DNA from: Alphaproteobacteria bacterium
GTDB lineage: Bacteria; Pseudomonadota; Alphaproteobacteria; Rhodobacterales; Rhodobacteraceae
Reading direction: 5' to 3'
Assembly: GCA_030426685.1 (NCBI GenBank)
Contig: JAUHYC010000001.1
Coordinates: 1-64,000, forward strand
Length of the DNA stretch: 64,000 nucleotides
Made by a program: the position numbers and the translations under genes. Below the pieces are notes generated by a model. It ran no database searches, had not been told where the DNA came from, and saw only the letters and a list, made by a program, of their open reading frames with translations. This document shows positions 1 to 64,000 of this stretch, one piece after another. Numbering within the stretch: the first letter of the stretch is position 1; every line of letters begins with the position of its first letter.

Positions 1-129
1 TGAGCCACCGTTTCGCCACTGGCCCCGACCTCACAAGAAATTCAGATGACCCCTCTGGAAATGCTGGGCAATCACCAATATTTTACCGCCAATGAAACGT
101 CCGAGCAGTTTAAATCACCGGAGGCAATC

Positions 130-729
130 TTGTCCCAAAATCGAATGACCCGCCGCTCCGCCCTGTTGGGTGCTGCGTCCCTGATCGCAACCCCTGCTCT
201 GGTCCGGGCGCAAAGCGTGGATGCGTTCCCCCAGGATGAAGAAGCGATCAGCACGCAGTTGCCGGTACGCCGCAACGTATCGTCATTCTCGCAGCAGAAT
301 TGGCAGGATCACTTTGACGAACTTGGCGTCGGCTGCCTGTTGGCTGATATCACCAGCCGTGCGGTGCATTACTGGGGGGCAGACGGGACCTATAAGCTCT
401 ACCCCAGTTCGGTTCCGATGAGCGAAGAGCTAACCAAGCGCGGCTATACCGAAGTTGTCCGCAAGGCGGAAAACCCAAGCTGGACGCCGACGGCATCGAT
501 GCGCGAGCGTGACCCCACGCTGCCTGTCCGCATGGAAGGCGGTGATCCGGGCAACCCGCTGGGCACCCGCGCGATGTACCTGTCCTGGCCAGCTTATCTG
601 GTGCACGGTACCCATGACACGCGCAAGATCGGACGGCAGAGCTCGTCCGGCTGTATCGGCCTCTACAACCAGCATGTCGAAGAGCTATATCCGCTGGTAA
701 AAGTCGGCACTCAGGTTCGACTATTGTGA
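130..729 (+). CDS. Secreted L,D-transpeptidase (YkuD domain)
   Basis: Predicted periplasmic peptidoglycan cross-linking enzyme of 199 residues. The N-terminus carries a twin-arginine-type signal (TRRSALLGAASL) ending near ALVRAQ, so export is probably by Tat. The C-terminal YkuD core has the conserved His in HGTHDT (about residue 159) and the catalytic Cys in SSSGCIG (about 175). Most YkuD enzymes have SxGCIR; here the Arg after Ile is Gly, so activity or specificity may differ. I chose the TTG at 130 because GGAGG lies 6 bases upstream; ATG starts at 46 and 145 are alternatives. It stands alone and ends in a bidirectional terminator shared with the convergent fasciclin gene. Confidence 0.8.
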   Translation: MSQNRMTRRSALLGAASLIATPALVRAQSVDAFPQDEEAISTQLPVRRNVSSFSQQNWQDHFDELGVGCLLADITSRAVHYWGADGTYKLYPSSVPMSEELTKRGYTEVVRKAENPSWTPTASMRERDPTLPVRMEGGDPGNPLGTRAMYLSWPAYLVHGTHDTRKIGRQSSSGCIGLYNQHVEELYPLVKVGTQVRLL

Positions 730-750
730 GCGGTTCCTTCATTTCAACAA

Positions 751-779
751 AAAGCCCCGGCCATTTGGACCGGGGCTTT
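751..779. terminator. Bidirectional intrinsic terminator
   Basis: A 10-bp perfect stem AAAGCCCCGG / CCGGGGCTTT (751-760 with 770-779) encloses a 9-base loop, with A- and T-rich flanks on both sides. It sits between the convergent transpeptidase and fasciclin genes. Confidence 0.8.
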
Positions 780-801
780 GTCTTTCAGGGGTCTTGAAAA
801 C

Positions 802-1278
802 TTATTCAGGCAGAATCACCGTGTCGACGACATGGATCACGCCGTTGCTGGCCTCGATATCGGCCTGAATGACTTCGGCGCCGTTCACTTTGACACCATT
901 CTTGGCATTCACACTCAGCCGGTCACCCTGCACCGTCAGTACCTTCGCACGCTTGCCCGCGATGTCACCCGACATCACTTTCGCAGGCACCACGTGATAG
1001 GTCAGGATCGATACCAATTGATCCTTGTTCTCAGGCAGAAGCAGCGTTTCTACTGTCCCTTCGGGTAGAGCGGCAAACGCCTCATCCGTCGGTGCGAACA
1101 CGGTGAACGGGCCATCTCCCTTCAACGTATCGACCAGACCCGCGGCCCGAACGGCAGCGACCAAAGTGTTAAACGATCCGGCCGAAACGGCGGTATCGAC
1201 GATATCGGCTGCCTGTGCTTTGACAGGCAGGGCGAGTGCAAATGCGGCGGCAGCGCCCATGAAAGTGCGGCGGAACAT
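802..1278 (-). CDS. Secreted fasciclin (FAS1) domain protein
   Basis: A 158-residue exported protein: a signal peptide to about ALPVKAQA (residue 23) followed by a single FAS1 domain filling the rest. FAS1 hallmarks are visible: the H1-like [14 protein letters not shown], the YHVVPAKV box and the closing [14 protein letters not shown]. Single-domain bacterial FAS1 proteins are extracytoplasmic and linked to adhesion or surface roles, but the ligand cannot be read from sequence. It is monocistronic and converges on the L,D-transpeptidase. Confidence 0.85.
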
Positions 1279-1355
1279 GGCTGTTTTCTCCTCTCCAGCT
1301 TGCTATGGAGAGGGTTACGCGCCTTTCACCGGACCGGATCAAATTAAGATCATTT

Positions 1356-2213
1356 TTATTTGAGCTGGACCCAGATGCTCTGTGCGCGACCGTCTTTCAT
1401 AAATGGCAACGCTTCTACCGCATCCGGCCGCGCCTGCTGCAGGTAGTACCCCGGCCAAAGCATTGAAAAGGAACCTGATTGAAGCAATGCGTGCAGCATG
1501 TACTGTTCGCCCCAGCCCGGGCAGTCATAGAAAAACCGCTTGGGGTACTCATAGGGTAGAAACACATCATGCACATGGATCACGACGCCCGGTTTCAGCG
1601 CTGGAATGATCCGGCAGAACAGATGAGCCACGTCATTGCTCATGCGAACGACATGGCTGGAATCGATGAACAGGACATCGCCCGCTTCCAGTTGATCGAA
1701 CACGGCTGGATCGACCTCCTCCAGCCGTTTTTGCTCAAACTGATCAACTACATGGGCTATATCGGCACGCGGATACGGATCAATTGCGGTGATGGTCGTA
1801 TCCAGACCGCCATCACTGATTGCCTGCCGCGTGACACGGGTGGAGTTGCCGCATCCGACCTCGATCACGCGCTTTGGCTGAAATCGACGGATCATCAGAT
1901 ACAGAGCGTCGGCATCAGGGCTGTCGTAATACCCGTTACCCACACGATATCCGGTCTGGTTGCGCGCGGGATCCTTCAACGCCTCGAGCGCTGCTTTGTG
2001 CTGATTGTATTCTGCCACCAGCGGCGCGATATCGAATCCCTCCATCCCCGGCGAAAGGGCATAAGCCGGGCGGGTCAACCCGCCTGCCCGCTCAAACGCT
2101 TCCAGCCGCGCCCGTTCTTCGCGGTCAGATACCTTGTCGACCAGCTTTACACCCAGTTCATCAAGGGCTGCGTTGATTTGGGGAAATTTCCTTGGTTTCA
2201 CGAGGCGCTCCAC
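1356..2213 (-). CDS. Class I SAM-dependent methyltransferase
   Basis: A 285-residue cytoplasmic protein. The SAM-binding motif I reads VIEVGCGNSTRV near residues 116-127. Downstream, FIDSSHV and HVHDVF resemble the family often called Methyltransferase_24, which acts on small molecules or sugars. The first 90 residues are charged and not typical of the core fold. The substrate is unknown. The gene lies in a divergent arrangement with the YbdK-type ligase and has no operon partner that would hint at a pathway. Confidence 0.7.
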   Translation of the reverse strand: MERLVKPRKFPQINAALDELGVKLVDKVSDREERARLEAFERAGGLTRPAYALSPGMEGFDIAPLVAEYNQHKAALEALKDPARNQTGYRVGNGYYDSPDADALYLMIRRFQPKRVIEVGCGNSTRVTRQAISDGGLDTTITAIDPYPRADIAHVVDQFEQKRLEEVDPAVFDQLEAGDVLFIDSSHVVRMSNDVAHLFCRIIPALKPGVVIHVHDVFLPYEYPKRFFYDCPGWGEQYMLHALLQSGSFSMLWPGYYLQQARPDAVEALPFMKDGRAQSIWVQLK

Positions 2214-2334
2214 ATTGCGTTCAGATTGTTCCTTACCTTTGCATACGTGATCTCCGCAAGAACTGCGGCGTCAAACCCTTGGCAAAATGGGAATTTCCGT
2301 ATTCACTGGAACGAATTTAACGACGAGGGTCGCC

Positions 2335-3450
2335 ATGCAGCAGGAATTCACGATCGGCATCGAAGAGGAATACTTGCTGGTCGACCGCGACAGCCTGCAA
2401 CTGTCCGAAGCCCCACAAGCACTGATGGAGGCGTGCCAGGCGGATTTCGAGGGGCAGGTCAGCCCGGAATTCCTGCAATGCCAGATCGAAGTTGGCACCC
2501 GTCCACATTCGACGATCAAGTCTGCGCGTGAGGATCTGAAGCGTCTGCGGTCTTGCGTCTCGAAACATGCGGCCGAATATAACCTGGCCCCGATCGCCGT
2601 ATCCTGCCATCCTTTTGCGGATTGGAAAGATCAGCACCACACCCGCAAAGAACGATATGACGACCTGCAACATGCTCTGGGTGGCGTGGCGCGTCGTATG
2701 CTGATCTGCGGGATGCATGTGCATGTCGGAGTACAGGATCAGGCTCTGCGCGCCGATCTGATGCCGCAGCTGTCTTACTTTCTGCCCCATTTGCTGGCGC
2801 TGTCCACCTCATCCCCCTATTGGAATGGCGAGGATACTGGCCTTTCATCCTACCGATTGACCGTGTTCGACAATCTTCCCCGGACCGGCCTGCCCCCGGT
2901 GTTCAGCAGCTGGAGTGAATACGAACGTACGACCGGTGTGTTGGTCGAATTGGGCGTGATTGAGGATACCTCAAAAATTTGGTGGGACCTTCGCCCGTCA
3001 CACCAGTTTCCAACGCTCGAGACCCGCATCATGGATGTACAACCTCGCCTTGAACACACGTTGTCGCTGGCGGCGATGGTGCAGGCACTGACCCGCATGC
3101 TGTGTCGCCTGAAAGACCGCAATCTGCGCTGGCGGCAATATGACAGGTTCCTGATTGGCGAAAACCGCTGGCGCGCACAACGCTACGGCGTGGGTGAAGG
3201 GCTGATCGATTTCGGAGATCGCTCCATCAAGCCGATGGCCGAACTGATCGGCGAGTTGATGGGAATGCTCGCCGAAGATACCGAGGCATTGGGCACCATG
3301 ACCGAGCTTGCCCGCCTGCGTCAAATCGCCGAAACCGGAACCTCTGCCACACGGCAACGTCGTATCCATGCCGAAGCAACTGCGCGGGGTGATGATCCCG
3401 GCACGGCCGTGGTCAAGCACCTGATCGAAGAGTTCCACGCAGATCTTTAG
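2335..3450 (+). CDS. YbdK-family carboxylate-amine ligase (GCS2-like)
   Basis: A 371-residue member of the glutamate-cysteine ligase 2 family (YbdK type), which joins a carboxylate to an amine with ATP; E. coli YbdK has weak gamma-glutamylcysteine synthetase activity. The family start is clear in [14 protein letters not shown], followed by MHVHVGV and a metal/ATP-binding Glu-rich core. I start at ATG 2335, preceded by GAGGG, rather than the in-frame ATG at 2287, because the family usually begins two or three residues before FTIGIEEE. The physiological substrate is unknown. The 3' end abuts the convergent hydrolase with 2 bases between. Confidence 0.8.
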
Positions 3451-3452
3451 GC

Positions 3453-4313
3453 TCAGCTTGCGGCCAGGATCTCTTTGATCCGGTCTGCGACCGGGTAATA
3501 CAAATCGCGATCTGTCCAGTATCCATTGTGCGAAAACGGGTTCCACGAGGTAAAGATCTTGCCCGCATTAATCGGGAGGTCTTTCAAGGCACCGCTTTGC
3601 GCCAACTGCCCATAGCGTGTGGCACTTTTGCCCAGCGGGAATCCCAGCACATCATGGCGGTCGTAGTAGTTGTGCCACCAGGTCGGAAACCGGAGCGCGG
3701 GCGGCAATTCCTGATTGGGTGCCATGATCGGAAAAATGTCATCTTCGGGATAGGCAAAAAGAAAGATCGGTATGTTGCACCCGAATGTCACGATCCCGGC
3801 GACGGTCTTCATGTTTTCGACATGCGTCGGATGCACCGGCGATCCACCCACTCTAAGATGCCGTTGCAGATCGTAGATGTAATTCGACATGATGTGCCCG
3901 CCCAGCGAATGTGCTAGGATCAGCACCGGGCCATCGTCGCCAACCTGATATTTGACCACACCCATCACGTTTTCGATCTTCTTATGGATCGCTTCATAGA
4001 TCTTGTCGCCATCATCCGGGGTTGGACGATAAGATGCGGCATCTGAAAGGTTGCAAACCACAAACTCGCGCAGCTTGTCGTAGCCCAGGCTGCGTTTGAT
4101 CTTCTTGAGATACGCCTTTTGCCGCCCCTGCAGGATCTGCGCCCAGACCACCTCGTGCCAGATCACTTGATCCATATCCGCCCCCACACGCCTGGCGACC
4201 CTTCGTTTCAATCCCTTCGAAAAAGTCGGGGTCGTTGATGCGGGCTGATCTTGCGGAGTGTGCTGGCTACCCATTCCGTGAATGGCAATCACGGCCAATT
4301 TGTGTGTCGACAT
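3453..4313 (-). CDS. Putative alpha/beta-hydrolase of unknown function
   Basis: A 286-residue protein with a serine-hydrolase signature: an N-terminal oxyanion-type HGMGSQ at residues 12-17 and a nucleophile elbow AHSLGGH with Ser at about 136. Candidate acid and base residues are in DRHDVLG and SHNGYW, but I cannot prove the triad. No signal peptide is seen, so it is probably cytoplasmic. The sequence resembles lipase-like or esterase-like folds rather than a named enzyme. Start ATG 4313 has TGAGG upstream. It is divergent from the valine-degradation operon with no obvious functional link. Confidence 0.6.
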   Translation of the reverse strand: MSTHKLAVIAIHGMGSQHTPQDQPASTTPTFSKGLKRRVARRVGADMDQVIWHEVVWAQILQGRQKAYLKKIKRSLGYDKLREFVVCNLSDAASYRPTPDDGDKIYEAIHKKIENVMGVVKYQVGDDGPVLILAHSLGGHIMSNYIYDLQRHLRVGGSPVHPTHVENMKTVAGIVTFGCNIPIFLFAYPEDDIFPIMAPNQELPPALRFPTWWHNYYDRHDVLGFPLGKSATRYGQLAQSGALKDLPINAGKIFTSWNPFSHNGYWTDRDLYYPVADRIKEILAAS

Positions 4314-4472
4314 CGGAATACCTCATGAAATCTTTATCTTAATCGCTCCAATATACATCGCTGGGGCATTTCGCCCAAATGGCATCGCAGCGTTTGCCGT
4401 CGTTGAAAAAATTCTGTAAGGATTGAGGAATAAAACGCTCGTTCAATTCTGCAGATAACAGGGACTACAGCC

Positions 4473-5615
4473 ATGGATTTCGCGCTGACCGAGGAACAGA
4501 CGGCCATATTCGACATGGCCTATGCCTTTGGCCAAGACCACATTGCACCCCACGCGCGCCAGTGGGAGGCTGACGGCACCATTCCCAAGGATCTTTGGCC
4601 CAAAATCGGGGAGCTGGGCTTTGGCGGCCTCTATGTTTCCGAAGACGGTGGCGGATCGGGCCTGACCCGGCTGGATGCGACGCTGGTGTTCGAAGCATTG
4701 TCGATGGCTTGCCCTTCGGTCGCGGCTTTCCTGTCGATCCACAATATGTGCGCAAAAATGCTCGACAGTTTCGGCAGCGACGAACTGAAATCCCGCATCA
4801 TGCCAGACATTCTGAGCCTCAATACCGTGCTCAGCTACTGCCTGACCGAACCCGGCTCGGGCTCGGACGCGGCGGCGTTGAAAACCCGCGCAGACCGCAC
4901 AAACGAAGGTTACACCCTGAACGGCAGTAAAGCCTTTATCTCGGGGGGCGGATACTCCGATGCATATGTCTGCATGGTTCGCACAGGTGTAGATGGCCCC
5001 AAGGGTATCTCAACAGTCTATGTCGAAGACGGCACCCCCGGCCTAAGCTTTGGTGCGCTGGAACAGAAGATGGGGTGGAAAAGCCAACCCACCGCGCAGG
5101 TTCAGTTCGACGATTGCAAAATTCCTGCAGGCAATCTGGTCGGCACAGAAGGTGACGGATTTAAATATGCCATGATGGGACTTGATGGCGGGCGACTGAA
5201 CATCGCGTCCTGTTCGCTGGGTGCGGCCCAGAACGGGTTAGATATGACGTTGCAGTATATGTCCGAACGCAAAGCCTTTGGCCAATCAATCGACCAGTTC
5301 CAAGCGCTGCAATTCCGTCTTGCGGATATGGAGATCGAACTGCAAGCCGCAAGGACTTTCCTGCGGCAGGCCGCCTGGAAGCTGGATCAGGGCGCGCCGG
5401 ATGCCACCAAGTTCTGTGCCATGGCCAAGAAGTTTGTTACCGAAACCGGGTCGAAGGTTGTAGACCAATGTCTGCAGCTTCATGGCGGATACGGTTATCT
5501 CGCCGATTATGGCATCGAAAAGCTCGTGCGAGATCTGCGCGTGCACCAGATATTGGAAGGCACGAATGAGATCATGCGCGTCATCGTCGCGCGCCAGATG
5601 CTCACCAACCGCTGA
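4473..5615 (+). CDS. Isobutyryl-CoA dehydrogenase (acyl-CoA dehydrogenase family)
   Basis: A 380-residue FAD-dependent acyl-CoA dehydrogenase. It carries the N-terminal, middle and C-terminal acyl-CoA dehydrogenase domains, the FAD/substrate signature YCLTEPGSGSDAAAL, and the C-terminal ILEGTNEIMR whose Glu (about 362) is the expected catalytic base. Length and pattern fit the short branched-chain type. Its downstream partners, a hydroxyisobutyryl-CoA hydrolase 7 bases away and a hydroxyisobutyrate dehydrogenase, identify the substrate as isobutyryl-CoA from valine. An enoyl-CoA hydratase for the intermediate step is not in this cluster, so that step must be encoded elsewhere or be done by a relaxed hydratase. 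Confidence 0.88.
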   Translation: MDFALTEEQTAIFDMAYAFGQDHIAPHARQWEADGTIPKDLWPKIGELGFGGLYVSEDGGGSGLTRLDATLVFEALSMACPSVAAFLSIHNMCAKMLDSFGSDELKSRIMPDILSLNTVLSYCLTEPGSGSDAAALKTRADRTNEGYTLNGSKAFISGGGYSDAYVCMVRTGVDGPKGISTVYVEDGTPGLSFGALEQKMGWKSQPTAQVQFDDCKIPAGNLVGTEGDGFKYAMMGLDGGRLNIASCSLGAAQNGLDMTLQYMSERKAFGQSIDQFQALQFRLADMEIELQAARTFLRQAAWKLDQGAPDATKFCAMAKKFVTETGSKVVDQCLQLHGGYGYLADYGIEKLVRDLRVHQILEGTNEIMRVIVARQMLTNR

Positions 5616-5622
5616 GGTTTAT

Positions 5623-6663
5623 ATGGCTGACATAGATATCCGCACTGTCGGGCGCGCCGGGCGCATCACGCTGACACGGCCCAAAGCCCTGAACGCGCTG
5701 AGCTACGAGATGTGCATGGCCATCGACACAGCCCTGCGCAACTGGCGCGAAGATGACGAGGTTGATCTGATCCTCTTCGACGCCGAGGGAGATAAGGCAT
5801 TCTGCGCTGGTGGTGATATCGCAGAGCTATATGCCACCGGCACCAAGGGTGATTTCGATTATGGCCGCAAATTCTGGCGCGATGAATATAGGCTGAATGC
5901 GCTAATATTCGAATACCCGAAACCTGTGGTCAGCTTTCTGCAGGGCTTTACCATGGGTGGTGGTGTGGGCATTGGATGCCATGGCAGTCATCGCGTGGTT
6001 GGTGAAAGCTCCAGAATATCGATGCCGGAATGCTCGATCGGACTTGTCCCCGACGTGGGCGGGTCACTGATGCTGGCGCTGGCACCGGGCCGTATGGGAG
6101 AGTATCTGGGCACAACCGGCCATCGCATGGGCCCCGAAGACGCCATCTTTGCAGGGTTCGCCGATCAATTCGTTCCGCAGGACCGCTGGCCTGAGTTGAT
6201 CGAGATGCTGGAAGCGTCAGGTCGTGCCGAACTGGTCGAAGAACACGCAGAGACGCCGCCAGACAGCCATCTTGCGGGCCTTCAGCCTCAGATCGACGCG
6301 TTGTTCAGCGGGGAAAGCCTAACCGATATCCTGAACAACCTGCGTAACGGTAGTGAAGAATTTTCGGCGAAAATTCTCGACGGCCTCAAACGAAATTCAC
6401 CAATCTCGATGGCGTGCACGATTGAGATGTTGCACAGGCTGCGGGGCTCGGGCCTGACCCTGCGCAAGGCGTTGGATATGGAGTACCGCTTCACATTTCG
6501 CGCCATGGAGCATGGAGATTTCCTGGAAGGCATTCGTGCCATGATCATCGACAAGGACCGCAATCCCAACTGGCAGTACGCCAATATGGATGTGCCCACA
6601 GTGGCAGTATCAAAAATGCTGCAACCACTGGGCGAAGATGCACTAAGTTTTGCAGAGGAGTAA
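5623..6663 (+). CDS. 3-hydroxyisobutyryl-CoA hydrolase
   Basis: A 346-residue crotonase-superfamily protein. FCAGGDIAELY and GGGVGIGCHGSHRV form the oxyanion-hole elements, and MPECSIGLVPDVGGS carries the Glu/Asp expected for the hydrolase subgroup rather than simple enoyl-CoA hydratases; the length also fits the hydrolase (hydratases are about 260). It releases 3-hydroxyisobutyrate from its CoA ester in valine catabolism. The start at ATG 5623 is 7 bases after the dehydrogenase stop, with TGAGG as ribosome site overlapping that stop; in-frame codons upstream of it belong to an overlap shadow. Confidence 0.88.
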   Translation: MADIDIRTVGRAGRITLTRPKALNALSYEMCMAIDTALRNWREDDEVDLILFDAEGDKAFCAGGDIAELYATGTKGDFDYGRKFWRDEYRLNALIFEYPKPVVSFLQGFTMGGGVGIGCHGSHRVVGESSRISMPECSIGLVPDVGGSLMLALAPGRMGEYLGTTGHRMGPEDAIFAGFADQFVPQDRWPELIEMLEASGRAELVEEHAETPPDSHLAGLQPQIDALFSGESLTDILNNLRNGSEEFSAKILDGLKRNSPISMACTIEMLHRLRGSGLTLRKALDMEYRFTFRAMEHGDFLEGIRAMIIDKDRNPNWQYANMDVPTVAVSKMLQPLGEDALSFAEE

Positions 6664-6666
6664 GAC

Positions 6667-7539
6667 ATGAAAATCGCATTCATTGGGTTGGGCAACATGG
6701 GAGCCCCGATGGCGGCCAATCTGGCGGCTGCCGGGCATGACGTGATTGGATTCGACCAAGCCGATGCCACAGTCGATGGCGTGACGATGACACAATCCGC
6801 GGCAGAGGCAGCCTCTGACGCCGAAGCCGTCATAACCATGCTCCCGAACGGACAGATCCTGCGCGCCGTAGCCGATGAAGTTATCCCCGCCATGCATGCA
6901 GGCGCTGTCCTGATCGATTGTTCGACCGTGGATGTCGACAATGCCCGCGCTGTGGCTCGGCAAGCCGCAGACGCTGGTCTGCTTTCAGTGGACGCCCCGG
7001 TTTCCGGTGGCATCGGTGGCGCCGCCGCAGGGACGCTGACATTCATGGCGGGTGGTTCGGATGCTGCGTTCGCCAAGGCTGAGCCTCTGTTCGACATCAT
7101 GGGTCAGAAAGCTGTGCATTGTGGCCAAGCGGGCGCCGGTCAGGCTGCCAAGATCTGTAACAACATGATCCTCGGTGTCACCATGATCGCTACGTGCGAG
7201 GCCTTTGCGCTCGCCGACAAACTTGGTCTTGACCGGCAGAAGATGTTTGATGTGGTGAGCACGTCATCGGGTTACAGTTGGACAATGAACGCTTACTGTC
7301 CCGCCCCGGGCGTTGGCCCGCAAAGCCCGGCTGACAACAACTACCAACCAGGCTTTGCCGCCGAGTTGATGTTGAAAGACCTGCGCCTGAGCCAACAGGC
7401 CGCCGACAGCGCCGACGCGGATACGCCGATGGGACAGGTCGCGACAACACTGTATGAGCAGTTTGTCGAGCACGAGGATGGCCTGGGGCGTGACTTTAGC
7501 GCCATGCTACCGCGATTTGAGAAACGTGGACGACACTAA
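6667..7539 (+). CDS. mmsB: 3-hydroxyisobutyrate dehydrogenase
   Basis: A 290-residue NAD-dependent beta-hydroxyacid dehydrogenase that oxidises 3-hydroxyisobutyrate to methylmalonate semialdehyde. The Rossmann motif FIGLGNMGAPMAANL opens the protein, the family substrate motif is VDAPVSGGIGGAAAGTL near residues 108-124, and the catalytic Lys is in GAGQAAKICNN (about 162). It starts 3 bases after the hydrolase gene, so the three valine genes form one transcript. The next enzyme, methylmalonate-semialdehyde dehydrogenase, is not in the window. Confidence 0.92.
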   Translation: MKIAFIGLGNMGAPMAANLAAAGHDVIGFDQADATVDGVTMTQSAAEAASDAEAVITMLPNGQILRAVADEVIPAMHAGAVLIDCSTVDVDNARAVARQAADAGLLSVDAPVSGGIGGAAAGTLTFMAGGSDAAFAKAEPLFDIMGQKAVHCGQAGAGQAAKICNNMILGVTMIATCEAFALADKLGLDRQKMFDVVSTSSGYSWTMNAYCPAPGVGPQSPADNNYQPGFAAELMLKDLRLSQQAADSADADTPMGQVATTLYEQFVEHEDGLGRDFSAMLPRFEKRGRH

Positions 7540-7647
7540 CATCTGAGTGGCGGAAATTCGCACATAGCTGGAAATGACTAAGGCGCGCTCCTAACTGATC
7601 AGGTATTCGTCCGTAAAAGCCGAAGACCCAGTCTGGAGTGCCCTCAT

Positions 7648-8046
7648 ATGAAGACCCTGACCTGCCTTGCAACGATCACGCTGATGGCGTTGAGCCCCGC
7701 CGCCCTTTTCGCAGGGAATGGCAATGGCAAAGGTAAGAACAAATCCAAGCTACAGGTCGAGCGCGTTGCCCCACAGACTGGTGCGAGCTACCGCCACAAT
7801 ACCGGGCATTGCCCGCCCGGACTGGCCAAAAAGGCCATTCCCTGTGTTCCGCCCGGACAGGCCAAGAAACTCTATCGCACCGGCGACTATATCGGCGACA
7901 ACTACAGATGGATCAATGATCCCTACCGATACGGATTGCGGCGCAGCGGCCACTATGTGCGCGCGGGCGACTATGTCTATTCGATCGATCCCGAGACGCA
8001 CAAGGTTTTGAACCTGATTGGTGCGGTCGCCGATATCCTCTACTGA
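7648..8046 (+). CDS. Small secreted RcnB-like protein
   Basis: A 132-residue protein with a signal peptide (MKTLTCLATITLMALSPAALFA) and a basic, Gly/Asn/Lys-rich segment. The middle has a duplicated CPPGLAKK/VPPGQAKK motif, and the C-terminus ends in an aromatic region (YRWINDP, GDYVYSIDP, VLNLIGAVADIL) that resembles RcnB-type periplasmic proteins. E. coli RcnB affects Ni/Co homeostasis; no metal ligands are evident here, so that role is not assumed. It converges on uvrA and is apparently monocistronic. Confidence 0.6.
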   Translation: MKTLTCLATITLMALSPAALFAGNGNGKGKNKSKLQVERVAPQTGASYRHNTGHCPPGLAKKAIPCVPPGQAKKLYRTGDYIGDNYRWINDPYRYGLRRSGHYVRAGDYVYSIDPETHKVLNLIGAVADILY

Positions 8047-8052
8047 ACGCGC

Positions 8053-10911
8053 CTATTCTGCCGCGACCCGTTCAGCGCTGAGCATCGGTTTCAGATACTG
8101 CCCGGTATGGCTGCGCTCGCACTCGGCGACCTCTTCCGGTGTGCCCGTAGCAACGATCTGACCCCCGCCATCACCGCCTTCCGGGCCAATATCGATGATC
8201 CAGTCGGCAGTTTTAACCACGTCCAGATTGTGCTCGATCACAATGACCGTGTTGCCCTGATCAACCAATTCATGCAGCACTTCCAAAAGCTTACGCACAT
8301 CTTCGAAATGCAGACCCGTCGTCGGTTCATCGAGAATATAGAGCGTTCGACCCGTTGATCGTTTGCTGAGCTCTTTCGAAAGCTTTACCCGTTGCGCTTC
8401 ACCACCCGACAAAGTGGTGGCCTGCTGGCCGACCTTGATGTAGCCCAGTCCGACACGTGCCAAAGCATCCATCTTGTCCCGGATCGAAGGAACGGCTTTG
8501 AAGAACTCCTGCGCATCTTCCACAGTCATATCAAGCACATCCGCGATGGACTTTCCCTTGAACTTGATCTCGAGCGTCTCGCGATTATAGCGGGCGCCCT
8601 TGCAGGTTTCGCAGGTCACATAAACATCGGGCAGGAAGTGCATCTCGATCTTGATAACACCGTCGCCCTGGCACGCTTCGCAGCGTCCGCCCTTGACGTT
8701 AAAACTGAACCGTCCGGGCTTGTAGCCGCGCGCCTTGGCTTCGGGAAGTCCGGCAAACCAGTCGCGAATTGGCGTGAAGGCCCCGGTGTAAGTTGCTGGA
8801 TTCGAACGCGGAGTTCGACCGATCGGGCGCTGATCGATGTCGATGACCTTATCCAGATGCTCCAGCCCCTTGATCGTCTCACAAGGTGCCGGTGTCTGCC
8901 GGGCACCGTTCAGTCGCATGGAGGCCGTTTTGAACAGGGTCTCAATCGTCAGGGTGGATTTGCCCCCTCCGGACACACCGGTCACGCAAACAAACTTGCC
9001 CAACGGAAACTCGGCCGTGACGTTCTTGAGGTTGTTGCCAGTCGCCTTGACGACGGTCACTTTGTGCTTCTTGCCATTACGCCGCTCAGAAGGCACCGCG
9101 ATCTCGCGCTTGCCCGATAGGTACTGACCAGTGATCGAAGCTGCGTCCCCCGCGATGTGTTCTGGTGTCCCGTGGCTGACGACCTGACCACCATGCACAC
9201 CAGCACCGGGTCCTATATCAAAGACGTAATCGGCTTCGCGAATGGCTTCCTCGTCATGCTCGACAACGATGACAGTGTTGCCCTGATCGCGCAGGTTCTT
9301 GAGCGTGCCCAGAAGGCGATCATTGTCGCGCTGGTGCAACCCGATTGAGGGCTCGTCCAATACATAAAGAACGCCCGTCAGACCCGAGCCGATCTGGCTG
9401 GCCAATCGGATACGCTGGCTCTCGCCACCTGAAAGCGTTCCACTTGAACGTGAAAGCGTAAGGTATTCCAATCCCACGTTATTCAGGAAGCCAAGCCGTT
9501 CGCGAATTTCCTTGAGAATGGCCCGAGCGATCTCGTTCTTCTGCACACTCAGATGATTTGGCGCATTCTCGACCCAGGCCAAGGCCTCGCGGATCGACAT
9601 CTCGACCACCTGCCCAACATGCAGGCCGGCAATCTTGACGGCCAATGCCTCAGCACGCAAACGATACCCTTCGCAGGTGCCACAGGGGCGATTGTTCTGA
9701 TAACGTTCGAACTCCTCGCGTATCCACGCGCTGTCGGTCTCGCGATAGCGGCGCTCCATATTCGGGATTACGCCTTCAAAGCTGCGTGTAACCTGATAGA
9801 CCCGACCACCCTCGTCATAGCGGAACTGGATTTCCTCATCACCGGACCCGCGAAGGAACACCTGCTGCACCTTCTTGGGCAGATCCTTCCACGGCGTATT
9901 CTTGTCGAACTCATAATGCCGCGCGATGGCCTCGATGGTCTGCAGGAAGTACGGTGATTTTCCCTTGCGCCAAGGTGCAAGCGCCCCGTCATACAGTTTC
10001 AACGTCTGGTCGGGAACGACAAGACGTTCGTCAAAGAAAAGCTCAACCCCAAGACCGTCACAATCCGGGCAAGCCCCGAAGGGAGCGTTGAACGAAAACA
10101 AGCGCGGTTCGATTTCGGGGATGGTGAAGCCGCTGACCGGGCAGGCAAAATTTTCGCTGAAGGTGATCCGTTCTGGGTCACCCTCTTTTGGTGCGGTTTC
10201 CAGAATGGCGATCCCATCCGCAAGATCCAACGCGGTGCGCAGGCTGTCGGCGAGCCGTGTCTCCATCCCCTCGCGCACGACCAGACGATCAACCACTACA
10301 TCAATGTCATGACGAAACTTCTTGTCCAGCGAGGGCGGCTCATCCAGCTCGTAGAACGCACCATCTACCTTGACGCGCTGAAAACCCTGCTTGCGAAGTT
10401 CCAGAAACTCTTTCCGGTATTCACCCTTCCGGTCTCGTACGATCGGGGCCAGCAGATAGCCGCGCGTGCCTTCCTCCATCGTCATGATCCGATCGACCAT
10501 GTCCTGCACCTGCTGCGCCTCGATCGGCAGCCCGGTCGCCGGGCTATAAGGCGTTCCGGCACGCGCAAACAGCAGACGCAGATAATCGTAGATCTCGGTC
10601 ACGGTCCCCACGGTCGAACGCGGGTTCTTGGAGGTTGTCTTTTGCTCTATCGAAATCGCCGGGCTTAAGCCGCTAATATGATCAACATCGGGCTTTTCCA
10701 TCATGTCCAGGAACTGGCGCGCATAAGCTGAAAGGCTTTCAACATAGCGCCGCTGACCTTCGGCATAGATCGTGTCGAACGCCAGAGAGGATTTGCCCGA
10801 ACCTGACAAGCCGGTGATCACGACCAGCTGATCGCGCGGAATGTCTACATCAATGCTCTTGAGGTTATGCTCGCGCGCGCCGCGTACCTCGATATTTTTC
10901 AGCTCAGCCAT
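8053..10911 (-). CDS. uvrA: Excinuclease ABC subunit A
   Basis: Damage-recognition ATPase of nucleotide excision repair, 952 residues, normal length. Two ABC modules are complete: Walker A GLSGSGKS at 34-41 and GVSGGGKS in the C-terminal half, and two signatures [11 protein letters not shown] and [11 protein letters not shown]. Zinc-binding cysteines are present in [16 protein letters not shown] and [10 protein letters not shown] start at ATG 10911 ([11 protein letters not shown]), the usual family N-terminus, rather than 57 bases upstream. A LexA box and sigma70 promoter lie about 70-100 bases upstream, so it is SOS-inducible. Confidence 0.97.
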
Positions 10912-10979
10912 TTCGGCCCCCAACAACCAACGTCCCTCAGAGATAGGTGAGAGGCTCTGAGTCTCCAACCAAAAATTTA

Positions 10980-10994
10980 GAACAAAGTATGAAC
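10980..10994 (-). promoter_or_regulatory. LexA (SOS) box of uvrA
   Basis: The minus strand reads GTTCATACTTTGTTC, an exact match to the alphaproteobacterial LexA operator GTTC-N7-GTTC. It overlaps the predicted uvrA -10 element. Both the spacing and the target gene agree with established SOS regulation in this class. Confidence 0.8.
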
Positions 10995-11012
10995 AAGCGG
11001 CATTTCGGTCAA
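10984..11012 (-). promoter_or_regulatory. Sigma70-type promoter of uvrA
   Basis: On the minus strand, TTGACC (11007-11012) and TACTTT (10984-10989) are separated by exactly 17 bases, giving a good -35/-10 pair about 75 bases upstream of the uvrA start. The -10 lies inside the LexA operator, which explains repression. Confidence 0.6.
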
Positions 11013-11019
11013 CCCTCCC

Positions 11020-11586
11020 TTAACCCTCGGATTTACGCGCCAAAGCCCAGGCGCAAATCGGAAAGGCCGGGTCATTGTCCAGATTATCCATCTCGGGATT
11101 GTAGAGCGGGGGCCAGTCCGGTTCCAGATTTCGCAGCGTCGCCTGCCGGTTGCCCCATTGTTCAGCCTTGATATGGGCAGGGTCGAAACCACATTCCGTC
11201 AGTAGATTCCGCAACCCGCGCGCCGACCAGCGCGAGCAGTCATGCGGAGCGGCATGGAACGGAATAAAGAACGGCACCGCCAGCCAGAAATATCCACCGG
11301 GTCGCAGCATCTCTTGCACGTTCAGCGTTGCCTCAAAGGGTCGGTCGAGATGCTCCCAGACCTGATTTGCAAGAATAATATCGAGTTGGCGCACCTGGCC
11401 CTGATTGTCCAGCAGCGGCCCGGTGCAAATGTCATGCCGGTTTAGCCCGACCTGCTCATAGCTGCGAAACCCAAACTGATTACCCCAAGACCCGGAAATC
11501 TCGACAGCGTCCAATGAGGACGGATTTAACCCGCGTATCCACATACGGCTGGACCGGGCCATGATCACTCGGTTCAAACTGGTCAC
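11020..11586 (-). CDS. Class I SAM-dependent methyltransferase (putative)
   Basis: A 188-residue protein of the Methyltransf_11-like fold. There is no crisp glycine-rich motif I (the region around VEISGSWGN stands in for it), but QVWEHLDRPFEATLNVQEML and LRPGGYFWLAVPFFIPFH match the post-motif pattern of class I methyltransferases, and HDCSRWSARGLRNLL is typical of family members that act on lipids or sugars. The substrate is unknown. It lies upstream of uvrA on the same strand but is separated by the uvrA promoter. Confidence 0.65.
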   Translation of the reverse strand: MTSLNRVIMARSSRMWIRGLNPSSLDAVEISGSWGNQFGFRSYEQVGLNRHDICTGPLLDNQGQVRQLDIILANQVWEHLDRPFEATLNVQEMLRPGGYFWLAVPFFIPFHAAPHDCSRWSARGLRNLLTECGFDPAHIKAEQWGNRQATLRNLEPDWPPLYNPEMDNLDNDPAFPICAWALARKSEG

Positions 11587-11688
11587 TGCTGCCCTCGGTT
11601 GTTTTTCTCTCTATAAACCATGGCGCGGTTCAGTTGTCGGCAAAAAACGCCGCTCTCTGGTATTTAGCGTTTGAATTTAAACGGAAAG

Positions 11689-11765
11689 TGGCGCGGTTGA
11701 CGGGGCTCGAACCCGCGACCCCCGGCGTGACAGGCCGGTACTCTAACCAACTGAGCTACAACCGC
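11689..11765 (-). tRNA. tRNA-Asp (GTC), copy 1
   Basis: A complete 77-base cloverleaf on the minus strand: acceptor GCGGTTG pairs with CAACCGC, the anticodon arm CCGGC-CTGTCAC-GCCGG gives anticodon GTC, the T loop has GGTTCGAGCC, and CCA is encoded. It is identical to the copy 129 bases away. Confidence 0.95.
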
Positions 11766-11817
11766 GCATTTAGGGTCTATGTCCGATCCGTTTGCCCGGA
11801 TCAAAGGCTGGCAGCGA

Positions 11818-11894
11818 TGGCGCGGTTGACGGGGCTCGAACCCGCGACCCCCGGCGTGACAGGCCGGTACTCTAACCAACTGAGCTACAACCGC
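11818..11894 (-). tRNA. tRNA-Asp (GTC), copy 2
   Basis: Same 77-base sequence as the neighbouring copy, with anticodon GTC and encoded CCA. The two genes form a tandem pair 52 bases apart and are probably co-transcribed. Confidence 0.95.
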
Positions 11895-12098
11895 CCACTG
11901 CCCGTTCATCTCTGAACGTTGGGGTGTATTATGGCTACGGTCGGGCAGCGTCAAGCGGCGTTTTGAAGTTTTTTGTTCGATACACAATTTTTCCCGATCA
12001 CCCACCCTTCTGCCCACGCGCGACACGCCAACCCAAATCGATATATGCCGGGATTGACCTTGCGCAGAGGCAGGACACGCTGTAAGAGCCGAATTCAC

Positions 12099-12173
12099 GG
12101 GTGATTAGCTCAGTGGTAGAGCGCTTCGTTCACATCGAAGATGTCAGGAGTTCAAATCTCTTATCACCCACCA
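12099..12173 (+). tRNA. tRNA-Val (CAC)
   Basis: A 75-base cloverleaf: acceptor GGGTGAT with ATCACCC, anticodon arm CTTCG-TTCACAT-CGAAG with anticodon CAC, T-arm loop GTTCAAATC and encoded CCA. It reads GUG codons. It is on the opposite strand from the tRNA-Asp pair. Confidence 0.93.
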
Positions 12174-12234
12174 CTTCCCTTCCTGTTAGATGACCAATAG
12201 CCGTGACAGCAGGAACACATGGGGTAGCGCCTCA

Positions 12235-12462
12235 TCAACCACCGACATAAACTCCTGTTTTTGGGCGATAAAAAATCTTCTGATCATGCAATCGCCCCAA
12301 AAGGTCATGCAACCTGCGCACAAAATCTTCGCGGGCAACGCGGGCATCAACGGATTCGTCGGGCTGCTGATGCGATTTCAATGCGATTGTCAGGCGCATT
12401 GCTTCTTCAATCAGGTCCATGTCTTCGATCGAAAGCTCAAACAGGTCATTATATTGGGGCAT
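12235..12462 (-). CDS. Small conserved-looking protein of unknown function
   Basis: A 75-residue acidic, alpha-helical soluble protein without signal peptide or membrane segment. The start is well supported by AGGAGG 7 bases before ATG 12462. Helical heptad-like stretches (LFELSIEDMDLIEEAM, DFVRRLHDLLGRL) suggest a helix bundle or a protein-protein contact. I do not recognise a family. It lies between tRNA-Val and a 438-base region holding only gene debris. Confidence 0.6.
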   Translation of the reverse strand: MPQYNDLFELSIEDMDLIEEAMRLTIALKSHQQPDESVDARVAREDFVRRLHDLLGRLHDQKIFYRPKTGVYVGG

Positions 12463-12628
12463 GATGGGTCCTCCTGGCTGGGCGCAGGTTTCAAGCGTGC
12501 CTCAACGGGCCGATCTTTTCCACCACTATCACGATCATACAGGTATCAGCGTTTCGGCCCGACTCTGATGGCTTGTCAGCAAACCTGCTATCTGCCTGCT
12601 CTTGACCTGTTCGCAATCGGAATGCGGC

Positions 12629-12853
12629 ATGGCAAAACAGAAGCGGAAAATCGGTCTTGTCGACCTGACGTTCATATCGGTTGGGGGCATATTGAAGTCT
12701 GGCTGGCTGTTCGGCCAACCGCTTGCGGTTCAGCACACAGACCGAGCGGCGGTTGCCTTCGCTGTGCGGTCTTCCCTGTCCAGCGAGAAGCTTCCGGGCC
12801 TACGTCGCGGAAGAGGATTTCTAGACCCCGCTGAGCCGGTGGTCGGGCTATGA
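12629..12853 (+). pseudogene. N-terminal remnant of an APC-family amino-acid permease
   Basis: An open frame of 74 codons begins with ATG 12629. Its residues 6-27 (KRKIGLVDLTFISVGGILK then SGWLFG) match the first membrane helix pattern of APC permeases, which usually read LxxLDLTFIGLGAIIGSGWLFG. After GWLFG the similarity fades and the frame stops at 12853, about 400 residues short. No ribosome site precedes it. An insertion of Lys in place of the conserved Gly of GSGW supports decay. It is probably a relic, but a chance resemblance of about 20 residues cannot be excluded. Confidence 0.45.
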
Positions 12854-12879
12854 AAAAGGCGGGGCCAGTACCCCGCCTT
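12852..12879 (-). terminator. Intrinsic terminator of lon
   Basis: Nine-base-pair stem AAGGCGGGG (12856-12864) with CCCCGCCTT (12871-12879) and a 6-base loop; on the minus strand the stem runs into TTTTTC. It lies 22 bases beyond the lon stop codon. Confidence 0.8.
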
Positions 12880-12900
12880 CTTCATTGATATCTATCAACC

Positions 12901-15309
12901 CTAGTGGGCAGTCGCAGAAGGGCTGTTGCCCTCGGCCACTTTCGCCGCTGCGGCGGCTGCTTCTTCGGCAGCTTCATCCCATTCCACAGGCTCAGGTTCG
13001 CGTATCAAAGCGTGCTCCAGAACTTCGGAAACGTGTTTTACAACAACGATTTCCAGACCCTCTTTCACGTTGTCGGGAATATCGGCCAGATCTTTCTCAT
13101 TCTCTTCGGGTATGAGAACGGTCTTGATCCCACCCCGCAATGCGGCCAGCAGCTTTTCCTTCAATCCGCCGATCGGCATTGCGTTCCCGCGCAGGGACAC
13201 TTCGCCTGTCATCGCGATATCCTTGCGCACAGGGATACCAGTCAGAACTGAAACGATTGACGTCACCATCGCCAGACCGGCACTGGGCCCGTCCTTGGGT
13301 GTCGCCCCATCAGGCACGTGAACGTGGATGTCAATCTTGTCGAACTGGGGCGGCTTAACCCCGATCTTGGGTGATATGGACCGCACATAGGACGAGGCCG
13401 CGTCGATGGATTCTTTCATCACATCGCCCAACTTACCGGTGGTCTTCATCCGACCCTTTCCGGGAAGCTTGAGCGCCTCGATATGCAGCAGATCCCCACC
13501 GACCGACGTCCACGCCAGACCGGTGACAACTCCTACCTGATCGTCCTGTTCAGCCAGACCATAGCGGAATTTCGGCACGCCAAGGAAATCATCCAGATTT
13601 TCCGGCGTCACCGTCACGGTTTCCGCCTCTTTCTTGATGATTTTGGTCAGCGATTTCCGCGCCACCTTTGCGATTTCACGCTCGAGGTTTCGCACACCCG
13701 CTTCGCGGGTATAAGTGCGGATGATCTTTTGCAGAGCCTCATCGGTCAGCTCAAATTCCTTGGCTTTCAGACCATGGTTTTTGACCTGCTTGCTGATCAG
13801 GTGCTGTTTGGCGATCTCGCTCTTTTCCTCTTCGGTGTAACCGGCCAGCGGGATGATCTCCATCCGGTCCAGCAGAGGCCCAGGCATGTTGTAGCTGTTC
13901 GACGTGGTCAGGAACATCACGTTCGACAGGTCATATTCGACCTCCAAGTAGTGGTCCATGAACGTGTTGTTCTGTTCCGGATCCAACACTTCCAGCATCG
14001 CCGAGGCCGGGTCGCCACGGAAGTCCTGCCCCATCTTGTCGATTTCATCCAACAAGATAAGCGGGTTCGTGGTTTTCGCCTTTTTCAGCGCCTGAATGAT
14101 CTTGCCGGGCATCGAACCGATATAAGTCCGGCGGTGCCCCCTGATCTCGGATTCGTCGCGCACGCCACCCAGCGAGATGCGAATGAATTCGCGCCCTGTG
14201 GCTTTGGCAACCGATTTACCCAGCGAAGTTTTGCCCACACCCGGGGGGCCGACAAGGCACAGAATCGGGCCCTTCAGCTTTTTCGAACGCTGCTGCACCG
14301 CGAGGTACTCAACGATCCGTTCTTTGACCTTCTCAAGGCCATAGTGATCGGCATCCAGAATATCCTGCGCGCGGCTGAGGTCCTTTTTGACACGGGATTT
14401 GGTGCCCCATGGCAATGCAAGGATCCAATCCAGATAGTTGCGCACAACCGTAGCCTCAGCCGACATGGGCGACATGTTCTTGAGCTTTTTCAGCTCACCC
14501 TCGGCCTTTTCGCGCGCCTCTTTTGACAGCTTGGTCTCGGCAATCTTGGCTTCAAGTTCGGCAACTTCGTTCGAACCGTCCTCGCCATCACCAAGCTCCT
14601 TCTGAATGGCCTTCATCTGCTCATTCAGATAGTACTCGCGCTGCGTCTTCTCCATCTGGGATTTGACGCGGGTCTTGATCTTTTTCTCGACCTGCAGAAC
14701 CGACATCTCACCCTGCATCAGGCCATAAACCTTCTCGAGCCGCTCGCTGACGCTGAGGGTTTCCAGCAGCTCCTGCTTTTGCTCGACTTCAATGCCCAGA
14801 TGACCCGAAACAAGGTCAGCCAGTTTCGCAGGCTCAGTGGTTTCTCCGACGGCGGCCAAGGCCTCCTCGGGGATATTCTTGCGAACTTTGGCGTAGCGTT
14901 CGAACTCGTCAGCCACTGTACGCAGCAGCGCCTCGGTCGTGGTCACGTCGCCGGGGATCTCGGTCAGATACTCGGCACGGGCTTCAAAGAAATCTTCGTT
15001 CTCAAGGAATTCCGTGATCTGCACGCGTGCCTGCCCCTCAACCAGCACCTTGACGGTGCCGTCGGGTAGCTTCAGCAATTGAAGCACGTTGGCCAAAACA
15101 CCCGAGCGATAGATGCCATCGATTTCGGGATCATCCTCACCGGGATCAATCTGGCTGGACAACAGAATTTGCTTGTCATCCTGCATCACCTCTTCCAGCG
15201 CGCGGACCGATTTGTCTCGGCCCACGAACAACGGCACGATCATATGTGGGAACACCACGATGTCGCGCAGCGGCAGGACGGGGTATGAGGAATTCAGAGG
15301 CTCTTGCAT
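12901..15309 (-). CDS. lon: ATP-dependent protease Lon
   Basis: An 802-residue cytoplasmic AAA+ protease that degrades misfolded and regulatory proteins. The N-terminal LON substrate domain begins at VLPLRDIVVFPHM, the ATPase has Walker A GPPGVGKTSLGKS and Walker B ILLDEIDKM, and the protease domain has the Ser-Lys dyad in PKDGPSAGLAM and RGNAMPIGGLKEKLLAAL. The tail is Ala-rich. It is monocistronic with its own terminator and a candidate heat-shock promoter upstream. Confidence 0.97.
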   Translation of the reverse strand: MQEPLNSSYPVLPLRDIVVFPHMIVPLFVGRDKSVRALEEVMQDDKQILLSSQIDPGEDDPEIDGIYRSGVLANVLQLLKLPDGTVKVLVEGQARVQITEFLENEDFFEARAEYLTEIPGDVTTTEALLRTVADEFERYAKVRKNIPEEALAAVGETTEPAKLADLVSGHLGIEVEQKQELLETLSVSERLEKVYGLMQGEMSVLQVEKKIKTRVKSQMEKTQREYYLNEQMKAIQKELGDGEDGSNEVAELEAKIAETKLSKEAREKAEGELKKLKNMSPMSAEATVVRNYLDWILALPWGTKSRVKKDLSRAQDILDADHYGLEKVKERIVEYLAVQQRSKKLKGPILCLVGPPGVGKTSLGKSVAKATGREFIRISLGGVRDESEIRGHRRTYIGSMPGKIIQALKKAKTTNPLILLDEIDKMGQDFRGDPASAMLEVLDPEQNNTFMDHYLEVEYDLSNVMFLTTSNSYNMPGPLLDRMEIIPLAGYTEEEKSEIAKQHLISKQVKNHGLKAKEFELTDEALQKIIRTYTREAGVRNLEREIAKVARKSLTKIIKKEAETVTVTPENLDDFLGVPKFRYGLAEQDDQVGVVTGLAWTSVGGDLLHIEALKLPGKGRMKTTGKLGDVMKESIDAASSYVRSISPKIGVKPPQFDKIDIHVHVPDGATPKDGPSAGLAMVTSIVSVLTGIPVRKDIAMTGEVSLRGNAMPIGGLKEKLLAALRGGIKTVLIPEENEKDLADIPDNVKEGLEIVVVKHVSEVLEHALIREPEPVEWDEAAEEAAAAAAKVAEGNSPSATAH

Positions 15310-15390
15310 GCTCTATCCTTATCATTGGCAAGACGACACCAGTCCCTGTGTCAGGCAACCTTTGGCCGTCTCCTGTCTTGGACGATAGAG

Positions 15391-15417
15391 GTGGGGCACC
15401 TGTTCCCCCATTTCAAC
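15391..15417 (-). promoter_or_regulatory. Candidate sigma32 (heat-shock) promoter of lon
   Basis: The minus strand has GTTGAAA (15411-15417) and CCCCAC (15391-15396) separated by 14 bases, close to the alphaproteobacterial RpoH pattern CTTGAAA-N11-16-CCCATNT. It is about 80 bases upstream of the lon start. Lon is a classic heat-shock gene, which supports the reading, but two consensus positions are off. Confidence 0.4.
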
Positions 15418-15543
15418 CTCATCGCCGTTTGTCGAGATCCAGCATGACCCGATGATCTGGGGACTGCAAGGCGTCGCGCGAACATATCCACCGATTTTGC
15501 AGCCCCGCATTGCGATGACCGGGCATGAAAGCTCAATTATGTG

Positions 15544-15954
15544 TCAAAAAATCTTTTGCACGGCCCGGGACAAAAAGAAGCCATGCCCAACTTCGTTTTT
15601 GCACTCCAATCCTCTTTGCGACGAATGACACACAAAACCGCCAAATCGGCCGGTAACACCATAGTCAGCCCGGTCAAAGCCATTGCGGCTAATTCTAAGG
15701 GGTTGGCACAGCATTCTGACCGCGCCGGTATCCGTCATGAAAAAGTCGTGCCCCCAATCCGACTGGCAATCTGCGGGTCGTGGCAACGCGGGTGAACCAG
15801 AGCGCTCGATAATCGTGCAGGACAAGTCTGACGAGTCGGGCGATTCCCCTACAACACACTGAATATTCTCGGATGGTGTTTCGAAGGTCCAGACATCTGC
15901 CTGCGCACCTGCGGCGAAAAGAAGAGATATAACAAAAGCAAAAAGACGAGGCAT
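15544..15954 (-). CDS. Secreted DUF6636-like protein
   Basis: A 136-residue exported protein with signal peptide (MPRLFAFVISLLFAAGAQA) and a compact domain holding paired cysteines (IQCVV, LSCTI, ADCQSD, MLCQP, FVCHS, LECKN), which suggests three disulfides in the periplasm. The pattern recalls DUF6636, a family of secreted proteins without known function. I start at ATG 15954 because AGGAGG is 6 bases upstream; an in-frame ATG at 15972 overlaps that site. It is a single gene between lon and tgt. Confidence 0.65.
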   Translation of the reverse strand: MPRLFAFVISLLFAAGAQADVWTFETPSENIQCVVGESPDSSDLSCTIIERSGSPALPRPADCQSDWGHDFFMTDTGAVRMLCQPLRISRNGFDRADYGVTGRFGGFVCHSSQRGLECKNEVGHGFFLSRAVQKIF

Positions 15955-16044
15955 ACGAGACCTCCTGATCATAACATAAAAGTTTTGAAATAAGACGACA
16001 GGATAGCAAAAAAACGGCTGTTTGTCACGGTAGCGGGTACAAGC

Positions 16045-17175
16045 TCACAGTGGCTCGATATCGCCCTGTTCACGCTGGGCGTGAAACTGCGTCTGCCAGT
16101 CCGCGAATGCTCCAGTGGCAATGGCTTCGCGCATCCCCTGCATGATTTCCTGAAAATAGTGAAGGTTGTGCCAGGTCAGCAGCATACCCGAGATCATCTC
16201 GTTTGCGCGGAACACATGGTGCAGATAGGCACGGGAATAATGTGAACAGGCCGGGCACGAACAGGCCTCGTCCAGCGGGCGCGGGTCATCGGCATGGCGT
16301 GCATTCTTGATGTTGACCACGCCATACCGCGTGAACACCTGCCCCGTTCGGCCTGACCGGGATGGCAATACACAGTCCATCATGTCAACGCCACGCGCAA
16401 CCGCACCGACGATATCATCGGGCTTGCCCACCCCCATCAGGTAACGAGGCTTGTCCGCAGGTAAAAACTCGGGCGCATAATCGAGACAATCAAACATGGC
16501 CTCCTGCCCTTCTCCCACGGCAAGGCCGCCGATCGCGTAGCCTTCAAACCCGATTGCTTTGAGCGCATCTGCGCTTTCTTCACGCAAATCCTGTTCCAAG
16601 CCGCCCTGCATAATCCCGAACAACGCGTGACCGGGTCGATCCCCAAATGCCTCCCGGGACCGATCGGCCCATCGCATCGACAAACGCATCGACTCGGCAA
16701 TCCGCTCGCGATCGGCGGGCAAGGCCGGGCATTCGTCAAAGCACATGACAATATCCGAGCCTAAAAGGCGTTGAATCTCCATCGAACGCTCTGGCGTCAG
16801 CTCATGCTTGGAGCCATCGATGTGGGATTTGAAGGTCACGCCCTTTTCAGTCAGCTTGCGCAGCCCCGCCAGTGACATCACTTGAAATCCACCAGAATCC
16901 GTCAGAATGGGCCGTTCCCAGTTCATGAACTTGTGCAACCCGCCCAGCCGATTGATCCGTTCAGCCGTGGGGCGCAGCATCAGGTGATAGGTGTTGCCCA
17001 GCAAGATATCGGCACCCGTGGCGCGCACGCTTTCCGGCATCATCGCCTTGACCGTCGCAGCGGTGCCAACTGGCATGAAGGCTGGCGTGCGCACCTCACC
17101 GCGCGGCGTGTTGATGACACCGGTCCGGGCCTTGCCATCTGTGGCCTTCAATTCGAATGAAAAACGCTGAGTCAT
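16045..17175 (-). CDS. tgt: Queuine tRNA-ribosyltransferase
   Basis: A 376-residue enzyme that exchanges guanine-34 of GUN tRNAs (including the tRNA-Asp GTC encoded in this window) for the queuine precursor. Conserved features: [12 protein letters not shown] with catalytic Asp93, the nucleophile region [13 protein letters not shown], and the zinc ligands in [16 protein letters not shown]. The start at ATG 17175 (MTQRFSFEL) is the family-typical N-terminus, 54 bases inside a longer open frame. It is followed at its 5' side by the nucleoside hydrolase gene on the same strand, 63 bases away. Confidence 0.96.
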
Positions 17176-17238
17176 CTTGTCGCCTCGGGTCCCTGAACCG
17201 GGCAGGCTTTGCCCGATCTGCAAGTCCAATGCAACCCG

Positions 17239-18150
17239 TCAGGGCAACGAGGCCACCCTTTGCGTAAACAGATCGACAACCCCTGCCCCGTCCACATCCC
17301 GGCAGACCCGAACCGGCGGCCGTGCGGGATCGCGGCGGGTAGCGCCAGCCTCCGGGCCGTCAAGCACGACGCTCAGACCGGTTTCGACAAAGTTAAACAT
17401 TGGTTCGTGCGTGCAGGCGATCACAGCCGTGGAATCATGCAGGCCGCATCCTTCAAGCCCGCCGATATCTTTGTAGAACTTTAGATAGAACCGGGAAATA
17501 TCGCGCAGAAATCCTCCCATCTCTGGTGAGTGTTGGGCCAAAGCCTCAAAATCCGCGGTCTCGTAGAGCGTTTTCAATGTCACATCCAGCCCAACCAGAA
17601 CAGTGGCGGGCGGTGCGGCAAAGACTTCATCCGCTGCCCTGGCATCATGATAGATATTCGCCTCGGCATGTTCGGTGATGTTGCCTGGGCAGAATACGGC
17701 TCCACCCATGATGACCAGTTTGGACAGGTTGCCCGCAAACTCAGGGTCCAACCTCATCGCGTCCGCGATATTGGTCAGTGGTCCAACGGCACAAACCACC
17801 AATTCCCCACGATGCGCACGAGCGGATTCGACAAGCAGTTCGGCAGCGGACAGATCGTGGTTCGCACCGATCTCGGGGATATCGGTCAGATCACCAAAGC
17901 CCTCCGGCCCGTGCACGTGTTCGGATGGTGTATGTCGAGTCTCACCACGTGCATGAGGAGCGCCTTCGGCGACCGGAATGTTCAACCCAAGCTTATCCGC
18001 CAGAAAGCGGGCGTTGCGGCTGGATTGATACACATGCGTATTGCCGAATATGGTCGTCAAGCCGATCAGGTCAATCTCTGCCGCGGCGGCGGCATAGGCG
18101 ATTGCCATCGCGTCGTCGATGCCGGGATCTGTGTCGATGATGAGTTTCAT
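17239..18150 (-). CDS. Nucleoside hydrolase (IunH-like)
   Basis: A 303-residue cytoplasmic enzyme that cleaves ribonucleosides to base and ribose for salvage. The family Ca-binding motif DTDPGIDDAMAI is at residues 6-17, and LVIMGGA and DSTAVIACTHEPMF follow at the expected spacing. Substrate preference (purine or pyrimidine) cannot be decided from the motifs. It lies 63 bases upstream of tgt and may be transcribed with it. No nucleoside transporter is adjacent. Confidence 0.88.
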   Translation of the reverse strand: MKLIIDTDPGIDDAMAIAYAAAAAEIDLIGLTTIFGNTHVYQSSRNARFLADKLGLNIPVAEGAPHARGETRHTPSEHVHGPEGFGDLTDIPEIGANHDLSAAELLVESARAHRGELVVCAVGPLTNIADAMRLDPEFAGNLSKLVIMGGAVFCPGNITEHAEANIYHDARAADEVFAAPPATVLVGLDVTLKTLYETADFEALAQHSPEMGGFLRDISRFYLKFYKDIGGLEGCGLHDSTAVIACTHEPMFNFVETGLSVVLDGPEAGATRRDPARPPVRVCRDVDGAGVVDLFTQRVASLP

Positions 18151-18325
18151 CCCTGTCCGATACCGTAAACAGCCATGGGATGCAAAGCGGTCACAACACC
18201 AAATTTCTACACGACATTATCGGTTTCTGAGATTTGCATTCACGTCTGCTCAATCCATACCAGACTTGAAAATGGACGACTCAATCCCCAGATGTATACC
18301 ATAGTACACAAATTACGAGGACAGT

Positions 18326-19216
18326 ATGAACGAAGACCAGATTATCGGACTGCTCACATCGAACATCATCTATCTGTTAGCCGCGGCACTTGTCGCGATC
18401 GTCATCCTGAAGGGCATCAAGATTGTGCCCCAATCCGAGAAATACGTGGTGGAACGGTTCGGCCGGTTGCACTCGGTTCTCGGCCCCGGGATCAACTTTA
18501 TCGTTCCATTTCTGGACGTTGCACGCCACAAGATATCCATTCTTGAGCGTCAGTTACCGAACGCAACGCAAGACGCAATTACAAAAGATAACGTTCTGGT
18601 GCAGATCGATACCTCGGTTTTCTATCGTATTCTCGAGCCTGAGAAGACGGTCTACCGAATTCGCGATGTCGACGGCGCAATTGCCACGACCGTGGCCGGG
18701 ATCGTCCGTGCCGAGATCGGCAAGATGGACCTCGATGAGGTGCAGTCAAACCGGGCACAACTGATTGAACGTATTCAGGAAAGTGTCGAGACGGCGGTCG
18801 ATGACTGGGGTATCGAAGTGACCCGTGCCGAGATTCTGGACGTGAACCTGGATCAGGCGACGCGCGATGCGATGTTGCAGCAACTGAACGCCGAGCGCGC
18901 CCGCCGCGCTCAGGTCACTGAAGCCGAAGGACAGAAACGCGCGGTCGAGCTGCAGGCAGATGCCGAACTATATGCTGCCGAGCAGACAGCAAAAGCCCGT
19001 CGCATTCAGGCCGAGGCTGAGGCTTATGCGACCCAGGTCGTGGCCAAAGCCATCCAGGACAACGGGTTGGAAGCGGCGCAATATCAAGTAGCCTTGAAAC
19101 AGGTTGAGTCGCTGAACGCCTTGGGCAATGGCACCGGTTCGCAGACAATCGTTGTACCTGCCAACGCACTGGAAGCGTTCGGCAACGCCTTCAACATGCT
19201 GAAAGGAGGAAAGTGA
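18326..19216 (+). CDS. SPFH/Band 7 (stomatin-like) membrane protein
   Basis: A 296-residue flotillin/stomatin-family scaffold anchored by an N-terminal hydrophobic helix (residues 10-30, IIYLLAAALVAIVILKGI). The SPFH domain begins at KIVPQSEKYVVERFGR, with the stomatin signature ITKDNVLVQIDTSVFYRI, and a long Ala/Glu-rich coiled coil spans about residues 185-245. It probably assembles into ring-like membrane complexes with the NfeD protein encoded immediately downstream, with which it overlaps by one base; the pair is a widespread bacterial operon linked to membrane quality control. Confidence 0.9.
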   Translation: MNEDQIIGLLTSNIIYLLAAALVAIVILKGIKIVPQSEKYVVERFGRLHSVLGPGINFIVPFLDVARHKISILERQLPNATQDAITKDNVLVQIDTSVFYRILEPEKTVYRIRDVDGAIATTVAGIVRAEIGKMDLDEVQSNRAQLIERIQESVETAVDDWGIEVTRAEILDVNLDQATRDAMLQQLNAERARRAQVTEAEGQKRAVELQADAELYAAEQTAKARRIQAEAEAYATQVVAKAIQDNGLEAAQYQVALKQVESLNALGNGTGSQTIVVPANALEAFGNAFNMLKGGK

Positions 19217-19494
19217 TGGCCGATCCCTTCTGGCTGACATGGTGGATCTGGCTGGCCGGAGCGCTTGTTTTGGCCATTCTCGAGGTCGCCCTGCCCGGCT
19301 TCATCTTTCTGGGCTTCGCCATCGGCGCGGCCATCACCGGGGTGGTTTTGCTGATCCCCGGCATGGTGCCTTCGCTGCCCGTTCTGCTGCTGATCTTTGC
19401 GGTTCTGTCGCTTGTCGCGTGGCTGGTACTACGCCGCATGTTTGCACTGCCTCACGGACAGGTCAAAACCTTCAAACACGACATCAATGAGTGA
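19216..19494 (+). CDS. NfeD-family membrane protein
   Basis: A 92-residue short NfeD-type protein with three hydrophobic segments (WWIWLAGALVLAILEVALPGF; FLGFAIGAAITGVVLLI; VLLLIFAVLSLVAWLVLRRM). I start at ATG 19216, which overlaps the stop of the SPFH gene (TGATG) and has GGAGG 6 bases upstream; a GTG at 19213 is too close to that site. It likely partners with the upstream stomatin-like protein. The C-terminal OB-fold domain of full-length NfeD is absent or vestigial. Confidence 0.85.
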   Translation: MADPFWLTWWIWLAGALVLAILEVALPGFIFLGFAIGAAITGVVLLIPGMVPSLPVLLLIFAVLSLVAWLVLRRMFALPHGQVKTFKHDINE

Positions 19495-19500
19495 TCTCGC

Positions 19501-19523
19501 GTGGCGCCCGCTAAGGGTGCCAC
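19501..19523 (+). other. Stem-loop after nfeD
   Basis: A 9-bp stem GTGGCGCCC / GGGTGCCAC (19501-19509 with 19515-19523, one G-U pair) with a 5-base loop follows the NfeD stop. There is no T-tract, so it may protect or pause rather than terminate. Confidence 0.4.
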
Positions 19524-19589
19524 ACGGCCTCTGGACGCTGCCGGGCTCTTTCCCTATATAATCTCTCAGGTAACAGCCCCGAGGCATCA

Positions 19590-19952
19590 ATGACTCACCC
19601 AAGTGAACAGTTCGAAGGTAGCCCGCTGATTGCGCCTTCAACCATCGAGCATCCTTTGTACGAACCCATCGTGGAAGCCTGCCGGACGGTGTTTGACCCC
19701 GAAATCCCGGTGAATATCTATGACCTCGGCCTGATTTACACCATCGACATCAACAGCGAGAACGCGGTCAAGATCATCATGACGCTGACCGCGCCCGGCT
19801 GCCCGGTTGCGGGTGAGATGCCCGGCTGGATCGTGGAAGCGATTGAACCTGTAGCAGGGGTTAAGGAAGTTGATGTCGAACTGACATGGGAACCCCCCTG
19901 GGGCATGGAAATGATGTCGGATGAAGCTCGTCTTGAGCTTGGATTCATGTAA
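19590..19952 (+). CDS. SUF-system Fe-S assembly protein (MIP18/DUF59, SufT-like)
   Basis: A 120-residue cytoplasmic protein of the MIP18 (DUF59) family, which helps mature Fe-S proteins. The core TVFDPEIPVNIYDLGLIY and the conserved Cys in APGCPVAGEMPGW are intact. Roseobacters usually keep this gene close to a SufA/IscA gene; here the pair is split by about 725 bases that hold a candidate RNA and an opposite-strand gene. Start ATG 19590 has a GAGG box 9-10 bases before it. Confidence 0.85.
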   Translation: MTHPSEQFEGSPLIAPSTIEHPLYEPIVEACRTVFDPEIPVNIYDLGLIYTIDINSENAVKIIMTLTAPGCPVAGEMPGWIVEAIEPVAGVKEVDVELTWEPPWGMEMMSDEARLELGFM

Positions 19953-20026
19953 TCCGCGACGCTATCCACAGGTTTTTGCCGTTTGTCATGAAACGGTTAT
20001 ACACCTGTTACCATTCCGTTAGTATT

Positions 20027-20171
20027 TTGACACAGAGTACCGGCACGTTTGCCGTGCAGGCACAGGCGATCCCCGCTGTGCTAGCATTCCGGGCAAATGA
20101 CCGATTGCCGCCCCCAATAAGACCTGACCCGGATTTCAGACCGCCCTTGCCCGAGGGCGGTCTCTTTTTTT
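20027..20171 (+). ncRNA. Candidate structured RNA with terminator
   Basis: Between the SufT-like gene and a small secreted protein gene there is a run of three stem-loops: GCACG/CGTGC (20043-20057), GCACAG/CTGTGC (20060-20081) and GGCAA/TTGCC (20092-20109), followed by a strong terminator hairpin and T7 tract. A TTGACA element at 20027-20032 could be its -35 box, though I find no good -10. It matches no RNA class I know. It could also be the long 3' end of the preceding mRNA. Confidence 0.35.
20138..20171 (+). terminator. Intrinsic terminator
   Basis: Ten-base-pair stem AGACCGCCCT (20138-20147) with AGGGCGGTCT (20154-20163), 6-base loop, and a run of seven T at 20165-20171 on the plus strand. 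Confidence 0.85.
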
Positions 20172-20176
20172 GCGCT

Positions 20177-20503
20177 CTATTCGATACCGCAGGTGGATTT
20201 GATCTCTGCCGCACGATCATCCAGCTGCGTGATGTAATCACCCGACAGCATTTTGAGGTGTTTTTCCTCGGTCCCGGTGACCAGTCCCAGCAAGGCACCG
20301 GCCGGCAAGATTGAGATAACACTTTCGGCCTGTTGCTCTTCGGCATGTTTCTTCTCGGCCGCAATCGCGCGCAGATCACCCGGCGCGGTGGCACAGTTAA
20401 CGGGATGACGCTTTGTGTCATCCGCTGCCAGCGCTGCGGGAAGTCCAACGAGACAAACGAGGCTGGCCAATATGCCTCTTCCCATCGCCTGATACACCGC
20501 CAT
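20177..20503 (-). CDS. Small secreted protein of unknown function
   Basis: A 108-residue protein with an N-terminal signal peptide (MAVYQAMGRGILASLVCLVGLPAALA, cleavage near AADD). The mature part is helical and charged, with two cysteines (VNCATAP and STCGIE) that could form one disulfide. A hydrophobic patch ISILPAGALLGLVTG occurs midway. Start ATG 20503 has GTGAGG 6-7 bases upstream. I recognise no family. It lies on the opposite strand between two Fe-S assembly genes. Confidence 0.6.
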   Translation of the reverse strand: MAVYQAMGRGILASLVCLVGLPAALAADDTKRHPVNCATAPGDLRAIAAEKKHAEEQQAESVISILPAGALLGLVTGTEEKHLKMLSGDYITQLDDRAAEIKSTCGIE

Positions 20504-20679
20504 TGGTCCTCACCTCGTTTTGCGTTTGGCCTGAACCGGCCTGTCCTGCAGCCACGCTAAAGCCATCAGGTCAGCCATGACAACCCGCGCAAGTTGACGG
20601 CAAATAAGACGATACGATCCCTTGAGCCCGGCGCATGTCGGCCTTAAATTAAGAGCAACGCGCGAAAACGGAGCCCCAA

Positions 20680-21045
20680 ATGTTTGGTATCCCCGGCAAA
20701 CAAGCCGTGACCATGACCCAAAAAGCCGCCGAACAGGTTGTTCGGCTGATGAAATCCGGCGGCCATGCTGGTCTTCGCATCGGTGTGAAGAAAGGTGGCT
20801 GTGCCGGTATGGAATATACCATGGATTATGTCGATGAGGCCGACCCGAATGACGAGGTGGTCGAACAGGACGGTGCGCGCGTCATGATTGCACCGATGGC
20901 CCAAATGTTCCTGTTCGGGACCGAGATTGATTACGAGGTCTCGTTGCTCGAATCCGGCTTTAAATTCCGCAACCCGAATGTGGTCGATTCCTGTGGTTGT
21001 GGGGAATCGATCAAGTTCGATGAAACTCTGGCGGAGCAGCGTTAA
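20680..21045 (+). CDS. A-type Fe-S carrier (HesB/IscA/SufA family)
   Basis: A 121-residue A-type carrier that holds and delivers Fe-S clusters. The three ligand cysteines of the family are present: Cys41 in KGGCAGMEY and Cys105/Cys107 in DSCGCGESI. Start ATG 20680 has CGGAG about 8 bases upstream. SufA, IscA and ErpA types cannot be told apart by motif alone; proximity to the SufT-like gene suggests the SUF pathway. Its 3' end overlaps that of the convergent oxygenase gene by 4 bases. Confidence 0.9.
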   Translation: MFGIPGKQAVTMTQKAAEQVVRLMKSGGHAGLRIGVKKGGCAGMEYTMDYVDEADPNDEVVEQDGARVMIAPMAQMFLFGTEIDYEVSLLESGFKFRNPNVVDSCGCGESIKFDETLAEQR

Positions 21046-21956
21046 GACTCAGATTGCAGATGCACGTATGTTTCTCTGAACCGACGTGTCAGGTGATCAC
21101 CCGCGCGGATAACCTGTTCTGATCCCGGCGGCGCGACATTTGTGTCATAGGACGGGTTGAAGAACAGCGGCACCGAGAGTCGCTCTTGCGCACCGCCTTT
21201 TACCCGATGCAGCGTCGCCTTGACCGCTCCTTCGCTCCAAAGCTCCAACATCTCTCCGAAATTGATGATGAATTGGCCCGGCGCAGCTTGCACCCCTTGC
21301 CAGCGTCCATCCGGCATACGCACCTCAAGGCCCGGCGCGCCATCTGTCGCCAACAGGGTCAAACATCCATAGTCGGTATGCGCACCAATCCCGAAGTCAT
21401 TTTTACCAGCCCAATTAGGTCGTTGGGGGTAATAGTTGCCTCGCAGCAATGCCATCGGAGTGTCGAAGGAGGCATCAAAGCTCTACGCATCGCGGCCAAG
21501 CGCGACCGCAATCGCCCGCAGAACCCGCATCGCAACCGCGCAGGCATCCGTATAATAGGCCTGAATCACGCGCCGGAACTCGGCAGCATCTTCGGGCCAC
21601 AGGTTCGGCGCGTAGACACTTAGTCCGCGATCAGCATAGGGATCACCGGGTGGCAATTCATAGCCGCAATCGAACACTTCCTTGAAGTCAGGGTTCGCAT
21701 TGGGATCGACCTGTTCGGACTTTGACGCACCCCAACCGCGATTGGCGCCGGTCACGGCCATATTGACGCTTTGCTTGATCTCTTCCGGTTGGTGAAAGAA
21801 CTCCCGATAAGCCGAAATGACCTGACGAACACGATCCGCCTGCAATCCAGTATTTGAAACAGTCAGGAACCCGACACGCCCCACGGCGTCTCTGAGCTTG
21901 TCCAGTTCAACCGGATCGCGCTGATCCAGCTTGGCGAGATCAAGGTTCTCAATCAT
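21042..21956 (-). pseudogene. 2OG-Fe(II)/isopenicillin N synthase-like oxygenase, interrupted by in-frame amber
   Basis: Two adjacent pieces in the same reading frame make one oxygenase of about 304 residues: the N-terminal DIOX_N part (21956 to 21486) and the catalytic part. A single TAG at 21483-21485 (codon 158) lies between ALGRDA and SFDASFDTPMALLRG; no base is gained or lost. The downstream part keeps the iron ligands HTD (His193, Asp195) and His250 in TLHRV plus the 2OG-binding Arg259 in RLSVP. Translation could restart at ATG 21455, but that would drop the first 167 residues. It is a point-mutation pseudogene or a sequence error. Confidence 0.75.
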
Positions 21957-22076
21957 GCTGCCCCCTGCATTTCTCGCGCGCAATCTGTCCCCGCTGTATC
22001 CGATCTGCAACCGGAATTGTCAGCCCTGCCCGGGGGTGATATCGAAATGCGAAACATCAAGCGCGGAGATATGGCG

Positions 22077-22826
22077 ATGCGGCGGAAACTGGCAGCAGGC
22101 AACTGGAAAATGAACGGCACCAGCGCTGCGCTGGGTGAACTGGACAAGCTGTGTACTGCGCACCCCTCTTCTCCGGTCGATATACTCATCTGCCCACCTG
22201 CAACGCTATTGCACCGCGCTGCAACTGCTGTTGAAGGCTCGGAAATTGCGGTAGGTGGTCAGGACTGCCACGAAGCGACATCAGGTGCGCATACCGGAGA
22301 TCTGAGCGCCGAAATGCTGCGGGATGCAGGCGCTTCGAGCGTAATTCTCGGGCATTCCGAAAGACGCGAAGATCACGGTGAGCAGAACGACGATATACGC
22401 GCCAAGGCACGTGCGGCAATGGACGCCGGTCTGAAGGCGATCATCTGCGTCGGCGAAAGCCTTGAGCAGCGCGAGGCGGCGAATACGCTGGATATCATTG
22501 GCGGCCAGTTGTCGGGCTCGATCCCGGATCAGTCAACCGGAGAAAACCTGATCGTGGCCTATGAGCCTATCTGGGCCATCGGTACGGGTAAGGTTCCCAC
22601 GCTGGAAGAGATCGGTGAGGTCCACGACTTCATCCGTGCACGGCTTGAGCGCCGTTTTGGCGAAGGTGTGGGCCGCTCGGTACGTCTGCTCTATGGCGGG
22701 TCGGTGAAACCTGGAAACGCTACCGAAATATTCGGTGTGTCGAATGTTGATGGCGCGTTGGTTGGTGGTGCCAGCCTGAAAGCCGACGATTTCTCGGGCA
22801 TCATCCGTGCGCTTGAAAATGCATGA
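22077..22826 (+). CDS. tpiA: Triose-phosphate isomerase
   Basis: Glycolytic and gluconeogenic enzyme interconverting dihydroxyacetone phosphate and glyceraldehyde 3-phosphate; 249 residues. The catalytic residues are visible: Lys in AAGNWKMNG, His in ILGHSERRE, Glu in AYEPIWAIGTG, and the phosphate-binding GGSVKPGN. I prefer ATG 22077 (MRRKLAAGNW) with GGAG 9 bases upstream; ATG 22071 is possible. It is divergent from the broken oxygenase gene and converges on the deaminase gene. Confidence 0.96.
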   Translation: MRRKLAAGNWKMNGTSAALGELDKLCTAHPSSPVDILICPPATLLHRAATAVEGSEIAVGGQDCHEATSGAHTGDLSAEMLRDAGASSVILGHSERREDHGEQNDDIRAKARAAMDAGLKAIICVGESLEQREAANTLDIIGGQLSGSIPDQSTGENLIVAYEPIWAIGTGKVPTLEEIGEVHDFIRARLERRFGEGVGRSVRLLYGGSVKPGNATEIFGVSNVDGALVGGASLKADDFSGIIRALENA

Positions 22827-22837
22827 GACAGACCCGA

Positions 22838-23284
22838 CTATTCGGCGATATCCTCGGCCCAAAGCTCGGGCTTTTCTTCGATAAAGCGTTTCATCAAGGC
22901 GATGCAGTCAGGATCATCGGCGATGACGACCTCAACACCGCGCTCGCGCAGAAACTCTTCGTTGCCGCCGAAGTTCTGAGTATCCCCGATCACAACCCGA
23001 GGGATTTCGAATTGAACGATGGTGCCTGCGCACATCATGCAAGGTGACAGCGACGTATAGAGTACTGTGTCGCGGTAGGTCTTCTGCCGTCCTGCCTTAC
23101 GCAATGCGTCCATCTCACCATGCGCTATCGGGTCGCTACGCTGAACACGTTGATTGCGCCCTTGTGCAATGACCTCACCGCCACGTGCAAGAACGGAGCC
23201 AATCGGGCATCCCCCCTCATCAAATCCGGCCTTTGCCTCGTCATAGGCAATGCGCAGCAAGCGAGCATCGGTGGCGGTCAGCAT
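22838..23284 (-). CDS. Cytosine deaminase-type nucleoside/base deaminase (yeast Fcy1-like)
   Basis: A 148-residue zinc-dependent CDA-fold deaminase with His55 and Glu57 in HGEMDA and Cys82/Cys85 in SPCMMCAG. The downstream features GTIVQFEIPRVVIGD, the NF-G-E segment and the C-terminal end with FIEEKPELWAEDI resemble yeast cytosine deaminase much more than bacterial TadA or guanine deaminases. It would salvage cytosine to uracil in the cytoplasm. The distinct bacterial CodA family is unrelated, so this is an unusual choice of enzyme type. It lies upstream of the SMR exporter by 65 bases on the same strand. Confidence 0.75.
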   Translation of the reverse strand: MLTATDARLLRIAYDEAKAGFDEGGCPIGSVLARGGEVIAQGRNQRVQRSDPIAHGEMDALRKAGRQKTYRDTVLYTSLSPCMMCAGTIVQFEIPRVVIGDTQNFGGNEEFLRERGVEVVIADDPDCIALMKRFIEEKPELWAEDIAE

Positions 23285-23348
23285 GGGCAGGTATCCTTTG
23301 TCAGGGTCTCTGCGCCAAGCTGCCCGACAGCGGTCAGGCCGTCAACGC

Positions 23349-23660
23349 TCAGGCCAGTTTCATTGCGACCAGACCAGTTACAATCAGCGCAGCAGCAAAA
23401 ACACGCATTGGTGTCAACGCTTCACCCAGAAACATAACGCCTACGGCAAAAGCTCCAACCGCCCCGATACCGGTCCAGATCGTATAAGCCGTGCCCAACG
23501 GCAGATCACGCATGGCCAGCGCAAGCAAGCCGAAGGAGCCTATCATCGACACACCCATGATCGCCGTTGGCCACAAGCGTGTGAATCCAGCGGATTGCTT
23601 CATTGCCACCGCCCAAACGACTTCAAGCAAACCAGCAAACAACAGTAATATCCAGGGCAT
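23349..23660 (-). CDS. sugE: SMR-family guanidinium exporter (Gdx/SugE)
   Basis: A 103-residue inner-membrane protein with four transmembrane helices, the size of all small multidrug resistance proteins. Glu13 (in GLLEVVWA) is the essential proton/cation-coupling residue, and WAVAMKQSAGFTRLWP is the SugE/Gdx-type signature rather than EmrE. Gdx proteins export guanidinium. This is confirmed by the guanidine-II riboswitch in its leader, 21 bases before the start codon. Start ATG 23660. Confidence 0.93.
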   Translation of the reverse strand: MPWILLLFAGLLEVVWAVAMKQSAGFTRLWPTAIMGVSMIGSFGLLALAMRDLPLGTAYTIWTGIGAVGAFAVGVMFLGEALTPMRVFAAALIVTGLVAMKLA

Positions 23661-23680
23661 GAGTACACCTCACTCTCACA

Positions 23681-23725
23681 TCGGGTCGTCCCGAATGATC
23701 ATCCACGATGGTGAGGTCGTCCTCA
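23681..23725 (-). promoter_or_regulatory. Guanidine-II (mini-ykkC) riboswitch
   Basis: In the sugE leader two stem-loops with the diagnostic ACGA loop closed by GG/CC occur in the minus strand: TGAGGACGACCTCA (23712-23725) and TCGGGACGACCCGA (23681-23694), 17 bases apart. This is exactly the guanidine-II architecture. The sugE ribosome site GTGAGGT (23667-23673) is the exact complement of ACCTCAC (23711-23717) in the P1 3' arm, so without guanidine the arm can mask it and with guanidine the kissing hairpins release it. A further stem AGAGGT/ACCTCT lies upstream at 23731-23749. Confidence 0.93.
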
Positions 23726-23771
23726 GCCAAAGAGGTAAGAACCACCTCTCACAATACAAGCCTTCAACGCA

Positions 23772-23801
23772 AAAACCGGGCGGATTGCGCCGCCCGGTTT
23801 T
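23772..23801. terminator. Terminator between dctM and sugE
   Basis: A 12-bp stem AAAACCGGGCGG / CCGCCCGGTTTT (23772-23783 with 23790-23801) with loop ATTGCG. The minus-strand 3' side continues TTTTTGC, so it ends the dctM transcript and isolates the sugE leader. Confidence 0.85.
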
Positions 23802-23819
23802 GCTGCTCGATCAACTTTG

Positions 23820-25196
23820 TTAGTTGGTTATGATCTCCGGTCCCATGAAGGTGTTGGGTAGGAAAGTCGATATCCATGGGATGTATGTCACCATGATCAG
23901 GAACACGAACAGCACGGCCAGGAACGGCAGCGCAGCCCGCACCACACTCATCATCGGCATTCCGGCCACGCCCGAGGTCACGAACAAGTTCAGACCGACC
24001 GGAGGCGTGATCATCCCGATTTCCATGTTTACCACCATGATGATGCCCAGATGGATCGGATCGATGCCCAGTTCTATGGCAATCGGGAACACCAGAGGTG
24101 CCACGATGACCAGCAGGCCCGAAGGCTCCATGAACTGACCGCCGATCAGCAGGATCACATTGACCACGATCAGGAATGTCACCGGGCCCAGACCCGCCGA
24201 CAGCATCGCACTGGCAATGTGCTGCGGCACCTGCTCATCCGTCAACACGTGTTTGAGGATCAGCGCGTTGGCAATGACGAACAGCAGCGTCACCGTCAGC
24301 TTGCCTGCCTCAAACAACGTGTGCTTGGTGTCGGGATGGAAGAAGGCCGTGATCAGCGCATAGGGTTTCTTGAACAGCGGAATGTTCGGTGCATCCCCTT
24401 TGGTGCTCAGCGGACCCATATCTTTGTAGATAAAGCTCGCGATCAGGAACGCATAGACAGCAGCCACCGCAGCGGCTTCGGTCGGGGTGAAGATACCGCC
24501 ATAGATACCGCCCAGGATGATCACGATCAGGAACAAGCCCCAACCGGCCTCGCGCGCTGATACGAAGATCTCGCCCCAGCCCTTCCAATCTCCTTTGGGC
24601 AGGTTCTTGACCTTGGCCATAACGTAGATGGTGACCATCAACATCAAGCCCGCCATCAAGCCCGGAATGACCCCTGCAAGGAACATCCGCCCGACCGAGA
24701 CCTCAACAGCGGCCGCGTAGACGACCATCACGATCGACGGCGGGATCAGGATGCCGAGCGTACCCGCGTTACAAATCACACCAGCTGCGAATTCCTTGGA
24801 ATATCCAACCTGACGCATCCCCGCGATCACAATCGAACCGATGGCCACAACGGTCGCCGGAGAGGACCCCGAGAGCGCAGCAAAAAGCATACAGGCGAAA
24901 ACACCCGCAATTGCCAGTCCGCCTGGCAAATGCCCCACACAGGCTATCGAAAAGCGAATGATCCGCCGCGCCACACCACCCGTTGTCATGAAGGACGAGG
25001 CCAAAATGAAGAACGGGATCGCGAGCAGGGTAAAGTGCCCCTCGAACGCCTCAAAAAGTGTACCCGCGACCGAGGCAAGAGAACTGTCAGAGTAGATCAA
25101 CAGGAACAGGGTCGAGCTGAGGCCCAGTGCCACCGCAATCGGAACCCCGATCAGCAGCAGGCCAATGACCATTGAGAAGAGAAGTACAACATCCAT
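23820..25196 (-). CDS. dctM: TRAP transporter large permease subunit
   Basis: A 458-residue inner-membrane protein, the ion-coupled transport subunit (12-helix DctM/TRAP-M family) of a tripartite ATP-independent periplasmic transporter. Hydrophobic segments run throughout, and the family loops AGMRQVGYSKEFAAGVICNAGTLGI and the closing MIT­PPVGLN-type segment (EIGMITPPVGLNLFV) are present. Its start overlaps the dctQ stop by one base (TGATG). Likely substrate is a C4-dicarboxylate, inferred from the adjacent dctP and the dctBD regulators. Confidence 0.93.
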   Translation of the reverse strand: MDVVLLFSMVIGLLLIGVPIAVALGLSSTLFLLIYSDSSLASVAGTLFEAFEGHFTLLAIPFFILASSFMTTGGVARRIIRFSIACVGHLPGGLAIAGVFACMLFAALSGSSPATVVAIGSIVIAGMRQVGYSKEFAAGVICNAGTLGILIPPSIVMVVYAAAVEVSVGRMFLAGVIPGLMAGLMLMVTIYVMAKVKNLPKGDWKGWGEIFVSAREAGWGLFLIVIILGGIYGGIFTPTEAAAVAAVYAFLIASFIYKDMGPLSTKGDAPNIPLFKKPYALITAFFHPDTKHTLFEAGKLTVTLLFVIANALILKHVLTDEQVPQHIASAMLSAGLGPVTFLIVVNVILLIGGQFMEPSGLLVIVAPLVFPIAIELGIDPIHLGIIMVVNMEIGMITPPVGLNLFVTSGVAGMPMMSVVRAALPFLAVLFVFLIMVTYIPWISTFLPNTFMGPEIITN

Positions 25197-25873
25197 CAGT
25201 CATGCTCCCCCTGCTGGGCCCGGACCTCTTCGATTTCGTCCTCGACCTCGTGGCTGGCGACCATGCGGTCGGTCTCGCCGCGCCAGATTTGCACCGCGAC
25301 CTGAGCAAAGCGGATCACGAGCAGCAGCATCGATACCGGCAGCACCAGATATGGCACGACCTTGGGAAGCTTTTCGTAGCCCTCACCATAGTTGATCAAA
25401 TCTTCCAAGAACCGCAACGGGGCGACCATCGGGATGTCGTCGACCTCGTAGAAGCTCTGGCTGCGCGCACTCATGTCAAAGCCGGTCGGAAACCAGCGGC
25501 CCGAGGTCGGTGGTAAATCGGCAAATACAGCCCAATAATCGTAGGACCCCTTGAGCAGAAGCAGTGAAAACACCAGGCAGCACCCGACGGCAATCAGCGC
25601 CAATATCCGGCGCGGTGCCGGGGCCAGCATGTTCAGTATCGCGTCCACCCCCAGATGCGCGTGTTTCTTAACGGCATAGGATGCGCCTAGAAGCACCAGC
25701 CATCCAAAGGTGAAAACTGTCAGCTCCAACGCCCACAAAATGTTAGAGTTAAACACAAAACGTGCGATCACGTTGGCGAAGGTGACGACCGTCATCAGCC
25801 CCAACAGCAATGCGATCACCGTCTCTTCGATATGGTCAACCAGCCCGCTTGGGCCGGGTTTAGCACCAGACAT
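25196..25873 (-). CDS. dctQ: TRAP transporter small permease subunit
   Basis: A 225-residue inner-membrane protein with four hydrophobic helices, the DctQ subunit that links the binding protein to DctM. The opening LLGLMTVVTFANVIARFVF is the conserved first helix, followed by the WALELTVFTFGWLVLLGASYAVKKHAHLGVDAIL segment typical of the family. The loop between helices 3 and 4 is longer than usual (about residues 125-165). It lies between dctP, 112 bases upstream, and dctM, with which it overlaps. Confidence 0.9.
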   Translation of the reverse strand: MSGAKPGPSGLVDHIEETVIALLLGLMTVVTFANVIARFVFNSNILWALELTVFTFGWLVLLGASYAVKKHAHLGVDAILNMLAPAPRRILALIAVGCCLVFSLLLLKGSYDYWAVFADLPPTSGRWFPTGFDMSARSQSFYEVDDIPMVAPLRFLEDLINYGEGYEKLPKVVPYLVLPVSMLLLVIRFAQVAVQIWRGETDRMVASHEVEDEIEEVRAQQGEHD

Positions 25874-25911
25874 CTCTTTGTCCCCGCATTTTTATAATGA
25901 GAGTTTTGGGT

Positions 25912-25932
25912 GGCGGGCCATCAAGGCCCGCC
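25912..25932 (-). other. Intercistronic stem-loop between dctP and dctQ
   Basis: A perfect 8-bp stem GGCGGGCC / GGCCCGCC with a 5-base loop, without a T-tract. Position and shape suit an mRNA stabiliser or partial attenuator that would keep the binding protein more abundant than the two permease subunits. Confidence 0.5.
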
Positions 25933-25985
25933 CGGTCCGCGCGTCGATAACTCCCCAGTCCCACGACGCGCGAACTGAACCAGGA

Positions 25986-26987
25986 TCAGAACCCGGCGTT
26001 GATCGCCTGAGCAGCGTCGATCTTATCCTGACCCACGTCATCGGCGAACTTGTCCCAGACGGGCTTCATCGCATCGACCCAAGCCTGACGCTGTTCCGGA
26101 TTCAGCTCGCGAATGATGCCACCTGCATCAATGATCGAAGCTTTGGCCGCTTCGTTCACGGCAAAGGCTTCCTTGTTCCGGGTCGCCGTCACTTCGGCGA
26201 GAATGGTCAGGAATTGATCGCGGACTTCGGGGTCCAGGCTGTCCAGCCAGTCGACCGATGTCACAACCAGATAATCAATGATGCCGTGGTTGGTTTCGGT
26301 GATGCCATCCTGCACCTCAAAGAACTTCTTGCCGTAGATATTCGACCAGGTGTTCTCCTGCCCGTCCACAACGCCCTGCTGCAGCGCGCCATACACTTCC
26401 GAGAACGCCATCTTTTGCGGGCTGCCACCGATGGCTTCCATCTGAGCAACCAGAACGTCCGAGGATTGAACACGGAACTTCAGGCCATCTGCGTCCGACG
26501 GGTCAACCAGCGGCTTGTTGGCCGACATCTGCTTCATGCCATTATGCCAGAACGCCAGCCCCTGCAGACCGCGGCGTTGCATGCTGTCTTTCATTGCCTG
26601 ACCGGCATCCGACGCCTGGAACGCATCCACAGCATCGATATTCTTGAACATGAACGGCAGGTCAAACAGACGGAACTGCTTGGTGAACTTCTCGAATTTC
26701 GACAGCGACGGAGCGGCCAGCTGAACGTCACCCTGAAGCATTGCCTCCAATACCTTGTCGTCATTGTACAGCGTCGAGTTCGGGTAAACCTCCATGCACA
26801 TCACACCGTTCATCTCGTCGTTGACACGGCTCTCCAACATCGCGGCGGCGACCCCCTTGGGGTGTTTGTCGGTGTTCGTCACATGCGCAAACTTGACCAC
26901 GATCTCGCCATCATCGCAGGCTGCCATACCTGCAGTTGCAGTTACCGTAAGCGCAAGCGCGGTAGCGGCTGTTGTCAAAAATTTCAT
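25986..26987 (-). CDS. dctP: TRAP transporter periplasmic solute-binding protein (C4-dicarboxylate)
   Basis: A 333-residue exported protein with signal peptide (MKFLTTAATALALTVTATAGMAA) and the DctP/TRAP-P fold. Conserved blocks: IVVKFAHVTNTDKHPKGVA at the mature N-terminus, FRLFDLPFMFKN, the substrate-Arg region LKFRVQSSDV and PQKMAFSEVYGALQQGVVDGQENTW. The DctP subtype binds succinate, malate and fumarate. Its promoter lies at 27133-27161, under DctD dyads; the stem-loop after its stop separates it from dctQM. Confidence 0.93.
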   Translation of the reverse strand: MKFLTTAATALALTVTATAGMAACDDGEIVVKFAHVTNTDKHPKGVAAAMLESRVNDEMNGVMCMEVYPNSTLYNDDKVLEAMLQGDVQLAAPSLSKFEKFTKQFRLFDLPFMFKNIDAVDAFQASDAGQAMKDSMQRRGLQGLAFWHNGMKQMSANKPLVDPSDADGLKFRVQSSDVLVAQMEAIGGSPQKMAFSEVYGALQQGVVDGQENTWSNIYGKKFFEVQDGITETNHGIIDYLVVTSVDWLDSLDPEVRDQFLTILAEVTATRNKEAFAVNEAAKASIIDAGGIIRELNPEQRQAWVDAMKPVWDKFADDVGQDKIDAAQAINAGF

Positions 26988-27132
26988 AAGTCTCTTCCTC
27001 CCGGACTTCCTTGAACTTCAATCAGACGCTCAATCAGCGCCGTATGACGCAAAGTGAAGCGAATCGCCGTGATGCGCTCAAGACTTTGTTTGAATGGACA
27101 TTGAAAACGTAAATATCTTTTTATTACATATG

Positions 27133-27161
27133 ATTATAAAAACGCGCCTCCCCCACCAATC
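27133..27161 (-). promoter_or_regulatory. Predicted sigma70-type promoter of dctP
   Basis: The minus strand carries a perfect TATAAT at 27133-27138 and a poor -35 (GATTGG, 27156-27161) 17 bases upstream, the pattern of an activator-dependent promoter. The implied +1 near 27126 is about 139 bases before the dctP start. DctD-type dyads lie just upstream. Confidence 0.5.
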
Positions 27162-27178
27162 ATGGCCGGACCTTGCCT

Positions 27179-27196
27179 TGTGCGAAAATTCGCACA
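27179..27196. promoter_or_regulatory. Operator dyad proximal to dctP (DctD site)
   Basis: An 18-base inverted repeat TGTGCGAAAATTCGCACA with perfect 8-base arms. It resembles the rhizobial DctD upstream activator site core TGTGCG-N6-CGCACA. Its centre is 61.5 bases from the predicted dctP start point. Confidence 0.65.
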
Positions 27197-27210
27197 TACT
27201 CATGCCGCCT

Positions 27211-27228
27211 TGTGCGGTTTTTCGCACA
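27211..27228. promoter_or_regulatory. Operator dyad distal to dctP (DctD site)
   Basis: A second 18-base site TGTGCG-GTTTTT-CGCACA with perfect 6-base arms. Its centre is 32 bases (about three helical turns) from the proximal dyad, so two regulator dimers would bind the same face. Confidence 0.65.
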
Positions 27229-27282
27229 AACCTCGAATCACTGATGTCGAATCGGTCACCGGTTCCTAGTGCCAAGCCGCAG

Positions 27283-27302
27283 CCCGCGGTTGTGGGCTGC
27301 CT
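27283..27302 (-). terminator. Possible terminator of dctBD
   Basis: An inverted repeat CAGCCCGCGG... with GTGGGCTG (around 27282-27300) lies 55 bases beyond the dctD stop in the minus direction; there is no clear T-tract, so confidence is low. Confidence 0.3.
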
Positions 27303-27356
27303 GGCCCAACGGATTTGGAGGCATGATAATGCAATCCAATCCGGCGAGAGCATTCG

Positions 27357-28586
27357 CTACCGCCGATAATCCTCAGGCCGGATTTGGTAGCGCGCCAATT
27401 TGTCATAGAAAGTCTTGCGCGGCAGTTTCAGCGCCTTCGCGGCGTCTGCGGCTTTGCCATTGTGACGCCCAAGCGCCGCAATCAGCAATGACCGCTCAAC
27501 CCGGGCCAGCTGTTCGCTCAGCCCCAGATCTGCGGCTTGCGCGACTTCCTCTGGCATTCCCAGAACAAATCGCATCGCCGCCGACATCAGGGACCGCGCG
27601 TTCCCCGGCCAGTCTTGCGACATGAGCGAGGCAAGATGTTCAGGCGTCACTTCGGGCTCTGCAAGCCCAGCCTGTTCTGCTGCCTGCGCCACATAATGCC
27701 TGAAGATCACCGGGATGTCCTCAGGCCGTTCAGACAAGGAAGGAATGCGCACCCGCATAACATCCAGACGGTAGAACAAATCCGCATTGAATCGCCCCTG
27801 CGCGGATAACTCGGACAGGTCTGCCGTCGTGCCCGCGATAATCCTCGCGTCCGTGTCCTGCTCGACAAGTTCCAGCATCGCGTATTGGGTCGCATCTGAC
27901 ATGGCCGAAACCTCGTCCAGAAACAGCGATCCACAGGATGCATCCTCGTATCCCCGGCGCAGGCCCTCTGCTGTCAGCGCCGAAGCCGATCGTTTGACAA
28001 ACGGCCCCTGCCCAACCGGAGACATCAGGTGTACAACTTCCGCCACCTTCGAAATCCCGCTGCCCACTGGCCCGGTGACCAATACTTCGGCCCGTGTGGG
28101 TGCCACGGCGCGTACTCGCTCACGCAAAGCTTCGGCTTGCTCGGACAAACCAAAAAGCATCCTGGCGGCTGGGTCACCCCGCTCAAGCTCGCTCTTTTGT
28201 TCCCGCAGTTGCAACACCTCGGCGCGCGTGGAAAAGGCACGTTCCAAGACCGACAGTAAATCAGCCGCAGTGCAGGGCTTTTCCAGAAAATCAAAAGCTC
28301 CCTGCCCCATGGCTTGAACCGCCATTGGAATATCGCCCTCGCCCGTCAACAGGATCACGGGCAGTTCCGGGTCAACCTCACGCGCATAGTTCAACAGATG
28401 AAACCCGTCCCGGCCCGGCATACGGATGTCCGAGACGATCACGCCAGAAAACTCCCGTCTGATGTGATCCTTGGCGGCGACAAAAGACCCTGCAGTCACA
28501 GGTTCGTAGTCAGCCAACTCAAGTGTTTGGGCCAATGCTTCGCGTACTGCCGCATCGTCGTCTACCAAAAGAACCTTTCGGATCAT
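27357..28586 (-). CDS. dctD: DctD-like response regulator with degenerate AAA+ domain
   Basis: A 409-residue regulator paired with the upstream DctB kinase. The receiver domain is complete (VDDD at residues 8-11; phosphorylation Asp53 in VSDIRMPG). The central AAA+ domain is defective for the classic sigma54 role: Walker A reads GPVGSGIS with Ile in place of the essential Lys, and the whole ELFGHExGAFTGA block is missing between VKRSAS and GSLFLDEV, although Walker B is kept. A Fis-type HTH closes the protein (AADAAKALKLPRKTFYDKL). Start ATG 28586 overlaps the dctB stop (ATGA). Its sites on the dctP promoter fit activation of sigma70 polymerase. Confidence 0.88.
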   Translation of the reverse strand: MIRKVLLVDDDAAVREALAQTLELADYEPVTAGSFVAAKDHIRREFSGVIVSDIRMPGRDGFHLLNYAREVDPELPVILLTGEGDIPMAVQAMGQGAFDFLEKPCTAADLLSVLERAFSTRAEVLQLREQKSELERGDPAARMLFGLSEQAEALRERVRAVAPTRAEVLVTGPVGSGISKVAEVVHLMSPVGQGPFVKRSASALTAEGLRRGYEDASCGSLFLDEVSAMSDATQYAMLELVEQDTDARIIAGTTADLSELSAQGRFNADLFYRLDVMRVRIPSLSERPEDIPVIFRHYVAQAAEQAGLAEPEVTPEHLASLMSQDWPGNARSLMSAAMRFVLGMPEEVAQAADLGLSEQLARVERSLLIAALGRHNGKAADAAKALKLPRKTFYDKLARYQIRPEDYRR

Positions 28587-30316
28587 CGCATTTCGTCCTC
28601 TTTGCAAGGCTCGAGTTCGACCGTAAATTCGGCACCATCTTCGGTGTTCGTGCCCCGAATATCGCCCCCGAAGCTTTGCACCAGACCGTAGGAGATAGAC
28701 AGACCCAACCCCATACCTTCAGAGCTTCCAACCGATTTGGTGGTGTAGAACGGTTCAAACATCCGATCCGGATCCTCAATGCCGGGGCCTGTATCACGCA
28801 CTGCGACACGGATGCGCGTGTCCTCGACAAGCGTGATTGATATCCGCCGGGTCTGTTGATCTATCATCGCATCTGCTGCGTTGTTGATCAGGTTGACGAA
28901 GACCTGAACCAGGCGCACCTCTCCTCCCCATGCGTAGATCTCTTTGTCAGGTGGCGTCCAATTCAGTTCGACACCCTCATCGTTCAGACGCGCCTCAGTC
29001 AATTCTACGGCCGTGTTCAGCACCTGGACCAGCTCGACCCGCCCCATCGGCTCACTCTCGTTGCGGGCAAATGCGCGCAGGTTTTTGATGATCCGCGCCA
29101 TTCGCGCCGCCATATCCGAGATACGGCCGAGATTCTCACCTGCCTTCTTCCCCTTGCCGCGTTCAAGAAAGGCCGCGCCGTTATCCGCAAATTGCCGGAT
29201 GGCCATCAACGGCTGGTTCAACTCATGGCTGATACCGGCAGACATCTTTCCCAGTGCGCTCAGCTTACCAGCCTGCACCAGATCCGCCTGCGCCTGTTTC
29301 AGAGCTGCTTCCGCTTCCTGTCGTTCGATCACTTCCCGCCGCAACGCCGTGTTTGCGGCCGTCAAAGCCCGCGTTCGCTGCGCCACGCGGCTTTCCAGCA
29401 CAGTATTGGCCAGGGCCAGCGCACGCCGCCGTTCTGAGGCGAGGAATAACAGAGCACCAAATGCGAAACAAATCGCGGCAACCGCCGCCGCTTGCAAACC
29501 CGCGAGCCGCCTCGCTGGGGCAACATCCACCAGCACTTCGGCGGTCATGTCTATAACCGGCAAACCGAGCGTCAGGTGCAACGCGCGACTGGGAAAATAG
29601 CGCCCCCAGTTCAGTCGCCACAATTCATGCCCGTCAACACGGGTCGAAGCAAATTCGGTGACTTCACCCCCCGGTGGGACCAGCCCCGGCTGCCCTTCCA
29701 ACCGCTCCCAGAACAACAAATCCGAACGGTTTGAAATAAAGACCACCCCGTCGCCATCAACAAAGAACACTGCTTCTGTGCTGCCTCGCCAAGTCTGTTC
29801 TACATCCTGTACATCAGCAACGATCATTAGTGCACCTTCCACCAGCCCCGTTGGACCAAAGGTCGGAGCAACATAGGAATAGATGCGATCACCGTTGTCT
29901 GGCTGAACTCCATGTGCGCTGCCCAACGCCCCTTGCAACGCGCGTTCAAAGGCCGGGTGCCCAGCCAGGCTGCGCTGCCGGATCGGCTGTGCGGCGACCT
30001 GAACGCGGCCGCTTCGGTCCAGATACATCACGTTCACCGCGGCTGTCTTGTCGGCCACATCCAACAACACAGCCTGTGCCACTTGCCGCTGTTCCTCGGT
30101 TTCAAGCGACCGCAGGGCGGGATGATCGGCCATCAGCACCGCAACTTCCTGATAAACCTGCATCTGCGTGCTCAGCCGGTCGGCAGCCAGCTCAAGATCG
30201 GCCTCGGCCTGCTGGCTAAGCTGTGTCAGCGCCTGGCGATAGCCATAGGTCCAGACTGCTGAGGATAACAGTCCAACCGCACACAGAAATCCGACAATGA
30301 CCCAAACCCTTTGCAT
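28583..30316 (-). CDS. dctB: DctB-type sensor histidine kinase
   Basis: A 577-residue membrane kinase: a TM helix near residues 7-25, a periplasmic double-PAS (dCache) sensor of about 250 residues, a second TM (AAAVAAICFAFGALLFLAS), then a coiled coil. The kinase core has the H box GISHELNQPLMAIRQ, the N box region VNLINNAADAM and the G2 box GMGLGLSISYGLV. Such DctB proteins sense C4-dicarboxylates directly. It overlaps dctD by 4 bases, and its 5' end faces a P450 gene 30 bases away. Confidence 0.93.
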   Translation of the reverse strand: MQRVWVIVGFLCAVGLLSSAVWTYGYRQALTQLSQQAEADLELAADRLSTQMQVYQEVAVLMADHPALRSLETEEQRQVAQAVLLDVADKTAAVNVMYLDRSGRVQVAAQPIRQRSLAGHPAFERALQGALGSAHGVQPDNGDRIYSYVAPTFGPTGLVEGALMIVADVQDVEQTWRGSTEAVFFVDGDGVVFISNRSDLLFWERLEGQPGLVPPGGEVTEFASTRVDGHELWRLNWGRYFPSRALHLTLGLPVIDMTAEVLVDVAPARRLAGLQAAAVAAICFAFGALLFLASERRRALALANTVLESRVAQRTRALTAANTALRREVIERQEAEAALKQAQADLVQAGKLSALGKMSAGISHELNQPLMAIRQFADNGAAFLERGKGKKAGENLGRISDMAARMARIIKNLRAFARNESEPMGRVELVQVLNTAVELTEARLNDEGVELNWTPPDKEIYAWGGEVRLVQVFVNLINNAADAMIDQQTRRISITLVEDTRIRVAVRDTGPGIEDPDRMFEPFYTTKSVGSSEGMGLGLSISYGLVQSFGGDIRGTNTEDGAEFTVELEPCKEDEMR

Positions 30317-30345
30317 GTCTAAGGGTCTTGCATTCAGAGCCGCCT

Positions 30346-31545
30346 ATGGCAAGTCTGCACCGCATGCAGACCGTCACCCAATCCCCGACCGATCCTGCCT
30401 TTGTGCAAAACCCTTATCTGTTCTACGACACTGCCCGCCAGTTCGGGGACCTCGTTTATTGGGAAGATTACGACATGGTGGCAGCGGTCTCTCATAGTGC
30501 TGTACAGGCCCTGTTGCGTGATCGCCGCTTCGGTCGCGAAGTCCCGCCCGAGCTCACCAAACCCAGCCCCGAACACCTCGCCCCCTGGATAGCGGTCGAA
30601 GCGCACTCAATGCTCGAACTGGAACCGCCCCGGCATACACGTCTGCGTTCGCTGGTTCTGCGGGCATTCACTTCGCGCGCGATAGCAGAACTCGCACCTT
30701 CGGTCGAAGCCCTGTGCCACGAACTGATCGACCGTTTCCCGGATGAACCCTTTGATCTTCTGGAAGCCTATTGCACTCAGATTCCCGTTATAACAATTTG
30801 CCGCTTGCTGGGCGTTCCCGAGCACATGGCGCCGCAATTACTGACCTGGTCACATGCGATGGTTGCCATGTATCAGGCCAACCGAACCCGCCAGACCGAA
30901 GATGCCGCCGCCCGCGCTTCGAATGAGTTCACAGCGTTTCTCGAAGAGTATGTCGAACAACGCCGCAAGGACCCGCGCGATGATCTGATCACACGTCTCA
31001 TCTCAGCAGAAGAAGAAGGTGAAAAACTATCGCGCAAAGAGCTTATTACAACCTGCATCCTTCTGCTGAACGCCGGACACGAAGCAACCGTTCATGCGCT
31101 CGGGAACGGGGTGAAGACTGTTCTTGCCACAGGTACCCAGGAACAGATTACATCACTCGAAACCATCGACAAAGCAGTCGAAGAAATCCTGCGTTTCGAT
31201 CCGCCCCTCCATATGTTCACGCGGTACGCATATGAGGATGTCGAAATCTGCGGACATTCGTTTGCGCGCGGTGACGAAGTGGCCCTGCTTCTGGGCGCGG
31301 CCAACCGCGATCCGGAAATCTGGTCTGACCCCAACACCTTCGATCCATCCCGAAACGTCACTCCGAATACAAGCTTTGGCGGTGGCCTGCATTTCTGTGT
31401 CGGCGCCCCGCTGGCGCGTCTGGAAATGCGCATCGCCCTGCCGATCCTGTTCAACAGATGCCCCGAACTGAACTTAGTGGACGGCGCGCGCTATTCGAAC
31501 AGCTATCACTTCCATGGGTTGACCGAACTGATCGCGCAAATCTGA
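30346..31545 (+). CDS. Cytochrome P450
   Basis: A 399-residue soluble bacterial (class I-type) P450. The I-helix oxygen motif is AGHEATVH, the ExxR-type helix is EEILRFDPPLHMFTR, and the haem-ligand motif FGGGLHFCVGAPLARLE places Cys at about 351. The substrate is unknown. No ferredoxin or ferredoxin reductase is adjacent, although a ferredoxin-NADP reductase is encoded 4 kb downstream. The start is uncertain: ATG 30346 or ATG 30364, neither with a strong ribosome site. It is divergent from dctB. Confidence 0.9.
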   Translation: MASLHRMQTVTQSPTDPAFVQNPYLFYDTARQFGDLVYWEDYDMVAAVSHSAVQALLRDRRFGREVPPELTKPSPEHLAPWIAVEAHSMLELEPPRHTRLRSLVLRAFTSRAIAELAPSVEALCHELIDRFPDEPFDLLEAYCTQIPVITICRLLGVPEHMAPQLLTWSHAMVAMYQANRTRQTEDAAARASNEFTAFLEEYVEQRRKDPRDDLITRLISAEEEGEKLSRKELITTCILLLNAGHEATVHALGNGVKTVLATGTQEQITSLETIDKAVEEILRFDPPLHMFTRYAYEDVEICGHSFARGDEVALLLGAANRDPEIWSDPNTFDPSRNVTPNTSFGGGLHFCVGAPLARLEMRIALPILFNRCPELNLVDGARYSNSYHFHGLTELIAQI

Positions 31546-31560
31546 CATAGCGTGGTCCAA

Positions 31561-31577
31561 TTGCGCGTGCCGCGCAA
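31561..31577 (+). terminator. Stem-loop after the P450 gene
   Basis: A 7-bp stem TTGCGCG / CGCGCAA with a 3-base loop lies 16 bases after the P450 stop, at the start of the repeat cluster. It probably contributes to the 3' end of the P450 mRNA. Confidence 0.4.
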
Positions 31578-31592
31578 TGCCTCCGGCAGAGG

Positions 31593-31684
31593 TATTTTTA
31601 GCCAGATGAAGAAGAGGATCCCATCTTCATCTGGCTAAAAATATCTCGGGGGAGTCGCCTTTGGGCGACGGGGGCAGCGCCCCC
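31593..31684 (+). repeat. REP-like palindromic element, copy A
   Basis: A long inverted repeat with perfect 19-base arms (31593-31611 and 31625-31643, core TAGCCAGATGAAG / CTTCATCTGGCTA) is followed by ATATCTCGGGGG, a GTCGCC/GGCGAC stem (31654-31669) and a GGGGGC/GCCCCC stem (31670-31684). Copies B (41238) and C (48294) share the plan of TTCATCT, an AT-rich link, CTCCGGGGG or CTCGGGGG, and a G5/C5 hairpin. It lies between convergent genes. Confidence 0.7.
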
Positions 31685-31697
31685 GCTTCCATGACTG

Positions 31698-32177
31698 TTA
31701 TGCGGCCCCCAGCGAATTCAGGGGCAGCATCGTGGTCGATTTGATCTCTTCCATCGATAGCAGGGCTGTTACATTATGCACGCGCACTTCTGATATCAGC
31801 GTCTGGTAGAACGCGTCATAGGCACGCGCATTTTTGACGCGGACTTTCAGAATATAATCTATGTCACCCGCCAGTCGATGCGCCTCTTGCACTTCGGGCC
31901 GATCCCGCAGTGCCTTCAGAAACTTCTGCTGCCATTGCGCTTCGTGTTCCGAAGTTCGGATCAGAACGAAGAAGGTGGCCTCAAACCCCAGTGCCTCGGC
32001 GTCCAGCAATACTGTCTGCTGACCGATCACACCGGCCCCTTTCAGTTTGCGGATGCGATTCCAGACCGGGGTCTTGGAACTGCCGACCCGGGCTGCAATT
32101 TCATCCAGGGACTGACTTGCATCCCGCTGCAGCTCAGCCAGAATTTTCCGATCCGTGTCGTCTATGCGCACCGACAT
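31698..32177 (-). CDS. Lrp/AsnC-family transcriptional regulator
   Basis: A 159-residue regulator with an N-terminal winged HTH (LDEIAARVGSSKTPVWNRIRKLKGAGVI at about residues 18-46) and a C-terminal RAM/ligand domain (HRLAGDIDYILKVRVKNARAYDAFYQTLI). I start at ATG 32177 (MSVRIDDTDRKIL), the usual length for this family. It faces the sulfur assimilation operon across 175 bases, which suggests that it controls that operon, perhaps in response to a sulfur amino acid. Confidence 0.9.
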   Translation of the reverse strand: MSVRIDDTDRKILAELQRDASQSLDEIAARVGSSKTPVWNRIRKLKGAGVIGQQTVLLDAEALGFEATFFVLIRTSEHEAQWQQKFLKALRDRPEVQEAHRLAGDIDYILKVRVKNARAYDAFYQTLISEVRVHNVTALLSMEEIKSTTMLPLNSLGAA

Positions 32178-32352
32178 TCCAATTTTCCCTTCAATCCAGA
32201 ACACTGGCTCCGATATACCCTGTATTCAGAACCAATGTCCTTATTTATCCTGAGATATAGCGCTTTGACGGGAATATTTCCTATATTGCAAGGCAAGTCA
32301 AACAACCCATCGGCTATGTGCTGACACCGTACAACACCAAGGACCTTGCCTG

Positions 32353-32667
32353 ATGCCTCGTGCTTTTACACCTAAAGTGGTTACAGCCAACGACCTGTTG
32401 GAGGGCGACGTGATTTATCTGACCGAGGATGATCGCTGGTCGCGCGAATTGTCCGAGGCCGAGCTGATCACCGACGAAGCGCATGCCCAAGTGCGTCTGC
32501 TGGACGCCGAGCGTCAGGTCAACAAGATCGTCGGTGCTTATCTGGCCGACGCCATCGCGGGTGCTAACGGCCCCGAACCCACCCATTTCCGGGAAGACTT
32601 CCGCCGGACTGGTCCGTCCAACTATGCCCACGGCAAACAGGCATCTTCCCCGCAGCCCCGGGCCTGA
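32353..32667 (+). CDS. DUF2849 protein (sulfite reductase operon leader)
   Basis: A 104-residue cytoplasmic protein of the DUF2849 family, of unknown function but regularly the gene just upstream of sulfite reductase in alphaproteobacteria. The start TTPKVVTANDLLEGDVIYLTEDDRWS-type region is intact (VVTANDLLEGDVIYL near residues 9-23). It is the first gene of the sulfur operon; cysI starts 65 bases later. Confidence 0.85.
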   Translation: MPRAFTPKVVTANDLLEGDVIYLTEDDRWSRELSEAELITDEAHAQVRLLDAERQVNKIVGAYLADAIAGANGPEPTHFREDFRRTGPSNYAHGKQASSPQPRA

Positions 32668-32731
32668 CCTCTGGCCCTTCCTCTCCCCTAAAGGCCCCAA
32701 GGTTCGGGGCTGCAACCAAGGACAGCTAATC

Positions 32732-34396
32732 ATGTATCGTTACTCTGAGTTCGACACAGCATTTTTGGCACAACGTAACGCGCAATTCCGCGCACAGGTC
32801 GAGCGCCGCATTGACGGATCGCTGACCGAAGATGAGTTCAAGCCCTTGCGCCTGATGAATGGACTGTATCTGCAGTTGCACGCCTATATGCTGCGGGTTG
32901 CCATTCCCTATGGTACGCTGTCCAGCGCGCAGATGCGTCAGCTGGCACTGCTGGCTGAGAAGTGGGACAAGGGCTATGGCCATTTCACCACCCGTCAGAA
33001 CATCCAGTACAACTGGCCGAAGCTGAAAGACGTGCCGGATATGCTGGATGCGCTGGCCGAAGTTGGCATGCACGCCATCCAGACCTCGGGCAACACCATC
33101 CGCAACGTGACCGCCGACCACTTTGCCGGTGCCGCTGCGGACGAAGTCGCCGACCCGCGCCCCTATGCCGAACTGCTGCGCCAGTGGTCGACCGATCACC
33201 CGGAATTCCAGTTCATGCCGCGCAAGTTCAAGATCGCCATCACTGGCTCGGAAAACGACCGCGCCGTGATCAAAGCGCACGATATCGGCCTGCAACTGGT
33301 TGAGCGTGATGGCGTTCTGGGTGCCCGCGTCATCGTTGGCGGCGGTTTGGGCCGCACACCGATGATCGGTAAGGAACTGTCCGAATTCGTCGCCTTTGAC
33401 GATCTGCTGGCCTATCTGGAAGCCACCGTTTCGGTGTGGAACCAGATCGGCCGTCGCGACAACAAGTACAAGGCGCGCATCAAGATCACCGTGCACGAGC
33501 ATGGCATCGACGCGATCCGCGCAAAGGTCAACGAGCGCTTCCTGAAAGTCCGCCCGCAGTTCAAAGGCGCGGATATGAACCTGCTGGAAGAGATCAAGGG
33601 CCACTTCGCGCCACCTGCCTTCCGTGAAGGCTCGGTTGCGTCGTTTGAAAGCGCCTATACCAACGATCCGGTCTTCCGGTCGTGGGTCGACACCAACATC
33701 GCGCCGCACAAGAACGCGGACCACGCGATCGTCACGATCTCGATCAAGAAGCACGGCCAGACGCCGGGTGATGCGACCGCTGAGCAGATGCGTGTAATGG
33801 CCTATCTTGCCGAAGAGTTCGGCTATGACGAACTGCGCATCAGCCATGAGCAGAACGTGATCCTGCCGCATGTCCACAAATCGGACCTGCCCGCGATCCA
33901 TGCGAAGCTGAAAGAGTACGAGCTGGCCACCGCCAACATCGGCCTGATCAGCGATATCATCGCCTGCCCCGGCATGGACTACTGTGCACTGGCGACGGCC
34001 CGTTCGATCCCGGTGGCGCAGGAAATCGCGACCCGGTTTGAAGATCTGAAGCTGGAGCATGATATCGGTCACCTGAAGATCAAGATCTCGGGCTGCATCA
34101 ATGCCTGTGGTCATCACCACGTGGGTCACATCGGTATCCTGGGCCTGGATCGCGCTGGCGTCGAGAACTACCAGATCACGCTGGGTGGCGATGGTACCGA
34201 AACCGCGGCCATTGGTGACCGTACTGGACCGGGCTTTGCCTATGATGAGATCGTCCCCGCAGTCGAGCGCATCGTGGAAACCTATCTGAACCAGCGGCTG
34301 GGCGCCGAAGAAACCTTTCTGGAAACCTATCGTCGGGTTGGCATGGCCCCGTTCAAGGCCGCCCTCTATCCTGAAGCGCGCGCCAATGCCGCTTGA
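32732..34396 (+). CDS. cysI: Assimilatory sulfite (nitrite/sulfite) reductase, ferredoxin/NADPH-type haemoprotein
   Basis: A 554-residue siroheme/[4Fe-4S] enzyme that reduces sulfite to sulfide with six electrons. The cluster ligands are CPGMDYC (Cys412, Cys418) and CINAC (Cys455, Cys459), with the usual C-X5-C and C-X3-C spacing. Two Fer-type repeat halves are seen (TTRQNIQYNWPKL in the first, and the second with HEQNVILPHV). Start ATG 32732 (MYRYSEFDTAFL) is the family-typical N-terminus. cysH overlaps its 3' end by 11 bases; the siroheme synthase gene usually found in such operons is absent here. Confidence 0.93.
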   Translation: MYRYSEFDTAFLAQRNAQFRAQVERRIDGSLTEDEFKPLRLMNGLYLQLHAYMLRVAIPYGTLSSAQMRQLALLAEKWDKGYGHFTTRQNIQYNWPKLKDVPDMLDALAEVGMHAIQTSGNTIRNVTADHFAGAAADEVADPRPYAELLRQWSTDHPEFQFMPRKFKIAITGSENDRAVIKAHDIGLQLVERDGVLGARVIVGGGLGRTPMIGKELSEFVAFDDLLAYLEATVSVWNQIGRRDNKYKARIKITVHEHGIDAIRAKVNERFLKVRPQFKGADMNLLEEIKGHFAPPAFREGSVASFESAYTNDPVFRSWVDTNIAPHKNADHAIVTISIKKHGQTPGDATAEQMRVMAYLAEEFGYDELRISHEQNVILPHVHKSDLPAIHAKLKEYELATANIGLISDIIACPGMDYCALATARSIPVAQEIATRFEDLKLEHDIGHLKIKISGCINACGHHHVGHIGILGLDRAGVENYQITLGGDGTETAAIGDRTGPGFAYDEIVPAVERIVETYLNQRLGAEETFLETYRRVGMAPFKAALYPEARANAA

Positions 34397-35147
34397 CCTG
34401 ATCCAGACTGAGCTGGGCCGGGACCGAAGCGAATTGACCGAACGGGTCAATGCGTTGAATGCCCGGTTCCGCCACCACAGTGCCCATGACGTGATGCATG
34501 GCGCACTGGAGGAAATCGACGAGCTTGCGCTGGTCTCCAGCTTCGGCGCGGAATCAGTCGTGTTGCTGCATATGGCGGCCGTCGTCGACAAGGCGACGCC
34601 GGTGCTGTTCATCGACACGCAGATGCTGTTTGCCGAAACGCTGGAATACCAGTACGAAGTCAGCGAACGACTGGGGCTCACGAACGTGCGTATCATTCGC
34701 GCTGATGAAGTAGACGTGCAGCGTGAAGACCCTTACGGGTCACTGCGCCTGCGCGACATGGACGCGTGCTGCAACCTGCGCAAGACATTCCCGCTGCAAA
34801 GGGCTCTGGCCGGATATGACGGTTGGATCACCGGGCGCAAACGGTTTCAGGCGGGCTCCCGCGCAGCGCTGGAGTTTTTTGAGGTCGAGGACGGCACGGG
34901 CCGGATCAAGGTCAATCCGCTGGCCCATTGGGCGCCCGAGGATGTGCGTACGTATATGGACGAGAACAACCTGCCCCGGCACCCGCTGGTGGCCAAAGGT
35001 TATCCCTCGATCGGCTGTGCACCCTGTACCTCGCCGGTCAAAGAGGGCGAAGACCCTCGCGCCGGACGCTGGCGCGATCAGAACAAGGAAGAATGTGGCA
35101 TCCATTTCGTCGATGGCAAGATGGTGCGCACCGGAGAGAAATCATGA
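34386..35147 (+). CDS. cysH: Adenylyl-sulfate (APS) reductase
   Basis: A 253-residue thioredoxin-dependent reductase that makes sulfite from activated sulfate. The four cysteines Cys128/Cys129 in DACCNLRK and Cys211/Cys214 in GCAPC mark the [4Fe-4S] APS type rather than the PAPS type. The nucleotide-binding PP-motif is SSFGAESVVLLHM near residue 50, and the end carries ECGIHF, the catalytic-Cys region of the family. It starts inside the cysI 3' end by 11 bases and overlaps the DUF934 gene by 4. Confidence 0.93.
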   Translation: MPLDLIQTELGRDRSELTERVNALNARFRHHSAHDVMHGALEEIDELALVSSFGAESVVLLHMAAVVDKATPVLFIDTQMLFAETLEYQYEVSERLGLTNVRIIRADEVDVQREDPYGSLRLRDMDACCNLRKTFPLQRALAGYDGWITGRKRFQAGSRAALEFFEVEDGTGRIKVNPLAHWAPEDVRTYMDENNLPRHPLVAKGYPSIGCAPCTSPVKEGEDPRAGRWRDQNKEECGIHFVDGKMVRTGEKS

Positions 35148-35551
35148 ACGTAATCGTAACAGATGAGGGTTTTGCGCCCGATGACTGGACCGACGGCTTT
35201 GTCACTCTGGACGATGCCGCCAATGATGTGGTTGCACTGGATGTCAGTTCGGATACGGACCCCGATGAGCTGTATGAGCGTCTGGGCAGAGCCGAGCTGG
35301 TACGCGTGGATTTCCCGTCTTTTGCGGACGGTCGCGGGTTTACCATCGCCCGCACGTTACGCCTGAAGGGTTATACCGGACGCCTGCGCGCCAAAGGTCA
35401 TGTTCTGGCCGACCAATACGCCATGGCCCGCCGCAGCGGTTTTGACGAGGTCGAGATTGACCACGCGCTTGCCAACCGCCAGCCTGAGGATCAGTGGCTG
35501 GCGCGCGCCGACTGGAAAGCAAACAACTATCAGACCCGCCTGCGTGGTTAA
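35144..35551 (+). CDS. DUF934 protein (sulfur assimilation partner)
   Basis: A 135-residue protein of the DUF934 family, which follows sulfite reductase and APS reductase genes in many proteobacteria; its biochemical role is not established. The conserved core FPSFADGRGFTIARTLR is complete at about residues 55-75, followed by RLRAKGHVLADQYAMARRSGFDEVEID. ATG 35144 overlaps the cysH stop (ATGA), showing translational coupling. Confidence 0.88.
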   Translation: MNVIVTDEGFAPDDWTDGFVTLDDAANDVVALDVSSDTDPDELYERLGRAELVRVDFPSFADGRGFTIARTLRLKGYTGRLRAKGHVLADQYAMARRSGFDEVEIDHALANRQPEDQWLARADWKANNYQTRLRG

Positions 35552-35656
35552 ACCGCTGCGTGCCAGCTTGTGAAACACAGGGGGCAATCTGTCCCCTTTT
35601 CCTGACTTGGATCAAAGCTTAAACGGAGATGTCGGTTTACCTCACCGGCAGTGATA

Positions 35657-36493
35657 ATGATGACAGAGATGACGCCCGTGACCGAAGCAACCGCCGTTAA
35701 GGCCCCCGTCCTGCCCGACGCCCAGACCGTGACCGAGGTCAAACACTGGACCGACCGCCTGTTCTCTTTCAAGGTGTCGCGCCCGGCCTCGCTGCGGTTC
35801 CGTTCGGGCGAGTTCGTGATGATCGGCCTGTTGGGCGACAACGGCAAACCGTTGCTGCGTGCCTATTCGATTGCGTCGCCTTCCTGGGACGAAGAATTGG
35901 AGTTCTACTCGATCAAAGTGCAGGACGGCCCCCTAACTTCGAAACTTCAGCACATACAGCCCGGAAATCAGATCATTCTACGGCCCAAGCCCGTTGGAAC
36001 GCTGGTCCATGACGCGCTGCTGCCCGGCAAGCGCATCTGGTTCTTTGCCACCGGCACCGGTTTTGCGCCCTTTGCTTCGCTGCTGCGTGAACCGCAGACC
36101 TACGAGGATTACGACGAGGTCATCATTACCCATACCTGCCGCGACGTTGCAGAACTCGATTATGGTCGCGAATTGATCGAGAGCATCCGTCAGGACGAAA
36201 TGCTGGCGGAACTGATGGGCGAAGGGTTTGCTGACAAGATTCGCTATTACCCGACCACGACCCGCGAACAGAGCCCCAAGATGGGCCGCATCACCACGTT
36301 GCTGCAGGACGGCACCGTATTTGCCGACCTGGGCATCGAAGGCGGCATCAAGCCGGAAACCGACCGCGCCATGGTCTGCGGCAGCCTTGCCTTCAACCAT
36401 GACATCAAAGCGATCCTGGAAGAGTTTGGCCTGCGCGAGGGCGCCAATTCCGACCCCAAGGAATTCGTGATCGAAAAGGCCTTTGTGGGCTGA
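35657..36493 (+). CDS. fpr: Ferredoxin-NADP(+) reductase
   Basis: A 278-residue flavoenzyme moving electrons between NADPH and ferredoxin/flavodoxin. FAD-binding RAYSIASPS is at about residues 70-78, and the NADP-binding GTGFAPFASLLR and CGSLAFNHDIK motifs follow; it ends in EFVIEKAFVG, typical of bacterial subclass I reductases. It may supply sulfite reductase through ferredoxin, but is separated from the DUF934 gene by about 105 bases. ATG 35657 and 35660 are both possible starts. A P450 4 kb upstream could use it too. Confidence 0.9.
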   Translation: MMTEMTPVTEATAVKAPVLPDAQTVTEVKHWTDRLFSFKVSRPASLRFRSGEFVMIGLLGDNGKPLLRAYSIASPSWDEELEFYSIKVQDGPLTSKLQHIQPGNQIILRPKPVGTLVHDALLPGKRIWFFATGTGFAPFASLLREPQTYEDYDEVIITHTCRDVAELDYGRELIESIRQDEMLAELMGEGFADKIRYYPTTTREQSPKMGRITTLLQDGTVFADLGIEGGIKPETDRAMVCGSLAFNHDIKAILEEFGLREGANSDPKEFVIEKAFVG

Positions 36494-36643
36494 ACGAATA
36501 TCGCGGTCGGGCATTTTGATGTCCGACCAGCCTAAATACCCCCGGATACCCGGAATTTTCCTGCTGGCTGGCACTTATGCCGCTTGAAACGATCTGCGGC
36601 CCGGTCTAAATTCCGGGCTCGAAATTCTGCAATCATCAAAGGA

Positions 36644-36655
36644 ATGAACCCATAG
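36644..36655 (+). CDS. Micro-ORF (Met-Asn-Pro) overlapping the infC start
   Basis: ATG 36644 directly follows AAAGGA (36638-36643) and is followed by three codons and a stop at 36653-36655, overlapping the ATA start of infC by two bases. It may couple or compete with infC initiation. It may also be chance. Confidence 0.3.
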
Positions 36656-37200
36656 CCCGCAGACCTCACAACGCGCCGCCACAGCGAGATACCGGCCCGC
36701 GCGTCAATGACAAGATCCGTGCCCCCGAAATTCGCCTGATCGGCGCTGAAGGTGAAAATGTCGGGGTGGTTCATCCCGCCAAAGCTATGCAGATGGCCGC
36801 CGATGCCGGTCTAGATCTGGTTGAGATTTCGCCCAATGCGAACCCGCCGGTCTGCAAAATCATGGACTTTGGCAAGTTCAAGTACGAACAGCAGAAACGC
36901 GAAAGCGAAGCCCGCAAGAAGCAAAAGATCATCGAGGTGAAAGAGGTCAAATTCCGACCCAACACCGATACGCACGACTATGATGTCAAGATGCGCAACG
37001 TGTTCAAGTTTCTTGAGAACGGCGACAAGGTCAAAATCACCCTGCGTTTCCGTGGCCGCGAAATGGCACACCAAAATCTAGGGCGCGAGTTGCTCGAGCG
37101 TGTGGCCGAGGACGTCAAGGATTTGGGCAAGATCGAGAATATGCCTAAGATGGAAGGCCGTCAGATGATCATGATGATTGGCCCGCTTCCGCAGAAGTAA
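36652..37200 (+). CDS. infC: Translation initiation factor IF-3 with ATA start codon
   Basis: A 182-residue IF-3 with N-domain ([19 protein letters not shown]...EIRLIG) and C-domain ([33 protein letters not shown]). The family-conserved N-terminus lies upstream of any ATG, GTG or TTG in this frame. The only candidate is ATA at 36652-36654, placed 8 bases after AAAGGA; the frame is open back to 36610 with no ordinary start codon. E. coli infC uses the rare AUU for autoregulation by IF-3, and an AUA start would work the same way. ATG 36644 opens a three-codon ORF (M-N-P-stop) that overlaps this start. Confidence 0.9.
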
Positions 37201-37224
37201 GCCTCTGTTAAAAAATCATTTATT

Positions 37225-37258
37225 AAGGCTCCGCCAATTTGGCCGGAGCCTTTTTCAT
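37225..37258 (+). terminator. Intrinsic terminator of infC
   Basis: Nine-base-pair stem AAGGCTCCG (37225-37233) with CGGAGCCTT (37244-37252), 10-base loop, followed by TTTCATTTT. Confidence 0.85.
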
Positions 37259-37287
37259 TTTCAATCATATGGTTATTTACGATGGGG

Positions 37288-38604
37288 TCAAAGAACCCTT
37301 TCAAGCGCGCGCCCCAGCTTGGTGATCAGTTCATCAATCTGAGCATCCTCAATAATAAAGGGGGGCGCCAGAAGAATGTGATCTCCGTGTTTTCCGTCCC
37401 GCGTCCCAGACATCGGATAGCAAATCAGACCCTCGGCAAAGGCCGCCTTCTTAATCTTGCCTGCAATCCCCTGCGACGGGTCAAAGGGGCGCTTGCTCTC
37501 CCGATCTGCCACCAGTTCAATCCCGCGGAACAGACCACGCCCCCGGATGTCACCGACATTGGGATGTTGGCCAAAGGCCGTGTTCAGGGCGGACTGCAAT
37601 TTCTCACCCATCACGGCCACCCGCTTTGGAAGATCCTTCTCGGTCAGTTCCGTTACAACCGCAAGAGCTGCTGCTGTTGCGACGGGATGGCCGATATAGG
37701 TGTGTCCATGCTGAAAAAACCCCGAGCCATCCCGGATCGCCTCATAAATCCGGCGTGAGCACAAAGTCGCACCAATTGGCTGGTATCCAGCCCCCAATCC
37801 TTTGGCAATGCACAGGATATCCGGGGCAATGTTGTCATGGTCACAAGCAAATAATTGCCCCGTGCGCCCCATGCCGCACATCACCTCATCAAGAATAAGC
37901 AGAACGCCGTATTGGTCACAGATTTCGCGAATGCGCCTGAAATAGCCATCAACTGCGGGAACCGCACCTAGCGTTGCCCCCACAACGGGCTCTGCCATGA
38001 AGGCCATAACGGATTCTGGGCCAAGACGCTGGATTTCGACCTCCAGTTCGTTTGCGACGCGTTGACCGTATTCGAAGCTACTCTCGCTTTCCGGCCTTTC
38101 AGCATACTCGTAACATGGGGCGATATGCGTCATATCTATCAACATTGGGGCGAATTGCGCCCGTCGCCATGCGTTCCCCCCAGCAGACAATGCCCCCAAT
38201 GTGTTGCCATGATAGCTCTGGCGCCGCGCGATGACATGGCGGCGTTCGGGCTCACCGATCTCCAGAAAGTACTGCCGCGCCAATTTGATCGCGGCCTCAG
38301 TCGCCTCTGACCCGCCCGAAACAAAATACACGCGGTCCAGATCGCCGGGAGCGTGTTTGATCAACAAATCCGCCAGTGACTCGGCGGGTTCCGAGGTCAT
38401 GAACCCGGTATGAGCAAAGGCAATCTTGCCGACCTGTTCCTGCACTGCCCGAGTAACTGCCGCGTTGGAATGACCAAGACAGGATACTGCCGCATCCCCG
38501 CAATCGAGATAGCGCCGCCCTTCTGAATCAACCAGGTAGCACCCCTCGCCACCAATCGCGACCGGTAAGTCAGACTTCGTGTGACGTGGAAAGATATGGC
38601 TCAT
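37288..38604 (-). CDS. Class III (aspartate aminotransferase family) PLP aminotransferase
   Basis: A 438-residue fold-type I aminotransferase of the omega-amino acid type. PLP contacts: YHGNTLGA, FMAEPVVGA, Asp239 in LILDEVMCG, and Schiff-base Lys268 in CIAKGLGAGYQP. Such enzymes act on beta- or omega-amino acids with 2-oxo acids or amines, giving keto or aldehyde products. It lies 4 bases overlapping the BKACE gene, so both belong to one operon; if the amino donor is a beta-amino acid, its beta-keto product would feed the BKACE enzyme. Confidence 0.88.
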   Translation of the reverse strand: MSHIFPRHTKSDLPVAIGGEGCYLVDSEGRRYLDCGDAAVSCLGHSNAAVTRAVQEQVGKIAFAHTGFMTSEPAESLADLLIKHAPGDLDRVYFVSGGSEATEAAIKLARQYFLEIGEPERRHVIARRQSYHGNTLGALSAGGNAWRRAQFAPMLIDMTHIAPCYEYAERPESESSFEYGQRVANELEVEIQRLGPESVMAFMAEPVVGATLGAVPAVDGYFRRIREICDQYGVLLILDEVMCGMGRTGQLFACDHDNIAPDILCIAKGLGAGYQPIGATLCSRRIYEAIRDGSGFFQHGHTYIGHPVATAAALAVVTELTEKDLPKRVAVMGEKLQSALNTAFGQHPNVGDIRGRGLFRGIELVADRESKRPFDPSQGIAGKIKKAAFAEGLICYPMSGTRDGKHGDHILLAPPFIIEDAQIDELITKLGRALERVL

Positions 38605-39383
38605 TTCACAGTCCTCTTGAGAAGATTGATTAGCGCCGCAACCGAGGCGGCATTGTCAACCCAAACTTCACCTTCCGGAGTGGTCAGGCTGTTTTCAAAG
38701 CCCACGCGCACATCACCACCCAACTGGGCGGCACGCTGAAGGCACAAATGCTCTTGCCTGCCAAACGCGCAGACCATCCACGGATCCGGGCCGTTCGGAA
38801 ATGCATCCAGATCACGGGGAGTCGATTCCTGTGAAGTCGCATAGCGGCCAAGCACCAGTAGACGATCAACCTGATCGCTTTTTACGACCCCACCGTCCTG
38901 CCACCGCGCCAATAGCTCGGCGTCTGCAGCATCATACAGAATGTGTTGAACCCGCGTTCCCTGATCGGCGCATAGGGCATAGACCCTAGGTGCAAGCTCG
39001 GGCGCCCGCGCGATCTCACGCACGGAAATCGAGGCCCACTCCGGATGAACCTGTCGCAGGCATTCATACTGCGCCTGGACATCGAAAACACCGGCGGATT
39101 CGGTTGTTATCTGAATGCCCATCTGCGGAACCGCCTGTCGGAGCTCCGCAATCGTCTCGCGATACAGGCCCGCGTCCAGCGAATGTCGACCTACCCGGTC
39201 TCGCACATGAAGGTGAATACCATCAGCACCGGCTGCATGGCATGACCGCGCGGTCTCAACAATTTCATCCGTGGCTACAGGCAATGCCGCGTGGTCCTGG
39301 TGCCCCCGCCGTGCTCCGTTCGGGGCGATCAGAATATATGGCAGCTTTGTATCGCCATCGCCTTCGGAATTTCTGTCAGCCAT
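38601..39383 (-). CDS. BKACE (DUF849) 3-keto-acid cleavage enzyme
   Basis: A 260-residue beta-keto acid cleavage enzyme that condenses a 3-keto acid with acetyl-CoA, releasing acetoacetate and a new acyl-CoA. The metal-binding HLHVRDRVGRHSLD and the SISVRE and GGDVRVGFENSL segments are conserved in the family; the first His pair binds zinc. Substrates vary widely (3-keto-5-aminohexanoate, dehydrocarnitine and others) and cannot be assigned here. I prefer ATG 39383 (MADRNSEGDGD); ATG 39395 is possible. It is divergent from an RpiR regulator. Confidence 0.85.
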   Translation of the reverse strand: MADRNSEGDGDTKLPYILIAPNGARRGHQDHAALPVATDEIVETARSCHAAGADGIHLHVRDRVGRHSLDAGLYRETIAELRQAVPQMGIQITTESAGVFDVQAQYECLRQVHPEWASISVREIARAPELAPRVYALCADQGTRVQHILYDAADAELLARWQDGGVVKSDQVDRLLVLGRYATSQESTPRDLDAFPNGPDPWMVCAFGRQEHLCLQRAAQLGGDVRVGFENSLTTPEGEVWVDNAASVAALINLLKRTVK

Positions 39384-39471
39384 TGCCCCACCCATTCTAT
39401 CCGAGACCGATCTATACCCAGAGCTTCCGTTTTCAATTTGATTCTATCATAAAATTTGTTTTTATTCCCAG

Positions 39472-40371
39472 ATGCAGACCACGCCCACCCATCTAACTGA
39501 TCGTCTTCGCAAGGATATCGACACGCTGCCGCCGCAAATGCAGGCCGCGGCCAAATACGTGATCGATCATCCCGGTGATTTCGGACTGGACCCGATCCGC
39601 GTTACCGCCGGAAAGATCGGTGTCAGTTCAAACGTTCTGGTACGGCTTGCCCAACGCCTGGGCTTTGACAGCTTTGATGCCTTCCGCAAGCCTTTCCGCC
39701 AAACACTTGCCACCGACCGTGAAAATCGGCTGGGGCAGGACTGGCTCAACCATATGCGCGCCGGAGATCCATTCAGCATGGCCCAGGCCGGTTTTGTGCA
39801 GAATGAACTTAATGTTGTTTCACGCTCCCTGCGCCTGATGAAACCCGCGCAGGTGGAACGCACGATTGAGTATATGGTCTCGGCCAACCGTTGCTTCATC
39901 ACCGCGACGCGTGCCAGCTATGCGCTTGCGTATTACTTCCACTATGCCGGACGGATGGCGCATCCGGGATTTCAACTGATCCCCCGGCACATGGGCACGG
40001 CCATCGACGATCTGTTGGATGCCGACCAGAACGATTGTCTGTTCGCACTGACCGTACATCCCTATTCCTCAGATACGATCCAATCCATCCGCTTCGCCCG
40101 AGAACGTGGTACCCGAATCATATTGCTGTCCGACAGTGACGTTATTGCACCCGGCCTCGACCCTGATGTGGTGCTGCCAGTCAGCACCCGTACGCAACAT
40201 CACCTTTCCAGCTTTTCGGGAGCGATGGCAGTTCTCGAATGCCTGTTAGGCCATCTCTTTGCCGCAGGTGGCCGTGCCGCCCGTGATCGGGTGGACCGAT
40301 ATCAAAAAGCCAGGGAAGACACCGGCGCTTATTGGCAGCCTGCGAAACCGCCCAGAATTAGAAACAAATAA
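39472..40371 (+). CDS. MurR/RpiR-family transcriptional regulator
   Basis: A 299-residue regulator with an N-terminal RpiR-type HTH (IRVTAGKIGVSSNVLVRLAQRLGF, about 43-66) and a C-terminal SIS sugar-phosphate-type domain (CFITATRASYALAYYFHYAGR; LFALTVHPYSSDTIQSIRFARERGTRII). It is divergently transcribed from the BKACE-aminotransferase operon, with starts 88 bases apart, so it probably controls that operon. SIS domains bind phosphosugars in most members but some RpiR proteins sense other ligands. Confidence 0.9.
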   Translation: MQTTPTHLTDRLRKDIDTLPPQMQAAAKYVIDHPGDFGLDPIRVTAGKIGVSSNVLVRLAQRLGFDSFDAFRKPFRQTLATDRENRLGQDWLNHMRAGDPFSMAQAGFVQNELNVVSRSLRLMKPAQVERTIEYMVSANRCFITATRASYALAYYFHYAGRMAHPGFQLIPRHMGTAIDDLLDADQNDCLFALTVHPYSSDTIQSIRFARERGTRIILLSDSDVIAPGLDPDVVLPVSTRTQHHLSSFSGAMAVLECLLGHLFAAGGRAARDRVDRYQKAREDTGAYWQPAKPPRIRNK

Positions 40372-40400
40372 AAGCCCCACTTGGGGGCTTTTCAGTTTTG
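40370..40400 (+). terminator. Intrinsic terminator of the RpiR gene
   Basis: Nine-base-pair stem AAAAGCCCC (40370-40378) with GGGGCTTTT (40384-40392), starting at the stop codon, followed by CAGTTTTG. The gene and coxM converge here. Confidence 0.8.
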
Positions 40401-40412
40401 CAACTGCTGCAC

Positions 40413-41204
40413 CTACATACAGGCTTCAACGGCCCGCTTAGTCATGACGCTGACCAGATGCGCACGATAATCCTTGCTACCGTGCAAATCGCCGATCATG
40501 TTCATCGGATTGATCTTCAGACCCATCAGCGCATCTGGGCGGAACTCCTTGTCTAGTGCCGCTTCCGCCTCTGACCAACGAAACACCCCATCCTCGCTGG
40601 CGCCGGTGATGGCCACACGGACCCCGCTCGCAAATCGCGCCACATAGGCCCCGACCAACGCAAAACGCGAGGCGGGCTGCAGGAACTTCTGATAGCTCGC
40701 GGCCTGTGGAACCGGAAAGCGCACGGAGGTGATGATTTCACCCTCATCCAATGCCGTTCCGAACATGCCCTCAAAGAAATCATCCGCCGCGATCTGACGC
40801 GCGTTGGTCACGATCGTAGCGCCCGATCCCAGCACTGCCGCGGGATAGCAGGCCGCAGGATCATTATTGGCGATTGAGCCGCCAATGGTGCCTCGATTGC
40901 GCACCGCCGGATCACCGATCTGACCAGCCAGCGCCGCGAGGGCTGGATAGGAACCTGCTGCCTCTCGCGCTACTGTGGCATGAGTCGTTGCCCCGCCAAT
41001 CGCAACCGAGCCATCATCCTCGACACAGACCCCCTTCATCTCAGCAATCCCACTCACTGAGACAAGCTTTGTGGGTGCCGCCAGCCGTTGCTTCAGCGTG
41101 GGGATCAGCGTCTGACCACCACCCAACGCCTGCGCATCCTCACCCCCCAACGCAGCGACCGCATCGGCAATGGTCGAGGGTTTCTCAAACTCGAAACTGT
41201 ACAT
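40413..41204 (-). CDS. coxM: CoxM-type FAD-binding subunit of molybdenum hydroxylase
   Basis: A 263-residue FAD subunit of the xanthine dehydrogenase/CO dehydrogenase family. The FAD motifs AQALGGGQTLIPTLK (about 31-45) and the TIGGSIANNDPAACYP segment (about 105) are typical. It accepts electrons from the 2Fe-2S subunit and reduces a quinone or oxygen. I start at ATG 41204 (MYSFEFEKP) with AAGGAAG upstream, since the frame runs further into the REP-like repeat. It lies after coxL in the coxSLM order, 94 bases downstream of it. Confidence 0.9.
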   Translation of the reverse strand: MYSFEFEKPSTIADAVAALGGEDAQALGGGQTLIPTLKQRLAAPTKLVSVSGIAEMKGVCVEDDGSVAIGGATTHATVAREAAGSYPALAALAGQIGDPAVRNRGTIGGSIANNDPAACYPAAVLGSGATIVTNARQIAADDFFEGMFGTALDEGEIITSVRFPVPQAASYQKFLQPASRFALVGAYVARFASGVRVAITGASEDGVFRWSEAEAALDKEFRPDALMGLKINPMNMIGDLHGSKDYRAHLVSVMTKRAVEACM

Positions 41205-41237
41205 TTCGTCTTCCTTTCCGAAAGGCGCGGATCCGCC

Positions 41238-41284
41238 CTTCATCTGGCTATAAATATCTCGGGGGTCCGGGGGCTGGCCCCCGG
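41238..41284 (+). repeat. REP-like palindromic element, copy B
   Basis: CTTCATCTGGCTATAAATATCTC-type core (41238-41260) followed by GGGGG and a CCGGGGG/CCCCCGG stem-loop (41267-41284). It is read in the same orientation as copy A and differs from it by one base in the AT-rich link. It lies in the coxL-coxM spacer. Confidence 0.65.
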
Positions 41285-41298
41285 TCCGCCCTCTCAAC

Positions 41299-43659
41299 TC
41301 ACCCGTTCATCGCCGCCCAGACGCGCGACGGGCTCACCGGCATGTCGATGTGATCGACCGCCCTGCCACCCGAGTTCAGCGCATCCAGAACCGCATTGAC
41401 CACCGCCGGCGGCGAACCGATCGCTCCGGCCTCGCCACAGCCCTTTACACCCAATGGATTATGGGTACACGGGGTCTGGCTGGAATGATCGACCCCATAG
41501 AACGGCACGTCGTCGGCGCGCGGCATGGCGTAATCCATGAAGGACGCGCTCAGCAACTGACCATTCTCGTCGTAGGCACAATTCTCCAACAACGCCTGAC
41601 CGATACCCTGACCGATACCGCCATGCACCTGGCCATCGACGATCATCGGGTTGACGATGTTGCCGAAGTCATCGGCGGCGGTGAAAGCTTCGATGCTGAC
41701 CTGTCCGGTCTCTGGATCGACCTCAACTTCACAGGCATAGGCGCCTGCTGGGAAGGTGAAGTTGGCCGGGTCGTAAAACGCGGTCTCCTCCAGTCCCGGC
41801 TCAACCTCCAGCGGGAAGTTATGCGGCACATAAGCCGTCAGGGTCACATCACCCCAGGCCACCGACTTATCGGTACCAGCGACACTGAACTGACCGTCCT
41901 TCAGCTCGATATCGGCCTCAGAAGCCTCGAGCAGATGCGCCGCGATCTTCTTGGCCTTGTCGATCACCTTCTCGGTTGCCTTGACCATGGCCGAGCCACA
42001 GACTGCAAGGCTACGCGAGCCATAGGTGCCCATGCCGAACGGAATTTTCGACGTGTCACCATGGACAATCTCGACCATCGACTCGTCGATGCCGATCATG
42101 TCGGCCACAACCTGCGGAAAGGCCGTCTCATGCCCCTGCCCGTGGCTGTGTGCACCAACCATGACGCTGATTGAGCCAGTAGCGTTCACTCGAACGGTGG
42201 CCGCATCATAGAGACCTGCGCGAGCCCCCAGCATACCGACGATGTTCGATGGTGCGATACCGCAGGCCTCGATATAGCAATTGACGCCCAGACCGCGCAG
42301 CTTACCCTTGGCCTCACTTTCCGCACGCCGCGCGGCAAAGCCCGCCAGATCAGCGGCGGCCTCGAGCTTGTCCATCGTCCCGTTATAGTCCCCGGTGTCA
42401 TAAGTCAGCGCCACCGGCGTGTCATAGGGGAATTGAGTAATGAAGTTTTGCCGCCGCAAGGCGATCGGATCGACCCCCAACTCGCGCGCCGCCTTATCGA
42501 TCACGCGCTCCAACTGAAACGTTGCCTCAGGACGGCCCGCGCCGCGATAGGCATCCACCGGCACCGTGTTGGTGAACATCGCCTTAACGTTCACCTGAAT
42601 GACCGGAGTTTTATAGTTGCCAGCCATTAGCGTGCCATGCAGCCAGGTCGGAACCGAACTGGAGAAGGTCGAAAGATAGGCACCCAAATTGGCGTAGGTG
42701 TTGGTGCGCAACCCGACAAAGTTGTTGTCTGCATCCAGCGCCAGTTCGATCGTGCTGACATGGTCGCGCCCCTGCGCATCCGACATGAACGCCTCTGACC
42801 GGCTGGCCGTCCACTTGACCGGACGGTTGCAAGCCTTGGCCGCGAAGGTGCAGAACGCCTCTTCTGCATAGTGGAAGATCTTGGTGCCAAAGCCGCCGCC
42901 CACATCGGGCGCCACCACACGGACTTTGTGCTCGGGCAGGCCCAGAACAAAGGCGCACATCAGCAGGCGGATCACATGCGGGTTCTGCGAGGTGGTATAG
43001 AGCGTATATTCATCGGTACCCCGGCTGTACTCGGCCACGGCCACGCGCGGCTCCATCGGGTTGGCGACCAGACGATTGTTGATCAGGTCCAGCGTAGTGA
43101 CATGGGCCGCGTTGGCGAAAACCTCGTCAACTTTTGCGTCATCGGCCTCGCCCAGTTGCCAATCATAGCAGATGTTGTTCTTCAGATCGTCATGGACAAG
43201 GGTTGCACCATCCTGCGCCGCCGCTTTCATATCCAGTACCGGCGTCAGTTCTTCGATATCCACTTCGATCGCCTCTGCGGCGTCGCGGGCCTGCTCCAGA
43301 CTGTCGGCCACAACCGCTGCAATCGGATCACCCACATGGCGCACCTTGCCCTGGGCCAAAATCGGGTGCGGTGGCTCTTGCATGGGGGCGCCGTGCTTGT
43401 CGGTCACTTCCCAGCCACAAGGCATACCACCCACGCCTTCGAAATCCTTACCAGTGAATACCTTGACCACGCCCGGCATGCCCTCGGCTGCAGATGTGTC
43501 AATATTGTTGATGCGTCCATGTGCGATGTCGGACCGCAGAAAATGTACGTAGGCCTGGCCATGTACGTTGATGTCGTCGGTGTAATTGCCTGCTCCGGTC
43601 AGAAAGCGCACGTCCTCGCGCCGCTTGGAACTGGCCCCGATGCCACTGTCTTTGGGCAT
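41299..43659 (-). CDS. coxL: CoxL-type molybdopterin-binding subunit (form II)
   Basis: A 786-residue catalytic subunit of a molybdenum hydroxylase. The active-site loop reads AYRGAGR (370-376), the form-II marker, not the AYXCSFR of proven aerobic CO dehydrogenases; the molybdenum-ligating Glu occurs in GCGEAGAIG. Oxidation of CO is therefore unproven and other carbon substrates (aldehydes, N-heterocycles) are possible. The normal N-terminus reads GASSKRREDVRFLTGAGNY. It is flanked by coxS (55 bases) and coxM, and by Mo-cofactor maturation genes. Confidence 0.92.
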   Translation of the reverse strand: MPKDSGIGASSKRREDVRFLTGAGNYTDDINVHGQAYVHFLRSDIAHGRINNIDTSAAEGMPGVVKVFTGKDFEGVGGMPCGWEVTDKHGAPMQEPPHPILAQGKVRHVGDPIAAVVADSLEQARDAAEAIEVDIEELTPVLDMKAAAQDGATLVHDDLKNNICYDWQLGEADDAKVDEVFANAAHVTTLDLINNRLVANPMEPRVAVAEYSRGTDEYTLYTTSQNPHVIRLLMCAFVLGLPEHKVRVVAPDVGGGFGTKIFHYAEEAFCTFAAKACNRPVKWTASRSEAFMSDAQGRDHVSTIELALDADNNFVGLRTNTYANLGAYLSTFSSSVPTWLHGTLMAGNYKTPVIQVNVKAMFTNTVPVDAYRGAGRPEATFQLERVIDKAARELGVDPIALRRQNFITQFPYDTPVALTYDTGDYNGTMDKLEAAADLAGFAARRAESEAKGKLRGLGVNCYIEACGIAPSNIVGMLGARAGLYDAATVRVNATGSISVMVGAHSHGQGHETAFPQVVADMIGIDESMVEIVHGDTSKIPFGMGTYGSRSLAVCGSAMVKATEKVIDKAKKIAAHLLEASEADIELKDGQFSVAGTDKSVAWGDVTLTAYVPHNFPLEVEPGLEETAFYDPANFTFPAGAYACEVEVDPETGQVSIEAFTAADDFGNIVNPMIVDGQVHGGIGQGIGQALLENCAYDENGQLLSASFMDYAMPRADDVPFYGVDHSSQTPCTHNPLGVKGCGEAGAIGSPPAVVNAVLDALNSGGRAVDHIDMPVSPSRVWAAMNG

Positions 43660-43714
43660 TGCTTGTTCTCCTCCCTGGGAAAAGAATTTTCGTCGAAAAT
43701 TCTCGGTCGCCGCT

Positions 43715-44200
43715 TCACTCGGCGGCGATGCTGGTGACGTCCTGACCGGAAGCGGCCATGATCGCCTTGACGATGTTGTGATACCCTGTGCATCGGCACA
43801 GGTTGCCTTCCAGATACTTCCGGATCTCAGCCTCGGACGGGCGCGGGTTCTCTTTCAGCAGAGCGGCGGCGCTCATCACCATGCCCGGAGTGCAGAATCC
43901 GCATTGCAGCCCGTGGTGATCCTGAAAGGCCTGCTGAATGGTATTGAGTGTGCCATCTTCGGCCGCCTGACCTTCAATCGTGCCAACCTCAGCCCCTTCG
44001 GCCTCCAACGCCAACATGTTGCACGATTTCACCGCCTCGCCATTCACATGCACAACACATGCGCCGCACTGCGCGGTGTCGCAACCCACATGGGTACCGG
44101 TCAGCGCAAGGTGATCGCGCAGAAAGCTGGACAGCAGCGTCCGGCCCTCAACATCCCCGCTAACGGCCTTCCCGTTCACGGTCATTGAGACCTGTGTCAT
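43715..44200 (-). CDS. coxS: CoxS-type 2Fe-2S subunit
   Basis: A 161-residue electron-transfer subunit with two [2Fe-2S] clusters: Cys40, 45, 48 and 60 (plant-ferredoxin type) and Cys100, 103, 135 and 137 in CGFC and CRC. Both sets are complete. It moves electrons from the Mo site of CoxL to the FAD of CoxM. It is the first gene of the coxSLM order and has a 154-base gap to the preceding molybdopterin-binding gene. Confidence 0.95.
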
Positions 44201-44354
44201 AAGATCCTCCCAGTTTTGAGTTTTTTCCTTGGCCCCGAGTTAAACACGGGAAATTTTGTTTGAGAACAAAAATATTTGCCGGTTTTTTGCCAGTTTCACA
44301 GCGCAGCCCAAATATGATGGTGCAAAGCGGTGAAAGGGCAAAAATGCCGTGGCG

Positions 44355-45356
44355 TCACTTGATCTTTGCCGCCCTCGGCTGGGGTCTGCTGGGAATTTCC
44401 TTCAACAGCCCTCCTACTCCCATCGCGGCTATGTCGGCCCCGGTTGTTTCAATGCCGCAGGCCACACGCGACAGAACCCAATCAGCCCCATTCAGTGCGG
44501 GTGAACGTGCGCATCCGGGTAACCCTATGACGGGACGACCCCGCAATCCACCGAGAAACAACAAGTTTCCTGGATCAACGGGCATCCCGAACCTGTCCAC
44601 CTTACCCCCAGCCAACCGCAAGGCTGCCGGTGCAACGTCGTTTTCGTCGGATGTGGCCGAGCCGGTGAGTATCATTGCAAGGTCACCCTCAAGCGACGCC
44701 AGTGCCTCAGCAAGCTCACCCGTGCGATGCGGCACGACCTGAACTTCGGTCAATTTCATTCCCAGCGCTTCGACCCGACCTCGAATCGCCGCAATCCCCT
44801 TTTCGTTAGGCGGGCCGCCGGGGATATCGGTTACGATCAGACCCGCGGTCCGGTATTCCGGCGCGGACAATCGGATTGCCCCGTGCGCCAGTTCAGACGC
44901 TCGCCGCACGTCGGCGTGAGGAACGGCGTATGAAATCACCTTGATCGTCGCGACCATACCGCCCGCGCCCATTTGCTGGTATTGCGGCACCGTCGCCACG
45001 GTGATCATCGGGTGAACCTGATTGAACCGTTGCAGCGCGTTTACGTCTAGCACCACAACACTCGGCCCGTCGGCCAAAAGATTGACCCGTCCTGTAAACG
45101 CCTTGGTCACGCGCAGATTGGCCTTTTCAGGGCTCGGGACGAGTGCGGCAGCCAGAAGCGTTGCCGCCTCGTCTTCGTGGCAATCGCCGGGTTCCAACCG
45201 GGCGACAATCACTTCCGCCAGATCAGAACGTTCCAGTGTCGCAATATGCTCGGCCGTCAGCGTGGTTCCCTTACGCAATTTTTGCCCCCCGACTTTAACC
45301 GAATGGGCCAAAATGGCTCCGCTGGCTTGAGCGAGAGGAACGGGGCCGAACTTCAC
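44355..45356 (-). CDS. Molybdopterin-binding protein (MoeA/MogA-like)
   Basis: A 333-residue cytoplasmic protein of the molybdopterin-binding superfamily. The N-terminal half has GTTLTAEHIATLERSD and the GAILAHSVKVGGQKLRKG segment similar to MoeA, while LTGSATSDENDVAPAALRLAGG is like the molybdopterin-binding loop. Expected role: insertion or delivery of Mo cofactor to CoxL. It starts with GTG at 45356 overlapping the stop of the upstream xdhC gene (GTGA). Confidence 0.8.
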   Translation of the reverse strand: MKFGPVPLAQASGAILAHSVKVGGQKLRKGTTLTAEHIATLERSDLAEVIVARLEPGDCHEDEAATLLAAALVPSPEKANLRVTKAFTGRVNLLADGPSVVVLDVNALQRFNQVHPMITVATVPQYQQMGAGGMVATIKVISYAVPHADVRRASELAHGAIRLSAPEYRTAGLIVTDIPGGPPNEKGIAAIRGRVEALGMKLTEVQVVPHRTGELAEALASLEGDLAMILTGSATSDENDVAPAALRLAGGKVDRFGMPVDPGNLLFLGGLRGRPVIGLPGCARSPALNGADWVLSRVACGIETTGADIAAMGVGGLLKEIPSRPQPRAAKIK

Positions 45357-46321
45357 GCCTTGCCTCGCAAAACAGCAGTCATCTCTGCCAGAATCGCAAC
45401 CGCGATCTCAGCGGGATCTGCCGCCCCGATATCGAGCCCGACCGGACCGTGAATACGCCCGATCTGCGTTTCGGTAAATCCGGCCTGCTTCATCCGCTCG
45501 ACACGCTTTGCATGCGTGCGTGTCGAGCCGAGTGCACCGATATAAAATACACCGGCATTCAACGCGGCCTCGAGCGCGGGGTCATCCAGCTTGGGGTCAT
45601 GAGTCAGCAATACCAGAGCCGTGCGCGAATCCAGACCCAGCCTTGTGACGGCCTCGTCCGGCCAATCGGTCAGGATGGTTTCGCCTGGAAAACGCGCATC
45701 CGATGCGAATGCCTCTCGCGGATCGACAATCGCCGGATCATATCCCGCGATCCGCGCCATCGGAACCAGCGCCTGTGTGATATGCACGGCACCCACCACA
45801 ATCAATCGCAACGGAGGGTTATGCACCGCGACAAAGGTCTGCCCGTCTTCTTCAAACCCCGAACGATCCATGCGCATGCGCTCGGCATATGCGTTGCGGC
45901 GCAGGGCGCGATGGCCAGTTTCGACGTTGACTTCATAAGCCATCGGTTCGCGCCGGGCACGGGCCGCGACCAGTTCGGCCAGCATCGGCTCGGGGAGAAC
46001 CTTCCCGATTGGTTCGACCAACACCCGGATCGTGCCGCCGCAGGCCAATCCGACGGCAAAGGCATCTTCGTCGCTGACCCCGAATTCCAGCAGTCGCGCT
46101 TCGCCTTCTTCAATGGCCTCCAACGCCTCGACAATCACCGCGCCTTCAACGCATCCGCCCGATACCGACCCCTCGATTCGACCTTCGCCCGCTATGACCA
46201 GTTGCGCCCCCACGCGACGCGGCGCACTGCCCCAGGTCTCAACCACGGTGGCAAGGGCCGCACCTTTGCCGGCGCGATACCAGTTCAATGCGGTTTCCGG
46301 GCTGCTGTCGAATCGTTCCAT
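45353..46321 (-). CDS. XdhC/CoxI-family molybdenum cofactor maturation protein
   Basis: A 322-residue protein of the XdhC/CoxI family that sulfurates or inserts the Mo cofactor of hydroxylases. The N-terminal part has GSAPRRVGAQLVI and GSVSGGCVEGAVI, and the C-terminal Rossmann half has YIGALGSTRTHAKRVERMKQAGF and IHGPVGLDIGAADPAEIAVAILAEM. It is the first gene of a run of four (xdhC, molybdopterin-binding, coxS, coxL) in this half of the cluster and is divergent from a small secreted-protein gene. Confidence 0.9.
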   Translation of the reverse strand: MERFDSSPETALNWYRAGKGAALATVVETWGSAPRRVGAQLVIAGEGRIEGSVSGGCVEGAVIVEALEAIEEGEARLLEFGVSDEDAFAVGLACGGTIRVLVEPIGKVLPEPMLAELVAARARREPMAYEVNVETGHRALRRNAYAERMRMDRSGFEEDGQTFVAVHNPPLRLIVVGAVHITQALVPMARIAGYDPAIVDPREAFASDARFPGETILTDWPDEAVTRLGLDSRTALVLLTHDPKLDDPALEAALNAGVFYIGALGSTRTHAKRVERMKQAGFTETQIGRIHGPVGLDIGAADPAEIAVAILAEMTAVLRGKA

Positions 46322-46526
46322 AGAGACCTCCGATCCTGTCCCGGATCAACATAGTTAGCTTTGCAGTAATGAAAAGCGTTCGGAATTCAGAGACCCTGGC
46401 GCAGACGCACCGAATGCCCGTTCACATTCACAGAGCATTGATTGTCTTCAGGCACCGAACTAGCCTCTGCGTATCGCCTGAATACGGGCGAGCAAATTGG
46501 TTTTATTTCAGAACGGAGACAGCAAT

Positions 46527-47027
46527 TTGAAACGCATCTTAGCATTGGGAGCGATAGCCGGGCTGATAGCAGCCACAGCTGGCTATGCGGATACATACCT
46601 GAAATATGGCGAAGTCGAAGGCTGGAAGGTCTTTGTCGACGAGACCAAGAAATCCTGCCTGATCGAAGCCATTGACGACGATGAGAACGTTGTCCAGATG
46701 GGCCTGACCGAGGATCGTGGCGTTGGTTATGTTGGCGTTTTCACGAAGGCTAAAACCAACATCAAGGCCGGTGAGAAAGAAGCCGTCGCCATACTGATTG
46801 GTGACAACATCTATGTCGGCGAAGCGACCGGCATGAAGGGCAATATCACCAAGGGCTATTCCGGGGGCTATGTCTTGTCGGATGACCCGCAATTCGCCGA
46901 CGACCTCGCTAAAAAGAAGGTCATGGTGGTGTTTCCAGAGAAAGAGTTTGCTTTCACCGTCGATCTGACCGGCACTTACAAGGCCATGGAAATGGCGCGG
47001 AAGTGCAACGAAGAGCAGCTCTCGTAA
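46527..47027 (+). CDS. Secreted protein of unknown function inserted in the cox cluster
   Basis: A 166-residue exported protein: signal peptide (KRILALGAIAGLIAATAGYA) followed by a soluble domain starting DTYLKYGEVEGWKVFVDETKKS. It has two cysteines (SCLIE and RKCNE), suggesting a disulfide, and a distant resemblance to IalB-like or DUF1176 secreted domains, which I cannot confirm. I start at TTG 46527 because GGAG is 9 bases upstream. It is on the opposite strand to all cox genes and ends one base before the coxE stop. Confidence 0.6.
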   Translation: MKRILALGAIAGLIAATAGYADTYLKYGEVEGWKVFVDETKKSCLIEAIDDDENVVQMGLTEDRGVGYVGVFTKAKTNIKAGEKEAVAILIGDNIYVGEATGMKGNITKGYSGGYVLSDDPQFADDLAKKKVMVVFPEKEFAFTVDLTGTYKAMEMARKCNEEQLS

Positions 47028-48287
47028 TCATCCCGCGGAAAGCGCGGCCATCAGCCGTGCTTTCTGCCCCTGATCCTCGGGATCAGAGATAACTTTGGCC
47101 AGATCCTCCAGCGATGCAATCGAATGCCCGGCGCGGAAGCTGTCGACATGCGGCAGCATGGTTCTGACCCCCTGCGCTTTTGGGGCAAACCCGTCCCAGC
47201 GCAGCAGCGGATTCAGCCAGATCAGGCGCTTGGATGACAGGTGGAGCCGTTCGATCTCCTTCTCCAACTGCGCGGGTGCACCGCGTTCCAGACCGTCGGT
47301 AATCAGCAGCACGACCGCGCCCTGCCCCATGACCCGGCGCGACCAGTCGCGGTTGAACTGGTGCAGGCACTCTCCGATCCGGGTGCCGCCTTCCCAATCC
47401 TGTGCTTCAGAGCCGGCGGCAGCGAGCGCTGCATCGACATCGCGTTGATGCAAATGACGGGTAATATTGGTGAGGCGCGTACCAAAGGTAAACGCATGCA
47501 CCGTGGCCCACCCCGCGCCTTTGGCATTCGAGACTGTGTGCAGGAAATGCAGGATGATACGGCTGTATTGACTCATTGACCCCGAAATGTCGCACAACGC
47601 CACAAGGTTCGGCCAGCGTGGTTTGGGTTTGCGCAACGCGATCTCGTGCAATTCGCCACCCTGACGCATGGCGGCCCGCAGAGTGCGCGCACGGTCGATG
47701 CGGTGGCCCAGATGACTGGCCTGCGCCCGGCGTGAGGCGATGGGTTCGACCGGTAGGGTTAATCGCGCAAGCATGCGTTTGGCCTGAGCAATTTCCTCGG
47801 TGCTCATCTGTTCAAAATCTAGGCTGCGAAGGCGTTCTTCAGAGGATGCCGTTTGAGTCACGTCAATCTCGATCTCAGTCTCACCATCCTGTTCCGACAC
47901 ATCAGGTTGTTCCCGCTCGACCCCGTCCAGCAAAGCCTCAGCGGCGCGTTTCTCACCGGCATCCGCTTTGCGTTCCTCCTGCACGCCGCGAATGGCGGGC
48001 AGCATCATCGCCATCATATGCTCCATATAACGTGGATCGCGCCAGTAGAGGCGAAAGACCTGCGCGAAAACAGCTCGGTGTTCGGGGCGGCTCACGAAGC
48101 AGGCGTGCAACGTCCAATAGAAGTCCTGCCTCTTTGTGAAACCTGCCGCCTGAACTGCACGAATGGCATCAACCACACGCCCGGTACCGATGGGTAGACC
48201 CGCCTTGCGCAGGGCCCGGGCGAAATGGGTGATGTTCTGTGCCAGTTTGGGGTTACCGGGGATATCGAGCGGCAGTTCTTCAGCCAT
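47028..48287 (-). CDS. coxE: CoxE-type VWA protein
   Basis: A 419-residue VWA_CoxE protein, partner of the MoxR ATPase CoxD. The MIDAS motif is complete in LCDISGSMSQYS with the usual Thr/Asp sites downstream (DGLERGAPA). In Oligotropha CoxD and CoxE are required for functional cluster assembly at the CoxL Mo-Cu site. I start at ATG 48287 (MAEELPLDIPG); the frame continues upstream into the repeat copy C. CoxD lies upstream, with only the repeat (about 58 bases) between. Confidence 0.9.
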   Translation of the reverse strand: MAEELPLDIPGNPKLAQNITHFARALRKAGLPIGTGRVVDAIRAVQAAGFTKRQDFYWTLHACFVSRPEHRAVFAQVFRLYWRDPRYMEHMMAMMLPAIRGVQEERKADAGEKRAAEALLDGVEREQPDVSEQDGETEIEIDVTQTASSEERLRSLDFEQMSTEEIAQAKRMLARLTLPVEPIASRRAQASHLGHRIDRARTLRAAMRQGGELHEIALRKPKPRWPNLVALCDISGSMSQYSRIILHFLHTVSNAKGAGWATVHAFTFGTRLTNITRHLHQRDVDAALAAAGSEAQDWEGGTRIGECLHQFNRDWSRRVMGQGAVVLLITDGLERGAPAQLEKEIERLHLSSKRLIWLNPLLRWDGFAPKAQGVRTMLPHVDSFRAGHSIASLEDLAKVISDPEDQGQKARLMAALSAG

Positions 48288-48293
48288 CAACTT

Positions 48294-48345
48294 CCATGGG
48301 GGCTCTGCCCCCATACCCCCGGAGTATTCGGGAAAAGATGAAGCA
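48294..48345 (-). repeat. REP-like palindromic element, copy C
   Basis: The minus strand has CTTCATCTTTTCCCGAATAC then TCCGGGGG and ATGGGGGC with GCCCCCAT (stem 48296-48303 with 48307-48314). The plan is that of copies A and B, though the AT-rich link is more diverged. It separates coxD and coxE. Confidence 0.6.
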
Positions 48346-49254
48346 TCAGGCAGGTTCAAGTGTGGCTTTGGCTTCATCCAAAATACGCTTGGCCTCAGAG
48401 CCCTGCAATTTCTGGATGTCGTCCTGGTATTTCAGGATCGCGCCCAGCGTGTCGCCTATCACCTCGGGGCTGAGGTTGATCACGTCGAGGGCCAGTAGGC
48501 ATTTGGCCCAGTCAATCGTCTCTGCCACGCCCGGTTTCTTGAACAGGTCCTCCGTGCGCAGACGTTGGACAAAGGCCACCACCTCGCGGCTGAGTGCTTC
48601 GGCCGCTTCAGGCGCGCGGGCGTGCAGGATTTCTATCTCGCGGTCGAAGTCGGGATAATCGACCCAATGGTAAAGGCAGCGGCGCTTGAGGGCATCATGC
48701 ACCTCGCGCGTACGGTTTGAGGTCAAAATGACAATTGGCGGTTCGGGTGCTTTCACGGTGCCAAGCTCGGGGATGGTGACCTGAAAATCACTGAGCGCTT
48801 CGAGCAAAAAGGCCTCGAACGGTTCATCCGTGCGGTCAAGTTCATCGATCAACAGGACGGGTGCTCCGTTTTCATCGGGGCGCATGGCCTGCAGCAAGGG
48901 GCGTTCAATCAGGTAGTCGTCCGAGAACAGTTCGGCCTGTAACACGTTGCGGTCCGCGCCGCCCGACGCTTCGGCGGTGCGGATCGCCACCATTTGCGCC
49001 GGGAAGTTCCATTCATATACCGCCGTGGAGGCGTCCAACCCTTCGTAGCATTGCAGCCGGATCAGACGGCGGTTCAACCCGGCGGCCAGCGCTTTGGCGA
49101 TTTCGGTCTTGCCGACGCCCGCCTCGCCCTCCAGAAACAGCGGACGGCCGAGTTTCAGTGAAAGGAACACGACCGTGGCCAGCGCTCGCCCGCAGACATA
49201 TCCTTGGTCGTTCAGCAGATCCTGCACGGCATCGATGGAATTTGGCTGCGTCAT
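48346..49254 (-). CDS. coxD: CoxD-type MoxR AAA+ ATPase
   Basis: A 302-residue MoxR-family ATPase. Walker A GEAGVGKTEIAKAL is near residues 42-55, Walker B VLLIDELDRTDE is near 133, and sensor-type VILTSNRTREVHDALKRRC follows. It is expected to remodel CoxL or its cofactor with the VWA partner CoxE. It is the most upstream gene of the minus-strand cox run, and is divergent from pyrC. Confidence 0.92.
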   Translation of the reverse strand: MTQPNSIDAVQDLLNDQGYVCGRALATVVFLSLKLGRPLFLEGEAGVGKTEIAKALAAGLNRRLIRLQCYEGLDASTAVYEWNFPAQMVAIRTAEASGGADRNVLQAELFSDDYLIERPLLQAMRPDENGAPVLLIDELDRTDEPFEAFLLEALSDFQVTIPELGTVKAPEPPIVILTSNRTREVHDALKRRCLYHWVDYPDFDREIEILHARAPEAAEALSREVVAFVQRLRTEDLFKKPGVAETIDWAKCLLALDVINLSPEVIGDTLGAILKYQDDIQKLQGSEAKRILDEAKATLEPA

Positions 49255-49390
49255 GTGATCCCCTCATTTGCTGGGTCCAAAAGGTCATGGAGGCGTGTGC
49301 GCGTCAAGTCCCCGGCCTTTTAGGGAAATACGGCGATCCGATGAGTTGACAAGGCTTTTCCCCCCGCACCGGCTGTGCTAGCGGGAAGCC

Positions 49391-50428
49391 ATGACCGATA
49401 CCCTCACGATCCGCCGCCCCGACGACTGGCATTTGCACCTGCGCGATGGCGCAATGTTGCAGGCTGTCCTGCCCGAAACCGCACGCCATTTCGCCCGCGC
49501 AATCATTATGCCGAACCTTGTGCCGCCGGTTGTACACGGTGATCAGGCCGCCGCCTATCGCGATCGCATCATGGCCGCCCTGCCCGAGGGCATGACATTC
49601 GAGCCGCTGATGACCCTCTATCTGACCGAGGACACGGATGCCGACGATGTAGCAGCCGCCCATGCCAGCGGGCTGATCAAGGCGGTCAAGCTGTATCCGG
49701 CGGGTGCTACGACCAATTCGGCCTCAGGGGTGCGCGACTTTGACAAGGTGCGTCCCGTTCTCGAAAAGATGGCCGAGATCGGATTGCCGCTCTGCGTTCA
49801 TGGTGAAGTCACGGATGCTGAGATTGACATCTTCGACCGCGAGGCGGTTTTCATCGACCGTGTTCTGGATCCGATCCGCAAGGCAACCCCCGGTCTGCGC
49901 GTGGTGATGGAGCATATCACGACCTCAAACGGCGTCGATTATGTGAAAGCCAATGACACGGATCTGGGTGCGACGATTACGGCGCATCACCTGATCATCA
50001 ACCGCAACCACATACTGGTTGGAGGCATCAAGCCTCACTATTACTGTCTGCCCGTCGCCAAGCGCGAAGAGCACCGGCTGACCCTTCTGGCTGCGGCCAC
50101 ATCAGGGGATGCGCGGTTTTTTCTGGGCACCGACAGTGCGCCACATACGGATGCAAACAAGGAAATGGCCTGTGGTTGCGCGGGATGTTTCACCGCGACG
50201 AATACAATGTCGCTGGTGGCCGAAATGTTTGACCGCGAGGGCGCGTTGGACAGGTTGGAAGGGTTCGTGTCGCTCAACGGGCCGTCGTTCTACGGCCTGC
50301 CGGTGAACGCGGAGACAATCACGCTGACAAAGGGTGCACCGGTGGAATACCCGTCCAGGATCGAAACCGGTGACGGCCCGGTTACGGTGTTCGACCCCGG
50401 GTTTCCGCTGCACTGGCGCGTGAGCTAG
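49391..50428 (+). CDS. pyrC: Dihydroorotase (class II)
   Basis: A 345-residue pyrimidine-biosynthesis enzyme that cyclises carbamoyl aspartate. Metal-binding WHLHLRDG is at residues 13-20, the carboxylated Lys is in [14 protein letters not shown], and metal His residues occur in VHGEV and THHL-type [11 protein letters not shown]. The C-terminal active-site Asp lies in GTDSAPHT. The length and motifs mark the class II monofunctional form. It is monocistronic; its stop overlaps the MmgE/PrpD stop by 4 bases. Confidence 0.96.
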
Positions 50429-51720
50429 TCGGTCAACCGATCAGCCAAATCAGCTGCGCGCCCGCCGGTGCGCAGCATCGACCAAATGGCATCAGCCTCG
50501 TCCGCACCGATCAGTTTCGCCGCTTTGCTCCTCACACGGTCCTCGCGATCCGACAAAGGCACCGGGGACAGCAGGTCGTGGGTGGCCTCGCGGCGCACCC
50601 CATCACGTCGGAGCAGCGACAATTGGGCCTGCGTCTCGGACAGGCTGTCATCCGCCTCAACCTTGATTCGATCCCGCAAGGATTGCAGCCTGGGGTCAGC
50701 ACAAATCTTGTCGGAATAGCTGCCGGGCAACCCTGTATCAAATCCCATCGCTTGCATCGCGATCACCGTACGATACGAGAATTTTGCCCCCAAACCAGTT
50801 GTCGGTTCTGATTGATTACAGACGCTCATCCAGCGGGGATGGGTCTTGACCCTGATCTCGGCCACTTCCGGTTCTGCGATATCCAGATCGCGCGCTGCCT
50901 CCAGCGCGGCATGCAGGCCGTGGCAGCAGGCATGGAACTTGTGACTCACAGATTCGAACAGCCACTCCTCACCCAACCCATCCAGCGCGCTCGACGTGTC
51001 CTCGGCCGCCAGATGTGTCGCGCCAAAACCATGTGGTCCTTCGATAGCATCGGCATTGGGGCGAAATCCGTTACGTATCAACAGCGCCGCCTCAACACCG
51101 TTCGAGGCGGCAATCCCCGCGTTGTAGGGCTTGCCCATCGTTCCGAACTGCGCCTTTTGTCCCGCCGCTTTGGTTGCGGTCAACCCAAGCAGTGCCTGCA
51201 TCTGTGCAGTGTCGAAACCCATGATACGTCCGGCGGCGACGGCGGCCCCGAACGCTCCGGCGGTCGCGGTCTGATGAAACCCGGCCTGATAATGCTGGCG
51301 CCCCAACCACAGTCCGATACGGATCGAGGTTTCCATACCAACCAAGGCCGCCTCTAGCAAATCGACCAGAGGCCGATCTTCCCACGCGGCAATCGCAAGC
51401 GCCGCCGGAAACACCGCAACCGAAGGATGACCGATATAGGCGAAATGAGTGTCGTCGTAATCCAGCGCATGGGAGACGGTGCCATTCACCAGCGCGGCGG
51501 CGCGCAACGGAGCAGCCCCTCCGCCAAACAGCCGGGCCTGATCCAGACCACCTTCGCCAAGCACCATCTGACGGACGATCCGCGATACCGGCTCCTCAGC
51601 CCCCGCCCGGCCGACCGCAAGCCAATCCAGAGCAGACAGCGAGGTTACGATGCGCGCCTGCGACGTGGTCGATACGGGGCCTGCGGCGAATTCGGCAAGC
51701 GAAGTGGTCAGAATGCTCAT
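50425..51720 (-). CDS. MmgE/PrpD-family protein
   Basis: A 431-residue cytoplasmic protein of the MmgE/PrpD family (2-methylcitrate dehydratase, cis-aconitate decarboxylase and related). Typical elements are [26 protein letters not shown], a helix-rich centre and the [16 protein letters not shown] segment. The family contains several enzymes, so the substrate cannot be named; no other methylcitrate-cycle genes are nearby. It starts at ATG 51720. Confidence 0.78.
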
Positions 51721-51758
51721 GCAGCGCAGTCTAGCGCGTGCCGCCCAGTGGTAAAGCC

Positions 51759-52202
51759 TCAGCCGTAGAGTTCTGCGGCCCGCTGTTCAAAGGCGCGCAC
51801 GATCCGGTGCATGGCCTCGTTGAACACAACGCCGATAATGCCTTGCAGTACCGCATTTTTGAACTCGAAATCGACGTGAAAGGCGACATTACACCCCTCG
51901 TCCGTGTCCTCGAATTCCCAATCGGAACGCATGTATTTGAACGGCCCATCCAGATATTCGGTATCGATCCGCTTTTGCGCTTCAAACCGGGTCACACGGC
52001 TGCCGAACCGTTCACGGAACACCTTGAACGAGATAACCAGATCAGCTTCCATCACCTGCCCCTCGCCTTGCGTATAAGTGCGCCGGATGCGGGCCGCTGC
52101 GCACCAGGGCAGAAACTCGGGGTATTTTGCCACGTCACCGACCAGATCGTACATCTGCTGAGCGGTGTATGGCAGCGGTCGTATCTCAGAGTGGGTAGGC
52201 AT
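51759..52202 (-). CDS. RatA/COQ10-type START-domain protein
   Basis: A 147-residue SRPBCC (START-like) protein of the RatA/COQ10 family. The usual N-terminal YTAQQMYDLVGDVAKYPEFLPWC and the YLDGPFKYMRSDWEF stretch are present. Close relatives bind coenzyme Q or affect ribosomes; here a quinone-binding role fits but is unproven. It is divergent from hpt. Confidence 0.85.
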   Translation of the reverse strand: MPTHSEIRPLPYTAQQMYDLVGDVAKYPEFLPWCAAARIRRTYTQGEGQVMEADLVISFKVFRERFGSRVTRFEAQKRIDTEYLDGPFKYMRSDWEFEDTDEGCNVAFHVDFEFKNAVLQGIIGVVFNEAMHRIVRAFEQRAAELYG

Positions 52203-52274
52203 GGCATCCGCTATTAACTGGTGACAATGGCGCGTGATTTCGTATGTTGCGCGCCAAAGATCAAGGGGGCAGCG

Positions 52275-52826
52275 ATGAGCGAACGCGCATATGTGATAGA
52301 TGAAATGATCTCGGCCAAGGCGATCGCTGCGCGGATCGAAGCGCTGTGCCGCGAGATCACCGAGGAATTCGGTGGCACTGACAAGTTGATCGTCGTGGGC
52401 CTGCTGCGCGGAAGCTTCGTGTTCATCGCAGACCTTGTACGCGAGCTCGACCTGCCGATCGAGGTCGATTTTCTCGAGGCATCATCCTACGGCGATTCAA
52501 TGGAGAGCAGCCGAGAAGTTCGCATTCTCAAGGACTTGCGTGGCGCTATTGAAGGACGTGACGTGCTGGTGGTGGAGGATATCGTAGATACCGGCCACAC
52601 GCTGAACCACGTCACCAACCTTTTGCAAAGCCGCAAACCCGCACGGCTGAAATCCATCGCCTTGCTGGACAAACCCAGCCGCCGTGAGGTCGATTTCCGG
52701 TCTGACTGGATCGGGTTCGAAATCCCGGATGAATTCGTCGTGGGTTATGGCATCGACTATGCGCAGCGCAACCGCAACCTGCCCTTTATCGGTAAAGTGC
52801 GATTTGTAGAGCAACCCCCGGGATGA
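52275..52826 (+). CDS. hpt: Hypoxanthine phosphoribosyltransferase
   Basis: A 183-residue purine salvage enzyme. The PRPP-binding motif [14 protein letters not shown] is at about residues 102-115, and an active-site loop [10 protein letters not shown] and the metal/pyrophosphate segment are in place. I start at ATG 52275, preceded by GGGGGCAGCG; the longer frame lacks this ribosome site. The stop overlaps the start of a 57-residue membrane protein gene (ATGA). Confidence 0.92.
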
Positions 52827-52996
52827 GCCTGCGCCATTTTCTCCGCATGTCTCGATGGGCCCGCAATCCGCCCTCAGAGGGGCGGGTAAAGTTGGTATTT
52901 GGCATTGTCCTTGTTTGCCTGTTGATTGCAGGCATCGAGTATATGGGTTGGTGGCCTGACTGGGCGGAAAGCCAGCCGAGGAAGCTCAGGCCGTAA
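52823..52996 (+). CDS. Small single-helix membrane protein downstream of hpt
   Basis: A 57-residue protein whose ATG overlaps the hpt stop by 4 bases, indicating translational coupling. It has a basic N-terminal region ([15 protein letters not shown]), one hydrophobic helix ([20 protein letters not shown]) near residues 23-42 and an aromatic/acidic tail (WWPDWAES). It ends at TAA 52994-52996, overlapping the stop of the M20 amidohydrolase by 11 bases. The arrangement suggests a true gene, but I do not recognise a family. Confidence 0.6.
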
Positions 52997-54131
52997 GGGT
53001 CCGTTTGATCGCGGTTAGAAAAATGTCAGTCCCCAACGGCAGCAAGGTGTCTGGAAAATCATAGTCGGGATTGTGCAACTGAGGATGATCCTCCCCGGCC
53101 CCCAGCCAGAACATCGCTGTTTCTGCATCCTTGCCAAATTGCCCGAAATCTTCCGAAAACCGCTGAGGCTCTGCAACCCGCTTGTACGGCACGCCCTGTG
53201 CGCTGCACGCGTCAGACAGTATCTGAACCGCCAGGTCACTGTTGGTGCAGGCCTCGAAAATATCGTCGTACGTAATCTCAACCCCAAGACTTTCGGCATG
53301 CGCGGCTGAGTACACCAATTGCTCAGCGTCTTGCACCAGTCGAGACATGCGCGCGTCAGAGACGGTGCGCAGCGTCACCCAGAGCTCGGCATATCCGGGA
53401 GCGATGCCAAAGGTCGCTTCCCCCAACCGTGCATGCGTGACGGTTGCCAGCGCAAAATCCCCGTCCAACGCGCCACCCTGCCCCAGGCTGGCCAGCCGAG
53501 GCATGAGGTCCGCCAACGCCTGCGCCGGTGAAAGCCCGTCCTGGGGGGCTGCTGCGTGTGAGGTCTTGCCCGAAAGTGCGATACGCATCCCACGTGAGGC
53601 GCAGTTGGTCGGACCGCTGCAAATTTCAACTGCCCCAAGCTCAAGCCCCGGCAGGTTATGCAGGGAAAACACATAATCCGGTGCAATTTCGTCAAACTTC
53701 GGATCGGTCCGAAACGCCCTGGCACCCTGCCCGGTCTCTTCGGCGGGTTGAAAGATCAGCACCACACGCCCTCGCGCCGGTCGGGTATCACCCAGTACGA
53801 AGGCGACCCCAAGCACCATCGCCATATGACCGTCATGTCCGCAGAGGTGCCCTTTGCCCGGATATTGCGATGCATATGGCGCATCCGAGATTTCCTGAAT
53901 TGGCAACCCATCCAGTTCACACCGAATGCCAACCGTGGGACCGGGCTGGCCGCTGTCATAAATAGCCGCCACGCCATGGCCGCCAATCCCGATCAGGACC
54001 TTATCGGGCGCGCAAGCCTGCAGGAGATTTGCAATGCTGGCCGCCGTCCCACGCTCCTCTCCCGAAACCTCTGGCACCTGATGCAATTCATGGCGCTTTT
54101 CGGTCAGCCAAGTTTGGAGCTCAGGGGTCAC
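52986..54131 (-). CDS. M20-family amidohydrolase
   Basis: A 381-residue zinc peptidase-like protein of the M20D type (hippurate hydrolase, N-acyl amino acid amidohydrolase). Metal and catalytic motifs are [17 protein letters not shown] and [14 protein letters not shown], and a terminal [14 protein letters not shown] His segment. The exact amide substrate is unknown. It overlaps the lipA gene by 4 bases (ATG 54131 with lipA stop at 54128), so it is downstream of lipA in one transcript. Confidence 0.88.
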
Positions 54132-55078
54132 CCTTGACTCAGCTTTTTCTGGCGCGCTTCCCGCAGACGGGCAAAATCATCACCTGCATGGTAAGAGGAT
54201 CGGGTCAGCGGCGTGGCCGAAACCATCAGGAAACCCTTGCCAAACGCAGCCTTTTCATAGGCGGCAAATTCTTCCGGTGTGACAAAGCGGTCAATGCCGT
54301 GATGTTTCGGCGTCGGTTGCAGATACTGGCCGATGGTCAGGAAATCGATATCCGCCGCGCGCATATCGTCCATCACCTGCCGAACCTGCCGTTCGTCCTC
54401 TCCCAGACCGACCATGATGCCGGATTTGGTGAAGATCGACGGATCCATCTCTTTCACACGTTGCAACAGGCGCAATGAGTGGAAGTAGCGCGCGCCCGGA
54501 CGTACCTGTGGATAAAGACCCGGAACCGTTTCAAGGTTGTGGTTGAATACGTCCGGTTTGGCCTCGACCACAACTTCCAGAACCGACGGATCGCATTTCA
54601 GAAAGTCGGGCGTCAGAATCTCGATCGTCGTCTTGGGCGAACGGTGACGCACGGCGCGAATGGTCTGAGCAAAATGTTCGGCACCGCCATCTTCAAGATC
54701 ATCGCGGTCGACCGAGGTGATCACCACATGCTTAAGGCCCAGTTTCTGTACCGCGTGCGCGACACGCCCCGGCTCGAACGCATCCAACTCATCGGGGCGG
54801 CCGGTGGCGATATTGCAGAAGGTGCAGCCGCGGGTACAAATCTCACCCATGATCATCATGGTTGCGTGGCCCTGGCTCCAACATTCGCCAACATTGGGGC
54901 ACCCGGCCTCTTCGCAGACGGTGACCAGATTGTTGTCGCGCATGATTTTGTGGGTTTCCGCGTAACCTTCCCCACCCGGCGCCTTGACGCGTATCCATTT
55001 CGGCTTTCGCGGAGCTTCGTTGTCAGGCCGGTGCGCCTTTTCTGGGTGTCTTTGCTCGGGGATTTTCAAATCGCGCAC
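54128..55078 (-). CDS. lipA: Lipoyl synthase
   Basis: A 316-residue radical-SAM enzyme that inserts sulfur into octanoyl chains of 2-oxoacid dehydrogenases. The auxiliary cluster ligands [12 protein letters not shown] and the radical-[11 protein letters not shown] are both complete, and a C-terminal RSSYHAG segment provides the Ser ligand. It transcribes toward the M20 amidohydrolase, sharing a 4-base overlap. Start ATG 55078 is consistent with the family length. Confidence 0.96.
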
Positions 55079-55339
55079 GGTTGGCTTTCCTGACTTTGGG
55101 TCAATTTGCTTTGCTCTAACATAAACTGACTGTAGGGGTTACACCAGCGGCGCATAGCCGCTATGCGCAATCACTGCGCAGATGCAGAATATCATGGCAA
55201 CAACATCATGATTTCCACTTTATTTTCAACGCAAAAGATCAATTTCTCGATATTTGGCATTTGCAGCATATCTAATGTTGAAGCCCATTTAGAATCATTT
55301 TAATCCTCTCGCCAAACATATGTGTTTCACAGGAGTCTG

Positions 55340-55891
55340 ATGATGAAAACCGGTGCAAAACTGCCTGACGTAACCTTCCACACCCGTGTACGTGATGAAG
55401 CGATCGAAGGTCCTAACCCATTCCGCTGGGAAGACAAAACCACAGCCGATTACTTCGCCGGTAAGCGTGTCATCCTGTTTTCGCTGCCGGGTGCGTTTAC
55501 GCCCACTTGCTCGACCTACCAACTGCCAGGTTTTGAGAACGGATTTGCCGATTTTGCGGCCAAAGGTATCGATGCGATCTACTGCATGTCGGTGAATGAC
55601 AGCTTTGTCATGAACAAGTGGGCGGCGGATCAGGGTCTGAAAAACGTGCAGGTTATCCCGGATGGATCGGCAGAGTTCACCCGCAAGATGGGTATGCTGG
55701 TCGACAAGGACAATTTGGGTTTCGGCATGCGCTCGTGGCGCTATGCGGCCATCGTCGATGATGGCGTGATCGAAGCATGGTTCGAAGAGCCTGGCCTGAT
55801 GGACAACTGCCCCGAGGACCCCTACGGCGTCTCGTCCCCTGAAAACCTGATGAAGCATCTGGACGAAGCACGCGAGCCAGCGCTGGCGTAA
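55340..55891 (+). CDS. Peroxiredoxin (Prx5/glutathione-dependent type)
   Basis: A 183-residue Prx5-subfamily thiol peroxidase. The peroxidatic Cys is in PGAFTPTCS (about Cys57), and PGFENGF and KDNLGFGMRSWRYAA segments fit Prx5. It reduces H2O2 and alkyl peroxides with glutathione or thioredoxin. ATG 55340 or 55343 can serve, with AGGAG just upstream. It converges on oxyR; shared oxidative-stress regulation is likely. Its leader contains the TTTAGAA-N3-type repeat discussed in the findings. Confidence 0.9.
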   Translation: MMKTGAKLPDVTFHTRVRDEAIEGPNPFRWEDKTTADYFAGKRVILFSLPGAFTPTCSTYQLPGFENGFADFAAKGIDAIYCMSVNDSFVMNKWAADQGLKNVQVIPDGSAEFTRKMGMLVDKDNLGFGMRSWRYAAIVDDGVIEAWFEEPGLMDNCPEDPYGVSSPENLMKHLDEAREPALA

Positions 55892-55912
55892 CTCCTCCAT
55901 TTTATGTATCAG

Positions 55913-55940
55913 AAGGCCCGTCAAACCGGCGGGCCTTTTT
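55913..55940. terminator. Terminator between peroxiredoxin and oxyR
   Basis: Eight-base-pair stem AAGGCCCG (55913-55920) with CGGGCCTT (55930-55937), followed by TTTTT-type bases on the plus strand. The genes converge here. Confidence 0.75.
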
Positions 55941-55942
55941 CG

Positions 55943-56866
55943 TCAGATCCGGGATTGCGCCACAACATCCTCACCGACCTGCCGGATCACCTGCGAAAGT
56001 CGCTCGAACCACCCGTCTCCTTCGGTGGAAAGACGGCGCACCAGTCCAATTGTCCGCGCCGGTTGCGGTGAGGAAAACCGCAGCAACTGCAGACCAGGCA
56101 CCGCGTCGGCCTCGGCGCGCGCAGCCAGTTCCGGCATCAGTGTCAGGCCGAACCCCTCGGCCACGAGCCGCGACAGCGTGGCCAGCGACGACGCACCCAT
56201 GTTGATCTGTCCGCTGGCCCGATCCTGTCCACAAACCTCAAGCGCCTGATCGGTCAGGCAGTGCCCGTCTTCAAGCAACATCAGTTGCGCCGCTTTCAAG
56301 TCCACAGGCCGAAGCGCCTCGGGGCTGACTGTAAGGCGGTTCAACCGCGTCTGACTGCCGGCCAGCAGGAACTTGTCTTCGAACAGCGGCTCTTCGTGCA
56401 GTGCAGCGCCCCCCGAAGGCAGCGCTAGAACCGCAGCGTCGATCTCTCCGGCCTGTAGCATCCCCAACAAGCGCCCTGTCCGGGCTTCGCGGATCTGAAC
56501 CCGCAGCGAAACATCCCCCGAACGCAGCCCTGCCAACACCCCTGGCAAAAGATATGGCGCCACTGTTGGAATCATACCGATCGACAAGGACCGATGCCCA
56601 CCCGAGCGATCCCGCGCAAAACGATCCAACTGATCAGCAGCCTTCAGGATCTGATTCGCGTGATCCAGAACATCCCGCCCCAAAGGCGTCAGCAGGATAT
56701 CTCGGGCCTGCCGTTCGAACAATGGTCCACCCAAAGCCTCTTCCAACGCCTTGATCTGGACCGACAGCGCGGGCTGTGACACATGACAAGCCTGCGCCGC
56801 ACGGCCAAAGTTTCGCTGATCTGCGACCGCGCGGAAATACTGCAGTTGGCGAAATGTGAAATTCAT
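55943..56866 (-). CDS. oxyR: OxyR hydrogen-peroxide-sensing LysR regulator
   Basis: A 307-residue LysR-type regulator: HTH in RNFGRAAQACHVSQPALSVQIKALE (about 18-43) and an effector domain containing Cys203 and Cys212 in GHCLTDQALEVC, spaced exactly 9 residues as in E. coli Cys199/Cys208. That pair forms the regulatory disulfide. It converges on a peroxiredoxin gene, which is a logical target. It starts at ATG 56866. Confidence 0.95.
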   Translation of the reverse strand: MNFTFRQLQYFRAVADQRNFGRAAQACHVSQPALSVQIKALEEALGGPLFERQARDILLTPLGRDVLDHANQILKAADQLDRFARDRSGGHRSLSIGMIPTVAPYLLPGVLAGLRSGDVSLRVQIREARTGRLLGMLQAGEIDAAVLALPSGGAALHEEPLFEDKFLLAGSQTRLNRLTVSPEALRPVDLKAAQLMLLEDGHCLTDQALEVCGQDRASGQINMGASSLATLSRLVAEGFGLTLMPELAARAEADAVPGLQLLRFSSPQPARTIGLVRRLSTEGDGWFERLSQVIRQVGEDVVAQSRI

Positions 56867-56910
56867 AATCTTTGACTATCATTTGCCGCCAGAATCACAA
56901 GATCAGCGTA

Positions 56911-58020
56911 TCATCCGATCATTCTGTCGCGCTCTGTTTGCTCGTCGTAGTGGCGCTTGAGCCGTTGCAATGCGATCCGCAAGACAATCTTTCCAGACCG
57001 GGCTGACCAACCCATGCGCTTTTCCGCAAGCTCCAGCCCTTCAAGATAGCAGCAGCATCGCAGCGCCACATCGCTCAGCCCCGGACCAAGATCCGACAGC
57101 GCTCGCGCGACCCTGTCCCGCGCTCCGGATGAGCCTTGCCCGACATGCGCATCTGCCACGAAATTGCCGCGCCCGCCTCCGGTCAGGAACTGGTCCCAGT
57201 TCTGCGTGACCTGAGGCCCGATCTGTGCCAGTTCGAAATCTTCTCGCAGGCGTTCCCCTGCGCCGACCAACGCCTCATCCAGAAAGGGCTTGCCATCCCG
57301 ATCCCGCCGACGCGCCAAAGCGATCAAAGGGCTCTCGGCCATACTGTAGCGGTTGCGAAGCGGAACCTTCGTCTGACTCGTCGTGCCGGAACCACCCTCA
57401 AAAGGCTGAAACGATGCTTGCGCTTCGGCCATACCAAACTCACTCTGTGCCCGCGCCCGATTTTCGGCCTCGGCCAGCAGGTGGCTCAGCGCCGACCGGC
57501 CAGGTGTTGAGATACGGTACCGTGAAATCCGCCCCGGATTATCGCACGAAATCCAGTCTTTCAATGCCAGAGCCTGTGCAATCTTGCAGTCCACAACAGC
57601 TGATCGTGTGGTCCCACCTTTCCCGTTGTCCCGGACGATAACCGCCTTGTCCATATCCTCAGCCACTGCAAGAACAGCCCCGGATTCACACAAACGACGC
57701 AGGACTCTCAACGCTTCGCGTTCAAACTCGGCGTCGTCGGTCTTGTCTGCCGCAGTGGCGGGTGCAGCCGGGACAAACCGGGCAGTATTCTGTGACACCG
57801 GTGTGAAATGTGCCTGTGCCAGCGACTGCAGCGCGGCATCAACCAACGGATCATCCCGGCGCATTTCGACACGGCGAATTTGCCTGAGGATTGTCGAAGC
57901 ATGGCATCCCGCCGACCGGGCTATGTCGCGAATGGACCGGCCTGACTCGGTGTGGTCAAGATATCTCTGCGCCCCTTCTGGTACCCACGCTGGAACGGTG
58001 AAAGCCAAGCTGTTTTCCAT
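56911..58020 (-). CDS. DUF6456 HTH-type protein
   Basis: A 369-residue cytoplasmic protein of the DUF6456 family (common in Rhodobacteraceae; function not known). The N-terminus contains an HTH-like IRDIARSAGCHASTILRQIRRVEMRRDD (about 30-57). The C-terminal part (SDVALRCCCYLEGLELAEKRMGWSARSGKIVLRIALQRLKRHYDEQ) is the conserved domain and resembles small phage-type or regulator C-termini. It is divergent from the DUF6477 gene, an arrangement that suggests functional linkage. Confidence 0.8.
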   Translation of the reverse strand: MENSLAFTVPAWVPEGAQRYLDHTESGRSIRDIARSAGCHASTILRQIRRVEMRRDDPLVDAALQSLAQAHFTPVSQNTARFVPAAPATAADKTDDAEFEREALRVLRRLCESGAVLAVAEDMDKAVIVRDNGKGGTTRSAVVDCKIAQALALKDWISCDNPGRISRYRISTPGRSALSHLLAEAENRARAQSEFGMAEAQASFQPFEGGSGTTSQTKVPLRNRYSMAESPLIALARRRDRDGKPFLDEALVGAGERLREDFELAQIGPQVTQNWDQFLTGGGRGNFVADAHVGQGSSGARDRVARALSDLGPGLSDVALRCCCYLEGLELAEKRMGWSARSGKIVLRIALQRLKRHYDEQTERDRMIG

Positions 58021-58261
58021 ATTTCATTGCCCTCGTCGACAAAACAAACTGACAGTTTTCGCCGTCGGATTCTTAGTTAACCAAATCTAACTAGAGTCGC
58101 TTTCGTTACTCGTTCGTTAATCACAGACGGCACAGAGCAGAATTGATTCAAAAAGATAAACAGTCGTGAAACCATCGTTCGGAGGGAATAGCCACAAGGC
58201 AACACCCGCTTAAGTTGTGCCACACCTCAGACATCGAAATTGAAAAAGAAGGATAGCTACC

Positions 58262-58561
58262 GTGCAGGATCTGATGACCATGATCACAACTCTTCGTCGT
58301 CCGCGGTTGCTGACGCGTGCAGCGAAAATCGGCGCGAAGGATTATAACCGGGATCGGCACCTGCAGCGCGTTTTGGGCTATGGATCAATCCCAGGAACAG
58401 GCTCAGCGCTGATGCGGCTGATGGAGCTTGAGCGTGAGCTTAATTTGCTCAGACAGGAAGATGACGCAGCTTATTCACTGGTGCGTCATCTGGATGTGTT
58501 AATCGCGCTGATCGGTGAGGCGCAACTGTATCAGGCCAGTCGCGCCCCACGCTTTCAATGA
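58262..58561 (+). CDS. DUF6477 protein
   Basis: A 99-residue basic cytoplasmic protein of the DUF6477 family, without membrane segments. The conserved block RPRLLTRAAKIGAKDYNRDRHL and the C-terminal SLVRHLDVLIALIGEAQL are present. Start GTG 58262 has AAGGAT about 9 bases upstream; ATG 58274 is the alternative. It is divergent from DUF6456. Function unknown. Confidence 0.8.
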   Translation: MQDLMTMITTLRRPRLLTRAAKIGAKDYNRDRHLQRVLGYGSIPGTGSALMRLMELERELNLLRQEDDAAYSLVRHLDVLIALIGEAQLYQASRAPRFQ

Positions 58562-60106
58562 TCAGGTGAAGGCATCCGGCATGGAGGCTTTCTTTTCAGC
58601 AACATATGCGTCCAGCGCCGCCTTCACGTCAGGATCGATCTGCGGCTGCTGGTAATTGGCCAGCAGATGCTCGACCCGCGCCGAGGCCAGCGTCCGTGTA
58701 TCGCGGGCGCCTTCCTCTTCCCAGGTTTCGAACGGCTTGTAGTCAAGCAGGTCGGTTTTCCAGAACGCTTCCTTAAAGTTGGCCTGCGTATGGGCGCACC
58801 CCAGATAGTGGCCGCCAGGGCCGACCTCGCGGATGGCATCCATCGCCTGTGCGTTCTCGTCATAGGCAACGCCTTTGGCGAGCCCGTGCAAGACCCCTAA
58901 CTGGTCGGCATCCATCACGAACTTCTCAAAATCCGCCACCAGACCGCCTTCGAGCCAGCCGCAGGAGTGCAGCATGAAGTTCACGCCCGACATCAAACCC
59001 ATGTTCAGTGAGTTTGCAGTCTCATAAGCCGCCTGTGCGTCAGGCAATTTCGAACCACAGAACGAGCCCGCTGAACGGAACGGTAGCCCCAGGCGACGCG
59101 CCAACTGGCCCGCGCCATAAGTTACATGCGACGCCTCAGGCGTGCCAAAAGTCGGTGCGCCAGAGTTCATATCGATCGACGATACAAACGCCCCGAAGAT
59201 CGCCGGAGCACCCGGACGGATGATCTGGCTATACGCAACACCCGCCATGACCTCGGCCAGAACCTGCGTCAGCGTACCTGCCACCGATACCGGCGCCATT
59301 GCACCGCCAACGATGAACGGCGAAATGATGCAGGCCTGATTATTGGCAGCATAAACCTCAAGCGACCCCATCATCACATCGTCAAATGTCATCGGCGAGT
59401 TGATGTTGGTCAGTGACGTCATCACCGTGTTGTTTTGCACGAAATCCTTACCGAACAGGATCCCGCACATCTCGACCGAATCCTGCGCGCGGCTGGGATC
59501 GGTGACTGAGCCCATGAACGGCTTGTCCGACAGCGTCATATGCGCCATCAACATATCCAGATGGCGTTTGTTCACCGGAATATCCGTCGGCTCGCAGACG
59601 GTGCCGCCCGAATGGTGCAGCCATTTCGACATATAGGCCAGCTTCACGAACTTGTTGAAGTCATCCATGGTCGCATAACGGCGTCCACCATTCATATCCC
59701 GCACGAACGGAGGGCCATAGACCGGTGCCAGGACCAGATTGCGACCGCCAATGACCACCGACTTATCAGGGTTCCGTGCGTGCTGGGTGAACTCGCTCGG
59801 GGCAGTCTTGATCAGCTCGCGCGCCAGACCGCGTGGCAGGCGGACACGTTCTCCATCTACATCGGCCCCTGCCTCGCGCCAGCGCTCCAGCGCGGCGGGA
59901 TTGTCGACGAAGTTAACGCCCACCTCTGCCAAAATGGTTTCCGCATTGTTCTCGATGATCTCCAACGCTTCGTCGTTGAGAACTTCGAAATTCGGAATGT
60001 TACGTTCGATGTATTTGGCGGTTTCAATCTTGACCGCTGTGCGCTCGGCCCGCCGCGCGGCACCGCCGCCACCCCGTGCTCTGCGCCGGGTGTTTGCCTC
60101 TGCCAT
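58562..60106 (-). CDS. Trimethylamine methyltransferase family protein (MttB-like, non-pyrrolysine)
   Basis: A 514-residue MttB/MtgB-superfamily corrinoid methyltransferase. The TIM-barrel motifs LTNINSPMTFDDVMM and ACIISPFIVGGAMAPV occur in the family, and no internal amber codon is present, so it is the non-pyrrolysine group that includes glycine betaine methyltransferase. Substrate (betaine, carnitine-type quaternary amine) is inferred. No corrinoid protein (MttC) or activator gene is adjacent. I start at ATG 60106 (MAEANTRRRARGGGG), which fits the family. Confidence 0.88.
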   Translation of the reverse strand: MAEANTRRRARGGGGAARRAERTAVKIETAKYIERNIPNFEVLNDEALEIIENNAETILAEVGVNFVDNPAALERWREAGADVDGERVRLPRGLARELIKTAPSEFTQHARNPDKSVVIGGRNLVLAPVYGPPFVRDMNGGRRYATMDDFNKFVKLAYMSKWLHHSGGTVCEPTDIPVNKRHLDMLMAHMTLSDKPFMGSVTDPSRAQDSVEMCGILFGKDFVQNNTVMTSLTNINSPMTFDDVMMGSLEVYAANNQACIISPFIVGGAMAPVSVAGTLTQVLAEVMAGVAYSQIIRPGAPAIFGAFVSSIDMNSGAPTFGTPEASHVTYGAGQLARRLGLPFRSAGSFCGSKLPDAQAAYETANSLNMGLMSGVNFMLHSCGWLEGGLVADFEKFVMDADQLGVLHGLAKGVAYDENAQAMDAIREVGPGGHYLGCAHTQANFKEAFWKTDLLDYKPFETWEEEGARDTRTLASARVEHLLANYQQPQIDPDVKAALDAYVAEKKASMPDAFT

Positions 60107-60241
60107 TGAGAAAATCCCGTTGGTTGGTTGGTTTGGTAAGTTAATTACATGAACAGCCAACACCGCCGAAGGTAGTTTACGGCGCAATAGAGGTAAAAGC
60201 GACATGTACCCCGCTTACCCGAGCAATGGAGGTTGCGGACG

Positions 60242-60682
60242 CTACGATACCTGCTTTTCCATCAGGATGGTATCGCCTGTGGTTCCGACTTCCTTCCACC
60301 CCAGATGCCGGTACATCGCGCAAGTTGACGTCATCAGACGGTGGGTCCGCAAGCGAAGGGTGGTCAGGCCGTGCTGCGCCGCGCGGGCTTCAGCAACCGA
60401 AAGCAACTTTCGGGCGATACCCCGCCCCTGAGCATCCGGAGAAACCGCCAGATTAAATATCATCATCGAGTCGTCCATCTGGTCGAACACGATAACACCC
60501 AGAAGATGCGCACCTTCTTCGGCCACAGTGACCTGATGGTTTACGATATCTTCGGCAATTCCGCCCGTTACATCAGGCAGATCGGCAATGTCACGCATCG
60601 CCTCCGCATAGGCGCTCGCGATGCAATTTCGTATCGCCTCTGCATCGCTCAGCATCGCTTCTCTGAGTCCAAGCTCCGGCAT
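60242..60682 (-). CDS. GNAT-family N-acetyltransferase
   Basis: A 146-residue acetyltransferase with the acetyl-CoA motif AVSPDAQGRGIARKLLSVAE (about residues 76-95). The substrate cannot be told. It is divergent from guaA, with 80 bases between the starts, and about 136 bases from the MttB-family gene on the same strand. Confidence 0.85.
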   Translation of the reverse strand: MPELGLREAMLSDAEAIRNCIASAYAEAMRDIADLPDVTGGIAEDIVNHQVTVAEEGAHLLGVIVFDQMDDSMMIFNLAVSPDAQGRGIARKLLSVAEARAAQHGLTTLRLRTHRLMTSTCAMYRHLGWKEVGTTGDTILMEKQVS

Positions 60683-60762
60683 TTGGCCCCTTCCCTCGTT
60701 GACATGAGCTAAATGACGTCATTGCGCTTGCACAAGCAAGGCTTGCGACCTAATAGCCACTC

Positions 60763-62322
60763 ATGACCCAAGACACCCATGACCGCCTTCTGATCATCGA
60801 CTTCGGCAGCCAGGTAACCCAGCTGATCGCCCGTCGCCTGCGCGAGCTGAACGTCTATTGCGAAATCCACCCCTATCAAAACGTCACGATGGACTTCGTA
60901 CGAGAGATGGCCCCCAAAGCGGTGATCTTTTCGGGCGGCCCTGACAGTGTCACGCGTGAAGGTTCACCTCGCGCGCCGCAGGAAATCTTTGACTACGGCG
61001 TGCCAATACTGGGCATCTGCTACGGCCAGCAGGTGATGATGCACCAGTTGGGCGGCAAGGTCGAAAGCGGCCACGGCACCGCCGAGTTCGGACGTGCCTT
61101 TGTAACTCCGAAAGACAAGCTCGACATCTTGGACGACTGGTTTGCCGATGGCGACGAACAGGTCTGGATGAGCCACGGCGACCACGTCAGCAAGATCGCT
61201 CCGGGATTTGAAGTTTTTGGCACCTCGCCCAACGCTCCGTTCGCGATTACGGCCGATCCCGCGCGCCATTTCTACGCTGTTCAGTTTCACCCCGAGGTGC
61301 ACCACACGCCCAAAGGCGCAAAACTCTACGAGAACTTCGTCAAGCTGGCAGGTTTCACCGGCGATTGGACCATGGGTGCCTATCGGGACGAAATGATCCG
61401 CAAAATCCGCGAACAGGTCGGTGACAAGAAGGTTATTTGTGGCCTCTCTGGCGGTGTCGACAGTTCGGTCGCGGCAATCCTGATCCACGAGGCCATTGGC
61501 GACCAGCTGACCTGTGTTTTTGTCGACCATGGCCTACTTCGAAAGAACGAGGCCACCGAAGTCGTTGGCATGTTCCGCGACAATTACAACATCCAACTGA
61601 TTCACGCTGATGAAAGCGAACTTTTCCTTGGTGAGCTGGATGGCCAGAGCGACCCCGAAACCAAGCGCAAGATCATCGGCAAGCTGTTCATCGACGTGTT
61701 CCAGAAACATGCCGACACCATCGAAGGGGCGGAGTTCCTGGCTCAGGGCACACTATACCCTGACGTGATCGAATCTGTTTCGTTCTCTGGCGGTCCCTCG
61801 GTGACGATCAAATCGCACCACAATGTGGGTGGTCTGCCCGAGAAAATGGGTCTTAAACTCGTCGAGCCCCTGCGCGAACTGTTCAAGGATGAGGTTCGCG
61901 CCTTGGGACGTGAGCTTGGCCTGCCCGAAAGCTTTATCGGTCGCCATCCATTCCCCGGACCTGGCCTGGCCATCCGTTGCCCCGGCGAGATCACACGCGA
62001 AAAGCTCGAGATTCTGCGGGAGGCTGACGCGATCTATATCGATCAGATTCGCAAGCATGGCCTCTATGACGAGATCTGGCAGGCCTTCGTAGCCATTCTG
62101 CCGGTACGCACCGTCGGCGTGATGGGGGATGGCCGAACCTACGACTATGCCTGCGCCCTGCGTGCTGTAACCTCGGTTGATGGCATGACTGCGGACTACT
62201 ACCCATTCAGCCACGCATTTCTCGGCGAGACCGCAACGCGGATCATCAATGAGGTCAAGGGCATCAACAGATGTACCTACGACATCACCTCAAAACCACC
62301 GGGAACCATCGAGTGGGAATAA
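60763..62322 (+). CDS. guaA: GMP synthase (glutamine-hydrolysing)
   Basis: A 519-residue two-domain enzyme of purine biosynthesis. The N-terminal class I amidotransferase has Cys86 in GICYGQQ and His/Glu in [10 protein letters not shown], and the C-terminal ATP-pyrophosphatase carries SGGVDSSV (the PP-loop). The C-terminal dimerisation domain ends KPPGTIEWE, the family-conserved tail. It is terminated by a strong hairpin. Confidence 0.97.
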
Positions 62323-62325
62323 GCT

Positions 62326-62351
62326 AAAAGCCGGGTCAATGCCCGGCTTTT
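62326..62351 (+). terminator. Intrinsic terminator of guaA
   Basis: Ten-base-pair stem AAAAGCCGGG (62326-62335) with CCCGGCTTTT (62342-62351), 6-base loop, followed by TTGTTTTG. Confidence 0.85.
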
Positions 62352-62409
62352 TTGTTTTGCATTATCCAGCAAAACGCCCTTTAGTCAGCGCGTTACACTC
62401 CGGCTCGAT

Positions 62410-63309
62410 ATGAAGGCAATGGACGGCAGCAAAACGCAAATAGGCAAAGCCGCGCTCTGGATGACCGGTGCGATTGCTTCATTCTCGTCGATGGCGATCG
62501 CCGGGCGCGAACTGAGTGTGACGCACGACACATTCGAGATCATGTTTTACCGCAGCCTCGTCGGCATCTGCGTGGTCGTTGTGATCCTTACCGTTTCGCG
62601 CAAATGGCATCAGGTCACAACCCGGAGGCTGGGATTGCATGGCATCCGGAATGTGCTGCATTTCACCGGGCAGAATCTGTGGTTCTATGCGGTAACGGTT
62701 ATTCCTTTGGCACAGGTCTTCGCACTGGAATTCACCAACCCGATCTGGGTAATCCTGCTGTCTCCGCTGTTGTTGCGCGAACGTCTGACAGCCTTACGCC
62801 TGACCTCCGCCCTGATAGGTTTCGCAGGGATACTCATAGTCGCTCGACCGGGTGCCGCCGCCCTTAGCCCTGGCGTCATCGCCGCGGCCACGTCAGCAAT
62901 TTTCTTTGCACTGACAAACATCTCAACAAAGTCACTGACCCGTACTGCCAGTATCGGCTGCATCATGTTCTGGCTGACGGTTATGCAGGCCGTGCTTGGC
63001 TTGGCCGCCTCGGGAGTCGACGGCCAAATAACCCTGCCTTCCGGAAACACGGCCCCCTTCTTGTTACTTGTCGGGCTGGCCGGTCTGCTCGCCCATTACT
63101 GTATTACCAATGCGCTGGCGATTGCACCGGCAACGGTGGTCGTCCCGTTCGATTTTGCGCGCCTCCCGACCATCGCGATTGTGGGGATGATCCTTTATCA
63201 CGAGCCATTGGATCAGTGGACGCTTTTGGGTGCGGTGGTCATCTTTGCGGGCATCTTCCTGAACGTGTGGTCCGAGAATCGTAACAATTCGGCAACACAG
63301 GCTCACTGA
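62410..63309 (+). CDS. DMT-superfamily (EamA) transporter
   Basis: A 299-residue inner-membrane protein with about ten hydrophobic helices and two EamA repeats, including FYAVTVIPLAQVFALEFTNPIWV and the second-half VVPFDFARLPTIAIVG. Such proteins export amino acids or metabolites. The substrate is unknown. ATG 62410 and 62416 are both possible. It follows guaA but beyond a terminator. Confidence 0.85.
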   Translation: MKAMDGSKTQIGKAALWMTGAIASFSSMAIAGRELSVTHDTFEIMFYRSLVGICVVVVILTVSRKWHQVTTRRLGLHGIRNVLHFTGQNLWFYAVTVIPLAQVFALEFTNPIWVILLSPLLLRERLTALRLTSALIGFAGILIVARPGAAALSPGVIAAATSAIFFALTNISTKSLTRTASIGCIMFWLTVMQAVLGLAASGVDGQITLPSGNTAPFLLLVGLAGLLAHYCITNALAIAPATVVVPFDFARLPTIAIVGMILYHEPLDQWTLLGAVVIFAGIFLNVWSENRNNSATQAH

Positions 63310-63341
63310 GCTGACGCAGACTAACGCTCCGTCACCGGTTG

Positions 63342-63356
63342 ACCTTATTTTAAGGT
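63342..63356. promoter_or_regulatory. Palindrome upstream of the FadL-like gene
   Basis: ACCTTATTTTAAGGT is a perfect 6-base-arm inverted repeat 85 bases before the porin start, overlapping a TTGACC element (63339-63344). It is a plausible operator or part of the promoter. Confidence 0.4.
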
Positions 63357-63441
63357 TTAGGAGAGTAACAAGCGGTAACGAAGCCGGGTGTGCATGTGAG
63401 GGTGCACAGATCAGGCAATTGGACAGTGTAGGGAGGAATAA

Positions 63442-64000
63442 ATGAAAAAAGCGCTGTTACAGGCGTGTGCGTTGTGCGTTGGGGCGACAACTGTGCAGGC
63501 AGGCGGCCTCGACCGAAGCGGTCAGGGTGTCAACATCTTGTTCGAAGAAGGGAATGTGGCGCAGTTTCGGCTGGGATATACCAAGCCGAAGGTCAGCGGC
63601 TCGATGGAAGATCAGATCCCAGGCAGCCCCACTTTTGGCGAAGAAGTAGACTCGGGCAACATCGCAAACAGCTTCTTCACGCCCCACCTTGCATACAAAG
63701 CCGCCCTGACCGAGAAGCTGGATTTTGCGCTGATCTACGATGAGCCTTTTGGCGCAGATGTTGACTATTCTTCAGCCTATCCGATTTCGCAGAACGTGTT
63801 GGGGTTTTCACCTCCGTTTCCTCCCGGCGCTAACCAGGACGTCTTGAGGGCCAAGGCTGATACCGATGCGGTTACCGCTTTGCTTCGGTACAAGTTGGAT
63901 AACGGTTTCAGCGTAATCGGTGGTGTGAGGGCGCAACGCCTGAAGGCAAGCGTTTCCGTACCGCTCGCGGGTGCTGGCACAACTCCATTCCCTTCCGGTG
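63442..64000 (+). CDS. FadL-like outer-membrane protein (partial, runs off the window)
   Basis: The first 186 codons of an exported protein: ATG 63442 after the strong site GGAGG (63432-63436), signal peptide MKKALLQACALCVGATTVQA, then GGLDRSGQGVNILFEEGN, the FadL/OmpP1-type mature start, and later aromatic beta-strand-like segments (FRLGYTKPKVSG, TALLRYKLDNGFSVIGGVRA). FadL porins carry long-chain fatty acids or hydrophobic compounds across the outer membrane. The frame is open to the last base; the remaining half is outside the window. Confidence 0.8.
   Translation, partial: MKKALLQACALCVGATTVQAGGLDRSGQGVNILFEEGNVAQFRLGYTKPKVSGSMEDQIPGSPTFGEEVDSGNIANSFFTPHLAYKAALTEKLDFALIYDEPFGADVDYSSAYPISQNVLGFSPPFPPGANQDVLRAKADTDAVTALLRYKLDNGFSVIGGVRAQRLKASVSVPLAGAGTTPFPSG

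Follow-up and report, generated by a model that had tools for sequence, protein, structure and literature searches.

We analysed a window of 64,000 nucleotides from a member of the Rhodobacteraceae (assembly GCA_030426685.1, contig JAUHYC010000001.1), the minus strand of which carries a dctB-dctD-dctP-dctQ-dctM locus (Table 1). The same gene order was found in 80/80 named relatives, which were mostly Ruegeria, the remainder being other roseobacters or Rhodobacteraceae. The regulator was assigned to the DctD type on the basis of its DctB partner and its position beside dicarboxylate transport genes, and the product of dctP is similar to DctP proteins of known structure, with 4o94 as the best match (348 bits). 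A cytochrome P450-like open reading frame at 30328-31545 on the plus strand, spotted by eye from the string FGGGLHFCVGAPLA, diverges from dctB.

Table 1. Features of the dct locus, in window coordinates.
Feature	Position	Strand	Details
dctB-type sensor kinase	28583..30316	-	HisKA, HATPase; dCache under cut-off; overlaps dctD start
dctD-type response regulator	27357..28586	-	409 aa; Walker A Lys and GAFTGA loop absent
Receiver domain	28245..28574	-	residues 5-114; phospho-acceptor Asp53 at 28428-28430; Pfam Response_reg, E 1.3e-25
Degenerate Walker A, GPVGSGIS	28050..28073	-	residues 172-179
Site of 19 missing residues including GAFTGA	27953..27954	-	between residues 211 and 212; alignment against L155
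Walker B, SLFLDE	27912..27929	-	residues 220-225; retained
Fis-type HTH	27387..27509	-	residues 360-400; Pfam HTH_8; many near-invariant core positions
Operator 1, TGTGCGAAAAACCGCACA	27211..27228	-	
Operator 2, TGTGCGAATTTTCGCACA	27179..27196	-	32 bp from operator 1
IHF-like element, TAATCATATGTAAT	27123..27136	-	
Putative -35, TTGAGC	27076..27081	-	conserved box
Putative -10, TTCACT	27053..27058	-	17-bp spacer; inferred start near 27046
dctP	25986..26987	-	TRAP substrate-binding protein
dctQ	25196..25873	-	
dctM	23820..25196	-	

The regulator shows the receiver, AAA+ and Fis-type HTH order of NtrC-family response regulators, with Pfam domains above the cut-off; the best Sigma54_activat stretch covers residues 214-279 (profile positions 90-167) and AAA_lid_14 covers residues 286-354. 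The original prediction held that the receiver and HTH domains are intact, that the Walker A lysine has been replaced, and that the GAFTGA stretch is gone with Walker B kept, and the analysis bore this out on every point. The sequence GPVGSGIS stands where GxxGxGK is expected, with Ile at residue 178, the position of the lysine, and alignment against a GAFTGA-bearing relative taken as the reference (L155) placed the 19 absent residues between R211 and G212. Lacking both GAFTGA and the Walker A lysine, the protein falls outside the sigma54-dependent bacterial enhancer-binding proteins (bEBPs). An AlphaFold2 model calculated from 50 sequences had a mean pLDDT of 83.4 and block means of 87-95 across residues 151-290, with a pTM of 0.52 that makes its domain packing unreliable. 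Foldseek searches with this model ranked NtrX of Brucella and 1ny5, the sigma54 activator NtrC1, highest and placed VpsR at rank 11 (20% identity). These pLDDT values and matches predict that the AAA+ core still folds. The best NCBIfam match was PgtA of Salmonella (NF047793, 276 bits), and since the alignment runs end-to-end on the 414-position model, PgtA is of similarly short length. The score lies far below the cut-off of 650 bits, so that the regulator is not a member of that family; for PgtA itself, an interaction with sigma54 has been suggested from a model (PMC11077982).

Within the genus, an orthologue of at least 80% identity was present in 36/36 relatives examined. A search of the family returned a match at 1e-75 or better in 151/296 genomes, of which two were left out (G132, truncated by the end of its contig, and G147, with a match of 4e-76), leaving 149 proteins for examination. 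We refer to 138 of these 149, from 138 genomes, as the core; the other 11 keep the Walker A lysine. At the lysine position the core orthologues carry I (69), T (44), V (17), L (3), N (3), M (1) or S (1), and the GAFTGA loop is absent from 138/138. Asp53, Lys103 and the HTH residues R390, T392 and D395 are each kept in 138/138, R331 is retained in 137/138, and in Walker B Asp224 is found in 132/138 and Glu225 in 119/138. In L189, which belongs to the core, an in-frame stop interrupts the sequence at residue 91. The dN/dS ratio among 30 genus sequences was about 0.05 over the whole protein, with 0.07 for the stretch from Walker A to Walker B, values calculated from every third pair, with saturated-dS pairs dropped, and meaningful to an order of magnitude only. 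On these ratios the DctD-type core is under purifying selection. An error of sequencing or assembly, named by the original prediction as an outcome that could overturn it, is contradicted by the identical state in 138/138 core genomes together with the low dN/dS. The two losses proposed for this protein are thus real, and what changed is their scope, since they are not confined to one genome but extend across a clade, in which they arose stepwise.

The order of the two losses was read from two trees. Tree 1 contained 81 proteins (40 rows that keep the lysine plus 41 drawn from the 138 of the core) and was rooted at its midpoint. At the base of the line leading to the core stand proteins with both GAFTGA and the lysine (L282, L155), next come loop-less, lysine-bearing proteins (L153, L151, L152), and then a side group with the lysine kept and no Walker B (L154, L156-L158) together with the lysine-less core, whose branch has support of 100/99; weak forks in this tree have 85/47, 99/65 and 94/12. 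Tree 2, calculated from 66 rows with the Walker A and loop columns removed, L003 and L004 left out and L168 as outgroup, repeats this ladder with SH-aLRT values of 98% for all loop-less rows of the line, 92 at L151/L152, 98 for the side group plus core and 98 for the core. At the level of sequence, and irrespective of the relative order of L282 and L155 or of L151 and L152, the ladder shows that the GAFTGA loop was lost first and the Walker A lysine later. The side-group proteins L154, L156, L157 and L158, sister to the core, are loop-less and DctD-like. A further loop-less protein with the lysine kept and no Walker B (L314), identified by sequence outside the tree sampling, sits in an RpoN-bearing genome outside the family. 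A separate DctD-like clade (L159-L161, L283-L310) has GAFPGA, GAFAGA or GAFVGA with an intact Walker A; about half of its members that were read lie in genomes without a strong RpoN match, and two (L291 and L301) also adjoin a dctP homologue. This clade is a possible second route of sigma54 loss.

The gap between dctD and dctP in the host contains two TGTGCG-N6-CGCACA sites, 32 bp apart. Among the core loci, 122/138 have dctP downstream within the fetched DNA. The exact pattern TG[TC]GCG-N6-CGC[AG]CA was present in 100/122 of these gaps and the reversed pattern in 0/122, and a pair at 31-34 bp with a score of at least 19 of 24 was found in 120/122 gaps compared with 0/610 shuffles. The spacing in these 120 gaps was 33 bp (73 gaps), 32 bp (42) or 34 bp (5). 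By a slightly looser pattern, the operator was recovered at 70/80 named loci. An GGCGCTAAC-like string recurs between operators 1 and 2 in part of the core, for example in L209, L217 and L273. Across the host genome there are three exact matches to the pattern, two of them in the dctD-dctP gap and the third, on contig C67, differently centred. A wider regulon was considered and dropped, since with one mismatch the operator occurs in 11 places in the host genome and the reversed control in 10, giving no genome-wide excess.

Downstream of the operators, the string TAANNNNTTGAAAT recurs about 42 bp past operator 2, scoring at least 7 of 10 in 99/120 core gaps and in 15% of shuffles. The reverse complement of the family motif resembles the IHF consensus WATCAANNNNTTR, and the distance of the element from operator 2 is near-fixed (97/120 within one base). 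The offset falls at 41-43 in 70/120 core gaps and at 30-32 in 15/120, and in this minority (L061, L163, L164, L178 and others) the element lies about 11 bp, or one helical turn, closer to operator 2. Further on, CTTGA at about +97 from operator 2 scored at least 7 in 107/120 core gaps compared with 30% of shuffles; the -35-like box lies at +95 to +100 in 88/120, and in 81 of the 107 gaps with CTTGA the hexamer 17 bp further on ends in T. Because the IHF-like and -35 consensus strings were scored in the very gaps from which they were drawn, part of their excess over shuffles is to be expected, and the near-fixed positions are the better sign. A TAAG..TTGAAA block was at one stage considered as the -35 element and was dropped, because the block is IHF-like on the other strand and there is, further down, a box that has a 17-bp spacer. 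A generic sigma70 scan of the host gap found no site above threshold, and TTCACT makes a poor -10; the promoter would therefore be weak without an activator.

A -24/-12 promoter, by comparison, did not stand out from chance in the core. Scored against base shuffles, 1/120 core gaps reached p<0.05, which is no excess, and the best -24/-12 score at the locus studied here (L001) had p=0.565. The GAFTGA-bearing relatives L155 and L168 have -24/-12 elements beside dctP (TGGCATGGATTCTGCA, p 0.005, and TGGCACGCAGCTTGCG, matched by 0/200 shuffles, respectively), and the loop-less, lysine-bearing L151-L153 have none (p 0.315 to 0.925). In the 350 bp downstream of the 40 lysine-keeping proteins, five reached p<0.05 where about two were expected (L155, L168, L282, L305 and L307), and two of the five adjoin dctP. 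Outside the family, 10 loci were read, with GAFTGA in 7, GSFTGA in 1, GAFPGA in 1 and no such motif in 1; within 400 bp downstream, -24/-12-like sites were seen at 4/10 and operator-like sites at 2/10, as raw counts uncorrected for chance and taken irrespective of which gene follows. The layout common to the family core thus runs from the operators through the IHF-like element to the -35/-10-like box. The appeal of the original prediction to the design of the adjacent dctP promoter agrees with this picture, in which tandem operators, an IHF-like element and TTGAGC-N17-TTCACT are accompanied by no -24/-12 signal in the core.

We also looked for sigma54 itself. Searches of the host genome (95.9% complete) with PF04552 and PF04963 gave 0 matches; among 14 control genomes, both searches were positive in 4. 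PF04552 matched 7 of the 54 genomes of the genus (6 above the cut-off, 5 of those strong), a survey that includes 18 genomes, the host and 17 others, outside the 36 relatives checked for orthologues. In the family 102/296 genomes had a match, 95 above the cut-off and 93 counted as strong, among which the match of G087 is partial and stop-containing and those of G083 and G084 are split. A strong match was present in 31/138 core genomes and missing from 107/138, so that RpoN is rarer in the core than in the other family genomes (31/138 vs 62/158, Fisher p 0.0025, uncorrected for kinship). Outside the family RpoN was present in 12/12 of the genomes examined, and the genome of L168 has RpoN. Since the loop-less L152 and L153 sit in RpoN-bearing genomes (G243 and G292) and 31/138 core genomes also carry RpoN, loss of the loop as a mere consequence of RpoN loss is not supported. 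The host has three further full-length NtrC-family proteins (L002-L004), all of which keep the lysine and lack GAFTGA. By position and likeness, L003 and L004 (host contig C47, L322) may be NtrC/NtrX-like. L002 and its sensor (host contig C102, L321, 3679-5013 and 5025-6803, both on the minus strand) form a second DctB-DctD-type pair, whose neighbours by eye resemble RNase E and purine genes; same-genus relatives carry a 37-38% match of the same kind.

The DctD of rhizobia works as a sigma54 ATPase and controls dctA. The regulator described here shares with it the receiver (PDB 1l5y, the DctD receiver of S. meliloti, 105 bits), the domain order, a DctB partner and a dicarboxylate transport target, and differs from it in having no GAFTGA loop, no Walker A lysine and no -24/-12 promoter, and in lying beside a TRAP transporter. 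HupR of Rhodobacter capsulatus works from far-upstream sites with IHF at a sigma70 promoter; it controls hydrogenase genes, is active in the unphosphorylated form, and its operator differs from those in the dctD-dctP gap. TyrR, DhaR, HupR, VpsR and YplP have been named as GAFTGA-defective, and HupR has been described as a paralogue that lost its interaction with sigma54 (PMC3162934). Rhodobacter NtrC, the precedent invoked by the original prediction, is reported for R. capsulatus to lack GAFTGA and to act through sigma70, and to need ATP binding rather than hydrolysis (PMC10274813, citing Bowman and Kranz 1998). It belongs to the same NtrC family and shares the loss of GAFTGA, and differs in subfamily and regulon. 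It is a partial precedent only, since it parts from the DctD-type protein in its need for ATP binding, the latter having lost the ATP-binding lysine. VpsR, which also lacks GAFTGA and acts at sigma70 promoters, is reported not to require ATP (PMC10274813), and is thereby closer than R. capsulatus NtrC in this respect and matches the modelled fold; it differs in binding c-di-GMP, as reported for the Vibrio cholerae protein (PMC5552954), in its unrelated regulon and in having 20% identity over the fold alignment. R. capsulatus NtrC, HupR and VpsR are the closest precedents. VfmH and BerB were rejected as precedents, since they keep GAFTDA or GAFTGA. We found no earlier report of a DctD without both loop and lysine in the open-licence literature, and as far as that literature shows, what is new is that the lysine loss is fixed throughout a clade of orthologues and that the promoter class has changed to match.

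Published genetics in Ruegeria pomeroyi DSS-3 bear on the function of the locus. In transposon mutants of SPO2626 (dctM), SPO2628 (dctP) and SPO2630, the OD drop was reported as 99.1, 96.7 and 96.9% on fumarate, 92.6, 75.2 and 81.8% on succinate, and 48.6, 11.2 (n.s.) and 12.7% (n.s.) on malate, respectively, and dctMPQ was described as transporting fumarate, malate and succinate (PMC10130141). SPO2630 is named a C4-dicarboxylate transport sensor protein (PMC4809877), and negative fitness values are given for SPO2626, SPO2627 and SPO2630 (PMC10041152). From the gene numbers and the gene order in the R. pomeroyi strain examined (L126), which has identical gene order and promoter elements, we infer that the SPO genes are orthologues of this locus. 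The dctB locus is thus, according to PMC10130141, required for growth of R. pomeroyi on fumarate, and the dctB insertion may act through the downstream dctD; a search of the open-licence literature by locus tag found no mutant of dctD (SPO2629). Because an RpoN match is present in the strain checked, these genetics do not come from a sigma54-free background.

Taken together, these results make it probable that the protein is switched by phosphorylation, binds at enhancers and activates a sigma70-type polymerase for dctPQM, probably independently of nucleotide, and that it descends from a sigma54 DctD. The sigma70-type dicarboxylate activator put forward by the original prediction is, with the conserved promoter layout and no detectable RpoN in the host, still the best reading of the sequence. 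The ancestor would have been a normal sigma54-dependent AAA+ DctD that lost the loop and then the Walker A lysine, with the dctP promoter shifting from the -24/-12 to the -35/-10 type and the tandem upstream operators retained. In the present system, DctB would phosphorylate Asp53, the likely trigger, upon which proteins bound at the two operators (centres at about -174 and -142 from the inferred start) would assemble. A bend at the IHF-like element would then deliver operator-bound DctD to sigma70-type RNA polymerase at TTGAGC-N17-TTCACT. Activation would proceed through contact or recruitment and involve no ATP-driven remodelling, the AAA+ core serving as a folded and probably nucleotide-free platform for oligomerisation and contact, and in this way the DctB-DctD pair would turn on the adjoining dctPQM TRAP transporter for C4-dicarboxylates.

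The retention of Walker B and other AAA+ residues in most of the core would be odd if nucleotide were never bound, and it counts against the nucleotide-free part of this reading. The main rival is an activator of the same sigma70 type whose altered AAA+ pocket, or a site near it, still takes up a nucleotide, or else c-di-GMP in the manner of VpsR and FleQ, with the ligand setting the oligomeric state. It draws on the Walker B Asp and R331 (kept in 132/138 and 137/138) and on the resemblance of the predicted model to VpsR; set against these, the ATP-binding lysine is gone in 138/138 and the Walker B Glu varies (119/138), and we regard it as rather unlikely. If phosphorylated DctD instead relieved repression exerted at dctP by another protein or by DNA structure, with no direct activation of polymerase, operators lying this far upstream would be accommodated, as would a known requirement that is limited to the dctB locus. 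The IHF-like and -35-like elements nevertheless keep near-fixed positions (97/120 within one base, and 88/120 at +95 to +100), as is anticipated for an activator, which renders derepression improbable.

Continued activation of sigma54 by the protein, by way of an RpoN that escaped detection or of a partner bEBP whose loop is intact, could be entertained given that some members of the genus and family carry RpoN and that the host assembly is 95.9% complete. This seems very improbable, since two models detect no RpoN in the host, L002-L004 are all without GAFTGA, and the core gaps show no -24/-12 excess. Gene decay or faulty assembly is scarcely credible as an explanation; the in-frame stop in L189 fits decay, and against both stand the identical state in 138/138 core genomes and the low dN/dS.

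Returning to the sigma70-type activator, we lean towards a view in which a sigma54 motor of the AAA+ type became, in this family-wide clade, a switch worked by phosphorylation and independent of nucleotide. Dismantling of the ATP site would have followed loss of the loop, the promoter would have gone from -24/-12 to -35/-10 behind tandem enhancers that stayed largely as they were, and the enhancer-plus-bend arrangement would now serve sigma70, with the protein steps surviving in living relatives. The 'sigma54-dependent' label that these proteins carry through the name of a Pfam domain is probably misleading. Beside dctP, the relatives form a graded natural series, from GAFTGA with the lysine, through loop-less with the lysine, to loop-less without it, which shares the kind of operator and changes promoter class. 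The conversion of a sigma54 enhancer-dependent activator into a sigma70 activator, and the role of a pseudo-AAA+ domain, are therefore open to experiment in this series. Since dctMPQ has been suggested to be the sole fumarate transporter of R. pomeroyi (PMC10130141), the switch bears on carbon uptake by marine roseobacters.
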